NCBI GenBank assembly: GCA_903897005.1
Contig: CAITZZ010000103.1
Span: 1-44,704, forward strand
DNA from: an uncultured beta proteobacterium
Lineage (GTDB): Bacteria > Pseudomonadota > Gammaproteobacteria > Burkholderiales > Burkholderiaceae_C
Direction: 5' to 3'
Length of the DNA: 44,704 nt
Positions 1 through 44,704 of this stretch are shown one piece after another. The notes under the pieces were generated by a model. That model had not been told where the DNA came from, did not search any database, and was given only the letters and a program-made list of their open reading frames with translations. Position 1 is the first letter of the stretch. Every line of letters starts with the position of its first letter. Position numbers and translations under genes: made by a program.

Positions 1-295
1 AGCCGTCACCGGCAGTGAGCAGCTCTTGAAGGCTGATCTGGTGCTGCTGGCGATGGGTTTCGTCAACCCCTTGGCGACAGTGCTGGATGCTTTCGGCGTC
101 GAAAAGGATGCGCGCGGCAATGCCAGGGCCAGTACAGAGCTCGTTGGTGGCTATGCCACCACGGTCAAAAAGGTCTTTGCGGCTGGTGACATGCGGCGCG
201 GCCAGAGTCTGGTGGTCTGGGCGATCCGTGAAGGTCGTCAGGCGGCGCGCGCCATCGACGAATTTCTGATGGGCGCCAGCGTACTGCCTCGGTGA
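1..295 (+). CDS. gltD: Glutamate synthase small subunit, C-terminal end (partial)
   Basis: This is the 3' end of a gene that starts before the window; the frame is open from base 2 to a TGA at 293-295. The readable 97 residues include LLAMGFVNP, then [22 protein letters not shown] and a final helix ending in LMGA. This matches the end of the FAD/NADPH-binding beta subunit of glutamate synthase, where the GD residues of the [14 protein letters not shown] segment contact FAD. The enzyme feeds electrons from NADPH to GltB, which makes glutamate from glutamine and 2-oxoglutarate in the cytoplasm. The gltD-mla neighbourhood is common in Comamonadaceae. Other pyridine-nucleotide oxidoreductases share the fold, but the [11 protein letters not shown] stretch is typical of GltD. 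Confidence 0.9.
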
Positions 296-300
296 GATGT

Positions 301-373
301 CCCACACGCTTGCCATTTCATGTGCTGCGCTGCCCCCCGAGGGGGCCAGGCCGGGCTTGGGGAGGCCCTGCAC
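301..373 (+). repeat. Short interspersed repeat, copy A (GC-rich palindromic core)
   Basis: A block of about 73 bases directly after gltD contains CTGCGCTGCC, then CCCCGAGGGGGCC (core 325-347), flanked by CCCACACGCTTG on the left and CTTGGGGAGGCCCTGC on the right. The reverse complement of 5145-5222 carries the same 23-base core and closely similar flanks, so this is a dispersed repeat and not a chance terminator. The core is self-complementary (CCCCC/GGGGG) and may fold in RNA. Confidence 0.8.
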
Positions 374-396
374 AGGTCTGAGTCGGGGTAATCCCT

Positions 397-424
397 TATG
401 ATGCACGACCGGGCTTCACCCGGT
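397..424 (+). promoter_or_regulatory. Possible -10 and 5' hairpin ahead of mlaF
   Basis: TATGAT at 397-402 resembles a sigma-70 -10, but no good -35 lies at the right distance. ACCGGG (408-413) and CCCGGT (419-424) form a 6-base-pair hairpin followed by TTTT, 14 bases before the mlaF start. It could be a weak terminator for gltD or a hairpin at the 5' end of the mla mRNA. No Shine-Dalgarno sequence is visible before mlaF. Confidence 0.3.
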
Positions 425-437
425 TTTGCTATTTTTC

Positions 438-1253
438 ATGCCCGCCACCTCTGCATCTCTGGTTGAATTGCGTCACCTGACTTTTGGTTATGGGGAGCGC
501 GTCGTTCTGGACGACGTTTGCCTGACGGTACCGCGCGGCAAGGTGACCGCCCTGATGGGAGCATCGGGTGGCGGCAAGACGACCCTGCTGCGCTTGATCG
601 GTGGTCAAAACAGGGCGCAGTCGGGTGAACTGCTGTTCGACGGACAGGATGTCACCCGAATGGACCAGACACAGCTTTATGCTGCGCGTCGCCGCATGGG
701 GATGTTGTTTCAGTTTGGCGCCTTGTTTGCCGACTTGTCGGTGTTTGAAAATGTTGCCTTTCCGCTGCGCGAGCACACGGATCTGTCGGAGTCCTTGATC
801 CGGGATGTGGTTTTGATGAAACTCAATGCAGTGGGCTTGCGTGGCTCGCGCGACATGATGCCCAGCGAGGTTTCCGGCGGGATGGCACGACGCATCGCGC
901 TCGCGCGTGCGATTGCGTTGGACCCCGAACTGGTGATGTATGACGAACCGTTTTCAGGTCTGGATCCGATTTCTCTTGGAACGGCCGCCCGTCTGATCCG
1001 CCAGCTCAATGACTCCATGGGACTGACCAGTATCTTTGTGTCGCACGAACTGGAGCAGACTTTGGCCATTGCCGACCATGTGATCATTCTGGCCAATGGC
1101 AGAGTGGCGACGCAGGGTACGCCAGAAGAGGTACGCCACAGCACCGACCCGCTGGTTTACCAGTATGTGAACGCCGAAGTCGATGGCCCGGTGCGCTTCC
1201 ATTACCCGGGGCCGACGATTGAGCAGGAATTCGGCTTGGGAGCAATGCCATGA
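438..1253 (+). CDS. mlaF: Phospholipid transport ABC ATPase MlaF
   Basis: MlaF is the cytoplasmic ATPase of the MlaFEDB inner-membrane complex, which moves phospholipids between the inner membrane and periplasmic MlaC and so maintains outer-membrane asymmetry. The 271-residue protein shows a Walker A motif (GASGGGKTT), a Q-loop region, the ABC signature SGGMARR, Walker B ([13 protein letters not shown]) and a switch histidine (VSHEL). I chose the ATG at 438 because the alternative TTG at 426 adds only four residues unlike the family start. It is the first gene of a tight operon and overlaps mlaE by ATGA. Confidence 0.95.
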
Positions 1254-2032
1254 GCTGGTACAAGCTGGGCGATGTCGGGTTTTCGGTTCGCCGCCAGGTG
1301 GCTGACCTCGGGCTGGGCGCGCGCCTGTTCCTGCGCCTGCTCAGGACGCTGGGCGGCAGCCTCAAGCGCTTCGGCTTGATCCGCGACCAGATTCATTTCC
1401 TGGGCAATTACTCGCTGGCGATCATCGCAGTTTCGGGCTTGTTTGTTGGTTTTGTGTTTGGTCTGCAGGGCTATTACACCTTGCAACGCTATGGTTCCTC
1501 GGAAGCGCTGGGTCTGCTGGTGACGCTCAGTCTGGTGCGGGAACTGGGCCCCGTGGTGACTGCCTTGCTCTTTGCCGGGCGAGCCGGGACCTCGCTGACT
1601 GCTGAGATCGGCCTGATGAAGGCCGGTGAACAGATCAGTGTGATGGAGATGATGGCGGTGGATCCGGTGCAGCGCGTGCTGGCTCCCCGTTTTTGGGCCG
1701 GTATCATCACGATGCCACTTTTGGCAGCCGTTTTCAGCGCGATGGGCATTATTGGTGGCTGGGTGGTTGGCGTGCTCATGATCGGCGTGGATGCGGGCTC
1801 GTTCTGGAGTCAGATTCAGGGTGGTGTCGATGTTTGGCAAGATGTGGGAAATGGCGTCATCAAGAGCGTTGTATTTGGCTTCACAGTCACTTTTATTGCA
1901 CTGTTACAGGGGTTCAATGCCCAGCCAACGCCGGAGGGGGTGGCCAGCGCGACGACCCGGACCGTGGTGGTTGCTTCCTTGTCGGTGTTGGGTATGGATT
2001 TCGTCCTGACCGCCCTGATGTTTACCATATGA
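1250..2032 (+). CDS. mlaE: Phospholipid transport permease MlaE
   Basis: MlaE is the membrane permease of the Mla phospholipid transporter. The 260-residue protein has an amphipathic N-terminus (about 1-45), then several hydrophobic helices. It carries conserved family segments such as [20 protein letters not shown] and [17 protein letters not shown] around residues 95-130, the region that couples to the ATPase in MlaE/YrbE proteins. The start overlaps the mlaF stop (ATGA), so translation is probably coupled. Length and order mlaF-mlaE-mlaD fit the family. Confidence 0.95.
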
Positions 2033-2042
2033 AGGAAGTTTG

Positions 2043-2531
2043 ATGCAGCGTTCAAAAAATGACGTGTGGGTTGGCCTTTTTGTGCTGATTGGAGCCGTCG
2101 CCATCCTTTTCCTGGCTTTGCAGTCGGCCAACCTGTTGACCCTGAGTTTTCAGACCAGCTACAACGTCAATGCGAAGTTTGATAACGTGGGTGGGCTCAA
2201 GCCCAAGGCGGCAGTGCGCAGCGCGGGCGTGGTGGTCGGCAGGGTTGAAAAAATTGTCTTTGACGACAAATCCTTCCAGGCCCGCGTCACGCTGGCGATG
2301 GAGAGCAGGTACACGTTTCCGAAAGACAGCTCACTCAAGATCCTGACCAGTGGGTTGCTGGGCGAACAGTACCTGGGCATTGAGCCCGGTGCCGACGAAA
2401 AGACGCTGGTTGCGGGAGACACCATTTCCAGCACGCAATCGGCGATGGTGTTGGAAAGCCTGATCGGGCAATTCCTTTACAGCAAGGCCGCCGAAGGTGG
2501 CGGTGCTGACGCCGGTAAGGGAAAGAAATGA
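2043..2531 (+). CDS. mlaD: MCE-domain phospholipid-binding protein MlaD
   Basis: MlaD is the periplasmic MCE subunit, anchored in the inner membrane, that forms a ring for lipid passage. The 162-residue protein has a single N-terminal membrane helix (about residues 9-27). An MCE domain follows (about 38-118) with VGGLKPKAAVRSAGVVVGRV and the LLGEQYLGIEPG segment, and the tail is Gly/Lys-rich. I use the ATG at 2043; the upstream TTG at 2040 would add one residue. AAGGAAG at 2033-2039 lies close before the start. Its stop overlaps the mlaA start by ATGA. Confidence 0.93.
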   Translation: MQRSKNDVWVGLFVLIGAVAILFLALQSANLLTLSFQTSYNVNAKFDNVGGLKPKAAVRSAGVVVGRVEKIVFDDKSFQARVTLAMESRYTFPKDSSLKILTSGLLGEQYLGIEPGADEKTLVAGDTISSTQSAMVLESLIGQFLYSKAAEGGGADAGKGKK

Positions 2532-3277
2532 CAGCAAAGAAGGCAGGGCCCATCGTTCAGAGCTTGGGGCGCACGTGCATGCTCGGGATGGGCGTGCTCC
2601 TGAGCGCGCTTCTTGTTGGCTGTGCGACGGGGCCGCGTGCCGATCCGCGTGACCCTCTGGAGCCATTCAACCGAGGGGTCTACCGTCTCAATAGCGCGGT
2701 AGATACCGTGGTCTTGAAACCGGTGGCCAGCACCTACCGGGATGTGACGCCGGTTCGCGTGCGCCAAGGCGTGGGCAATTTCTTCGGCAACCTGCAGGAT
2801 GCCTGGTCGTTTGTGAACAATGTTCTGCAGTTCAAGGGCCAGGCGGCAATCGACAGTCTGCGTCGTGTGGGTGTGAATACCTTTCTTGGATGGGGTGGCG
2901 TTTTTGACGTGGCCACCGAGATGGACATCGAAAAGCACACCAAGGATTTCGGTCATACGCTGGGTTACTGGGGTGTTGGCAGTGGCCCCTACCTGGTGCT
3001 TCCCTTGCTTGGGTCGTCGACTTTGCGCGATGCCGTGGCACTGCCGGTGGACTGGAAGGGTGATCTGCTTGTCAACGTCGGGCATATTCCGACGCGCAAC
3101 ACGGCCAGGGTGCTCAGACTGGTTGATGAGCGTTCCGACTTGCTCAAGGCCAGCACCATGCTGGAGGAGGCCGCGCTGGATCCTTACACTTTTGTTCGCG
3201 AAGCATTTCTTCAACGTCGCCGCAGTGTCATTTTTGATGGCAATCCGCCGGAAGAAGACAATGCAGAATCTCGTTAG
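2528..3277 (+). CDS. mlaA: Outer-membrane lipoprotein MlaA (VacJ)
   Basis: MlaA is the outer-membrane lipoprotein that removes phospholipids from the outer leaflet and passes them to MlaC. The 249-residue protein starts with a lipoprotein signal whose lipobox LLVGC places the lipidated cysteine at residue 32. The family sequence DPLEPFNRGVYRLNSAVD follows, and later GHTLGYWGVGSGPYLVLPLLG, the signature of VacJ. In Enterobacteria mlaA sits apart from mlaFEDCB; here it is inside the operon between mlaD and mlaC, as in many betaproteobacteria. It overlaps mlaD by four bases. Confidence 0.95.
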   Translation: MTAKKAGPIVQSLGRTCMLGMGVLLSALLVGCATGPRADPRDPLEPFNRGVYRLNSAVDTVVLKPVASTYRDVTPVRVRQGVGNFFGNLQDAWSFVNNVLQFKGQAAIDSLRRVGVNTFLGWGGVFDVATEMDIEKHTKDFGHTLGYWGVGSGPYLVLPLLGSSTLRDAVALPVDWKGDLLVNVGHIPTRNTARVLRLVDERSDLLKASTMLEEAALDPYTFVREAFLQRRRSVIFDGNPPEEDNAESR

Positions 3278-3293
3278 CCCGGAAAGTCAAAAC

Positions 3294-3932
3294 ATGAGTA
3301 CACGCTCGTTAAGCCGCCTGCTGGCCATTCTTGTCATCAGTCTGTCAGGTCTGGTGGCCTTCCCGGCAAGTGCCGTTGATGAAACAGCCGATGGTTTGAT
3401 CAAACGCCTGTCCACGGAAGTGCTTGACAGCATTCGCTCCGACAAGGTGATTCAGGCCGGCGATGTGACGAGAATTGTTGCGCTGGTCGATGGCAAGATC
3501 ATGCCCAACGTCAACTTTCAGCGCATGACGGCCGCTGCCGTTGGACCGGCTTGGCGCCAGGCCAGCGCCGAGCAGCAAAAACGCCTTCAGGAAGAGTTCA
3601 AGATCCTGCTGGTGCGCACCTATGCCGGAGCGCTGACCCAGGTCAGTGACCAGACCATTATTGTCAAGCCCATGCGGGCCGCGCCCGAGGACAAGGAAGT
3701 CGTGGTGCGGACCGAAGTGAAAGGCCGCGGCGATGCGATTCAACTGGATTACCGGCTGGAAAAAACACCAGGAGAAGGCGCGGGTTGGAAGATTTACAAC
3801 CTCAATGTACTGGGGGCCTGGTTGGTGGAAACCTATCGCAGCGATTTTGCCCAGCAGATCAATGTCAAAGGCATCGACGGCTTGATTGTCACTCTGACAG
3901 AGCGCAACAAGGCGAATGCCAAAAAGGGGTGA
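3294..3932 (+). CDS. mlaC: Periplasmic phospholipid carrier MlaC
   Basis: MlaC shuttles phospholipids between MlaA and MlaFEDB. The 212-residue protein has a Sec signal peptide ending near residue 27 (FPASA, then VDETA), followed by the MlaC/Ttg2D fold with PNVNFQRMTAAAVGPAWRQAS and DGWKIYN-like segments (GAGWKIYNLNVLGAWLVETYR). I chose the ATG at 3294 because GGAAAG lies 8 bases upstream and the signal peptide then has normal length. An in-frame ATG at 3261 would overlap mlaA and add 11 residues. The open frame runs further upstream, but that part is a shadow of mlaA. Confidence 0.92.
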   Translation: MSTRSLSRLLAILVISLSGLVAFPASAVDETADGLIKRLSTEVLDSIRSDKVIQAGDVTRIVALVDGKIMPNVNFQRMTAAAVGPAWRQASAEQQKRLQEEFKILLVRTYAGALTQVSDQTIIVKPMRAAPEDKEVVVRTEVKGRGDAIQLDYRLEKTPGEGAGWKIYNLNVLGAWLVETYRSDFAQQINVKGIDGLIVTLTERNKANAKKG

Positions 3933-3935
3933 ATA

Positions 3936-4205
3936 TTGTTGGTATTGCCAAACGAGTTGACCCATTCCCAGGCCACCGCCTGTCTGGCGCTGCTGTTGCA
4001 GGGCTTGCGTTCACACCGCGATGTGCAGGTGGTGGTTGATGCCACCGGTCTGAACCGGTTTGATTCGGCGGCGCTGGCCGTATTGCTGGAATTTCGACGC
4101 GAGTGTCTGGCCTTGGGCAAGCACTTTTCGATTCAGGGTTTGCCCAGCCGTTTGCGTGATTTGGCCGCCTTGTACGGCATCGCGGATTTGCTGTCTGCAC
4201 AGTAG
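3936..4205 (+). CDS. mlaB: STAS-domain protein MlaB
   Basis: MlaB is the small cytoplasmic STAS protein that binds and stabilises MlaF. The 89-residue protein ends in a recognisable STAS core: VQVVVDATGLNRFDSAALAVLLEF, where the DSAAL stretch corresponds to the conserved Ser/Thr loop, then LRDLAALYGIADLL. The start must be TTG at 3936 (or TTG at 3939): the mlaC TGA lies in the same frame only two codons upstream, and AAGGGG at 3924-3929 is a well-spaced ribosome-binding site. Length fits short MlaB proteins. Confidence 0.85.
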   Translation: MLVLPNELTHSQATACLALLLQGLRSHRDVQVVVDATGLNRFDSAALAVLLEFRRECLALGKHFSIQGLPSRLRDLAALYGIADLLSAQ

Positions 4206-4214
4206 TCCTCTGTC

Positions 4215-5228
4215 ATGTCCGCCATTTCTTTTCAAACCATCTCCAAGTCCTATCCGGCGCCGCGTGGGGTCAAGGGCAGTACGTTTCTGGCGCTGGACCG
4301 TGTCAGTCTGGACATTGAAGAAGGTGAGTTTTTTGGCCTGCTGGGTCCCAACGGCGCGGGTAAGACCACCATGATCAGCATCCTTGCGGGTTTGTCGCGC
4401 GCCAGCGCAGGCAAAGTGTCGGTCTTGGGTCATGATGTTCTGCTCGATTACGCGCAGGCCCGCCGCAGTCTGGGCGTTGTTCCGCAGGAACTGGTGTTTG
4501 ATCCCTTTTTCAACGTGCGGGAAGCGCTGCGCTTCCAGTCCGGCTATTTTGGTATCAGGAACAACGAGACCTGGATCGACGAGCTGCTCGATAGTCTGGG
4601 CTTGACTGAAAAAGCCGACGCCAATCTGCGCCAACTCTCGGGCGGTATGAAGCGTCGCGTGCTGGTGGCGCAGGCGCTGGTGCACAAGCCGCCGGTGATT
4701 GTGCTCGACGAGCCGACGGCAGGCGTCGACGTGGAACTGCGTCAGACCCTGTGGCAATTTATTGCCAGACTCAACAAAGAGGGCCATACGGTTTTGCTGA
4801 CAACCCATTATCTTGAAGAGGCAGAGGCCTTGTGTGGGCGCATCGCCATGCTCAAAGCGGGGCGCATTGTGGCACTCGACCACACCAGCGAGTTGTTGAA
4901 GACAGCCTCCAGCAACGTGCTGCGTTTCAAGGTGGACCATGAACTGCCCAAGGTGCTGGCAGATCAGGCCCGTGTCACAGGGCGTATTGTCCAGTTTCCG
5001 GCACACGATGCCCTCGAAATTGAACGTTATCTGGCGGCGGTGCGCGAGGCCGGCCTGGTGGCACAGGACGTCGAAATCCGCAAAGCGGATCTGGAAGATG
5101 TGTTTCTCGCCGTCATGAAGGGTTCCTCTGAGAGCAACTTGAGCGACGCAGGGCCGCCCCAAGGCGCGAAGGCCCCCTCGGGGGGCAGCGCAGTACGCGA
5201 AGCGACAAGCGTGGGGGCCACGTCATGA
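4215..5228 (+). CDS. ABC-2 type exporter ATPase (YadG-like) with repeat-encoded tail
   Basis: This is the ATP-binding subunit of an ABC-2 exporter, paired with the permease that follows. It shows Walker A (GPNGAGKTT), the signature LSGGMKRRV, Walker B (VIVLDEPTAGVD) and the H-loop (LTTHYLEEAE); the ATPase domain fills about residues 1-235. The family-like sequence ends near LEDVFLAVMKG, about residue 304. The last roughly 28 residues (AGPPQGAKAPSGGSAVRE and following) are encoded by the dispersed repeat at 5145-5222 and are probably an acquired tail. The substrate is not known. The stop overlaps the permease start by ATGA. Confidence 0.9.
   Translation: MSAISFQTISKSYPAPRGVKGSTFLALDRVSLDIEEGEFFGLLGPNGAGKTTMISILAGLSRASAGKVSVLGHDVLLDYAQARRSLGVVPQELVFDPFFNVREALRFQSGYFGIRNNETWIDELLDSLGLTEKADANLRQLSGGMKRRVLVAQALVHKPPVIVLDEPTAGVDVELRQTLWQFIARLNKEGHTVLLTTHYLEEAEALCGRIAMLKAGRIVALDHTSELLKTASSNVLRFKVDHELPKVLADQARVTGRIVQFPAHDALEIERYLAAVREAGLVAQDVEIRKADLEDVFLAVMKGSSESNLSDAGPPQGAKAPSGGSAVREATSVGATS
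5145..5222 (-). repeat. Short interspersed repeat, copy B, inside the ABC ATPase gene
   Basis: Read on the minus strand, this block matches copy A at 301-373: CCCCCACGCTTG, then the identical 23-base core (plus-strand 5171-5193), then CTTGGGGCGGCCCTGC. It lies in the 3' end of the ABC ATPase gene, keeps the frame open and encodes its final residues. Confidence 0.8.
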
Positions 5229-5980
5229 CTGGTTGGCAAACCCTCTTGTACAAGGAAGTGTTGCGCTTCTGGAAGGTGGCGTTCCAGACGATTGCCGGTC
5301 CCGTACTGACCGCGATGCTCTACTTGCTGATTTTTGGCCATGCGCTGGAGGCGCACGTCAAGGTGTACGACCGGGTAAGTTACAGTGCGTTCCTGGTTCC
5401 GGGTCTGGCGATGATGAGCCTGTTGCAAAATGCGTTTGCCAATAGTTCCTCCTCGTTGATCATGAGCAAGGTGATGGGCAATCTGGTCTTTCTGATGCTC
5501 ACCCCCCTGTCGTATATGAACTGGTTTGTGGCTTATGTGGGAGCAGCGGTCATTCGCGGGCTGGTGGTTGGTCTGGGGGTGTTCGCGGTTTCCGCCTTTT
5601 TTACCGATATGAGTTTTGTCTCACCGGTGTGGATCGTGGCGTTCGCCGTGCTGGGCGCTGCCCTGATGGGGACGTTGGGTCTGATTGCCGGCTTGTGGGC
5701 AGAAAAATTTGATCAGTTGGCGGCCTTTCAGAATTTTGTGGTGATGCCGATGACTTTTTTGAGTGGTGTTTTTTATTCCATTCATTCCCTGCCGCCGTTC
5801 TGGCAGAAAGTCAGTCATCTGAACCCGTTTTTCTACATGATTGACGGCTTCCGTTATGGTTTTTTCGGCGCCAGCGATGTCTCGCCCTGGTTGAGCCTGG
5901 GTGTGGTCGCTACAGCGCTGGCGCTCGTCAGCGCCGTGGCAGTGACGCTGTTGCGGGTCGGTTACAAGATTCGCGTTTAG
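5225..5980 (+). CDS. ABC-2 type exporter permease (YadH-like)
   Basis: This is the membrane subunit of the exporter whose ATPase is encoded immediately upstream. The 251-residue protein has about six hydrophobic segments and the ABC-2 signature region: NFVVMPMTFLSGVFYSIHSLPPFWQKVSHLNPFFYMIDGFRYGFFG near residues 170-215. YadH-type proteins of this length are typical. Genes for such a pair sit next to mla genes in many betaproteobacteria, but a role in lipid transport is only suggested by that position. It overlaps the ATPase gene by four bases. Confidence 0.9.
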   Translation: MTGWQTLLYKEVLRFWKVAFQTIAGPVLTAMLYLLIFGHALEAHVKVYDRVSYSAFLVPGLAMMSLLQNAFANSSSSLIMSKVMGNLVFLMLTPLSYMNWFVAYVGAAVIRGLVVGLGVFAVSAFFTDMSFVSPVWIVAFAVLGAALMGTLGLIAGLWAEKFDQLAAFQNFVVMPMTFLSGVFYSIHSLPPFWQKVSHLNPFFYMIDGFRYGFFGASDVSPWLSLGVVATALALVSAVAVTLLRVGYKIRV

Positions 5981-6003
5981 CTATCTTTTATTGGATTGAT
6001 GAT

Positions 6004-6246
6004 ATGACTGCAGACCAGATCAGGGACATGATTGCCGCCAGCCTCCTGTGCGAGCACATTGCGCTCAATGGAGACGGCCGCCACTGGTTCACCACGATTG
6101 TGTCCGCTGCATTTGAAGGTAAACGCGCGATACAACGGCACCAGATGGTTTATGCCACCTTGGGCGAGAAGATGAAAACGGACGAAGTTCACGCGCTGTC
6201 GATCAAAGCCTACACGCCGGCCGAATGGGCGGCGCTCCCCAAATGA
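6004..6246 (+). CDS. BolA/IbaG family protein
   Basis: This 80-residue protein of the BolA family is closest in layout to E. coli IbaG (YrbA). Family features are an N-terminal helix ([11 protein letters not shown]), the [31 protein letters not shown] core and the C-terminal helix ([15 protein letters not shown]). H48 in [11 protein letters not shown] lies in the conserved helix-turn-helix-like part that binds iron-sulfur clusters with monothiol glutaredoxins. The gene lies 23 bases after the permease and overlaps hisG by ATGA. In related genomes murA usually stands between bolA and hisG; it is absent here. Confidence 0.88.
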
Positions 6247-6920
6247 TTACGCTGGCGTTGTCAAAGGGCCGGATCTTCGAGGAGACCTTGCCGCTGCTGC
6301 GCTCGGCGGGCATCGAAGTCCTGGAAGACCCCGAAAAGTCGCGCAAGCTTATTCTCGCCACCAACCAGCCAGATGTGCGCGTGCTGGTGGTGCGTGCCAC
6401 CGATGTACCGACCTATGTCCAGTACGGCGGTGCCGATATGGGCATCACCGGCAAGGATACCCTGCTGGAGCATGGCAGCGACGGGCTGTACCAGCCGCTG
6501 GACCTGCAGATTGCCAGGTGCCGCATCAGTGTGGCCGTGCGCGCAGATTTTGATTACGCGTCGGCGGTCAGACAGGGCTCGCGCCTGAAAGTGGCGACCA
6601 AGTACGTCGCCATTGCTCGCGAGTTTTTTGCCAACAAGGGTGTGCACGTGGATTTGATCAAACTCTACGGCAGCATGGAACTCGCGCCGCTGGTGGGTTT
6701 GGCGGATGCCATTGTCGATCTGGTGTCCACCGGCAATACCCTCAAGGCCAACCATCTGGTCGAGGTTGAACACATCATGGACATCAGTTCCAGACTGGTC
6801 GTGAACCAGGCTGCGCTCAAACTCAAACAGGCACCCATCCGCCGGATCATTGAAGCCTTTGCGAAAGCCATTGATGACTGTCACTCGGAGTCCATGGATT
6901 GCGGGTCAAGCCCGCAATGA
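6243..6920 (+). CDS. hisG: ATP phosphoribosyltransferase catalytic subunit (short form)
   Basis: HisG joins ATP and PRPP in the first step of histidine synthesis. The ATG at 6243 gives [19 protein letters not shown], the normal family start; an in-frame ATG at 6225 lies inside bolA and is rejected. The 225-residue protein has the substrate loop segments [12 protein letters not shown] and [18 protein letters not shown] but no C-terminal regulatory domain. It is therefore the short form, which in other bacteria needs HisZ; no hisZ is seen in the window. The last residues (MDCGSSPQ) are encoded by a palindromic repeat that also supplies the TGA. Confidence 0.95.
6898..6918. repeat. Palindromic repeat at the hisG/hisD junction
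   Basis: ATTGCGGG (6898-6905), loop TCAAG, CCCGCAAT (6911-6918) form a perfect 8-base-pair inverted repeat followed by GACAA. A second half-copy, TCCGCAATGACAAT, follows at 6931-6944. Related palindromes with the same layout (8-base arms, 5-base loop) occur at 11514-11534, 11556-11576, near 28555 and 28630, and at 44359-44379. Confidence 0.8.
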
Positions 6921-6936
6921 CAATTTTGCGTCCGCA

Positions 6937-8295
6937 ATGACAATGCCCGCCATGACTGTTACCGCTACGCCTGCCCGTCTATCCACTGCCAGCGCCAGCT
7001 TTGAGGCCGAGTTCAAGGCGCGGCTGCACTGGTCGGCCCAAGCGGATGCGCAGATCGAGCAGCGCGCAGCCGACATCCTGGCCGATGTGCAACAGCGCGG
7101 CGACGCCGCCGTGCTGGACTACACGGCGCGCTTTGATGGCGTGCATGCCACTTCGATGGCTGCATTGGAGCTGACGCAGGCCGAATTCAAGGCTGCTTTC
7201 GAATCGATTCCTGCCGCCCAGCGCGACGCCCTGCAAGCAGCGGCCAGTCGCGTGCGAAGCTACCACGAGGCGCAGAAGAAGGCCTGTGGCGAGAGTTGGA
7301 GCTACCGCGACGCCGACGGCACCCTGCTCGGGCAAAAAGTGACGCCAATCGACCGTGTCGGCATTTACGTGCCCGGCGGCAAAGCCAGCTACCCGTCGAG
7401 CGTGTTGATGAACGCCATTCCCGCGCACGTCGCTGGCGTTGCCGAAATCATCATGGTGGTGCCGACGCCGCGGGGCGAAAAAAACGCGATGGTGCTGGCG
7501 GCGGCCTACGTGGCTGGTATCACCCGTGCTTTTGCCATCGGTGGTGCGCAGGCGGTGGCGGCGCTGGCTTTCGGCACGGCCACCATCCCGAAGGTGGACA
7601 AAATCACCGGTCCCGGCAATGCCTACGTGGCAGCGGCCAAGCGCCGTGTCTTTGGCGCCGTCGGTATCGACATGATTGCGGGGCCGAGCGAAATCCTGGT
7701 GCTGGCTGATGGCACCACACCGCCGGACTGGGTCGCGATGGATTTGTTCAGCCAGGCCGAGCACGACGAATTGGCGCAGAGCATTCTGCTCTGTCCGGAC
7801 GCCGCCTATATCGAGCAGGTGCAGACAGCTATCAACCGCCTGCTGCCAGCCATGCCACGGCGTGCCATCATTGCCAGTTCGCTGAACGACCGCGGCGCCT
7901 TGATCCTCACGCGCAGCATGGAAGAGGCCTGCGAGATCAGCAACCGGGTGGCGCCCGAACACCTGGAAGTCAGCAGTCTGGAGCCGCGGCGCTGGGAGCC
8001 GCTGCTCAAGCACGCTGGCGCCATCTTCCTTGGCGCCTACACCAGCGAATCCCTGGGCGACTACTGCGCCGGCCCGAACCATGTGCTGCCGACCAGCGGC
8101 ACCGCGCGCTTTTCCTCGCCGCTGGGTGTCTACGATTTCCAGAAGCGCTCGAGTCTGATTGAAGTGAGCGAAGCCGGTGCCCAGACGCTGGGCCTGATCG
8201 CCGCCGAACTGGCCTATGGTGAAGGCCTGCAAGCGCATGCCCGCGCGGCAGAGCTGCGCTTGAAACAAGTGCCGCCGATGCGGGAAACCAAATGA
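6937..8295 (+). CDS. hisD: Histidinol dehydrogenase
   Basis: HisD performs the last two oxidations of the pathway, histidinol to histidine, using NAD and zinc. Visible landmarks are [27 protein letters not shown], the zinc-binding [10 protein letters not shown] and the catalytic APEHLEV segment, followed by [14 protein letters not shown]. The start is uncertain: ATGs at 6937, 6943 and 6952 all lie in or next to the palindromic repeat, giving 447-452 residues. The open frame extends to 6850 but that part overlaps hisG and is rejected. The stop overlaps hisC by ATGA. Confidence 0.93.
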
Positions 8296-9383
8296 CAACT
8301 GTCAATCCGCAAGCCCTACTGCGCATCCGCCAGGACATCCAGTCCATGCACGCTTACGCGATTCAGGAGTCCGTTGGCATGATCAAGCTCGATGCCATGG
8401 AGAACCCGCATCGGTTGCCGCTCGACTTGCAGGAAGAACTGGGTCGGCGTCTGGGTGCGCTGGCCTTGAACCGCTATCCGGCAGGTCGCATCAATGTGTT
8501 GCGCCAGGAGCTGGCCAGTTATGCCTGCCTGCCTGAGGGCTATGAGATCATGCTGGGCAATGGCTCGGATGAACTCATCAGTCTGCTGGCGCTGGCCTGT
8601 GACGTTCCGGGGGCCAGCATCCTGGCACCGCTGCCGGGCTTCGTGATGTACGCCATGAGCGCCCAACTGCAAGGGCTGGCGTTTCATGGTGTGCCACTGA
8701 CCGGCGACTTTGAGCTCGACGAAGCCGCCATGCTCGAAGCGATTGCCCGACATAAGCCGGCGATCACCTATCTGGCGTATCCCAACAACCCGACCGCCAA
8801 TCTGTGGGACGACGCGGTGATGGAGACCATCATCCTTGCCGCTGGCCAACATGGCGGCCTGGTCGTACTCGACGAAGCTTATCAACCGTTCTCCAGCAAG
8901 AGCTATATGGACCGCATCGAGCGTCATGGTCATGTGCTGTTGCTGCGCACGCTCTCCAAATTTGGTTTGGCGGGCGTGCGGCTTGGCTACCTGATGGGCC
9001 CCCAAGCCCTGATCGCCGAGATTGACAAGGTGCGTCCGCCCTACAACATCAGCGTGCTCAATTGCGAGTGCGCACTCTTTGCGCTGGAGCACCGCGAGGT
9101 ATTTGCGGCACAAGCGATTGACCTGTGCGCCCAGCGTGCAGTGGTGATGCAAGCGCTTGCTGCGATATCTGGCGTGACTGCCTTCAAGAGCGAAGCCAAC
9201 ATGATTCTGATCCGTGTCGCAGACGCAGCCAAGACATTCGACAGAATGCGCGCGCGCAAGGTTTTGATCAAGAACGTTTCCAGCCTGCACGGCTTGCTGG
9301 ACAACTGCCTGCGCATCACCGTGGGTACGGCGGCTGAAAATGCGAAAATGCTCACCGTTCTGAAGGAATCGCTCCAACCATGA
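8292..9383 (+). CDS. hisC: Histidinol-phosphate aminotransferase
   Basis: HisC transfers an amino group from glutamate to imidazole-acetol phosphate, using pyridoxal phosphate. The 363-residue class I/II aminotransferase shows [11 protein letters not shown] at the N-terminus, [37 protein letters not shown] and the cofactor-binding lysine in [18 protein letters not shown]. The gene overlaps both hisD and hisB by ATGA, so translation through hisD-hisC-hisB is probably coupled. Confidence 0.95.
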
Positions 9384-9970
9384 ATCGCACCGCCGAAGTC
9401 GAACGCAAAACCGCAGAGACCCATATCACGGTCAAGGTCAATCTTGATGGCAATGGCAAGTCAAGCCTGCATACCGGGATTGGTTTCTTTGACCATATGC
9501 TCGATCAGATTGCCCGTCACGCCATGCTGGACCTGGACGTCCGCGCCGTTGGCGATCTGCATGTGGACGGTCACCACACCGTGGAAGACGTTGGCATTGC
9601 CTTGGGGCAGGCAGTGCACCAGGCAGTCGGTGACAAGAAAGGCATTCGCCGCTATGGCCATGCCTATGTACCGCTGGACGAAGCACTTTCGCGTGTTGTC
9701 GTTGATTTTTCCGGCCGCCCCGGGCTGGTCATGAATCTGCCCTTCAAGAGCGGCATGATTGGCACTTTTGACAGCCAATTGACGCACGAGTTCTTTCAGG
9801 GTTTTGTCAATCATGCTTTTGTCACCCTGCACATAGACAACCTGCGCGGCGAGAACGCCCACCACCAGGCGGAGACCGTGTTCAAGGCCTTTGCCCGTGC
9901 TCTGCGCTCAGCGCTGGAACCCGACCCCCGCAGCGCCGGAACCATTCCCTCAACCAAGGGCACGCTCTGA
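9380..9970 (+). CDS. hisB: Imidazoleglycerol-phosphate dehydratase
   Basis: HisB dehydrates imidazoleglycerol phosphate. At 196 residues it is the single-function form, without the histidinol phosphatase domain found in enterobacteria. Metal-binding motifs are clear: the first half [20 protein letters not shown] with [12 protein letters not shown], and the second half [17 protein letters not shown] with [18 protein letters not shown]. The phosphatase must therefore be encoded elsewhere. Confidence 0.96.
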
Positions 9971-9996
9971 AGAGTGCTGACAGTGTCAAACCGGTC

Positions 9997-10680
9997 ATGA
10001 ATTCAGCATTGGGCGCTTTCGGTAGCAAGACCGTGGCCGTGGTCGACTATGGCATGGGGAACTTGCGTTCCGTATCGCAGGCGGTGCAGGCAGCCGCGGC
10101 AGGTACTGGATACCAGGTAGTCATTACGGCCGAACCCGATCAGGTGCGTGCCAGTGAACGCGTTGTGCTGCCGGGGCAGGGTGCCATGCCGGACTGCATG
10201 CGCCAACTGCGGGAATCCGGTTTGCTGGCCAGTGTGCTTGAGGCGGCCGGAGCGAAGCCCCTGTTTGGGGTCTGCGTCGGTATGCAAATGCTGCTTGACC
10301 ATAGTGCCGAGGGAGACACGCTTGGCTTGGGTCTGATTCACGGAGAAGTTATCAAGTTTGATCTGGTCGGTCAAACGCAGGCTGATGGCAGCCGCTACAA
10401 GGTACCCCAGATGGGCTGGAATCAGGTCTATCGCAATAATCACGGCGTGGCAGAGCATCCGGTCTGGGCCGGGGTGCCAGACGGTAGCTATTTCTACTTT
10501 GTGCACAGTTATTACGCCAGAACGTCTGATGCACGCCACAGCGTCGGCGAGACTGACTACGGTAGCCGCTTCAGTTCAGCCATTGCGCGTGATAATATTT
10601 TCGCCACCCAATTTCATCCTGAAAAAAGTGCCGATCAAGGTTTGTTGCTTTACCGAAACTTCCTTCACTGGAAGCCCTGA
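9997..10680 (+). CDS. hisH: Imidazole glycerol phosphate synthase glutaminase subunit
   Basis: HisH is the class I glutamine amidotransferase that passes ammonia to HisF. The 227-residue protein begins with a short extension, then [14 protein letters not shown]. It has the oxyanion and nucleophile segment [15 protein letters not shown] (cysteine near residue 92), [16 protein letters not shown] and the His-Glu pair in [14 protein letters not shown]. The gene is separated from hisB by 26 bases and from hisA by 57 bases. Confidence 0.95.
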
Positions 10681-10737
10681 TACCCCCGCTCACGCCGCGC
10701 CTGACGCTGTCTTCTTTTCTATTCAACCCAAAGCATC

Positions 10738-11478
10738 ATGCTTTTAATTCCTGCCATTGACCTGAAAGACGGTCACTGCGTTCGCCTCAAGCAGGGTGAC
10801 ATGCAGCAATCCACCACCTTTGGCGAAGATCCCGTCGTCATGGCCACCAACTGGACGACGCAGGGCGCGCGTCGCCTGCATCTGGTTGACCTCAATGGTG
10901 CGTTTGCCGGACACCCCGTCAATGAGAAAGCGATTCGCCGGATTCTCAAGGAAGTCGGCAGTGCGGTGGATGTACAACTTGGCGGAGGGATACGCGATCT
11001 CGATACCATCGAGCGCTACCTTGACGCTGGGCTGCGCTATGTCATCATTGGCACGGCGGCGATCCGCAATCCCGGATTTCTGCAGGACGCCTGCACCGCG
11101 TTCGGTGGTCACATCATTGTGGGTCTGGACGCTCGTGACGGCAAAGTAGCCACCGACGGTTGGAGCAAGCTGACGCGCCATGACGTGGTGGATCTGGGCA
11201 AGAAATTTGAAGATTTTGGCGTTGAGTCAATTATCTATACCGACATCGGGCGCGATGGCATGCTCAGCGGCATCAATGTCGAAGCCACGGTCAGGCTGGC
11301 GCAGGCCTTGACGATTCCGGTGATCGCCTCCGGTGGCCTGTCCAGCATGGCTGACATTGACGCCCTTTGTGCGGTCGAAGACGAAGGCATCGAAGGTGTC
11401 ATTTGCGGGCGTGCGATCTACTCCGGCGACCTCGACTTTGCCGCCGCGCAACGGCGCGCCGACGAGCTCAATGGCTGA
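10738..11478 (+). CDS. hisA: ProFAR isomerase
   Basis: HisA opens the ribose ring of ProFAR by an Amadori rearrangement. The 246-residue beta/alpha barrel starts [21 protein letters not shown], with the catalytic Asp8 in AIDLKDG. The second catalytic Asp lies in [22 protein letters not shown], and phosphate-binding glycines are in QLGGGIRD and [12 protein letters not shown]. It is typical in length and lies between hisH and hisF, but a repeat-bearing gap of 199 bases separates it from hisF. Confidence 0.96.
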
Positions 11479-11510
11479 TGAAATGCAATCTCTGTGGCAA
11501 TCCACTTCTT

Positions 11511-11579
11511 GTCATTGCGGACTCGATCCGCAATCCAGTGCACCCGAATGCCTGGATGCCGGATCATGTCCGGCATGAC
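11511..11579. repeat. Two palindromic repeats between hisA and hisF
   Basis: ATTGCGGA (11514-11521), loop CTCGA, TCCGCAAT (11527-11534), and ATGCCGGA (11556-11563), loop TCATG, TCCGGCAT (11569-11576). Both are perfect 8-base-pair inverted repeats with 5-base loops, flanked by GTC or GAC. They belong to the same family as the one that ends hisG. I see no gene or promoter in the rest of 11479-11677. Confidence 0.8.
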
Positions 11580-11677
11580 ACTGCTTGTGATGCAGTTACC
11601 GTTCCCATGAACAAAGCACGGAAGCCTTGGCTTATCGCCCGGGTCGGCAAACCACGGTGGATCCGGGAAGGCTCGCC

Positions 11678-12484
11678 ATGCTAGCCAAGCGCATCATCCC
11701 CTGTCTGGACGTGACCGGCGGGCGCGTCGTCAAAGGCGTCAATTTTGTCGAACTGCGTGACGCGGGTGATCCGGTGGAGATTGCGGCTCGCTACAACGAG
11801 CAGGGTGCTGATGAGCTGACTTTCCTCGATATCACTGCCACCAGCGATGGCCGTGATCTGATTCTGCACATCATTGAGGCTGTTGCCTCCCAGGTCTTCA
11901 TTCCACTGACGGTGGGCGGCGGTGTGCGTACCGTGGACGACGTGCGACGTCTGCTCAACGCGGGGGCTGACAAGACCAGCTTCAACTCGGCGGCGATAGC
12001 CAATCCGCAGGTCATCAACGAAGCTTCTGCCAAATATGGTGCCCAGTGCATCGTGGTGGCCATTGACGCCAAGCGTCGCAGCGAAGCCGATGCTGGTCGA
12101 CTCGACGCGCAAGGCCAGGCCATGGGTGCCGGCTGGGATGTCTACAGCCACGGTGGACGCAAGAACACAGGACTTGACGCGGTGCGCTGGGCAGTCGAGA
12201 TGACACGCCGTGGCGCCGGTGAAATATTGCTCACCAGCATGGATCGTGATGGCACCAAGGCGGGGTTTGATCTGAGCTTGACACGCGCAGTCAGCGACGC
12301 CGTCGGCGTTCCCGTGATTGCCTCTGGTGGTGTCGGCACGCTCGATCATCTCGCCGACGGCATCCAGCTCGGTGGCGCTGACGCCGTGCTGGCTGCGAGT
12401 ATTTTTCACTACGGTGAATTTACCGTTGCACAGGCCAAGGCCAGGATGTCCGAGCGCGGCATTCCGGTCAGAATTCCGTCATGA
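11678..12484 (+). CDS. hisF: Imidazole glycerol phosphate synthase cyclase subunit
   Basis: HisF closes the imidazole ring, using ammonia channelled from HisH, and releases AICAR. The 268-residue barrel starts [23 protein letters not shown] with catalytic Asp11. The second catalytic Asp lies in [19 protein letters not shown], and [21 protein letters not shown] and [15 protein letters not shown] bind phosphate. I chose the ATG at 11678, preceded by GGGAAGG; the open frame reaches upstream to 11627 but has no family similarity there. It overlaps hisI by ATGA. Confidence 0.96.
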
Positions 12485-12870
12485 AATGGCTTGATGCGGT
12501 CCGATGGGACGCCCAGGGCCTGGTGCCTGTGATTGCGCAGGAAGCCGGCTCCGGCGATGTCCTGATGTTTGCCTGGATGAATCGCGAAGCACTGCAACAG
12601 ACTGCCGAACTGCGGCGGGCCGTTTATTTCAGCCGCTCCCGCAACAAGCTCTGGTTCAAGGGCGAAGAGTCGGGGCACGTGCAAATAGTGCATGAAATCC
12701 GGCTCGACTGCGACCAGGATGTGATCCTGCTCAAAGTGACCCAGACCGGACACGAACCGGGCATTGCCTGCCACACCGGGCGCCACAGCTGCTTCTTCAG
12801 TGTGCTCGACAATGGCGACTGGAAAGCAACCGAGCCGGTCTTGAAAGATCCGCGAACCATCTACCGCTAA
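12481..12870 (+). CDS. hisI: Phosphoribosyl-AMP cyclohydrolase
   Basis: HisI opens the adenine ring of PR-AMP and needs zinc. The 129-residue protein shows [40 protein letters not shown], the metal-binding [12 protein letters not shown] and the zinc-binding cysteines in [13 protein letters not shown]. It is a separate gene from hisE, as usual in betaproteobacteria; in enterobacteria the two are fused. The start overlaps the hisF stop and hisE follows 6 bases later. Confidence 0.95.
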
Positions 12871-12876
12871 GGACCT

Positions 12877-13257
12877 ATGTCTGCTCAAGTTTCTGCCGCC
12901 GATTCGCTTGCCGTCTTGTCCCGCGTCATAGAAAGCCGCCTGCCACAAAACGGCGGCGATGCCACCACCAGCTATGTGGCGCGGCTCTTGCACAAAGGGC
13001 CAGACGCCTTTCTGAAGAAGATTGGCGAGGAAGCGACCGAAGTCGTGATGGCAGCCAAGGACGCCGATGCGGGCGGCGACAAAAGCAGAATAGTCAACGA
13101 GGTCGCCGACCTCTGGTTTCACTGCATGATCGCACTGGTCCATTACGGGCTGGCTCCGGCCGATGTGGTGGCTGAGCTGGAACGCCGGGTTGGCACCAGT
13201 GGCATTGAGGAAAAGGCGCTGCGCAAGGCGCTCGCGCGCGACGGAGAAGGCTCGTGA
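12877..13257 (+). CDS. hisE: Phosphoribosyl-ATP pyrophosphatase
   Basis: HisE removes pyrophosphate from PR-ATP, the second step of the pathway. The 126-residue all-helical MazG-like protein has [31 protein letters not shown], with the EEATE metal-binding motif, and a second set in [16 protein letters not shown]. It is the last histidine gene of the cluster. Its TGA overlaps the GTG start of the HIT gene (GTGA). Confidence 0.94.
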
Positions 13258-13634
13258 CGCTGGAGAACACTGCGGCGAGTCATGATCCCAACTGCCTGTT
13301 CTGCAAGATCGCGGCGGGGGTGATTCCCTCGCGTCTGGTCTATCAGGATGAAGAGCTATTTGCCTTTCATGACATCCATCCCTGGGCGCCCGTGCATTTC
13401 TTGATCATTCCAAAAATTCACATTCCATCCCTGGCGCAACTCGGCCCTGAGCACGCGCCCTTGATGGGGCGCCTATTGGTGCTGGCGCCCCAATTGGCCC
13501 TGGAACAAGGCTGTAATCCTTATCCGCAGGGAGGCTTTCGCCTGCTGTGCAATACCGGAGCCGAAGGACGCCAGGAAGTACAGCATCTGCACATTCACGT
13601 GATGGGTGGCCCGCGTCCCTGGCTCCGGGGTTGA
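13254..13634 (+). CDS. HIT-family nucleotide hydrolase
   Basis: This 126-residue histidine-triad protein is likely a purine nucleoside phosphoramidase (HinT group). It has [23 protein letters not shown] at the N-terminus, [17 protein letters not shown] in the middle, and the triad [12 protein letters not shown] near residues 109-120. The start is GTG at 13254, overlapping the hisE stop, so it is probably translated with the his operon. An HIT gene after hisE is frequent in betaproteobacteria; its link to histidine synthesis is unproven. Confidence 0.92.
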
Positions 13635-13674
13635 TTTGCCGACTAAAATCGGCGCAATTCCTAAGGAGAGACTG

Positions 13675-13926
13675 ATGGGACTTTCGACGACACACCTGAT
13701 TATTTTTCTCGTCATCATCATTGTGATTTTTGGCACCAAGAAGCTGCGCAATATTGGCTCTGATCTGGGAGGCGCGGTCAAAGGTTTCAAGGACGGCATG
13801 AAAGACGGTGCCGACAAGGCTGCCGACACTCCCGCCGATCCCGCTGCGGCTCCGGTGCAGCAGGTCAGCTCAACTGCTGCCACTGCCAAAGAAACCATTG
13901 ACGTTGAAGCCAAGACCAAAGCCTGA
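13675..13926 (+). CDS. tatA: Sec-independent translocase subunit TatA
   Basis: TatA forms the pore-like multimer of the twin-arginine export system. The 83-residue protein has a single membrane helix (about residues 6-20, [14 protein letters not shown]), then an amphipathic helix ([25 protein letters not shown]) and an acidic, flexible tail. The ATG at 13675 has AAGGAG at 13663-13668. The open frame reaches back to 13606, into the HIT gene, but that part is rejected. It lies 2 bases before tatB. Confidence 0.95.
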
Positions 13927-13928
13927 CA

Positions 13929-14393
13929 GTGATTGATATCGGGGTCACCAAGCTCGCCATCATCGGCGGTATTGCACTAATTGTTATCGGTCCTGAAAAG
14001 CTGCCTGGCCTGGCCAAGACCTTCGGGACGTTGCTGGGACGCGCACGACGCTACGTCGCAGACGTCAAGAATGAGGTCAGCCGATCGATGGAGCTTGATG
14101 AACTCAAGAAGATGAAAGATACGGTGGAAAACGCGGCGCGTGACGTAGAGAGTTCGATTCAAACCGGCGCGACCGATTTCGAAAAGAGCTGGGCCGAAAC
14201 AACAGAACTGGCCTCTAGTGCGAGTGCCACCGAGCCAAGTCCCAACTTCCCGCAGTACCAGCACCCGCGCAAGAAGTGGCGTGTCAAGCAAGGCGCTACA
14301 CCACGCTGGTACAAGGCGCGCAGCGGTGTGCGTACCAATGCCTTGTCTGGCGCGGCGCGAGTGGCGCGGTTTCGACCTACCAGATTGAGCTGA
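13929..14393 (+). CDS. tatB: Sec-independent translocase subunit TatB
   Basis: TatB works with TatC to recognise twin-arginine signal peptides. The 154-residue protein starts at a GTG codon, [33 protein letters not shown], with the Glu-Pro-like hinge (GPEKLP) after the membrane helix. An amphipathic helix follows ([25 protein letters not shown]), then a long, basic and variable C-terminal tail. Its TGA shares one base with the tatC ATG (TGATG). Confidence 0.93.
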
Positions 14394-15169
14394 TGACGGA
14401 CGCTGAAAAAAAAGACGACGAACTGGCCGGGACCGAGCAGCCTTTTGTGCAGCATCTGATTGAACTGCGCGATCGCCTGCTGCATGCGCTTTACGGCATC
14501 GCTGCGATTCTGACGGTTCTTTTGTTCTATCCCGGGCCGTCCAGGCTCTATGACCTGCTTGCCATGCCTTTGGTCAAGGCCTTGCCGGAAGGTTCCCGCA
14601 TGATCGCCGTCGGCGTCGTGTCGCCGTTTCTGGTGCCTATCAAGGTTTCGGTGATGGCGGCCATTGCGCTGTCCCTGCCCTGGATTCTTTATCAGGTCTG
14701 GGCTTTTGTGGCCCCGGGGCTGTACAAGCATGAAAAGAAGCTGGTGTTGCCACTGGTGGCCGCCAGCACCCTGCTGTTTTACATGGGGGCTTCATTTTGC
14801 TATTTCTTTGTCTTTGGGCAGGCGTTTCCAGCGATCCAGAAAATGGCGCCGATGTCGGTAGCGGTCAGTCCGGATATCGAAGCCTATCTTGATTTCGTCA
14901 TCACCATGTTCATCGCCTTTGGCGTCGCCTTTGAGGTTCCCATTGCGGTGGTTATCCTGGCCCGCATGGGCATCGTGACGATTGCGCAACTCAAAGCGTT
15001 TCGAACCTACTTTGTGGTTGGTGCGGCGGCGGTGGCCGGGCTGGTCACGCCACCCGATCCGGTGTCCATGATTGCCTTGCTGATTCCCATGGTTCTCTTG
15101 TACGAATTGGGAATTCTGGCAGCCAGATTGTTTATCAAGCACACGGCAGCACCCGAAGAAGGGGTGTGA
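14393..15169 (+). CDS. tatC: Sec-independent translocase subunit TatC
   Basis: TatC is the six-helix membrane receptor for twin-arginine signals. The 258-residue protein has an N-terminal cytoplasmic stretch with FVQHLIELRDRLLHALYGI, the conserved signal-binding region. It also shows LPWILYQVWAFVAPGLYKHEKK and FGVAFEVPIAVVILARMGIVT, both TatC signatures. The ATG at 14393 is chosen; an extension to 14276 would only reread tatB. The stop overlaps the start of the dehydratase gene by one base (TGATG). Confidence 0.95.
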   Translation: MTDAEKKDDELAGTEQPFVQHLIELRDRLLHALYGIAAILTVLLFYPGPSRLYDLLAMPLVKALPEGSRMIAVGVVSPFLVPIKVSVMAAIALSLPWILYQVWAFVAPGLYKHEKKLVLPLVAASTLLFYMGASFCYFFVFGQAFPAIQKMAPMSVAVSPDIEAYLDFVITMFIAFGVAFEVPIAVVILARMGIVTIAQLKAFRTYFVVGAAAVAGLVTPPDPVSMIALLIPMVLLYELGILAARLFIKHTAAPEEGV

Positions 15170-17031
15170 TGCAGAGGCTGAGACAAGTGCTCGATTGGCC
15201 GCGCCCCGCCAAGCGCCTGTTTGTTGTGGCGGTTGACATCATCATGGCGGTGCTGGCGACCTGGGTCGCCTATTCCCTGCGCTATGAGACATTGCATTGG
15301 CCCAGCGACGACCAGTGGTGGGTCTATCTGCTGGGTCCCGTGCTGGCAGTTCCCATCTTCGCCCGTTTTGGCCTGTATCGCGCCATCTTTCGCTACACCG
15401 GCATGGACGTGCTGTTTGTTACCGGGCAGGCCATTGCGTTGTATGCACTGATTCGCGTTCTGTTGCTGTACTGGGTCAAGTGGCCCGTGTTTCCGTTGAC
15501 GCTGGGGGTCTTGCAGCCCATCATCTTCTTCGTGCTGATTGGCAGCAGCCGTGTTCTGGCGCGCTATGTGCTCGCCGGCATCGGTCTGGGCAAGGAACAT
15601 TACCACGGCCGCATGCTGATCTTCGGTGCTGGTGCCGCCGGTGTACAAACGTCCTCGGCCATGGCGATCACCGGGCATGTCAAGCTGCTTGGATTTGTGG
15701 ATGAAGATCCAGCCAAGATCGGCCAGACCATCAATGGGGTTCCGGTCTTTTCGGCACTGCAGGTTCCGGTTCTGGTCAGAGAGCTTGGCATTACCGATAT
15801 CCTGCTGGCCATACCGAGCGCGAGTCGGGACCGGCGCAACAAGATTATCCAGAGCCTGCGCACCCTGCCGGTACACACCCGAACGCTGCCAGGTCTGGCT
15901 GATCTGACCAGCGGACGCGTCACCGTAAGAGACTTTCGCGAGCTGGATGTCGAAGACTTGCTGGGGCGCGCGGCGGTGGCACCGCAGGCTGAGTTATTGG
16001 CCTGCAGCCTGTTCAACCAAACCATTCTGGTAACGGGTGCTGGCGGCAGCATTGGCAGCGAGTTGTGCCGGCAAATCCTGTTGGAGCGCCCACGTCGACT
16101 GCTGCTGCTCGATCACAATGAGTTTGGCCTGTACACCTTGCACCGGGAACTGCAGGCTTGGTGCCACGCGCAGACTTCGGACGTTGAACTGGTGCCTCTG
16201 TTGGCCAGTGTTGCCAATCGGCAGCGCCTGGACTGGATCTGTGCACAATACCGGCCCGACACGGTTTACCATGCGGCTGCCTACAAGCATGTGCCGATGG
16301 TCGAATGCAACCCGTCGGAAGGCGTTTTCAACAATGTCTTTGGCACTTTGAACATGGCGCAGGCGGCGCAGGCGGCCAGAGTAGCCAGCTTCGTACTGGT
16401 GTCGACTGACAAGGCAGTGCGACCTACCAATCTGATGGGAGCCAGCAAACGCATGGCCGAACTGATATTGCAGGCCATGGCAGATCGGGCAGGCACCCAT
16501 GACACGCGTTTTTGCCTGGTCCGCTTTGGCAATGTGCTTGGTTCCAGCGGCAGCGTGGTGCCGATGTTTCGTGAGCAGTTGGCGCAGGGGGGGCCCCTGA
16601 CCATCACACACCCCGAGGTCACACGCTATTTCATGACCATTCCGGAGGCAGTCCAACTGGTTTTACAGGCAGCTGCCATGGCCCGGGGAGGCGAGGTGTT
16701 TGTGCTTGACATGGGGGAACCGGTCAAGATCCTGGATCTGGCGCGTCGTCTGGTCGGTTTGTCTGGCCTGCAGGTGCGCGATGCCGAGCACCCGCATGGC
16801 GACATTGAGCTGTCGTTTATCGGACTTCGACCGGGCGAGAAGCTTTACGAAGAACTGCTGATTGGTGACAACCCCGGCGCCACTGCACACCCACGGATCA
16901 TGAAAGCCCACGAAGAATTCATGGCATGGCCCGAACTCCTGAATCAGCTCCAGCAGTTGCAGCAAGCCGCCCGCGCCGAGGACGAAGCCTCGATCCGCCA
17001 AGTACTGCGAACCTGCGTTCACGGTTTTTAA
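15169..17031 (+). CDS. Membrane-bound nucleotide-sugar 4,6-dehydratase (WbpM/CapD/PglF type)
   Basis: This enzyme probably dehydrates UDP-N-acetylglucosamine (or a similar UDP-sugar) to a 4-keto-6-deoxy sugar for surface polysaccharide. The 620-residue protein has about four N-terminal membrane helices (roughly 17-130), a first nucleotide-binding domain (MLIFGAGAAGVQ near 150) and a C-terminal SDR domain starting ILVTGAGGSIGSELCRQIL near 285. The active-site segment STDKAVRPTNLMGASKR has Met-x-x-x-Lys in place of the usual Tyr-x-x-x-Lys, as in WbpM. It starts with ATG in the tatC stop (or GTG at 15166). A dehydratase coupled to tatC is unusual. Confidence 0.9.
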   Translation: MQRLRQVLDWPRPAKRLFVVAVDIIMAVLATWVAYSLRYETLHWPSDDQWWVYLLGPVLAVPIFARFGLYRAIFRYTGMDVLFVTGQAIALYALIRVLLLYWVKWPVFPLTLGVLQPIIFFVLIGSSRVLARYVLAGIGLGKEHYHGRMLIFGAGAAGVQTSSAMAITGHVKLLGFVDEDPAKIGQTINGVPVFSALQVPVLVRELGITDILLAIPSASRDRRNKIIQSLRTLPVHTRTLPGLADLTSGRVTVRDFRELDVEDLLGRAAVAPQAELLACSLFNQTILVTGAGGSIGSELCRQILLERPRRLLLLDHNEFGLYTLHRELQAWCHAQTSDVELVPLLASVANRQRLDWICAQYRPDTVYHAAAYKHVPMVECNPSEGVFNNVFGTLNMAQAAQAARVASFVLVSTDKAVRPTNLMGASKRMAELILQAMADRAGTHDTRFCLVRFGNVLGSSGSVVPMFREQLAQGGPLTITHPEVTRYFMTIPEAVQLVLQAAAMARGGEVFVLDMGEPVKILDLARRLVGLSGLQVRDAEHPHGDIELSFIGLRPGEKLYEELLIGDNPGATAHPRIMKAHEEFMAWPELLNQLQQLQQAARAEDEASIRQVLRTCVHGF

Positions 17032-17036
17032 AAGGG

Positions 17037-17066
17037 GACGGTACCCTTTATCTAAGTACCATTCCA
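17037..17066 (+). repeat. Small palindromic motif after the dehydratase gene
   Basis: In this short gap, AAAGGGG and CCCTTT flank ACGGTA, and GGTAC pairs with GTACC 11 bases later. It resembles small palindromes often seen near REP-type elements, but only this copy is in the window. There is no clear T-run, so I do not call it a terminator. Confidence 0.3.
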
Positions 17067-17068
17067 GC

Positions 17069-17455
17069 ATGAGCAACATGCCGCGCGTCGCCACTATCCT
17101 GCTCAGCTCACGATTCCAGCGCGCGTGCTACGCCAGCGCGATGACGCTGTTTCTGGCAATTGTGCTCTTAGGCTCGATTCCCGGCGCACGCCACAACATG
17201 GGTCAGTTGGCCTCTGGACTGGTACTGCACTCGACCGCTTATGCGATCCTGGGTGCGCTTCTTTTTCTGGGCAGCCGCGGCGGTGCATCGCGAAGAGCGG
17301 TATGCACGGTGATCACCATTGCGGTGATGGGCGCCACAGATGAATGCGTGCAGAGCTTCTGGCCTTACCGCGCAGCAGCCCTGAGCGATTGGCTTATCGA
17401 CGTCATCTCAGGGACAGTGGTTGCCAGCGTGCTCTGGAGATTCTGGCGCACTTGA
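17069..17455 (+). CDS. VanZ-family membrane protein
   Basis: This 128-residue membrane protein has about four hydrophobic segments. A hydrophobic N-terminal helix (FLAIVLLGSIP) is followed by VLHSTAYAILGALLFLG, TVITIAVMGATDECVQSFWP and a final SDWLIDVISGTVVASVLW. The D-E-x-x-Q motif and the SDWLIDVISGT segment are VanZ-family hallmarks. Members have been linked to polysaccharide loci and to teicoplanin resistance, but the biochemical function is unknown. It follows the dehydratase by 37 bases and converges with wzc, 13 bases apart. Confidence 0.82.
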   Translation: MSNMPRVATILLSSRFQRACYASAMTLFLAIVLLGSIPGARHNMGQLASGLVLHSTAYAILGALLFLGSRGGASRRAVCTVITIAVMGATDECVQSFWPYRAAALSDWLIDVISGTVVASVLWRFWRT

Positions 17456-17468
17456 TTTGACGGCATCA

Positions 17469-19796
17469 TTAGCCCGCAGTTTTACCTGTTTTCTGCGCTG
17501 AATGTTCGGCCTCATCATCGCCATAGCCATAGCCCTTGCCGTAACCGTAGCCCTTGCCGTAGCGGCCACCATACTTGCGGTACCGGTAGCCGTAACCGTA
17601 GCCCTTGCCGTAGCCATAACGCAGGGTGGAGGGGATGTAGCCGTTAAAGACCAGACCGCTGACCTGTTTGCCGGCCTTGGTCAAAAGGGTCAGGGCCTCG
17701 GTCACCTCGGCCTGGCTGACGGCGTCCTGGCGGGCGACGAAGACGGTAACGTCGGCCCACTTGGAAAGTGCAGCAGCGTCGTTAACCGGCAAGACCGGTG
17801 GTGAATCGATCACAACAAAGTCGTAGACCGCGGCCGCGCTGGTTATGGTGTCGGCCAGGGCCTGTTTGGAGAACAGGTCGCCCGGGTTTCTGACCCGGGC
17901 ACCGGCAGGAAGCAGGTCCAGGTGGGGGTGGACCTCGTGGCGCACCAGCTCGGCATAGGGGTGGTTGTCTTTGAGTACGTCAGAGAGGCCGCTTGGGTGC
18001 TCTGGCAGCGCAAAGTAGCGCTTGATGGAGGTGCGGCGTACGTCGGCGTCTATCAAAAGGACGCGCTTGCCGGCTGCAGCCAGCAGGTAGGCCAGGTTGA
18101 CGGAGATGAAGCTCTTGCCCTGGCCCGGGGCGGCCGAGGTGATCAGGATGACCTTGGCGCGCGGCGTCTCGGAGAGGGCAAAGAGCAGTGCGGTGCGCAG
18201 GCTTCGAAGCGCCTCCACCACCATGGCTGTGGGCTTTTCATGTGCGAGCAGGAAGGGCCGGTCTTGCACGCCATCAAAGTCGGCCTGCTCAGGTGCCAGC
18301 GGCAGGATGGCAAAGGTCTGGATGCCGGTCTTGAGTTCGAGCTTCTTGGGGTCACGCACAATGCCCGACATCATTGCCAGCAGCTGGCTGGCCAGGAAGC
18401 CCAGCAAGAGGCCCAGCAGGCCGCCAATGGCCACCGTAAGTGGTTTGTTGGGGCGCGATGGCCGCTCGGGTACCACGGCGCGGTCGATGATGGCGACGTT
18501 GCCGGTGGTGCCGGCCCGCGCAACCTGCAGTTGCTGGGCGTTGTTGAGCAGGCCAACGTAGAGCTGGTTGTTGACCTCGACGTCGCGCGCAAAGCGGATG
18601 TAGTCCTGCTGGGTGTTGGGCAGGGCAGAGATGTCGCGTGCCAGGGTTTGTGATTCGCCCTTGAGGCTGGAGATCTGCTCGGCCAGCGCGCGCACAGTGG
18701 GGTGGCTGGGCTCGTAGCGCTGGAGCAGCTCTTTGCGCTTGAGCTCGTTCTCAAGGCGGAGTTTTTCTAGGCCGACGGCTTTGTCCAGCAGCACCTTGAT
18801 TTCACCCGAGATGTCGATCGACTTCTCGCGGTTACGAAAGCCGTTGAAAGCCTTCTCGGCCACCTCAAGCTGCTTGCGTAATTCGGGCAACTGCTCTTGC
18901 AGGAACTTGAGGCTCTTGTCAGCCTCCTCGGAGCGGCGCTCCAGGTTTTGTTTGAGGTAGGCGTCGGCAATGGCGTTGAGCATGCGGGCCGCGTTGGCCG
19001 GGTTGGCATCCTCAAAGGTGAGTTTGAGGACGCTGGACTGGCGCTTGGTTTCGGTGGCCGTCATTTGCCCCAGCATTTGTGTGATACGCGAGGGGATGGA
19101 ATAGCGCGTGATGTCGAAGCGGTTTCCAGGGCGGGCCTTCATGCTGGCAATCCAGAGCTTGATTTGACCGTCGCTGGACTGCGCGCTGAGCCCGGCCTTG
19201 CCTTGCAATACCGTGACGCCCTCGGAATCCATCAGCGACCAGGCCCCGGCCGCGCCAGCAATCAAGGCAAACGGCTTGCCAAAGTAGCGTTCGGGTACCA
19301 CAAACTGGTCGATGTCGAGGGTTTCGCCGCCCCAGGCAATATTGCCCCAGTTCCACAAGGGCTTGGCCAGCCCGTCTGCGCCACGCTCGCTCAGGCGGGC
19401 CAGCCAGCCGCCGATGAGCGGCAGGCGGTTGCTCACCTTGACGCTGGTATGCGCCAGCTCAGCCTCGACCGCACGGCCGATGACGTTGCGGGAACGGATG
19501 ATTTCAATCTCGCCCATCACCGGAGACTGCTGCACGTCGAGCGCCTTGGCTACCGCGTTGAGCGCGCCCAGCGAGGAACCCTTTTTTTCTTCTATCTGGA
19601 TCAATACGTCGGCTGTGTAGATGGGCGTCGCCATGATGGCGTAAAACACTGAGAGTGCCAGCACCGCGCTGGCCACGACGATGAAGTGCCACTTGAAATA
19701 CACCACGTTTTCAAGAATATCGATGAGCGACAGGCCTTCTTCCTCCTGGATCAGGGGTCGGTTGTCGTTGTTGCGGTCGCTTGGATCTGTCGCCAT
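17469..19796 (-). CDS. EPS chain-length/export tyrosine autokinase (Wzc-like)
   Basis: Wzc-type proteins control length and export of surface polysaccharide and autophosphorylate on a tyrosine cluster. The 775-residue protein has a Wzz domain with membrane helix 1 (about 36-56), a periplasmic coiled-coil part (about 285-400) and membrane helix 2 (about 452-475). Its cytoplasmic BY-kinase domain has Walker A (SAAPGQGKS, near 555), Walker A' (LLIDADVRR, near 581) and Walker B (VVIDSPPV, near 661). The tail, residues 726-759, is a Gly-Tyr-Lys/Arg repeat with 12 tyrosines. It is the last gene of the minus-strand EPS operon, 62 bases after wza. Confidence 0.93.
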   Translation of the reverse strand: MATDPSDRNNDNRPLIQEEEGLSLIDILENVVYFKWHFIVVASAVLALSVFYAIMATPIYTADVLIQIEEKKGSSLGALNAVAKALDVQQSPVMGEIEIIRSRNVIGRAVEAELAHTSVKVSNRLPLIGGWLARLSERGADGLAKPLWNWGNIAWGGETLDIDQFVVPERYFGKPFALIAGAAGAWSLMDSEGVTVLQGKAGLSAQSSDGQIKLWIASMKARPGNRFDITRYSIPSRITQMLGQMTATETKRQSSVLKLTFEDANPANAARMLNAIADAYLKQNLERRSEEADKSLKFLQEQLPELRKQLEVAEKAFNGFRNREKSIDISGEIKVLLDKAVGLEKLRLENELKRKELLQRYEPSHPTVRALAEQISSLKGESQTLARDISALPNTQQDYIRFARDVEVNNQLYVGLLNNAQQLQVARAGTTGNVAIIDRAVVPERPSRPNKPLTVAIGGLLGLLLGFLASQLLAMMSGIVRDPKKLELKTGIQTFAILPLAPEQADFDGVQDRPFLLAHEKPTAMVVEALRSLRTALLFALSETPRAKVILITSAAPGQGKSFISVNLAYLLAAAGKRVLLIDADVRRTSIKRYFALPEHPSGLSDVLKDNHPYAELVRHEVHPHLDLLPAGARVRNPGDLFSKQALADTITSAAAVYDFVVIDSPPVLPVNDAAALSKWADVTVFVARQDAVSQAEVTEALTLLTKAGKQVSGLVFNGYIPSTLRYGYGKGYGYGYRYRKYGGRYGKGYGYGKGYGYGDDEAEHSAQKTGKTAG

Positions 19797-19858
19797 GGAA
19801 GCCTGATGATGTTTGAAATGACGGTTGAAGGGTGAAGCGTGAAGGCAGAGTGTTGCGG

Positions 19859-20989
19859 TTAGAAGCCACCCACTGACTTGACACTAGAGACACCCTGCAA
19901 CAGGGGCAGGTACTGGTTCATGATGCGGATGGTCTGCGTCATGCTGGTCGGGTTGATGTAGACCAGGTCGCGCGACTGCACATCAAAACGGTCGGCCAGC
20001 AGCATGGCGACCGGTTCGCGTGCGTCGAGCTGGAACACCAGGGGTTTGCCGCTTGCGTCAAGACGCATGACAAAGACCTCGCCGGCGTTGGCAGACAGGG
20101 GGTTGGGGCCACCAGCATCGGCCAGTACTTCAGCCAGGCTGACGCGGCCACGGCGCAGCACGTAAGACTTGGGCTGCATGACTTCACCCAACAAGAAGAC
20201 TTTGCGCGCCTGGCGGTCTGGCACGGTGAGCACGTCGCCGTGCTGCAGGGTGAGGTTCAGGGCCAGTTCGCCACCAAAATAGAGGCGATTCAAGTCGATG
20301 GTAAAACTTTGGGTGCCGCGGGTAAGCTGGACCACTCCCAGATCGGCGTCGGCCGTGGTGCCGCCAACGGCAGCCAGGGCGTCGGTGATTTTGAGGGCAA
20401 TGTCTGTGATGGGTACGACGCCGGGTGCCCTGACCTCGCCGGCCATGAAGACACGCTGGCTGCGAAAAGCCGCCACATCAACGTCGACCTGCGGATCCTT
20501 GATGTATTTTGTGAGCGCTTTGGTGAGGGCGACGCGAAACTCGGGCACGGTCAGGCCGGTGGCCGGCATGGCGCCCACCAGCGGAAAGAACAGGGTACCG
20601 TCTTCATTGATGGTGCGCCCCAGCGGCACGCTGGCAACGCCAGTCGACGAGACGGCAGACATGGTGGGTAAAAAGTCTGGGTGGCCCCAGACGTTGATGC
20701 GCAGCACATCTTGCAATCCCAGGCGGTAGGGCCCGGTGTTGCTGGTGTTGAACCGGGGGGCGCCCGCGCTGTTGGTGGGCAGGCTGTATTTGCCCATGTT
20801 CTCTGCCGAGAGGCGAACCAGGGCAAAGTCGATGCTGGGCTCGGGCTCTGCAGCGCGGCTGCCAAACCAGGTGCTGCGCGGCGGCTCACCCGGGGCAGTG
20901 CTCATGTACATGCCCGGCGCCGAGGCGCAGCCGGCCAGGGCTGCCGCCAGCAGCATGACCAGCGCACGGGTTGTGTTGTGTTGTGTCAT
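19859..20989 (-). CDS. Outer-membrane polysaccharide export lipoprotein (Wza-like)
   Basis: Wza-type proteins form the outer-membrane channel for capsule or EPS. The 376-residue protein has a lipoprotein signal (LAAALAGCASAPG, lipid cysteine at residue 21). A poly_export domain follows (GPYRLGLQDVLRINVWGHPDF), then SLBB-type domains (QRVFMAGEVRAPGVVPI and RKVFLLGEVMQPKSYVL). I chose the ATG at 20989, which overlaps the stop of the phosphatase gene (ATGA); the frame runs to 21025 but without a better start. The pair wzb-wza upstream of wzc is the normal export module. Confidence 0.92.
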   Translation of the reverse strand: MTQHNTTRALVMLLAAALAGCASAPGMYMSTAPGEPPRSTWFGSRAAEPEPSIDFALVRLSAENMGKYSLPTNSAGAPRFNTSNTGPYRLGLQDVLRINVWGHPDFLPTMSAVSSTGVASVPLGRTINEDGTLFFPLVGAMPATGLTVPEFRVALTKALTKYIKDPQVDVDVAAFRSQRVFMAGEVRAPGVVPITDIALKITDALAAVGGTTADADLGVVQLTRGTQSFTIDLNRLYFGGELALNLTLQHGDVLTVPDRQARKVFLLGEVMQPKSYVLRRGRVSLAEVLADAGGPNPLSANAGEVFVMRLDASGKPLVFQLDAREPVAMLLADRFDVQSRDLVYINPTSMTQTIRIMNQYLPLLQGVSSVKSVGGF

Positions 20990-21450
20990 CTGATCATTCC
21001 CATGTCTATCAGTTTTTTGGCCCATTGCCCGGCGCAGAGTTCGATTTGCGAGAGGGCCGTAGCGTACACCGGTTCTGCCTTGCCGATGGGGTCGCTAATT
21101 TGTTGCGCGCTCCAATGGCCCAGCAGGCGAACTTTGCCGCGACCTGCCGGGTACAGGGCCAACACTTGCTGCACGTGCTGGTCTTGCATGCACAAGACCA
21201 GGTCGTAACTGGTGAGCATGGTGGGCATGATGGGGCGCGAGCGGTGCTGCGCCATGGCGTCAAAGGCGCGCGCCTGCAGCAGATCTGCCATGGTGGGGTC
21301 GATGGCGTTGCCGTCGAGTGCGTGGGTGCCGGCTGAATCGATGCGCACCTTGTGATTGCACAGCTGTTTTACCAGCACGGCCTGGCCGGCCGGGCTGCGA
21401 CAGATATTGGCAGTGCATACCATCAGAATAGAGAAAGCGGGCTGACTCAT
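20986..21450 (-). CDS. Low-molecular-weight protein tyrosine phosphatase (Wzb-like)
   Basis: Wzb-type phosphatases dephosphorylate the tyrosine tail of Wzc and so allow cycling of polymer assembly. The 154-residue protein has the P-loop CTANICRSP (Cys-x5-Arg) at residues 11-19. Its general-acid region reads SDPIGK, close to the usual DP motif. The ATG at 21450 overlaps the previous gene by ATGA; the frame reaches 21597 but that part overlaps the upstream ORF. Operon position with wza and wzc supports the role. Confidence 0.9.
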   Translation of the reverse strand: MSQPAFSILMVCTANICRSPAGQAVLVKQLCNHKVRIDSAGTHALDGNAIDPTMADLLQARAFDAMAQHRSRPIMPTMLTSYDLVLCMQDQHVQQVLALYPAGRGKVRLLGHWSAQQISDPIGKAEPVYATALSQIELCAGQWAKKLIDMGMIR

Positions 21451-21728
21451 TTGCTTGAGTGCGTGCGGTGCGGCTTCTCGTGGGGCTTGTGAATTGAGCG
21501 GTGCGGCGCGGAGCGCTTGAACAGCCGGCGATGCAGCGTCGGGCCCGCAAGAGCGCCGGCCACGCAGGCCAGCGCCATGCCCAAGAGCAGACGCCACACG
21601 CCGGCACTGCTGTCCGAGCCGGAATCGTCGCCCGAGAGCCAGTAAGCAGCCAACAGCAGGTAGGCGCCAGCAAACCCGGCCGCGTAAGCGCCGCGGTAAA
21701 TGGAGGTGCGATAGGTCAGCGGGCGCAT
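21447..21728 (-). CDS. Small membrane protein of the EPS operon, unknown function
   Basis: I do not recognise a family. The 93-residue protein has two predicted membrane helices (about residues 15-32, GFAGAYLLLAAYWL, and 45-62, LLLGMALACVAGALAG). They are joined by a short Asp/Ser/Gly loop and followed by a basic, His-rich tail (RSIHKPHEKPHRTHSSK). It begins with ATG and overlaps the phosphatase gene by ATGA, so translation is probably coupled. It may be an accessory of polymer export. Confidence 0.65.
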   Translation of the reverse strand: MRPLTYRTSIYRGAYAAGFAGAYLLLAAYWLSGDDSGSDSSAGVWRLLLGMALACVAGALAGPTLHRRLFKRSAPHRSIHKPHEKPHRTHSSK

Positions 21729-21786
21729 GGCTCAGGTTTATGCATAGGCGTTTGATTCTAGAGGGGATGCTGGCACACCCTTTTTT

Positions 21787-22284
21787 TCAAGCAACTTTTC
21801 TCAAACTGGCAGGCGAGAGGGTGAGCTTGACAGTTTTCGTCAGAATTTCGATCAGCACCATGGCGCGGTTTTCTCCACTGGGCATTTGGTAAATGGCTTG
21901 CAGCCCGGCAAATGCGCCGTCATTGATCTGGACCTGGTCGCCTGCTTTGAACAGGCGTTGCGGCTCTTCACACTGGCTGCGGTTGTCTGCGCGCAGGGCG
22001 TCGATCAGGTGGGAGTCGACCTTGGCCGGTTCGGCGCCAAAGGTGACCAAGCGGCTGACGCCCAGGGTGGAGCGGATGGGCGTCCAGCTCTTGCTGCTGT
22101 GGCAGCTGTCTAGTTGTATGAACAGGTAGCGCGCAAAGAGCGGCTCCAGCACCACCTTGAGTGAGCCCTGGCGCAATTTTTCGGAGGCGAACATGGGCAG
22201 GTAGCAAACGTAGCCTTGCTGTGCCAGGTTGTCCAGGGCACGTTGCTCTTGGCGCGGCTTGGTGTGGATGACGTACCAATGCAT
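21787..22284 (-). CDS. RfaH/NusG-type transcription elongation factor
   Basis: This specialised NusG paralogue is likely to aid transcription of the long EPS operon. The 165-residue protein has an NGN domain (MHWYVIHTKPRQEQRALDNL, CYLPMF, FARYLFIQLD) and a C-terminal KOW domain (FKAGDQVQINDGAFAGLQAIY). The start is the ATG at 22284, since HWYVIHTK is the family's usual N-terminus; the frame extends to 22341 inside the upstream gene. Family members such as RfaH, LoaP and UpxY often sit as early genes in polysaccharide operons, as here. I found no clear ops element in the EPS region. Confidence 0.85.
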   Translation of the reverse strand: MHWYVIHTKPRQEQRALDNLAQQGYVCYLPMFASEKLRQGSLKVVLEPLFARYLFIQLDSCHSSKSWTPIRSTLGVSRLVTFGAEPAKVDSHLIDALRADNRSQCEEPQRLFKAGDQVQINDGAFAGLQAIYQMPSGENRAMVLIEILTKTVKLTLSPASLRKVA

Positions 22285-22295
22285 TTCTGGAAAGC

Positions 22296-23411
22296 TTACT
22301 CGATGCTTGACAATGTGGGGCTCAGTTGCTTCTGCGGCCACAGGTGCCAGCCGAAGCGCACCAAACGGAGGTACAGAATTTGGTAGGCTAGTGTAAACAG
22401 GAGCAGCCCAAGCGCCAGCATAGTGGTGTTGTCAAAGAACGAGAGCGCCCACAGAGCAGGCAAAAGCGTCATGCCCCACAGCAAGGCGCCAGTGATGGAG
22501 TTGCGCATCGTAATGTGCATGGTTGGGAAATGTTGGCGCATCACGCGGCGCTTGACCAGACTGTGCAGGTGCACCCGGTCGGGGTTGCCGATGTGGTTGC
22601 GCCGTTGGCGGCGGCGCAGCACGCTGAACAGGACTTCGAGCACCGGGTAGGCGCAGATGATCAAGGGGCACCATGCTGATACCTCTGGGTGCCGCTGCAG
22701 CAGCAACACGGCCACCCAGGCGATTGAAAAGCCGACAAAGTAGGCGCCACCGTCACCCAAAAACAACTTGCCAAAGGGCCAGTTGACCAGCAAGAAACCA
22801 AGCACGGCGGCGCCGAGTGTGAAGCAGACGTGGTTCAGTGGCACGTCGCCCAGTTGCTGGCTCAGTGTGCCCATGGCGGCAAGCGCGATGAAGGCTGTGC
22901 CACTGGCCAGACCATTGAAACCGTCGATGATGTTGAATGCGTTGGCCAGGCCGCCTACGGCAAATGCGGTAAATAGCACGGCCACAGGCGTCCACTGCAG
23001 CAGGGTGTCGATACCGGGCAAGTTGACGTCGGTGATGGCAATGCCTGTGATAAACCAGCCTAATATGCCACTGCCCAGTGTTGCAAACAGGCGCGAGGAC
23101 ACGCTGACGCGGTGCGTGAAGTCTTCCAGCAGGCCAAACGCAAAAGCGGTGACTCCGGCCATCACGATGCCTTGCAGTTGGTGGCGGGATTCGTTCTCTG
23201 AAAGCATCATGCCCAACGTTACGCTGAAGAAAATGGCCAAACCGCCAATGCGTGGGGTTGGTTCGATGTGAACGTTCTGAATGCCTTTCGCACACGGCAT
23301 TGAGTAGCGGCCATGCAGATGTTTGGTGAGCACCAGCAGCACCGAAACAAACCAGGCTGCTGAGAGCGTTGCAAACGCCGCCATGGGCCAACTTAATTGT
23401 GACGCTTCCAT
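22296..23411 (-). CDS. WecA/MraY-family sugar-phosphate transferase
   Basis: This enzyme probably transfers a sugar-1-phosphate to undecaprenyl phosphate, starting EPS or O-antigen assembly. The 371-residue protein has about ten membrane helices and the family motifs TPRIGGLAIF, NAFNIIDGFNGLASG (metal/substrate Asp), LFLGDGGAYFVGF and DRVHLHSLVKRR (the HxH-like loop of WecA). GGGAGGG lies 5 bases before the ATG. It is the first gene of the minus-strand operon and precedes the RfaH-like gene by 11 bases. Which sugar it uses cannot be read from sequence. Confidence 0.9.
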   Translation of the reverse strand: MEASQLSWPMAAFATLSAAWFVSVLLVLTKHLHGRYSMPCAKGIQNVHIEPTPRIGGLAIFFSVTLGMMLSENESRHQLQGIVMAGVTAFAFGLLEDFTHRVSVSSRLFATLGSGILGWFITGIAITDVNLPGIDTLLQWTPVAVLFTAFAVGGLANAFNIIDGFNGLASGTAFIALAAMGTLSQQLGDVPLNHVCFTLGAAVLGFLLVNWPFGKLFLGDGGAYFVGFSIAWVAVLLLQRHPEVSAWCPLIICAYPVLEVLFSVLRRRQRRNHIGNPDRVHLHSLVKRRVMRQHFPTMHITMRNSITGALLWGMTLLPALWALSFFDNTTMLALGLLLFTLAYQILYLRLVRFGWHLWPQKQLSPTLSSIE

Positions 23412-23451
23412 TATTTCCCTCCCTCGTTCGTTAGCTTGCGCCTCTGGACAG

Positions 23452-23552
23452 GCACTTTCTGGGAAGTGCTGCGTTAGGCGCGATGCCTAGGTCCAAAGTG
23501 AATTTGCACGCAGTACGGTGCTGCGCCCTGCACGCTACTGAGGGCGTGCAGG
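23452..23552 (-). promoter_or_regulatory. Upstream region of the EPS operon with inverted repeats
   Basis: The 164-base gap before the WecA-like gene holds three short inverted repeats: GCACTT/AAGTGC (23452-23469), TAGGC/GCCTA (23475-23489) and CCTGCACGC/GCGTGCAGG (23527-23552). The last could be a terminator of the lipoprotein gene, though no T-run follows. No convincing -35/-10 pair was found. These are candidates for operator sites only. Confidence 0.35.
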
Positions 23553-23575
23553 CTCGCAGAACCCCATGCTGACGG

Positions 23576-24946
23576 TCAATTGCCGCCGGTGATCACAATC
23601 GCAGGCGGCAGTGCGGGGACGACTGGCACTGTGACGGTGGCCAGGTTAACAGTCGCTGGTGCGGCTGGTGGCGCTGCTACGTCGGCTGAAACGGCTGCCG
23701 CGATCGTGTTTGCAGTGGTTGCACTGATTGTGACACTAGCCGAAGTGGCAGCGGTGGTCAGCGCAGTGGCCACCGTTGTAGGAGCTGATGTGAATGCAGT
23801 GTTGGAGGTTGCAGCTGTGGTGGGCAACACGGTCTGAGCCAGGGCAGCCATTTGCGTTGGTGCCGAGCTTGCTGTGCTGGCAAACAGGGTGGGAGCAGCA
23901 GTAACCACCGCATCAACCGAGTTGGCAATGACGGTGTTCTTTTGAGCTGTGGTGGAAGCAGCTGCAATGGCGGCCTTGTTGGCTGCGGCGTCTGTTGTGA
24001 TGGTGACCTGTGCAACGCTCTGAACCACGGTTGAGACGTTCTTTGCAACAAAAGCAGCCGCGTTAGCTGATGAGGTGTTTGTGATTGCGGCTGACGCGCC
24101 AGTCGTAACTTTGTTGAGCGCGGCGGCGGTTGCGTTCGTGCCGCCGGTAGCAGCCACTGCAGTCTTTACGTTGTCGACGGTGCTTGCAACGGCGCTCTGC
24201 ACAAAGGTGTCGGTGACACTCGAACCGGCAGCGCTGGTCAGGTTGACCGTGGTGGTGGCCAGGTTCGTGGTAACCGCTTTAACCGCATTGGCAAAAACCG
24301 CATTGACGGCGGCGGTGTAGTTTGCCTTCTCGGCGGCGGTGGCGGTGGCTGCGGGCGCGGTGACGCCTGCAAAGGCACTGACGCTCGATGCCACCGTTTG
24401 CAGCAAGACTTGAACCGCTGCATTGGTTTGCTCAATCTTCGGGTTGGTGGCAATGGCCGCCACTGGGTCCTGTGCCAAGGAACCCGCCGGCAAACTCAGC
24501 TGCGTCTCAAGCGATGTCTGCGCAGCGGCAATCTGCGCTGCCGTGGGCGCACCGGTTGTGGTGCCAATCTTGGCCATGACCAGGGTGCTCAGGGGCGTCA
24601 CTACCGTGGAGCCAGGAGGCGCTTTGAATTCGCCGACCACCGGAAGATTGGTGGCCGTGTTGTAGCCGCCGGCAGAGCAAACCATGTGGCTGCCAAGCCC
24701 CGGGAATTCGTAGGAACCGTCAAGCTTCGAAACCACTTGGGGCTCAGTGGGCTCGCATACACCGTTGTCGTTGCTGTCGAGCGTAACGATGGCGCCATAA
24801 ATATAGCTATTGACCACTTTGCCTGACATGGTGGGGGCTACGACCGCTGGCGCAGTACTACTGCCACAAGCGACCAAAGCTGCAATAAAGACTGTCGACA
24901 ACGCCAACCTGGCAGGTGTGACGCTATTTTGAATGAATGCGTTCAT
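23576..24946 (-). CDS. Ala/Thr-rich lipoprotein with calcium-binding-like loop
   Basis: I do not recognise a named family. The 456-residue protein has a lipoprotein signal (IAALVACGSS, lipid cysteine near residue 27). A short Ig-like or carboxypeptidase-regulatory-like part follows (GKVVNSYIYGAIVTLDSNDN). The sequence LDSNDNGVCEPTE resembles an EF-hand or dockerin calcium loop. From about residue 120 on it is low-complexity and very rich in Ala, Thr, Val and Ser, ending in a Pro/Val stretch. It may lie on the cell surface with the EPS. It is divergent from the YjbH gene and is not clearly part of the EPS operon. Confidence 0.7.
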   Translation of the reverse strand: MNAFIQNSVTPARLALSTVFIAALVACGSSTAPAVVAPTMSGKVVNSYIYGAIVTLDSNDNGVCEPTEPQVVSKLDGSYEFPGLGSHMVCSAGGYNTATNLPVVGEFKAPPGSTVVTPLSTLVMAKIGTTTGAPTAAQIAAAQTSLETQLSLPAGSLAQDPVAAIATNPKIEQTNAAVQVLLQTVASSVSAFAGVTAPAATATAAEKANYTAAVNAVFANAVKAVTTNLATTTVNLTSAAGSSVTDTFVQSAVASTVDNVKTAVAATGGTNATAAALNKVTTGASAAITNTSSANAAAFVAKNVSTVVQSVAQVTITTDAAANKAAIAAASTTAQKNTVIANSVDAVVTAAPTLFASTASSAPTQMAALAQTVLPTTAATSNTAFTSAPTTVATALTTAATSASVTISATTANTIAAAVSADVAAPPAAPATVNLATVTVPVVPALPPAIVITGGN

Positions 24947-25066
24947 TTATTGATCCCTTTAAAAAACATGGTGAATTCGGCGAAGGTCTGGCAAATTTAG
25001 CACAAATCTGGCGCCGTGCGTTCGCGGACCAGCGAGAACTAACCCGCTGTAGCATTGTTGACCACG
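24947..25066. promoter_or_regulatory. Divergent intergenic region between lipoprotein and yjbH-like genes
   Basis: These 120 bases separate two divergent starts, so both promoters should lie here. It is more AT-rich than its surroundings. AAAGGGAT before the lipoprotein ATG could be a ribosome-binding site. I did not find a -35/-10 pair with good spacing for either gene. Confidence 0.3.
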
Positions 25067-27235
25067 ATGTTTGCTAGACTAGCACTCAATATGTCGAGGT
25101 GTCAAATCTTTTCTTGGTCGCGTCTTGTGGGTGCTGCGGCGCTTGGTGCGCCGTTGCTGGCTCTAGCCCAGTTGGCGCCGGGCGGCTTTAGTGGTGCCAT
25201 CAACTCCCCTACGGCAGATGTGCTGGGTCCGGGCGTTGCGAGTGGCGCCTGGAGTAACAGTAACCCGGAAAAGCCGCGCGCGGTGCCCGCAGTGGGGAGC
25301 TTTGGCTCGGTCAATCTGGGATTTGGTGTGCTGCCAGGGCTGGAATTGGTGGGGCGACTTGCCTTTGATGGCGATCTTCAATGCAATATGTATTCGGCGG
25401 TCAGTGCGCCGTGCAGCGGTATGAGGGATCTGTCGGCCAGCGGTAAATACCAATTGCCGTTTCGGTTGGGCTGGGATACTCGCCTTGCTTTTGGCGCAGT
25501 TGATGTGGGAGGGGCGGCAACCAACTTCAGAAGTTATTACGGTGTGGCTACCTCGTCAGTTGGATCTGTTGATGTGTCGCTGGGTTACGCCCGGGGACGC
25601 CACGCTTACTCGTCGCTGGATGGCCCGTTTGGCAGTGGCCAGGTTTTTTTGACTGATCATTGGCGTGCGCTGGCCGAGTTTGACAGCCATGAGTTGCGGG
25701 CCGGCGTGCGGTACGCCCGACCCCTGACCGAGCAATTGGCGCTGGAGTTGGGCGCGAGCCGAAAGCTGAGCAATCGCACCGACCAGCAAAGCTGGCAGGC
25801 GGGCCTGGCCTTGACCTACAGCTTTGACAAACACGCCCTTAACGAGGGTACGCGACGGCCTGATGCGAAGCCGATGGTCGCTGCGCAGGGGGAAGTGGCC
25901 CAGCCGATGTCACTGACGCTGGCAGCGCCGGTGGTGCAGACGGCGGCAATTTCGCCTGTGGCTGAAACTGCTTTAACTCAAGCAGACCGGGCAGAGCGCA
26001 TGGCAAGCCGCCTGCAGCGTGCCGGGTTTTCATCAATATGGGTGGGTTTTGACCATGCCAAGGGCTGGGTGATTCAGGCTGAGCCGCTGGCTTGGCGCAA
26101 GAATCGGCTCGATGCCCTGGGCGCGGCTCTGGCTTTGTGGCAAAAGCAGGCGCAAGGCGACGAGCAATTGCATCTGGTACTGAGCTATCTGCAAGACCCG
26201 GTATTGACGCTGCGTACAAACCGGGCTTGTTTGACCAAATTTGCCGAGGGTGGTTGGTGGTGCGACGGCCAAGCCGCTTTGAGGCTGGACAACGGCGAGT
26301 CGGCGCGCGCGCCGGCAATGGGCTGGGCCGTAACGCCGACGGCAGTTCCGCAGGCGCCGCGTCTGCAGATTGAACTGGGGCCGGTATTGCAACAGCGCTT
26401 GGGCACTGAAGTGGGGCTCTACGATGCCTCGGTGGGGCTGGACTTGACCTGGGAACTGGCACCGAAGCGCGGTGTGTTATGGCAGGGCGAAGTGACAGTG
26501 CCGCTGGCTAATTCTGCCAATTTTGCGGAAGGGGGCGTGTTTGGCAAAGATCGTATTCAGACGCGCCTGGAAAACAGTACCTTGTCGTATCAGCGCGAGC
26601 TTGCCCCCCGTCTGTGGGGGCAGGCAAGCGTGGGCTATGTGATGCATAACGATTACGGCGGCCAGTTGGATTTGGCTTGGCTTAGTCCAACGGGCTCGGT
26701 GCGAATGGGTGCGCTGGCGGGCTACTATCAGGGTACTGACAGCAGCGGCTTGACACGAGAGACGCTGCATCACCTGTTGGCTCTGGCGTCTGTGCGCTGG
26801 AGCGTGGTTGACGGGCGCTGGTTTATGGAGGCACAGGCCGGCCAGTTTTACAACCAGGATCGGGGTTTGCGACTGGCCAGTCACCACTGGTTTGGCGACA
26901 ACCAGTTGACGCTGCACTACCGTAGCACCGAGTCTGGTGCGCGGATGCCGCGAACAAACTTTGCCGGTTTTCAGATTAGTATGCCCATTGGCAGTCGGGC
27001 CGCCACGATGCTTGGAGCCGTCACTTTGCGCGGTAGTGACCAGTGGGTCTACGGCGTGCAGAGCAAGGTGCAGGGGGGCGACAACGCCATTACCAATGGG
27101 TATGGCGTGCTGCCGGCGATTCGGCACGGCTTGCTTAACGACACGCTGGACAACGACAGGGCTGGGATGACGGACATGCTGGCCAACCTGTACCGGGTGC
27201 GCGCCATGATGCGCGAGATGACGGACAAGCCTTGA
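25067..27235 (+). CDS. YjbH-domain EPS-associated protein
   Basis: This appears to be an outer-membrane-type beta-strand-rich protein of the YjbH family, known from EPS-related operons (yjbEFGH). The start is ATG at 25067 or 25091 (722 or 714 residues); a signal peptide ending in LLALAQ follows both, and neither has a clear Shine-Dalgarno. The N-terminal third ([18 protein letters not shown], then [14 protein letters not shown]) matches the family. The middle (about 300-400) differs, and the C-terminal part has alternating aromatic strands like a beta-barrel. It overlaps miaB by four bases (TTGA), an odd partnership. EPS export is a suggestion from family and neighbourhood. Confidence 0.75.
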
Positions 27236-28548
27236 GCAAGAAGGTCTTCATCAAGACCTTTGGCTGCCAGATGAACGAGTACGACTCGGGCAAGATGGTC
27301 GATGTGCTGCACGCCGCGCAGGGATTTGAGCGGACGGACAAGGTGGAAGAGGCAGACCTGATTTTGTTCAACACCTGCTCGGTACGGGAAAAGGCACAGG
27401 AAAAAGTCTTTTCCGATCTGGGCCGGGTCAAGCACCTCAAGAAAAGAGGGGCATTGATTGGGGTCGGGGGCTGCGTGGCAAGCCAGGAAGGCGCTGCCAT
27501 TATTGAGCGAGCGCCCTATGTGGACGTGGTGTTCGGGCCGCAGACGCTGCATCGGCTGCCGCAGTTGCTGGCCGCACGGGAACTGCAAAGCCGCTCGCAG
27601 GTGGACATCAGTTTTCCGGAGATAGAAAAGTTTGATCATCTGCCGCCGGCGCGGGTTGAAGGCGCCAGTGCCTTTGTCAGCATCATGGAAGGCTGTTCCA
27701 AATACTGCAGCTACTGCGTCGTGCCCTATACGCGGGGCGAGGAGGTATCGAGGCCGTTTGAGGATGTGCTGGTGGAGGTGGCTGGACTTGCCGATCAGGG
27801 TGTGAAGGAAGTCACTTTGCTGGGCCAGAACGTGAATGCCTACCGGGCTTCCATGGGCGAGACGGGCGATGTGGCAGATTTCGCCACGCTGCTTGAATAC
27901 GTGGCCGAAATTCCCGGTATTGAGCGTATCCGCTACGTTACCAGCCACCCCAATGAATTCACACCGTCGCTGATTGCGGCTTACGACAAACTTCCCAAGC
28001 TCGTGAGCCACCTGCACTTGCCGGTGCAACACGGTTCGGACCGCATTCTGGCAGCGATGAAGCGCGGCTACAGTGCCATGGAATACAAGTCAACCGTGCG
28101 CAAGTTGCGTGCGATCCGCCCCGACATGGCGCTGAGTAGCGACTTTATTGTTGGCTTTCCGGGCGAGACCGAAGACGATTTCAGCAAGATGATGAAGCTG
28201 ATTGACGAGCTTGGCTTTGACAACTCATTCAGCTTTATCTTCAGCCCCCGCCCCGGCACGCCGGCCGCCAATCTGCTGGACGACACGCCGCATGAGGTGA
28301 AGCTGAGTCGATTGCAACATTTGCAAGGTGTGATTAACCAAAGCATCAGGCGGATCAGCGAAAGCCGCTTGGGTACGGTGCAGCGAATTCTGGTGGAGGG
28401 TCACGCCAAGCGTGATGCCAGTGAGTTGATGGGGCGAACCGAGTGCAATCGGGTGGTCAACTTCTGCGGTGGCGCAGAATTGATCGGGCAGTTGGTTGAC
28501 GTGAGGATTACCGAGACCCGCTCGTTTACGCTGCGCGGAGAACTGTAA
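27232..28548 (+). CDS. miaB: tRNA-2-methylthio-N6-dimethylallyladenosine synthase
   Basis: MiaB adds a methylthio group to i6A37 of tRNAs, using two iron-sulfur clusters and SAM. The 438-residue protein has N-terminal cluster cysteines C12, C49 and C81, the radical-SAM motif C155-x3-C159-x2-C162 ([11 protein letters not shown]) and a C-terminal TRAM domain. The start is TTG at 27232, overlapping the YjbH stop (TTGA), and gives the standard [19 protein letters not shown]. No upstream ATG in frame precedes it. Confidence 0.95.
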
Positions 28549-28553
28549 CTGGA

Positions 28554-28650
28554 TCCCGGATCGAGTCCGCGATGACAGTGAAGTAGGCCAATGCCTCCCC
28601 GGTTGTCGTTGCCTCCCCTGTTGTCGTTGCGGGCTTGACCCGCAATCCAG
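28554..28650. repeat. Palindromic and tandem repeats between miaB and ffh
   Basis: A degenerate copy of the window's palindrome family (ATCCCGGA, TCGAG, TCCGCGAT) begins near 28555. A second copy, GTTGCGGG, CTTGA, CCCGCAAT, ends near 28647. Between them an 18-base unit is tandemly repeated (28593-28610 and 28611-28628) with one difference. No gene is visible here. Confidence 0.65.
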
Positions 28651-28679
28651 GATTAATTGGAGTCTGACCCCAATTAATC
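28651..28679. terminator. Possible bidirectional terminator between miaB and ffh
   Basis: GATTAATTGG (28651-28660) and CCAATTAATC (28670-28679) form a perfect 10-base-pair hairpin with a 9-base loop. It sits 11 bases beyond the ffh stop and between convergent genes. The flanking T-run is weak (TCTTC), so termination is possible but unproven. The loop GGTCAGACT-type sequence is also reminiscent of small REP-associated motifs. Confidence 0.4.
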
Positions 28680-28690
28680 TTCTTCATGCC

Positions 28691-30055
28691 TCAGAACGGC
28701 ATCTTGGGCATGCCTTTCATGCCACCCATGCGTTTCATCATTTTCATCATCCCTGAGCCTTTCATCTTCTTCATCATGTCCTGCATCTGTTCGAACTCCT
28801 TGAGCATCCGGTTGACTTCCTGAACCTGGACGCCAGCGCCGGTGGCGATGCGGCGTTTGCGGGTGGCTTTGATGAGTTCGGGTTTGCGCCGCTCCAGCGG
28901 CGTCATGCTGTGGATGATGCCCTGCTTGCGCTGGATGTCCTTTTCGGCCCGACCCATGTCGATCTGGCCGGCCTTGGCTGCAATGGACGCCGGCATCTTG
29001 TCCATCAGGCTCGACAGACCACCCATCTGCTTCATTTGCTGGATCTGGGCCAGAAAGTCGTTCAGGTCAAAGCCGGCGCCGCTCTTTACTTTTGCCGCCA
29101 GTTTTTGTGCCGCCGCCACGTCGACACCGGCGGTAACCTGCTCGACCAGGGCCAGGATGTCGCCCATGCCCAGAATGCGTCCAGCGTGACGCTCGGCATC
29201 AAAGACTTCGAGGCCGTCGATTTTTTCGCTGGTGCCGGCAAACTTGATGGGTGCGCCGGTGACTTGTCGCACTGACAGGGCCGCGCCGCCGCGTGAGTCG
29301 CCGTCGAGCTTGGTCAGGATGATGCCGGTGAGGGGCAGCGATTCTTTGAACGCTTTGGCGGTATTGATGGCGTCCTGACCCTGCATCGCGTCGACCACAA
29401 ACAGGGTTTCCACGGGTTTGAGCGCGGCGTGCAGTTCGCTGATCTCACGCATCAGTGCTTCGTCGATGGCGAGGCGACCCGCGGTGTCGACCAAGAGGAC
29501 GTCGAAGAAATGTTTGCGTGCGTAGTCCAGCGCGGCCAGCGCAATGGCGACGGGCTTTTGATCGGCGCTGCTGGGGAACCATTCAGCGCCCGCCTGGGCG
29601 GTGACCAACTTCAACTGCTCGATGGCCGCCGGGCGGTAAACGTCACCGGATACGGTCAGGACCTTTTTGCGGCGCTTTTCTATGAGGTACTTGGCCAGCT
29701 TTGCGGTGGTGGTGGTTTTGCCGGCGCCTTGCAGACCGGCCATCAGGATCACAGCCGGTGGTTGCGTTGCCAGGTTGATGTCAGCCACACCCTGGCCCAT
29801 GGTGGCGGCCAGTTCCTTGCTGACAATGCCAACCAGTGCTTGCCCCGGTGAGAGCGAGCCCAGAACCTCCTGGCCGAGCGCTTTCTCCTTGACACGATTG
29901 ATGAAGTCACGGACTACCGGCAGGGCCACATCGGCTTCCAGCAAAGCCATGCGAACCTCGCGCAACATGTCGGTGACGTTGCTTTCGGTGATGCGTGCCT
30001 GACCACGAATTTCTTTGACGAGGCGGGAGAGTTTGTCGCTGAGGGCGGAGGCCAT
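28691..30055 (-). CDS. ffh: Signal recognition particle protein Ffh
   Basis: Ffh binds 4.5S RNA and signal sequences and delivers ribosomes to FtsY. The 454-residue protein has the NG domain with GLQGAGKTTTTAKLAKYL (G1), DVYRPAAIEQL, DTAGR (G3) and TKLDGDSRGGAAL (G4 and closing loop). Its Met-rich M domain starts with GFDLNDFLAQIQQMKQMGG, has RKRRIATGAG, the SRP RNA-binding motif, and ends with many methionines. I chose the ATG at 30055; the frame opens at 30094 but MASALSDKLSRLVKEIRG is the family start. Confidence 0.96.
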   Translation of the reverse strand: MASALSDKLSRLVKEIRGQARITESNVTDMLREVRMALLEADVALPVVRDFINRVKEKALGQEVLGSLSPGQALVGIVSKELAATMGQGVADINLATQPPAVILMAGLQGAGKTTTTAKLAKYLIEKRRKKVLTVSGDVYRPAAIEQLKLVTAQAGAEWFPSSADQKPVAIALAALDYARKHFFDVLLVDTAGRLAIDEALMREISELHAALKPVETLFVVDAMQGQDAINTAKAFKESLPLTGIILTKLDGDSRGGAALSVRQVTGAPIKFAGTSEKIDGLEVFDAERHAGRILGMGDILALVEQVTAGVDVAAAQKLAAKVKSGAGFDLNDFLAQIQQMKQMGGLSSLMDKMPASIAAKAGQIDMGRAEKDIQRKQGIIHSMTPLERRKPELIKATRKRRIATGAGVQVQEVNRMLKEFEQMQDMMKKMKGSGMMKMMKRMGGMKGMPKMPF

Positions 30056-30062
30056 GGGGATA

Positions 30063-30077
30063 TTCCGTTGAACGGAA
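30063..30077. promoter_or_regulatory. Palindrome between ffh and ccsA
   Basis: TTCCGTT, G, AACGGAA is a perfect 7-base-pair palindrome with one central base, starting 8 bases upstream of the ffh ATG. GTTGG/CCAAC (30083-30095) is a second short palindrome. Both lie in the divergent region between ffh and ccsA and may be operator sites. Confidence 0.4.
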
Positions 30078-30094
30078 CCTTGGTTGGATGCCAA

Positions 30095-30124
30095 CTGACA
30101 CTGGCAAGATGAAGACGCTAAACT
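30095..30124 (+). promoter_or_regulatory. Promoter of the ccsA-pilSR-ampD operon
   Basis: CTGACA (30095-30100) and TAAACT (30119-30124) stand 18 bases apart, a reasonable sigma-70 promoter. Transcription would start about 6-7 bases after the -10, at or next to the ATG at 30131, so the mRNA may be leaderless. There is no Shine-Dalgarno sequence. Confidence 0.5.
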
Positions 30125-30130
30125 GTAGGC

Positions 30131-30934
30131 ATGATTTTAGCCAGTGCTTCTATGCTCGTTTTGATCTTGGCGGTGGCCGCTGCGTTGGCCTACTCGGTGT
30201 CAGCCATGGGCGCCGCACGTTTGGGGTCGACGCTGGCGAGAGCGGCGGTCTGGATGGCCTGGCTATTGCATGGCGCTTTGCTGAGCGTGAGCCTGTTCGG
30301 TCAGGCGCCACGCTTTGGTTTTGCACCCGCCTTGTCGGTTACCGCCTGGCTGATTGCCGCGGTCTACGCAGTCGAGAGTCATGTTTATCCCTTGTTGCAG
30401 ACGCGCTGGACCTTGTCTATGCTCGGCGCGATTGCTGTCTTGCTGGCGGTGCTGTTTCCGGGCATTCCCTTGCACCCGACAGCCTCGCCCTGGTTGCCCT
30501 TGCACTGGGCGCTGGGTATTGCATCCTACGGTTTATTCGGGGCAGCGGTGGTTCATGCGTGGTTCATGACGCGGGCCGAAGAACGCTTTCGTCTGGCAGC
30601 CGATCCGCACAGCGGCATGCCGCTGCTGACCATGGAGCGGCTGACTTTCAGGTTTGTGACGGCCGGTTTTCTGCTCCTGTCTGCGACTTTGCTGGTGGCG
30701 ACCGTCTTCGGTGGTCAACTGTACGGGACGGGTGCGCGCTTGAAACTTGACCACAAAACTGCGTTTTCTGTGTTGTCGTGGCTCACCTTTGCGGTGTTGC
30801 TGATTGGGCGCGCGCGTTTTGGCTGGCGTGGCAAACGAGCGGTGCGCGTTCTGTACATGGGGTCCGCCCTGTTGCTGTTGGCCTATGTTGGTTCGCGTTT
30901 TGTGATGGAGATTATTCTGGGGCGTACGCCATGA
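30131..30934 (+). CDS. Cytochrome c assembly-type inner-membrane protein (CcsA/YpjD family)
   Basis: This 267-residue protein has about eight hydrophobic segments and belongs to the CcsA/HemX/YpjD group. The family core is SPWLPLHWALGIASYGLFGAAVVHAW (around 115-140), and LKLDHKTAFSVLSWLTFAVLLIGR contains another conserved His. The short form next to ffh is usual in proteobacteria; it resembles YpjD more than the full cytochrome c synthase, and its exact role is unclear. It overlaps the next gene by ATGA. Confidence 0.8.
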   Translation: MILASASMLVLILAVAAALAYSVSAMGAARLGSTLARAAVWMAWLLHGALLSVSLFGQAPRFGFAPALSVTAWLIAAVYAVESHVYPLLQTRWTLSMLGAIAVLLAVLFPGIPLHPTASPWLPLHWALGIASYGLFGAAVVHAWFMTRAEERFRLAADPHSGMPLLTMERLTFRFVTAGFLLLSATLLVATVFGGQLYGTGARLKLDHKTAFSVLSWLTFAVLLIGRARFGWRGKRAVRVLYMGSALLLLAYVGSRFVMEIILGRTP

Positions 30935-31158
30935 GGCTGCTCCTGGTCTTGGCAGTGGTGTTGTTTGGCATCTGGCTTTGGCGTTCGAATCGGGAGGTGA
31001 AAGCTGCGCTGAAAGAGGAGAAGCCACCGCCTGCGCAGTCACCACTTGATATGGTGAGTTGCACCCTGTGCTCGGTTCATGTTGCCGTGGACGATGCCGT
31101 GCAGGGAAGAAAAGGACCGTATTGTTGCGCTGATCACCGCCAGCGGGCGGAACCTTGA
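30931..31158 (+). CDS. PP0621-family small protein
   Basis: The 75-residue protein has an N-terminal hydrophobic helix (LLLVLAVVLFGIWLW) and a Cys-rich end: MVSCTLCSVHVAVDDA then PYCCADH. C-x2-C with C-C-x2-H would suit zinc binding. This matches the small PP0621-type proteins that precede pilS in betaproteobacteria and pseudomonads. The frame continues upstream inside ccsA, but the ATG at 30931 is chosen because it overlaps the ccsA stop by ATGA. Function unknown. Confidence 0.75.
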   Translation: MRLLLVLAVVLFGIWLWRSNREVKAALKEEKPPPAQSPLDMVSCTLCSVHVAVDDAVQGRKGPYCCADHRQRAEP

Positions 31159-32874
31159 ATGCAGCGCCAGCCAGACGACAAGTCCTGGTTTGATCCGTTC
31201 TTGCTGGAACAAGGCATTGAGGCGGTAGAGCGACCCCAGGAGTTTGAGCGACTTTGGCGGGGCTTCATGACTGCTCGGGTGATGTTGGGACTGGTCCTGC
31301 TGTTGATGCAGGGCGTGGTCTACGAACTTGGTGCGGGCAGGGACATCACCTTGGTATTGTTCTGCTCGGCCTATTGCGTTGTTGCTCTGGGTGTCCGGCT
31401 GAAAGCCGGCGTGCGCCCTCTGAGCAAGACCTTGGACAGTCAGTGGATCATCATCGTCGGCGTTGACATTTTGGCGGTCGCTGCGCTGCAGGTCACGCAA
31501 GGCGGCAGCATCAATTACACGCCCTTGTTTGCACTGCCTATTCTGATGGCGTCGGTGCTGGGGTCCTTGTTGCTTTCAATGGCCTGCGCGGCGGTCGTGA
31601 CGCTCATGTTGTTGTTCTACGCAACCTGGGTATCGGCACAAATTCCAACGGATGCGGCGGCCCACTTCCTGCAGGCGGCGTTAACCGGCGTTGGCTGCTT
31701 TGCCATCGCGTTCCTGGCAAGTCAGATTGCGACCCGATTGACCAACGTCGAGCAGCGGGCGCAGCGAAATCAGCTCGCGGTACGTTTGCAGCGTCAGGTC
31801 AACGAGTTGGTGATTGAGTCCCTGACAGACGGTATCCTGGTGCTGGATCAGGGGTGCACGGTGCGAGCCGCCAACCCGGCAGCGCGGCAGATGCTGGGAG
31901 CAAAAAATGCCCTGGGTGTGGATTCTTTCAGTCTGGTGGCGTTGTCTGGATGGAAAGGGTTGGTGGAACTGGTCGAGCAGAGCTTCGCTGAAAACAGTGC
32001 ACGGCAGGCGGATGTCGTGATTCACCATGCCGGCCAGGGTCCTTTGCGCGTGCGGGTACAAACGCAGCTGACTGCCACGCCAGGTGAACATGGCCAGCAC
32101 TTATGCGTCATGTTTCTTCAGGATCAGCGCGAGATGGAAGCCCGGATGCGAACAGAAAAGCTGGCCAGCATGGGGCGTATGTCGGCTGCCGTTGCGCACG
32201 AAATTCGGAATCCCTTGGCAGCGATCGTGCAGGCCAACGCCCTGCTGGATGAAGATATTGCAAATCCGCGGCACAAACAGCTTACGCAGATGGTGCAGCA
32301 AAATGCCGCTCGATTAGAAAAGATAGTGGAAGATGTGCTTGAGGTGTCCCGAGTCCAGCGGCGTGACCGCTCAAAGGCGTCGAATGTGCTGGCCTTGAAC
32401 GAGGCGGTGGCACGAGTCTGTGGCGACTGGCAGGGACAAAATATGCTGGAACAGCTGTTGCGCTTTGACTTGGCAGAAAGAGATCTCAAAGTAAGGTTTG
32501 AATCCGAGCATCTGCGCCGGATACTGGTGAATTTGCTGGACAACGCGTTGCGATATAGCGGGTTTCAGCCAGGTGCCATCGAGGTATCGACCGGTATTTC
32601 GAGGTCCGGGCAGCCGGTCATGCGTGTCTGGAATGGGGGGCCTCCCCTGGATCAGTCAGTGCAGAGGCATTTGTTTGAGCCATTCTTTTCCTCCGAGAGT
32701 CGCTCCAGTGGCTTGGGTCTTTATATTTGCCGCGAGTTGTGCGAAGAGCAGGGAGCCTCCATCGCCTATGGGCGAGCATCGCGCAAAGTAGTCGACACAG
32801 TCATCGACGGAAACGAATTTGTGATCTGCTTCCAATCCGAGCGACGGGTCAATGACAATCGTGGAAACTCTTGA
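31159..32874 (+). CDS. pilS: Sensor histidine kinase PilS
   Basis: PilS senses a signal at the membrane and phosphorylates PilR to control type IV pilin genes. The 571-residue protein has about six membrane helices (roughly 40-195), a PAS-like domain (205-320) and a HisKA domain with H347 in AAVAHEIRNPLAAI. The HATPase domain carries the N-box RILVNLLDNALRYS and G-box SSGLGLYICRELCEE. It starts right after the PP0621 gene (TGAATG) and overlaps pilR by 23 bases. The pil structural genes are not in the window. Confidence 0.9.
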   Translation: MQRQPDDKSWFDPFLLEQGIEAVERPQEFERLWRGFMTARVMLGLVLLLMQGVVYELGAGRDITLVLFCSAYCVVALGVRLKAGVRPLSKTLDSQWIIIVGVDILAVAALQVTQGGSINYTPLFALPILMASVLGSLLLSMACAAVVTLMLLFYATWVSAQIPTDAAAHFLQAALTGVGCFAIAFLASQIATRLTNVEQRAQRNQLAVRLQRQVNELVIESLTDGILVLDQGCTVRAANPAARQMLGAKNALGVDSFSLVALSGWKGLVELVEQSFAENSARQADVVIHHAGQGPLRVRVQTQLTATPGEHGQHLCVMFLQDQREMEARMRTEKLASMGRMSAAVAHEIRNPLAAIVQANALLDEDIANPRHKQLTQMVQQNAARLEKIVEDVLEVSRVQRRDRSKASNVLALNEAVARVCGDWQGQNMLEQLLRFDLAERDLKVRFESEHLRRILVNLLDNALRYSGFQPGAIEVSTGISRSGQPVMRVWNGGPPLDQSVQRHLFEPFFSSESRSSGLGLYICRELCEEQGASIAYGRASRKVVDTVIDGNEFVICFQSERRVNDNRGNS

Positions 32875-34333
32875 ACGTATGACTGCAAATAGTGCGACAA
32901 ACGATGTCCAGATTCTGGTGGTTGATGACGAGCCGGACTTGAGGACACTTTACGAGCTGACCTTGGTGCGTGATGGCTTCTCGATATCTACGGCCTCCTG
33001 CCTGGCGGAGGCGTTTGCGCACTTGAACGAACGTCGTTTTGATGTCGTCATTACCGACATGCGCTTGCCCGATGGGCTGGGTGTGGAACTGATTCGCCAT
33101 CTCAAGGCACAACAACGCAAGGAACGGTGTGTTGTCATTACGGCCTATGGATCGGCAGAAAATGCAGTCGAGTCACTCAAGGCAGGGGCATTCGACTACC
33201 TGACCAAGCCAGTGGATCTGAAGCAGTTCAGAGGGGTCATTGCTTCAGCGGTACAGGATGCGAGGACACGAGGCAGCACAGGTTCACTTTCTGCATCGAA
33301 GTCGGGCAGTGATGCGCAGGAAGCGCTGGCGCGACTTGTCGGCGAGTCAGTGACCATGCGACTGGTCAAGGAGAGGATCATCAAGGTGGCGCGGAGCATG
33401 GCGCCGATCTTGGTTACTGGCGAGTCTGGCACTGGAAAAGAAATGGTGGCCAGCGCGATACATGCCAGCAGTCATCGCACTGGCGGCGCCTGGGTCGCCG
33501 TGAATTGCAGTGCAATCCCGGAAAATCTTCTTGAGACCGAGTTCTTTGGCGCCAAGAAGGGTGCTTATACCGGTTCCCATCAGGATCGCGACGGATTCTT
33601 TCAGGCGGCTCGCGGCGGCACTTTGTTCCTCGATGAAATTGGCGACTTGCCGCTGGCCATGCAGTCCAAACTATTGCGTGCCATTCAGGAGCGTTGCATT
33701 CGCCCGATCGGCTCCCCTCAGGAGGAAGCGGTGGACGTGCGCATCATCAGTGCGACCCACAAGGATTTGGCAGCAGAAGTGCAGGCAGGGCGCTTTCGAC
33801 AGGATCTTTATTACCGGCTCAATGTGATCCAGATCCATATTCCTCCATTGCGTGAGCGGCGCGAAGACTTGCCGGCCTTGTGCGCAGCCTTGCTGAGCCG
33901 GATTGCCTCCGAGTCAGATATCGCCGTGCCGACGTTGCCAGCGGCGGTGCTGGAGCAATTGGCCCAGGATCCGCTGTTTGGTAATGTGCGGGAACTGGAG
34001 AATCTGTTGCATCGGGCGGTGGCGCTGAGAGAAGAGGATGAGTTGCAGTTTGAACCCTCAGCATCCCAGCCGCTGGCCCAGCAGGGTGTGGCAACGAGTG
34101 ACTTGGAAGTAATTGCGTTGGAAGGAAAACCGTCAGCCTTGCCGAGCGACTTGCAAGCCTACCTCGACGGCGCAGAGCGAACGATCCTGATTCAGGCTTT
34201 GCGGGAGACCGGATTCAATCGCACGGCCGCCGCCACCCGTCTGGGATTGAGTCTGCGTCAGATGCGTTATCGGATCGCCAGATTGCACATTGACGCCCAA
34301 AATTACGGTGGAAAGTTCGATGAATCGGACTGA
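32852..34333 (+). CDS. pilR: Sigma-54-dependent response regulator PilR
   Basis: PilR activates sigma-54 promoters, typically pilA. The 493-residue protein has a receiver domain with D69 (ITDMRLPDG), an AAA+ domain with Walker A (GESGTGKE, 190-197) and Walker B (GGTLFLDE), and a C-terminal Fis-type HTH (about 453-480). The sigma-54 contact loop reads GAYTGS (237-242) instead of the usual GAFTGA, a mild variant. The start is ATG at 32852, overlapping pilS by 23 bases; ATG at 32879 is an alternative. Confidence 0.9.
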   Translation: MTIVETLERMTANSATNDVQILVVDDEPDLRTLYELTLVRDGFSISTASCLAEAFAHLNERRFDVVITDMRLPDGLGVELIRHLKAQQRKERCVVITAYGSAENAVESLKAGAFDYLTKPVDLKQFRGVIASAVQDARTRGSTGSLSASKSGSDAQEALARLVGESVTMRLVKERIIKVARSMAPILVTGESGTGKEMVASAIHASSHRTGGAWVAVNCSAIPENLLETEFFGAKKGAYTGSHQDRDGFFQAARGGTLFLDEIGDLPLAMQSKLLRAIQERCIRPIGSPQEEAVDVRIISATHKDLAAEVQAGRFRQDLYYRLNVIQIHIPPLRERREDLPALCAALLSRIASESDIAVPTLPAAVLEQLAQDPLFGNVRELENLLHRAVALREEDELQFEPSASQPLAQQGVATSDLEVIALEGKPSALPSDLQAYLDGAERTILIQALRETGFNRTAAATRLGLSLRQMRYRIARLHIDAQNYGGKFDESD

Positions 34334-34937
34334 CGGCACTGAGACATCGACGCTCTGGAGTGATGGTTGGTACCAGCATGCCATGCCAGTGGCATCGCCG
34401 AACTTTGGGCCTCGTCCGGCGCAGACAGCAGTGGATCTTGTTGTCTTGCATTCCATCAGCCTGCCGCCGGGCGAGTACGGGGGTGACGCGGTGGGACGCT
34501 TGTTTTGCAATCAGCTCGACCTGGACCAGCACCCCTATTTCCAGCGTCTTGCCGGGCTGCGCGTTTCTTCTCACTTCTATATTCGTCGCCATGGCGAATT
34601 ACTGCAGTTTGTGAGTGCTGATGAGCGGGCTTGGCATGCCGGTGCGTCGAGCTATGGCGAAAGCAATAATTGCAACGACAACTCGATCGGGGTAGAGCTT
34701 GAGGGCATCGAAGGAGGTCTCTTTGAACCCGATCAGTATGAAACGCTGGTGGCATTGTGTTCGGCCATTTTGCAGCGCTATCCGATCACTGCGATTGCCG
34801 GGCACGAACACGTCGCACCAGTTCGAAAGACCGATCCAGGCGCCGGCTTTGACTGGCGCTTGTTGCAGCAAGGACTGGGATTGGATTCGCGATTTTTTCC
34901 TGAACGAGAGATGTCTCGAGTCGGTGCACGAGCGTGA
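34320..34937 (+). CDS. ampD: 1,6-anhydro-N-acetylmuramyl-L-alanine amidase AmpD
   Basis: AmpD cleaves the lactyl amide of anhydro-muropeptides in the cytoplasm during cell-wall recycling. The 205-residue zinc amidase has H44 (LHSISLPPG), H152 (AGHEHVAP) and D162 (KTDPGAGFDW) as likely zinc ligands, plus E116 in SIGVELEG. Length fits AmpD rather than AmiD. The ATG at 34320 overlaps pilR by 14 bases and has GGTGGAAAG upstream. Together with mpl it gives the window two recycling enzymes. Confidence 0.93.
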   Translation: MNRTDGTETSTLWSDGWYQHAMPVASPNFGPRPAQTAVDLVVLHSISLPPGEYGGDAVGRLFCNQLDLDQHPYFQRLAGLRVSSHFYIRRHGELLQFVSADERAWHAGASSYGESNNCNDNSIGVELEGIEGGLFEPDQYETLVALCSAILQRYPITAIAGHEHVAPVRKTDPGAGFDWRLLQQGLGLDSRFFPEREMSRVGARA

Positions 34938-34993
34938 TTGCAGGCGCGCTGCGAAAAACCATGGCTTCGCTCCTGGACACTACCGGTAGCGGC

Positions 34994-35024
34994 TTGTAAT
35001 CTGTGCGGACACCATATATAGTGT
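34994..35024 (+). promoter_or_regulatory. Promoter with NrdR-box-like operator
   Basis: TTGTAA (34994-34999) and TATAGT (35017-35022) are separated by 17 bases. The near-palindrome ACACCATATATAGTGT (35009-35024) overlaps the -10 and fits the published NrdR box pattern acaCwAtATaTwGtgt at all but one position. NrdR represses ribonucleotide reductase genes by binding at such promoters. No nrd gene is in the window, so the promoter now leads to the histone-like gene about 290 bases downstream. Confidence 0.6.
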
Positions 35025-35227
35025 GTTTCTCTTTTACAATGACCTTGTTTTTCTGATGCCAAGTGATTGGCGATGTTGCCGTACAACACTTCGGGCTCCG
35101 ATGGAGCCGTGATGTGATCGAATACTTTTCATTTCATTTCGCTGCTCTGATAATCGACCGATGGTCTCAAGAATTCCACAAATCGTTGTGTGCCTGGAGA
35201 AATCCAGAAACGGTTTGTGCACCCGAG

Positions 35228-35290
35228 TTCATGGTGCTGGGATGAATCCCAACACCATGAATCGCTTCATGCTCTCCAACTCGCATGAAG
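35228..35290 (+). promoter_or_regulatory. Two RNA hairpins in the histone-gene leader
   Basis: TTCATGGTGCTGGGA (35228-35242) and TCCCAACACCATGAA (35247-35261) form a 15-base-pair stem with one mismatch and a TGAA loop. CTTCATGC (35265-35272) and GCATGAAG (35283-35290) form an 8-base-pair stem, ending 19 bases before the Shine-Dalgarno. There is no T-run, so they are not typical terminators. They may affect translation or mRNA stability. Confidence 0.6.
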
Positions 35291-35321
35291 TGCTCTTTGT
35301 AAATTGATCAAGGAGAAATAA

Positions 35322-35798
35322 ATGGCAACTGCAAAAAAACCGGCCGCAAAGAAGGCCGCTCCCGCTAAGAAAGTAGCGGCAAAGAAAGCTGCACCGGCAA
35401 AGAAAGCGGCACCAGCGAAAAAAGTAGCAGCAAAGAAAGCTGCGCCGGCAAAGAAAGCGGCACCAGCGAAGAAGGTAGCAGCAAAGAAAGCCGCTCCGAA
35501 AAAAGTCGCTGCTAAAAAGCCAGCCGCCAAGAAGGCAGCTCCGGCGAAAAAAGTAGCCGCCAAGAAGGTAGCTGCCAAGAAGGCACCTGCTAAAAAGGCG
35601 CCTGCCAAGAAGGCCGCGGTAGCAAAGAAACCTGCTGCCAAAAAGCCAGCCGCCAAGAAAGCAGCCAAGAAGCCGGCTGCGAAGAAAGCCGCGAAGGCAC
35701 CCGCTGCCAAGGCAGCGCCTGCCCCGGCCGCCCCTGCTGCTCAGACGACTTTGAGCCCGCAGGCCGCATGGCCATTTCCGACGGCCAGCAAGCCCTGA
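35322..35798 (+). CDS. Histone H1-like Lys/Ala/Pro-rich DNA-binding protein
   Basis: This 158-residue protein is nearly all Ala, Lys, Pro and Val, in KKAAPAKK and KKVAAKK repeats, with a short different C-terminus (TTLSPQAAWPFPTASKP). It resembles the C-terminal domain of eukaryotic H1 and the bacterial AlgP/BpH1 proteins, which bind DNA without sequence preference. A 51-base unit (17 residues) occurs twice in tandem at 35388-35438 and 35439-35489, so length may vary between strains. AAGGAG lies 6 bases before the ATG. Confidence 0.88.
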   Translation: MATAKKPAAKKAAPAKKVAAKKAAPAKKAAPAKKVAAKKAAPAKKAAPAKKVAAKKAAPKKVAAKKPAAKKAAPAKKVAAKKVAAKKAPAKKAPAKKAAVAKKPAAKKPAAKKAAKKPAAKKAAKAPAAKAAPAPAAPAAQTTLSPQAAWPFPTASKP

Positions 35799-35820
35799 GC
35801 CTTAACCAGGTTCGGCTTGA

Positions 35821-35850
35821 AGCCCGGTGCGTAACCGCATCGGGCTTTTT
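35821..35850. terminator. Intrinsic terminator after the histone-like gene
   Basis: AGCCCGGTGCG and CGCATCGGGCT form an 11-base-pair stem with one G-T pair and a TAAC loop, followed by TTTTTTT. It terminates the histone-like gene. It lies just beyond the pfkB stop on the other strand, so it may serve both directions. Confidence 0.85.
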
Positions 35851-35853
35851 TTA

Positions 35854-36756
35854 TTACAGCCCGAGCAATTTCAAGTCTACCGTGTAGTTTTGTGGTCCAC
35901 GTTGTGCTATCTTGAGTGAGCCCAAGTGATTTCCCAGAGTGGCACAGCGTTGCAGCGACCATCCCCGTTCGAGCCCGAATAGCAGTGCGCCTCGGAAGGC
36001 ATCCCCGCATCCGGTGGGGTCGACCACGGCCTGCGCCTTGACTGGGGCAATATGTGTCTTGCTGCCCTGAACCCAGACTTCGCATCCGTCTGCTCCCAGT
36101 GTCACGATCAGTCCTTGAACACGGCGCGAGATTTCGGCACAGTTCCAACCTGTGCGGTCGCTAAGCATCTTGCCTTCGTAGTCGTTCACGGTGACCCAAC
36201 TGGCCTGATCGAGCAGGGTCCGCAGTTCTTGGCTATCAAATCGGGGAAGTTGTTGGCCGGGGTCAAATACAAAGGGAATTTTGGCTGCGGCAAATTGCTC
36301 GGCATGCTGCCACATGGCATCGCGGCCATCCGGAGCGATGATGCCGATCTTGACGTCGTCGCGTGCCACGATGCGGGTTAGGTAGGCTTGCTCCATGGCG
36401 CCGGGATGGAAGCCATTGATCTGGTTGTTGTCATGATCCGTGATGATCATGGCCTGTGCGGTGTAGGTGCCATCAACGGTCCGCACGAATTCAGTTGAAA
36501 TTCCCAACTGTTGCAGCCTGTCGAGATAACTTGCGCCATCGGTGCCAACGGTTGCCATGGGCAGCGCGGTTCCGCCAAGTTGTTGCAACGCGAAGGCAAT
36601 ATTGCCTGCGCATCCGCCAAAATCGCGGCGCAGTGCGGGTACCAGAAAGGATACGTTCAGAATATGAAGTTGATCGGGCAGGATTTGCTCTGCAAATCGG
36701 CCCTCGAAGTTCATGATGGTGTCAAAGGCCAAGGAGCCGCAAATGATGGATGCCAT
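35854..36756 (-). CDS. PfkB-family carbohydrate/nucleoside kinase
   Basis: This 300-residue ribokinase-fold kinase may be an adenosine kinase-like enzyme. The N-terminus SIICGSLAFDTIMNF, the glycine-rich RDFGGCAGNIAFALQQLGG and the C-terminal PfkB signature VDPTGCGDAFRGALLFGL with the catalytic Asp in GCGDAF are clear. The frame extends to 36939, but that part has no similarity and the ATG at 36756 gives the family start. It is the last gene of the minus-strand accB-accC-prmA cluster, 16 bases after the DUF3426 gene. The substrate is not certain. Confidence 0.88.
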   Translation of the reverse strand: MASIICGSLAFDTIMNFEGRFAEQILPDQLHILNVSFLVPALRRDFGGCAGNIAFALQQLGGTALPMATVGTDGASYLDRLQQLGISTEFVRTVDGTYTAQAMIITDHDNNQINGFHPGAMEQAYLTRIVARDDVKIGIIAPDGRDAMWQHAEQFAAAKIPFVFDPGQQLPRFDSQELRTLLDQASWVTVNDYEGKMLSDRTGWNCAEISRRVQGLIVTLGADGCEVWVQGSKTHIAPVKAQAVVDPTGCGDAFRGALLFGLERGWSLQRCATLGNHLGSLKIAQRGPQNYTVDLKLLGL

Positions 36757-36772
36757 GATTTTGGATAGGAGT

Positions 36773-37471
36773 TTAGGGGTAAAAGGCGTAAATGCGGTAT
36801 CCCACGGTCTGCTGCGTCGTTTCCGCGAGGTCGGCTGTGACGACCAGTGAGGCAGACCACTCCGCCGCCGCGGACAGGGTGTCCGATTTGAGATCAAGTT
36901 CGGCGGGAAGGAGTACGCGGCGCAAAACAGCCTGATCACTGGTGTCGGTCAGCGTCAATTCGATGGCTGGTGCTGCAACTGCAAAAGGCGCTGTGTTCTT
37001 GACGGTGAAATTCAGACGATAGGAATTTCCGGCGACCCTGCTGAAGGAAGCGCGCTCAATGGCGATAGCGTCTTTTTGCCGCAGCGTCGATACCTGGCAC
37101 TTCAAGGGTAGACAAAAGGCCACCAACCACGGTCTCAATGCCGGCTGTAGAACGGCGATGCGATCGCGTTCATGGAGCACAATTTGTCCGACGAGACCGA
37201 GAAGCAGGGCCAAACTCAGTGAACCCAGAACGAAGCGCTGCAGAGGTTTCTTTGTACGCGCGGTGGCAGCTTCGATGTTCAAGAAAGTGGCGATAGCCGG
37301 TTCTGTGTCTGGCGTCGCGATCGCGTTTACAGTGTCGGCCAGCAAGTGCAGTGATGCGTCGAAGATGGCTTCGCATGACCCGCAGCGGACCCAACCTTCT
37401 GAAATTCGAAGCTGGTCTGGAACGACCTTGAACAGGGTTTGACAGGCCGGACAACGTGTGATCAGGCTCAT
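36773..37471 (-). CDS. Zinc-ribbon membrane protein (DUF3426 type)
   Basis: The 232-residue protein starts with a zinc ribbon: RCPACQTLFKVVPDQLRISEGWVRCGSCEAIFDASLHL, with two C-x2-C pairs. A low-complexity linker leads to one membrane helix (about 82-100, FVLGSLSLALLLGLVGQIV) and a beta-rich C-terminal part (about 140-232). This is the DUF3426 pattern (MJ0042-type zinc finger) common after prmA in betaproteobacteria. Function is unknown. Confidence 0.85.
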   Translation of the reverse strand: MSLITRCPACQTLFKVVPDQLRISEGWVRCGSCEAIFDASLHLLADTVNAIATPDTEPAIATFLNIEAATARTKKPLQRFVLGSLSLALLLGLVGQIVLHERDRIAVLQPALRPWLVAFCLPLKCQVSTLRQKDAIAIERASFSRVAGNSYRLNFTVKNTAPFAVAAPAIELTLTDTSDQAVLRRVLLPAELDLKSDTLSAAAEWSASLVVTADLAETTQQTVGYRIYAFYP

Positions 37472-37505
37472 GAAATATGAATTGCGATACTGCCCATACT
37501 GTGAA

Positions 37506-38384
37506 TCAGCGTTGCGCCGTCATGCGCACCCAGCCTTCTTCCTGGCTGGTGACTTCGAGTTGGCAATAAGGTGCGTAGGCGGCTTTCAGTTCGACTGCCT
37601 GGCGCGCAAGAATTCCCGCCAGCACCAGTGAGCCACCTGGCGCGACATGGGACCACAACAGCGGCGCCAGAACTTTTAAAGGGACAGCCAGTATATTGGC
37701 CAACACCGTCTGATAGACACCTGCCGCAACGTCGGGCGTGCCGGCGCGCAGGTGGACCTGATTTGCCCTGGCGTTCAGAGCGGTTGACTGCACCGCAGTC
37801 TCGTCAATGTCAACGGCGTCGATGTCGGTAGCGCCAAATTTGGCGGCACCGATGGCCAGGATCCCGGAGCCACAACCGTAATCAAGGACGCGCCCGAGCT
37901 TGCGTTGCTGTGCAATCCAGCGCAAACACATTCGCGTGGTTGGGTGGGTGCCGGTCCCGAAAGCGAGTCCGGGATCGAGTTCAATGACGATCTTGGCCTG
38001 CGCTGGAGGCTCATGCCAGCTTGGAACAATCCAGAATTCGGGCGTGATTTCGACCGGTGCAAACTGGGACTGTGTTAGCCGCACCCAATCCTGTTCAGGC
38101 ACTTCGTGGGTAGCCAGAACAGAGCATTGGGTGAAGAATTGCTGCGCCTGCAGGATGGCCAGTGCATCGCCGGCCAAGGCTTGCGAGGCGTAAAGGGCGC
38201 AAACCCGCGAACGTTGCCAACCGTCCTTAGGGGGAGGCATCCCAGGCTCACCAAACAGTGCCTCTTCAGCATCGGTCTGGGCATCCGCGTCCTCGACGCT
38301 GACGCTCAGGGCGTCCAGTGCATCCAGGGCATCGCTTAAATGCTCAAGCTGGTTCTGTGGACACAGAAGGACGAGTTCAAACAT
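37506..38384 (-). CDS. prmA: Ribosomal protein L11 methyltransferase PrmA
   Basis: PrmA trimethylates L11. The 292-residue protein has an N-terminal substrate-binding domain (about 1-95) and a SAM domain with LDPGLAFGTGTHPTTRMCL, LDYGCGSGILAIGAAKFGA (motif I) and NILAVPLKVLAP, the NxxxxPL active-site motif. An insertion rich in Asp/Glu (about 28-50) is typical of betaproteobacterial forms. It lies between accC and DUF3426, the usual order. Confidence 0.94.
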   Translation of the reverse strand: MFELVLLCPQNQLEHLSDALDALDALSVSVEDADAQTDAEEALFGEPGMPPPKDGWQRSRVCALYASQALAGDALAILQAQQFFTQCSVLATHEVPEQDWVRLTQSQFAPVEITPEFWIVPSWHEPPAQAKIVIELDPGLAFGTGTHPTTRMCLRWIAQQRKLGRVLDYGCGSGILAIGAAKFGATDIDAVDIDETAVQSTALNARANQVHLRAGTPDVAAGVYQTVLANILAVPLKVLAPLLWSHVAPGGSLVLAGILARQAVELKAAYAPYCQLEVTSQEEGWVRMTAQR

Positions 38385-38396
38385 GCAAGGTGCAAT

Positions 38397-39746
38397 TCAG
38401 CGTTGATGGTGGCTGAGCCATTCTTCCAGGTAGTGAATGTTGGTTCCACCGGAAACAAATTTGGCGTCCAGCATCAGTTCGCGGTGCAGTGCAATGTTGC
38501 TGCTGATGCCTTCGACAACGGTTTCGCCCAGTGCCGTGGTCATGCGCGCCAGCGCCTGTTCACGCGTATCCCCGTGCACAATGATCTTGCCAATCATCGA
38601 GTCGTAGTTAGGAGGCACGAAATAGTTGGTGTAGATGTGGGAGTCGACACGTACGCCCGGTCCGCCAGGGGCGTGCCACATGCTGATGCGCCCGGGCGAT
38701 GGCGTGCACTTGTAGGGGTCTTCGGCGTTGATTCGACATTCAATCGCATGCCCGCGAATCTGGATCTGGCGCTGGGTAAAAGGCAGCTTTTCACCGGCAG
38801 CGACCATGATCTGGGTCTTCACAATATCGACACCCGTTGTCATTTCGGTGACCGGATGCTCGACTTGCACGCGGGTATTCATCTCAATGAAATAGAACTC
38901 ACCGTTCTCATAAAGAAACTCGAAGGTTCCGGCACCCCGGTAGCCGATCTTCTTGCAAGCAGTAACGCAGCGTTCGCCCAGTCGTTCTATCAGTTTTCGT
39001 GCGATGCCGGGCGCCGGCGCCTCTTCGATGATTTTTTGATGTCTGCGTTGCATCGAGCAGTCACGTTCGCCGAGATAGACCGCATTCTTGAATTTGTCTG
39101 CCAGCACCTGAATTTCGATATGTCGGGGGTTTTGTAGAAATTTTTCGAGATAGACGGCCGGATTACCGAACGCGGCACCCGCCTCGGCTCGTGTCATGCT
39201 CACGGCGTTAACCAGTGCGGCCTCTGTGTGCACCACCCGCATTCCGCGACCACCACCACCACCGGCGGCCTTGATGATGACCGGATATCCCACTGCTTTG
39301 GCAATGCGGCGAATCAGCGCGGGATCATCAGGCAACTCGCCTTCCGAGCCGGGGACGCATGGCACACCCGCCTTGATCATGGCTTGCTTGGCCGACACTT
39401 TGTCGCCCATCAGGCGAATGGATTCGGGCGTCGGTCCGATAAACTGAAAGCCGCTTCGTTCCACCCGTTCGGCAAAGTCTGCGTTCTCGCTCAGAAAGCC
39501 GTAGCCTGGATGAATCGCCTCGGCGTCAGTTACTTCGGCTGCAGAAATGATGGCAGGCATGTTCAGATAACTCAGTGCCGACTGTGCCGGACCAATGCAT
39601 ACTGCTTCTTCAGCCAATTTGACATACTTGGCTTCCCGGTCTGCTTCCGAGTAAACCATGACCGCGCGGACGCCGAGTTCGCGACAGGCGCGCTGGATTC
39701 TGAGGGCGATTTCGCCCCGATTGGCAACCAGGATTTTTTTGAACAT
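38397..39746 (-). CDS. accC: Acetyl-CoA carboxylase biotin carboxylase subunit
   Basis: AccC carboxylates the biotin on AccB with ATP and bicarbonate, the first step of fatty-acid synthesis. The 449-residue ATP-grasp protein begins [25 protein letters not shown]. It has [14 protein letters not shown] (the mobile glycine-rich loop), [17 protein letters not shown], the metal-binding [17 protein letters not shown] and a biotin-carboxylase C-terminal domain. It follows accB by 17 bases in the same operon. Confidence 0.96.
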
Positions 39747-39763
39747 AGACTTTGGCGCCAGCT

Positions 39764-40222
39764 TTACTCAATGGTGAATAAAGGCTGCCCGTATTCAACA
39801 GCTTGCCCGTTCTCACAGTGAATCTGGCTGACGACCCCGGATTTGTCAGACTCTATTTCGTTCAAGATCTTCATTGCTTCAATGATGCAGATGGTCTCAC
39901 CGGCCTTGATGGAGTCGCCGATTTCAACAAAAGACTTGGCGCCGGGTGAAGCCGATCGGTAAAAAGTACCGACCATGGGCGACTTGACGTTGTGGCTGGC
40001 AGCGGGGGGAGGCGCCGCTGGTGCAGGCTCAGGTGCAGAGGCTGTGCTAGCCGGTGGGGTGCCAACTGCCGATACGACCGCAGCCGGCGCTGGATGCTGG
40101 GGTGTCGCTCCGCCACTTCCCTTGACTATACGGACCTTGCCTTCTGCCTCGGTAATTTCCAGTTCGGAAACATTTGAGTCTGACACCAAGTCAATCAGTG
40201 TCTTCAATTTTCTTAGATCCAT
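39764..40222 (-). CDS. accB: Biotin carboxyl carrier protein of acetyl-CoA carboxylase
   Basis: AccB carries the biotin that AccC and the transcarboxylase use. The 152-residue protein has a helical N-terminus ([23 protein letters not shown]), an Ala/Pro linker (about 45-75) and a biotinyl domain. The biotin-lysine motif is [14 protein letters not shown], with the biotinylated Lys in EAMK. AGGAG lies before the start. In many relatives aroQ is directly upstream; it is absent here. Confidence 0.95.
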
Positions 40223-40297
40223 GAGGTCTCCTGCATTGTTCTATCGATAACCGCTTAATTTACATTAAATTCAGTAAAAAACGAGCTATCTGTCACT

Positions 40298-40325
40298 ATT
40301 TTACAGGAAAAATGGTTGCAGGCAA
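40298..40325 (-). promoter_or_regulatory. Predicted accBC operon promoter
   Basis: On the minus strand TTGCCT (40325-40320) and TAAAAT (40303-40298) are 16 bases apart. A transcript starting near 40291 would have a leader of about 70 bases. The sequence around it is AT-rich compared with its neighbours. Confidence 0.45.
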
Positions 40326-40358
40326 GAGGCGCTGCTGACACGACTTTGAGTCGTATTT

Positions 40359-40901
40359 CTACGCGGAGACAAGCCACGCCCTCAATTCGTCGGGTGTGAC
40401 CTTGCCCATTTTACGATGAATGATTTGGGCGGTCCGGTCGATCACGACCGTGAAGGGTAAGCCGCCAATCAAATTTCCTAAAGATTTGCTGAGCTCAAGC
40501 CCGGAAATTCCTGCCAATGCGACCGGAAAACTGAGCGGTGATTGTGCAAGAAAGCGCTTCACAGGATCAAGTTCGTCAACCGCCAATCCTAGAACTTGCC
40601 ATCCGTTAGCGTTATTTTCTTTGAAAAAGCTGCTCAATAAAGGAAGTTCTTCAATGCAAGGAGGGCACCAACTGGCCCAGAAGTTGAGCAGCAATGGCTT
40701 GCCGTGCATGCTGTGCAAGGCAAGCGTTTGACCGCCGGGTGTCGCAAATTCCAGTTGCCAGAAGCTTGAATCCAGGGTTTGGGGGGCGGGAGTTTTCTCA
40801 AGAGTTAGCCATGCCAGGCCGACGCCAGCGAGCGTAGCGGCACCAGCCAGGGTGCCAGCCAGCAAGCGACGTCGGCTTTGAGAGGGGGTGGGGTTCTTCA
40901 T
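40359..40901 (-). CDS. TlpA-like thioredoxin-fold protein with possible Tat signal
   Basis: The 180-residue protein has the thioredoxin motif WASWCPPCIEELPLL (CPPC near residues 77-80) and is likely a membrane-anchored or exported thiol-disulfide oxidoreductase. The N-terminus SRRRLLAGTLAGAATLAGVG resembles a twin-arginine signal or anchor. It overlaps the following upstream gene by ATGA. The electron donor is not known. Confidence 0.85.
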   Translation of the reverse strand: MKNPTPSQSRRRLLAGTLAGAATLAGVGLAWLTLEKTPAPQTLDSSFWQLEFATPGGQTLALHSMHGKPLLLNFWASWCPPCIEELPLLSSFFKENNANGWQVLGLAVDELDPVKRFLAQSPLSFPVALAGISGLELSKSLGNLIGGLPFTVVIDRTAQIIHRKMGKVTPDELRAWLVSA

Positions 40902-41491
40902 GTTTGCTGATCATGCAACAAATGCCGAACCGCCGCCAGATCACCGCGTGGACGGCGTCCTTTGGCGTCAGGTCGCAGGGCACCGCGCAGATCGTCGTAG
41001 TCGTAAATCAACAGATGCACGCCAATGTCCTCATGGAGATCCTGGCAGAAAGCATGCACGCTCAAGGCTGGCACCGTTTCACCGTGCAAGCCCGTGACGC
41101 TGCGGGCAAGGTAGTCAACCCCCTGATCAATCAGCAGTATCTCAGCCGATTTACTGTCATCACAAAATAGCTGGATGTAGATATCGGACAAGCGGGTGGC
41201 GTGGCCGTGCCAGACAGCACCGCCCAGATGCGGCGAGAAAGACGCCAGGCGTTCCATCCAAAGCAGGGCCAGGCGACGCAGCGCGCTGAGCTCACCGGCC
41301 TGTGTATCAGCGCAAAACAGTGCGATGTGCTCCAGCACGGCGTCCTCGATCTGATCATTGTCTGGCAGCGCGCAGCGCGCTGGCAGTCCCAGCTGGCGCA
41401 CGGCGCGGCGCTTGGCCGCACCATAGTCCAGCCCTTCTTCTACGACCAGACGTGCTGCAACGGCCGATATTTCCAACTTCAAGTTGTCCAT
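40898..41491 (-). CDS. Unknown protein, possible nucleotidyltransferase-like fold
   Basis: I do not recognise a named family. The 197-residue protein is conserved in position next to mpl in related genomes as far as I recall. It has a helical N-terminal half and then GGAVWHGHATRLSDIYIQLFCDD, which resembles the G-x-S-D-I-x-I pattern of nucleotidyltransferases, though the usual second Asp is not obvious. It is the first gene of a two-gene operon with tlpA and is divergent from mpl, 43 bases away. Confidence 0.65.
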   Translation of the reverse strand: MDNLKLEISAVAARLVVEEGLDYGAAKRRAVRQLGLPARCALPDNDQIEDAVLEHIALFCADTQAGELSALRRLALLWMERLASFSPHLGGAVWHGHATRLSDIYIQLFCDDSKSAEILLIDQGVDYLARSVTGLHGETVPALSVHAFCQDLHEDIGVHLLIYDYDDLRGALRPDAKGRRPRGDLAAVRHLLHDQQT

Positions 41492-41522
41492 GAATGGGGA
41501 TTTTGCCCTGATTGGCTCAGCC

Positions 41523-41528
41523 TAGAAT
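41523..41528 (+). promoter_or_regulatory. -10-like element directly before mpl
   Basis: TAGAAT at 41523-41528 is 6 bases before the ATG of mpl, and no Shine-Dalgarno is present. The -35 region is weak. If this is the -10, the transcript starts at or next to the start codon and is leaderless. Confidence 0.4.
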
Positions 41529-41534
41529 CTGCTG

Positions 41535-42920
41535 ATGCATATTCATATCCTTGGCATTTGCGGAACATTTATGGGCGGCCTGGCAGCGCTGGCGCGTGAA
41601 GCGGGTCACAAGGTGACTGGCTGTGACTCAGCTGTTTACCCGCCCATGAGCGAGCAGTTGCGCTCTCTTGGCATTGAGTTGATAGAAGGTTTTGGCGCTG
41701 AGCAGCTGGCATTAAAACCTGACATTTTCGTCGTCGGCAACGTCGTCAGCCGGGCACACCTTGCCGATGGCAGCGCCAAGTTCCCATTGATGGAGGCCAT
41801 TCTGGACGCCGGACTGCCCTATACCAGCGGCCCGCAATGGCTGGCGGAGCATGTGCTGCAAGGGCGGCATGTGATCGCCGTCGCCGGCACCCACGGCAAG
41901 ACCACGACCACGGCCATGATTGCCTGGATTCTCGAGTGCAGCGGTCTGCAACCCGGTTTTCTGGTCGGCGGCGTACCGCTGAACTTTGGCGTTTCAGCCC
42001 GATTGGGGAGTGGTGCCAGCTTCGTTATTGAAGCCGACGAATACGACACAGCATTTTTTGACAAGCGCAGCAAGTTTGTGCACTACCGGCCGCGAACAGC
42101 GGTGCTTAACAACCTTGAGTTTGATCACGCGGACATTTTTGACAATCTGGGGGCGATTGAGCGCCAGTTCCATCATCTGGTGCGCACAGTGCCAGCGCGT
42201 GGGCGCCTGCTGGTCAACGGGCTGGAAGAAAGTCTGGCGCGCGTGCTGCACATGGGTTGCTGGAGCGAGGTGCGCAGTTTTGGTGCCACCGTCAGCGACT
42301 TCAGTGCGCTGGGTGAGCCCGACGCGTTTGACGTGCTCTATCAAGGGCGTGTGATTACACGCGTGAAGTGGGCACTAACTGGTGTGCACAACCAATTGAA
42401 TGCGCTGGCCGCCATTGCAGCGGCCGAGCATGTAGGTGTCTCACCAGACGCGGCAGCGAAGGCACTGCAGTCCTTTGAAAATGTGAAGCGCCGCATGGAA
42501 CTGCGCGGCACGGTGGCATACCAGGGTGGCCGCATTGCGGTCTTCGATGACTTTGCTCATCATCCCACTGCGATTCGTACCACCATTGATGGATTGCGGC
42601 GCAAGGTCGGGTCGGGCGCGCGCATTCTGGCGGTCTTTGAGCCGCGCTCCAACACCATGAAGCTCGGCACCATGAAGGCCCAGCTTCCCTGGAGTCTTGA
42701 AAACGCTGATCTGGCGTTTTGCCATGGCGGCGCCTTGGGTTGGGATGCACGCGAAGCCCTGGCCGGCATGGGTGCCAAAGCGCAGGTGGCCGACAGCATT
42801 GATGCGCTGGTCGGACAGGTGCTGGGGCAAGCCCGTGCCGGCGACCAAATTCTGTGCATGAGCAATGGGGGTTTTGGTGGCATTCACCTCAAGTTGTTGC
42901 AGGCGCTGGAGCGCGCCTAG
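41535..42920 (+). CDS. mpl: UDP-MurNAc:tripeptide ligase Mpl
   Basis: Mpl joins recycled L-Ala-gamma-D-Glu-meso-DAP tripeptide to UDP-MurNAc. The 461-residue Mur-ligase protein starts MHIHILGICGTFMGGLAALAREAGHKVTGCD, and has the ATP loop AGTHGKTTTTAMIAW, FVIEADEYDTAFFDKRSKF and FDDFAHHPTAIRTTI. These favour Mpl over MurC. It ends tail-to-tail with aroG; the two stop codons overlap in CTAG (42917-42920). AmpD in the same window supplies the recycling pathway upstream of it. Confidence 0.95.
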   Translation: MHIHILGICGTFMGGLAALAREAGHKVTGCDSAVYPPMSEQLRSLGIELIEGFGAEQLALKPDIFVVGNVVSRAHLADGSAKFPLMEAILDAGLPYTSGPQWLAEHVLQGRHVIAVAGTHGKTTTTAMIAWILECSGLQPGFLVGGVPLNFGVSARLGSGASFVIEADEYDTAFFDKRSKFVHYRPRTAVLNNLEFDHADIFDNLGAIERQFHHLVRTVPARGRLLVNGLEESLARVLHMGCWSEVRSFGATVSDFSALGEPDAFDVLYQGRVITRVKWALTGVHNQLNALAAIAAAEHVGVSPDAAAKALQSFENVKRRMELRGTVAYQGGRIAVFDDFAHHPTAIRTTIDGLRRKVGSGARILAVFEPRSNTMKLGTMKAQLPWSLENADLAFCHGGALGWDAREALAGMGAKAQVADSIDALVGQVLGQARAGDQILCMSNGGFGGIHLKLLQALERA

Positions 42921-44056
42921 CGCGCCCGGCGAAGCTTGACCGCCTGTGACAACAATTCCAGTGAAGCGCAGGATTCATCCCAGCCCAGACAGGCATCGGT
43001 GATGCTCTTGCCGTATTCCAGGCGCGAGGCATCGTCCTTGCCGGCAGTGAACTTCTGCGAGCCAGCGCGCAGGTGGCTTTCGATCATCACGCCAAACACG
43101 CTCTTGGAGCCACCGGCAATCTGCTCTGCAATGTCGCGCGCAACATCGAGTTGCTTCTCGTGACGCTTGCTGCTGTTGGCGTGACTGCAGTCGACCATCA
43201 GGGTCGCTGGCAGTTTGGCAAGCGACAGGTCCCTGCAGGCGGCAGCGACGCTGGCAGCGTCGTAGTTGGGTGTCTTGCCGCCGCGCAGGATGACGTGGCA
43301 ATCCTGGTTGCCGCTGGTCTGCACGATGGCCACCTGGCCGTTCTTGTGAACCGACAGAAAATGGTGCCCACCGGCCGCGGCCTGAATGGCGTCGGTGGCA
43401 ATCTTGATGTTGCCATCGGTGCCGTTCTTGAAGCCGATCGGCGCTGACAGACCCGAGGCCAGTTCGCGGTGTACCTGGCTCTCGGTGGTGCGAGCGCCAA
43501 TGGCACCCCATGAAATCAAGTCACCCAGATATTGGGGCGAGATGACGTCCAGGAACTCGCTGCCGGCCGGCAGACCAAGACGGTTGACTTCAATCAGCAA
43601 TTGGCGCGCCATGCGCAGACCTTCGTCGATGCGGAAGGACTCATCCAGATACGGATCGTTGATCAATCCTTTCCAGCCCACAGTGGTGCGCGGCTTTTCG
43701 AAATAGACGCGCATCACAATCTCCAGCGTGTTGGCGTACTTGTCACGCTGCTGTTTGAGTTGCTGTGCGTAGTCCAGCGCGGCAGCCGGGTCGTGGATGG
43801 AGCAGGGGCCGATGACGACCAACAGGCGGTCGTCGTGGCCGGTCATGATGTTGTGGATGCTTCGGCGCGTGCTGCTGATCAGTGACTCGGCGGCCGTGCC
43901 ACGAATCGGAAAAAACCGGATCAAATGTTCGGGAGGCGGCAACACGGTAATGTCCTTGATGCGTTCGTCATCGGTCTGACCGGTTCGGTCAGTGCGAGGC
44001 GTATTCGGGTTCGCATACCAGGCATCCGCTTGGTTGGATGTTGCTTTGGATTTCAT
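42917..44056 (-). CDS. aroG: DAHP synthase (class I, AroG type)
   Basis: AroG condenses phosphoenolpyruvate and erythrose 4-phosphate, the first step of aromatic amino acid synthesis. The 379-residue protein has LLVVIGPCSIHDPAAALDYA, MRVYFEKPRTTVGWKGLINDP, GARTTESQVHRELASGLSAPIGFKNGTDG and VDCSHANSSK. This is the class I-alpha set, with the metal-binding Cys in GPCSIHD. The N-terminus is about 25-30 residues longer than E. coli AroG. Which aromatic amino acid inhibits it is not readable. The leader region 44136-44266 suggests control by attenuation. Confidence 0.95.
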   Translation of the reverse strand: MKSKATSNQADAWYANPNTPRTDRTGQTDDERIKDITVLPPPEHLIRFFPIRGTAAESLISSTRRSIHNIMTGHDDRLLVVIGPCSIHDPAAALDYAQQLKQQRDKYANTLEIVMRVYFEKPRTTVGWKGLINDPYLDESFRIDEGLRMARQLLIEVNRLGLPAGSEFLDVISPQYLGDLISWGAIGARTTESQVHRELASGLSAPIGFKNGTDGNIKIATDAIQAAAGGHHFLSVHKNGQVAIVQTSGNQDCHVILRGGKTPNYDAASVAAACRDLSLAKLPATLMVDCSHANSSKRHEKQLDVARDIAEQIAGGSKSVFGVMIESHLRAGSQKFTAGKDDASRLEYGKSITDACLGWDESCASLELLSQAVKLRRAR

Positions 44057-44135
44057 CTTCGCTTTCCTTCATTTGTTGGGGACAGAGCTGGCTCGCGTCG
44101 CGTAGCTGCGGTCTGTCCCACAATGTTTCACGGTT

Positions 44136-44167
44136 AAAAAAAAACCGCCGGGGTGCCGGCGGTTTTT
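44136..44167 (-). terminator. Intrinsic terminator in the aroG leader (attenuator)
   Basis: Read on minus, AAAAACCGCCGG and CCGGCGGTTTTT form a 12-base-pair hairpin with a 4-base loop, followed by a run of nine T (44144-44136). It ends about 80 bases before the aroG ATG. In the leader upstream, GGCGGT (44215-44210) can pair with ACCGCC of the first arm, an alternative structure expected for an antiterminator. The hairpin is strong on both strands. Confidence 0.8.
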
Positions 44168-44197
44168 GGAAGATCAGGACGTTTCTATCAGGTACGT

Positions 44198-44266
44198 TCA
44201 GAACTCTCTACCGCCGCAGGCGCTTGAGAACCAAAAATAGCTAAAGTAAAAACTGGCCGACTTCAT
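44198..44266 (-). CDS. Aromatic leader peptide of aroG (attenuation)
   Basis: A 22-residue ORF, too short for ordinary gene calling, precedes the aroG terminator. It begins MKSASFYFSYFWFSS and ends GGREF before TGA. Eight residues are aromatic: five Phe, two Tyr and one Trp, seven of them within positions 6-13. Stop to terminator spacing is about 30 bases. This is the layout of pheL/trpL-type attenuators, where ribosome stalling at the aromatic codons prevents the terminator. There is no Shine-Dalgarno; TACATT (44279-44274) lies 7 bases before the ATG, so the transcript may be leaderless. Confidence 0.7.
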   Translation of the reverse strand: MKSASFYFSYFWFSSACGGREF

Positions 44267-44293
44267 AGGAGTAAATGTAGCACACGCGCGGCT

Positions 44294-44379
44294 GTCATCC
44301 CGGACGCTAGCGAGTCGTCATCCCGGACCATGGTTTGTCATCCCGGACATGGTTTGTCATCCCGGACCTGATCCGGGAT
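44294..44379. repeat. Clustered GTCATCCCGGAC repeats upstream of aroG
   Basis: GTCATCCCGGAC occurs at 44294, 44317, 44337 and 44356. The last copy ends in a full palindrome, ATCCCGGA, CCTGA, TCCGGGAT (44359-44379). The units are spaced 19-23 bases apart with partly similar spacers. They belong to the same palindrome family as in hisG/hisD and hisA/hisF, and sit between tldD and the aroG leader. Confidence 0.85.
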
Positions 44380-44411
44380 CCATCGCTTGCGTCGATTGGA
44401 CAATGGAGGGC

Positions 44412-44704
44412 TCAGGCGGTGCCACCGACGGTCAGGCCGTCAATGCGCAGCGTCGGCTGGCCGACGCCTACCGGAACGCTTTGGCCCTCCTTGCCGCAGG
44501 TGCCGACACCGCTGTCGAGTTTCATGTCGTTGCCGATCATGCTGACGCGCTTGAGGCACTCGGGGCCACTGCCGACCAGGGTTGCCCCTTTGACCGGGTA
44601 CAAAATCTTGCCGTTCTCGACCCAGTAGGCCTCGCTTGCGGAGAAAACAAATTTTCCTGAGGTGATGTCAACCTGTCCGCCGCCGAAGTTGCTGGCGTAA
44701 AGCC
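44412..44704 (-). CDS. tldD: Metalloprotease TldD, C-terminal end (partial)
   Basis: The gene runs off the window; the visible end is about 97 residues and stops with TGA at 44414-44412. It reads [22 protein letters not shown], then [44 protein letters not shown] and finally LTVGGTA, the well-known end of TldD. TldD forms a zinc protease with TldE (PmbA) that processes modified peptides such as microcins and helps degrade CcdA. tldE is not in the window. Confidence 0.93.

Follow-up and report, generated by a model that had tools for sequence, protein, structure and literature searches.

A predicted ribosome-mediated attenuator with an aromatic leader peptide upstream of aroG in Burkholderiales

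The window analysed here is a 44,704-nt stretch of DNA from an uncultured betaproteobacterium of the order Burkholderiales (contig CAITZZ010000103.1), and the features described below lie on its minus strand. A gene for a 379-residue class I DAHP synthase of the aroG type was found at 42917..44056 (PF00793, 313.6 bits; TIGR00034 (aroFGH), 526.4 bits, cut-off 173.2), and its start at 44056 is preceded by an AAGGA ribosome site. The initial annotation had called this gene aroG. A class I DAHP synthase gene is indeed present, but the letter G is not certified by the profile scores: the product falls below the cut-off of the AroG equivalog NF006723 (541.6 versus 568 bits) and above that of the Trp-sensitive AroH subfamily NF009396 (504.5 versus 463 bits). 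The name aroG is therefore used here provisionally as to isozyme.

Upstream of aroG, a putative leader peptide ORF, MKSASFYFSYFWFSSACGGREF, was identified at 44198..44266; it consists of 22 codons and a TGA and lacks a Shine-Dalgarno (SD) motif. It contains the block FYFSYFWF (44228..44251), the putative control codons, in which seven of the eight residues are aromatic. A predicted intrinsic terminator, supported by sequence, fold and conserved pairing, follows at 44136..44167 and is composed of the 12-bp hairpin AAAAACCGCCGG-CACC-CCGGCGGTTTTT with a T9 tail (nine T in all). The segment CGGCGGT (44210..44216), located inside the 3′ end of the ORF, was assigned as the antiterminator strand from pairing, covariation and geometry. 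Its GGCGGT (44215-44210) is complementary to ACCGCC (44158..44163), which the alignment and pairing identify as both the 5′ arm of the terminator and the antiterminator partner, and the terminator's own 3′ arm carries the same GGCGGT at 44149-44144. Furthermore, a candidate extended −10 element, TGCTACATT, was read from the sequence at 44274..44282, 7 nt before the leader ATG. The ORF and the hairpin had been annotated correctly to the base, and the two segments proposed to pair with each other can do so. The leader RNA folded at −48.1 kcal/mol compared with −34.3 (sd 3.47) in 200 shuffles, approximately 4 sd better.

A generic promoter and terminator scan of the window reported neither element at this site. 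The terminator was missed because the rule requires five T after the stem, and the stem absorbs the first five of the T9 run; the promoter was missed because the rule needs a −35 box. The region is flanked by two repeats that are dispersed in the genome: a CCGGGATGACA-type repeat upstream (44293-44382) and a palindromic GTGGGACAGA...TCTGTCCC repeat between the terminator and aroG (44074-44128). The flanking-repeat query gave 46 matches in the genome for the whole query, itself included.

Conservation was investigated by comparing 110 aroG loci, 30 from the same and related genomes and 80 from named contigs. L012, L014 and L039 were left out as they had no readable upstream DNA (L014 and L039 are apparently the same contig), and the remaining 107 loci all encode different aroG proteins. 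A script searched for a CCGCC/GGCGG terminator together with an ORF containing at least five aromatics in nine residues. Both were found in 84 of the 107 loci (24/28 from the same and related genomes, 60/79 from named contigs), and two further members were recognized by eye: L101, whose terminator lies outside the stretch scanned, and L060, which has a weaker ORF (YHFWHFH). The leader was absent in the other 21 aroG loci, including those of Polynucleobacter, Thauera, Azoarcus, Rhodocyclus, Enterovibrio, Chitinimonas and others, as well as two Cupriavidus copies. The initial annotation had pointed to Comamonadaceae as the group in which to look for conservation; the arrangement is conserved there but is not limited to that family, as it recurs in many Burkholderiales. 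The carriers include Polaromonas, Variovorax, Ramlibacter, Acidovorax, Comamonas, Hydrogenophaga, Rubrivivax and Ideonella, and also Burkholderia, Paraburkholderia, Caballeronia, Cupriavidus lacunae, Massilia, Janthinobacterium and Noviherbaspirillum. The initial annotation would have been refuted by relatives that keep the terminator without the aromatic codons, and it withstood this comparison: an aromatic ORF was found in 84 of the 86 loci with a script-found terminator, and the exceptions were L060 and L118, the hairpin of which lies at −496 and is probably unrelated to the attenuator. On a quick aroG tree (86 with the leader, 21 without), the leader label required six changes compared with 19.4 for shuffled labels, with leaders occurring on either side of the deepest split drawn. 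The two Cupriavidus aroG copies without the leader (L071 and L073) are about 72% identical to that of the window, and the C. lacunae locus L107 has the leader. Three contigs labelled Planctomycetota, Verrucomicrobiia and Gemmataceae (L081, L084 and L085) have aroG genes that group with those of Betaproteobacteria and lack the leader; these contigs are possibly misbinned.

The 84 leaders contain on average 4.7 Phe, 1.8 Tyr and 0.86 Trp codons. Phe is present in 84/84, Tyr in 83 and Trp in 68 leaders, and all three occur in 67; the 16 leaders without Trp count among the points against the attenuator reading. Phe, Tyr and Trp exchange for one another between leaders, and the third bases of the Phe and Tyr codons are mixed (TTT 236, TTC 155, TAC 82, TAT 66). 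When the 160 nt before each terminator were dinucleotide-shuffled and only ATG starts were allowed, at least six aromatics in nine residues were observed in 79/84 real leaders versus 0/8400 shuffles, and five in nine in 83/84 real loci versus 0.2% of shuffles. For the window, 5000 such shuffles yielded an ATG ORF with at least five, six and seven aromatics in nine 10, 2 and 1 times, respectively. The short ORF is thus enriched, as expected of an attenuator, in codons for the amino acids that the regulated pathway makes.

The RNA pairing was analysed in an alignment of 71 sequences, obtained by thinning the 84 loci at 87% identity. Terminator cells were paired at 97.2%, which places a conserved intrinsic terminator between the ORF and the gene, and antiterminator cells were paired at 86.1%, which indicates a conserved alternative pairing. 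The five core antiterminator pairs are nearly fixed and, since they hardly vary, are uninformative on covariation. The pair flanking the core, 63/152, was C-G in 41 sequences, U-A in 14, U-G in 5, A-U in 1 and unpaired in 10. Over the antiterminator helix, 18 cells were changed on both sides compared with 7.1 in shuffles (0/500 as high), and two-sided changes were fewer in all six slid versions of the helix. The number of pairs with a two-sided change was only three, equalled in 71/500 shuffles, which speaks against the full 8-bp helix; the outer pairs also often fail, as seen for the outermost pair on the near side, 62/153 (22/71 sequences), and for the U-A pair 69/146 on the other side of the core (42/71). 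Because the terminator stem shares the same arm, the antiterminator covariation is three-way. Relative to the ORF, 47 leaders have the GGCGG motif in frame 0, 32 in frame 2 and 1 in frame 1, and 4 lack an exact copy; the RNA motif is thus kept although the peptide ends differ (GGREF, PLADREG, NPKAVE). Its retention across frame changes, together with the covariation of the flanking pair with the terminator arm, indicates that selection acts on the RNA. The antiterminator duplex averaged −20.5 kcal/mol compared with −17.8 with shuffled flanks and was better in 66/80 loci. The best complementarity per locus was modest (median shuffle fraction 0.025, up to 0.525), and the GGCGGT/ACCGCC match of the window is only moderately unlikely by itself (7 pairs, 3% of 200 shuffles). 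The case for a switch is carried by conservation across loci and not by the window match alone. The window's terminator (−17.7) is more stable than its antiterminator (−14.9), so that folding must be kinetic.

A covariance model built from 71 leaders was used to search 250 genomes of the order, the genome of the window included. Matches at E ≤1e-3 were obtained in 94/250 genomes, many of the weak ones covering only the 3′ part with the terminator. There were 64 matches at E ≤2.6e-7, and all 60 of those fetched (60/60) lie 5′ of aroG on the same strand within 253 nt. At least three of the 60 (in the genome of the window, G025 and G030) are places from which the model was built, and two more of the 64 strong matches are loci already in the comparison (L030 and L032). 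An ORF with at least five aromatics in nine accompanied 57/60; L170, L174 and L175 had only 4, 4 and 3, respectively. Ten weaker fetched matches (L179-L188) are not 5′ of aroG. A class-wide search of 276 genomes gave 13 with a match at E ≤1e-4, 3 of them from the family of the window, and 10 were inspected. Four matches outside the order (families f61 and f66) have the same arrangement before aroG, and in 3 of these 4 loci an A-U pair at one end of the conserved stem is replaced by G-C; L193-L195 are bare terminators. Six aroG upstream regions of family f28 contained no convincing leader, one of them (L205) having one ORF with five aromatics in nine. Three of the weaker matches (L179, L180 and L182, in G138, G259 and G202 of one f28 genus) consist of an aromatic leader, ..YFYWYRSS.., and a hairpin before a gene of ~203 codons, which is followed by a DUF4870 gene; an 86-residue piece of the ~203-residue protein had no Pfam or NCBIfam match, and aroG lies elsewhere in these genomes, with no convincing leader.

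We also examined how the leader transcript may start. An SD 4-mer at −17 to −5 was absent in 83/84 leader ORFs (about 10% of shuffles have one), and an in-frame start with an SD 4-mer was found for 76/84 aroG genes in a test that allows many candidate starts. An extended −10 element, mostly TGCTACATT, ended 6–8 nt before the leader ATG in 53/84 loci versus 0.27% in shuffles, and the base preceding the ATG was C in 68/84. Among the other 31 loci, 18, mostly of the Burkholderia and Oxalobacteraceae types, have TATAAA/TATAGT-like boxes 31–53 nt upstream, a count made without a chance control. With the extended −10 at this distance, transcription would be expected to begin at the A of the leader ATG or at an adjacent base. 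Judging from this promoter spacing and the lack of an SD, many leader mRNAs are probably leaderless. There is a precedent in Sinorhizobium meliloti, the trpL leader RNA of which is described as beginning with the ATG of the leader ORF in the cited part of that work (PMC7298713).

The geometry of a translating ribosome was modelled by folding only the RNA ahead of it. The leading edge was set 13 nt downstream of where the A-site codon begins, and the folded stretch ended immediately before the second terminator arm. With the ribosome at some aromatic codon, the antiterminator formed in silico with P ≥0.5 in 80/80 leaders having an exact GGCGG, and in the window P was 0.85–1.0 for all seven aromatic codons. 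Single codons with low P occur in L010, L030, L053, L082, L083, L110 and others, examples being the last aromatic codon of L010, L082 and L083. With the ribosome at the stop codon, the GGCGG segment was upstream of the leading edge in 80/80, and the antiterminator P is then zero by construction of the model. In silico, therefore, stalling freed the antiterminator and a ribosome at the stop blocked it in 80/80 leaders, the stop case by construction. Since GGCGG lies just behind, not under, the stop-codon ribosome in many loci, the blocking must presumably be steric. A 1:2 protector (pause) hairpin is an accessory part of attenuators and is not present in every one; folding without a ribosome revealed no conserved one here (P of the antiterminator 0 to 1, median 0.65, window 0.0), as the ribosome-free default state varies among loci. 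The claim that antiterminator and terminator exclude each other gains from both the covariation of the alternative pairing and the geometry in the 80 loci tested.

From these parts, their conservation, the covariation and the in silico geometry, we infer the following sequence of events, from the initiation of transcription through translation and ribosome stalling to termination and the aromatic amino acid response. RNA polymerase would start at or beside the leader ATG, and a ribosome would load on the leaderless message. With ample charged tRNA-Phe, -Tyr and -Trp, the ribosome would run on to the stop codon and keep the GGCGG at the ORF end from pairing; CCGCC would then pair with the downstream GGCGG, forming the terminator and leaving aroG off. 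When aromatic tRNA is poorly charged, the ribosome would stall in the FYFSYFWF block, and the free GGCGG would capture CCGCC before the second arm of the terminator has been transcribed, letting RNA polymerase read on into aroG. We are highly confident that the system is a ribosome-mediated transcription attenuator, and the model and codon content suggest that it probably senses the charging of Phe, Tyr and Trp tRNAs.

Other explanations of the region were considered. Since a same-strand reading frame, open at the window end (44412-44702), ends ~245 nt before the hairpin, the hairpin might be only the terminator of that upstream gene and the ORF a product of chance. This is extremely unlikely, given that an aromatic ORF accompanies the hairpin in 84/86 loci and is not reproduced by shuffles, that a promoter-like element directly precedes the ORF, and that 60/60 fetched strong model matches precede aroG. 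The peptide is hydrophobic, and an ORF followed by a terminator is also the layout of TnaC-like arrest peptides, in which a defined nascent chain stalls the ribosome on a small molecule rather than codons sensing tRNA charging. Arrest peptides, however, keep specific residues; here Phe, Tyr and Trp interchange, the block is not of constant length and lineages differ in their C-terminal residues (GGREF, PLADREG, NPKAVE), which makes this reading very unlikely.

The region could also mainly make a small RNA or peptide acting in trans, with cis control of aroG being secondary, as termination would set free a leaderless leader RNA of ~130 nt in the manner of rnTrpL/peTrpL of S. meliloti, as described in the cited part (PMC7298713). 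The conservation is concentrated on the attenuator parts, however, and the same 60 matches are tied to aroG, so that we consider this scarcely credible. Attenuation of aroG in cis remains our preferred reading.

Next, the leader was compared with known systems. No Rfam family matched the window or 20 related loci at gathering cut-offs, and RF01859 Phe_leader (20.9 bits) was below its cut-off of 55. The 11 sub-threshold matches listed, including NsiR1 (27.3 bits), Phe_leader and RNAI, were rejected as identities; most of them, in our judgement, reflect a terminator hairpin in common. The E. coli pheL-pheA and trpL-trpE systems are leader-peptide attenuators, and they share with the present one the aromatic codons of a short ORF, the mutually exclusive antiterminator and terminator, and the ribosome-coupled logic. 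Unlike them, the present leader has as its target the gene for the first enzyme of the pathway, DAHP synthase; it contains codons for three aromatic amino acids, has no SD, is probably leaderless and holds the antiterminator segment inside the ORF. A comparative survey of attenuators was reportedly published in FEMS Microbiology Letters in 2004. The S. meliloti trpL (rnTrpL/peTrpL) resembles the present leader in starting at the ATG (PMC7298713), a start that is predicted here, and in attenuating an aromatic-pathway gene, but differs in its Trp codons, its target trpE(G) and its host class, the Alphaproteobacteria. The nearest printed idea we found is the uORFC-13-1 motif, likened and set apart here by its description alone: a predicted Phe uORF and terminator before the DAHP synthase gene aroF, with 24 representatives from Acholeplasma and environmental sequences only and at least one Phe codon (PMC8632094). 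In Shewanella, regulatory RNAs were predicted for aroF and aroH, a table noting an attenuator that senses Tyr-tRNA for aroF, and a proposal for E. coli aroF is cited in the same work (PMC2659441); for Vibrio aroA-I-alpha-Y > tyrA, attenuators are listed in a table (PMC1173090). These proposals share the post-initiation control of DAHP synthase genes but concern Gammaproteobacteria, and no Phe/Tyr/Trp leader peptide is described for those genes in the parts cited (PMC2659441, PMC1173090). Our literature search, which covered titles and abstract starts with few subscription papers, returned, among the papers listed, no recognisable report of an aroG leader peptide in Betaproteobacteria and no answer on how Burkholderiales set aroG expression. 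As its mechanism is classical, the aroG attenuator belongs to a known kind; its distinctive features are the proposed broad three-amino-acid sensor and the probable leaderless start.

The flow of carbon into all aromatic amino acids is gated by DAHP synthase, whose genes are regulated in E. coli by TyrR and TrpR. No match to TrpR or to a TyrR-type HTH was found in the genome of the window, which is 91.6% complete, so that this absence is not proof; a TyrR-type HTH was present in 3/39 genomes searched. In a regulon survey, TyrR and TrpR are described as conserved in many gammaproteobacterial groups and absent in other classes, as far as the cited part goes (PMC5343134). The conserved attenuator offers a concrete, testable answer to how Burkholderiales set aroG expression and bears on the engineering of Cupriavidus and its relatives for aromatic production. 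The findings further point to a second lineage that translates attenuator leader peptides from leaderless mRNA. A wider reading, in which this leaderless, SD-less sensor of three amino acids is the main transcriptional control of shikimate entry in Burkholderiales, replacing TyrR/TrpR, with the released RNA and hydrophobic peptide acting in trans, is speculative and in our estimate unlikely.

Finally, other genes of the same genome were inspected. The 400 nt upstream of the second DAHP synthase copy (C150) yielded no listed ORF with at least three aromatics in nine, and no convincing candidate was found upstream of a pheA-type gene, the start of which was estimated; two aromatic ORFs there lie inside the apparent coding sequence. 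Before trpE (L196, contig C211), a short ORF with three Trp codons, MFIHRIWITGCSDRGAWPWRTQQGLSGRT, was read by eye; it was passed over by the aromatic filter of the script, and downstream of it lies a CAGCCGG/CCGGCTG hairpin that lacks a T run.
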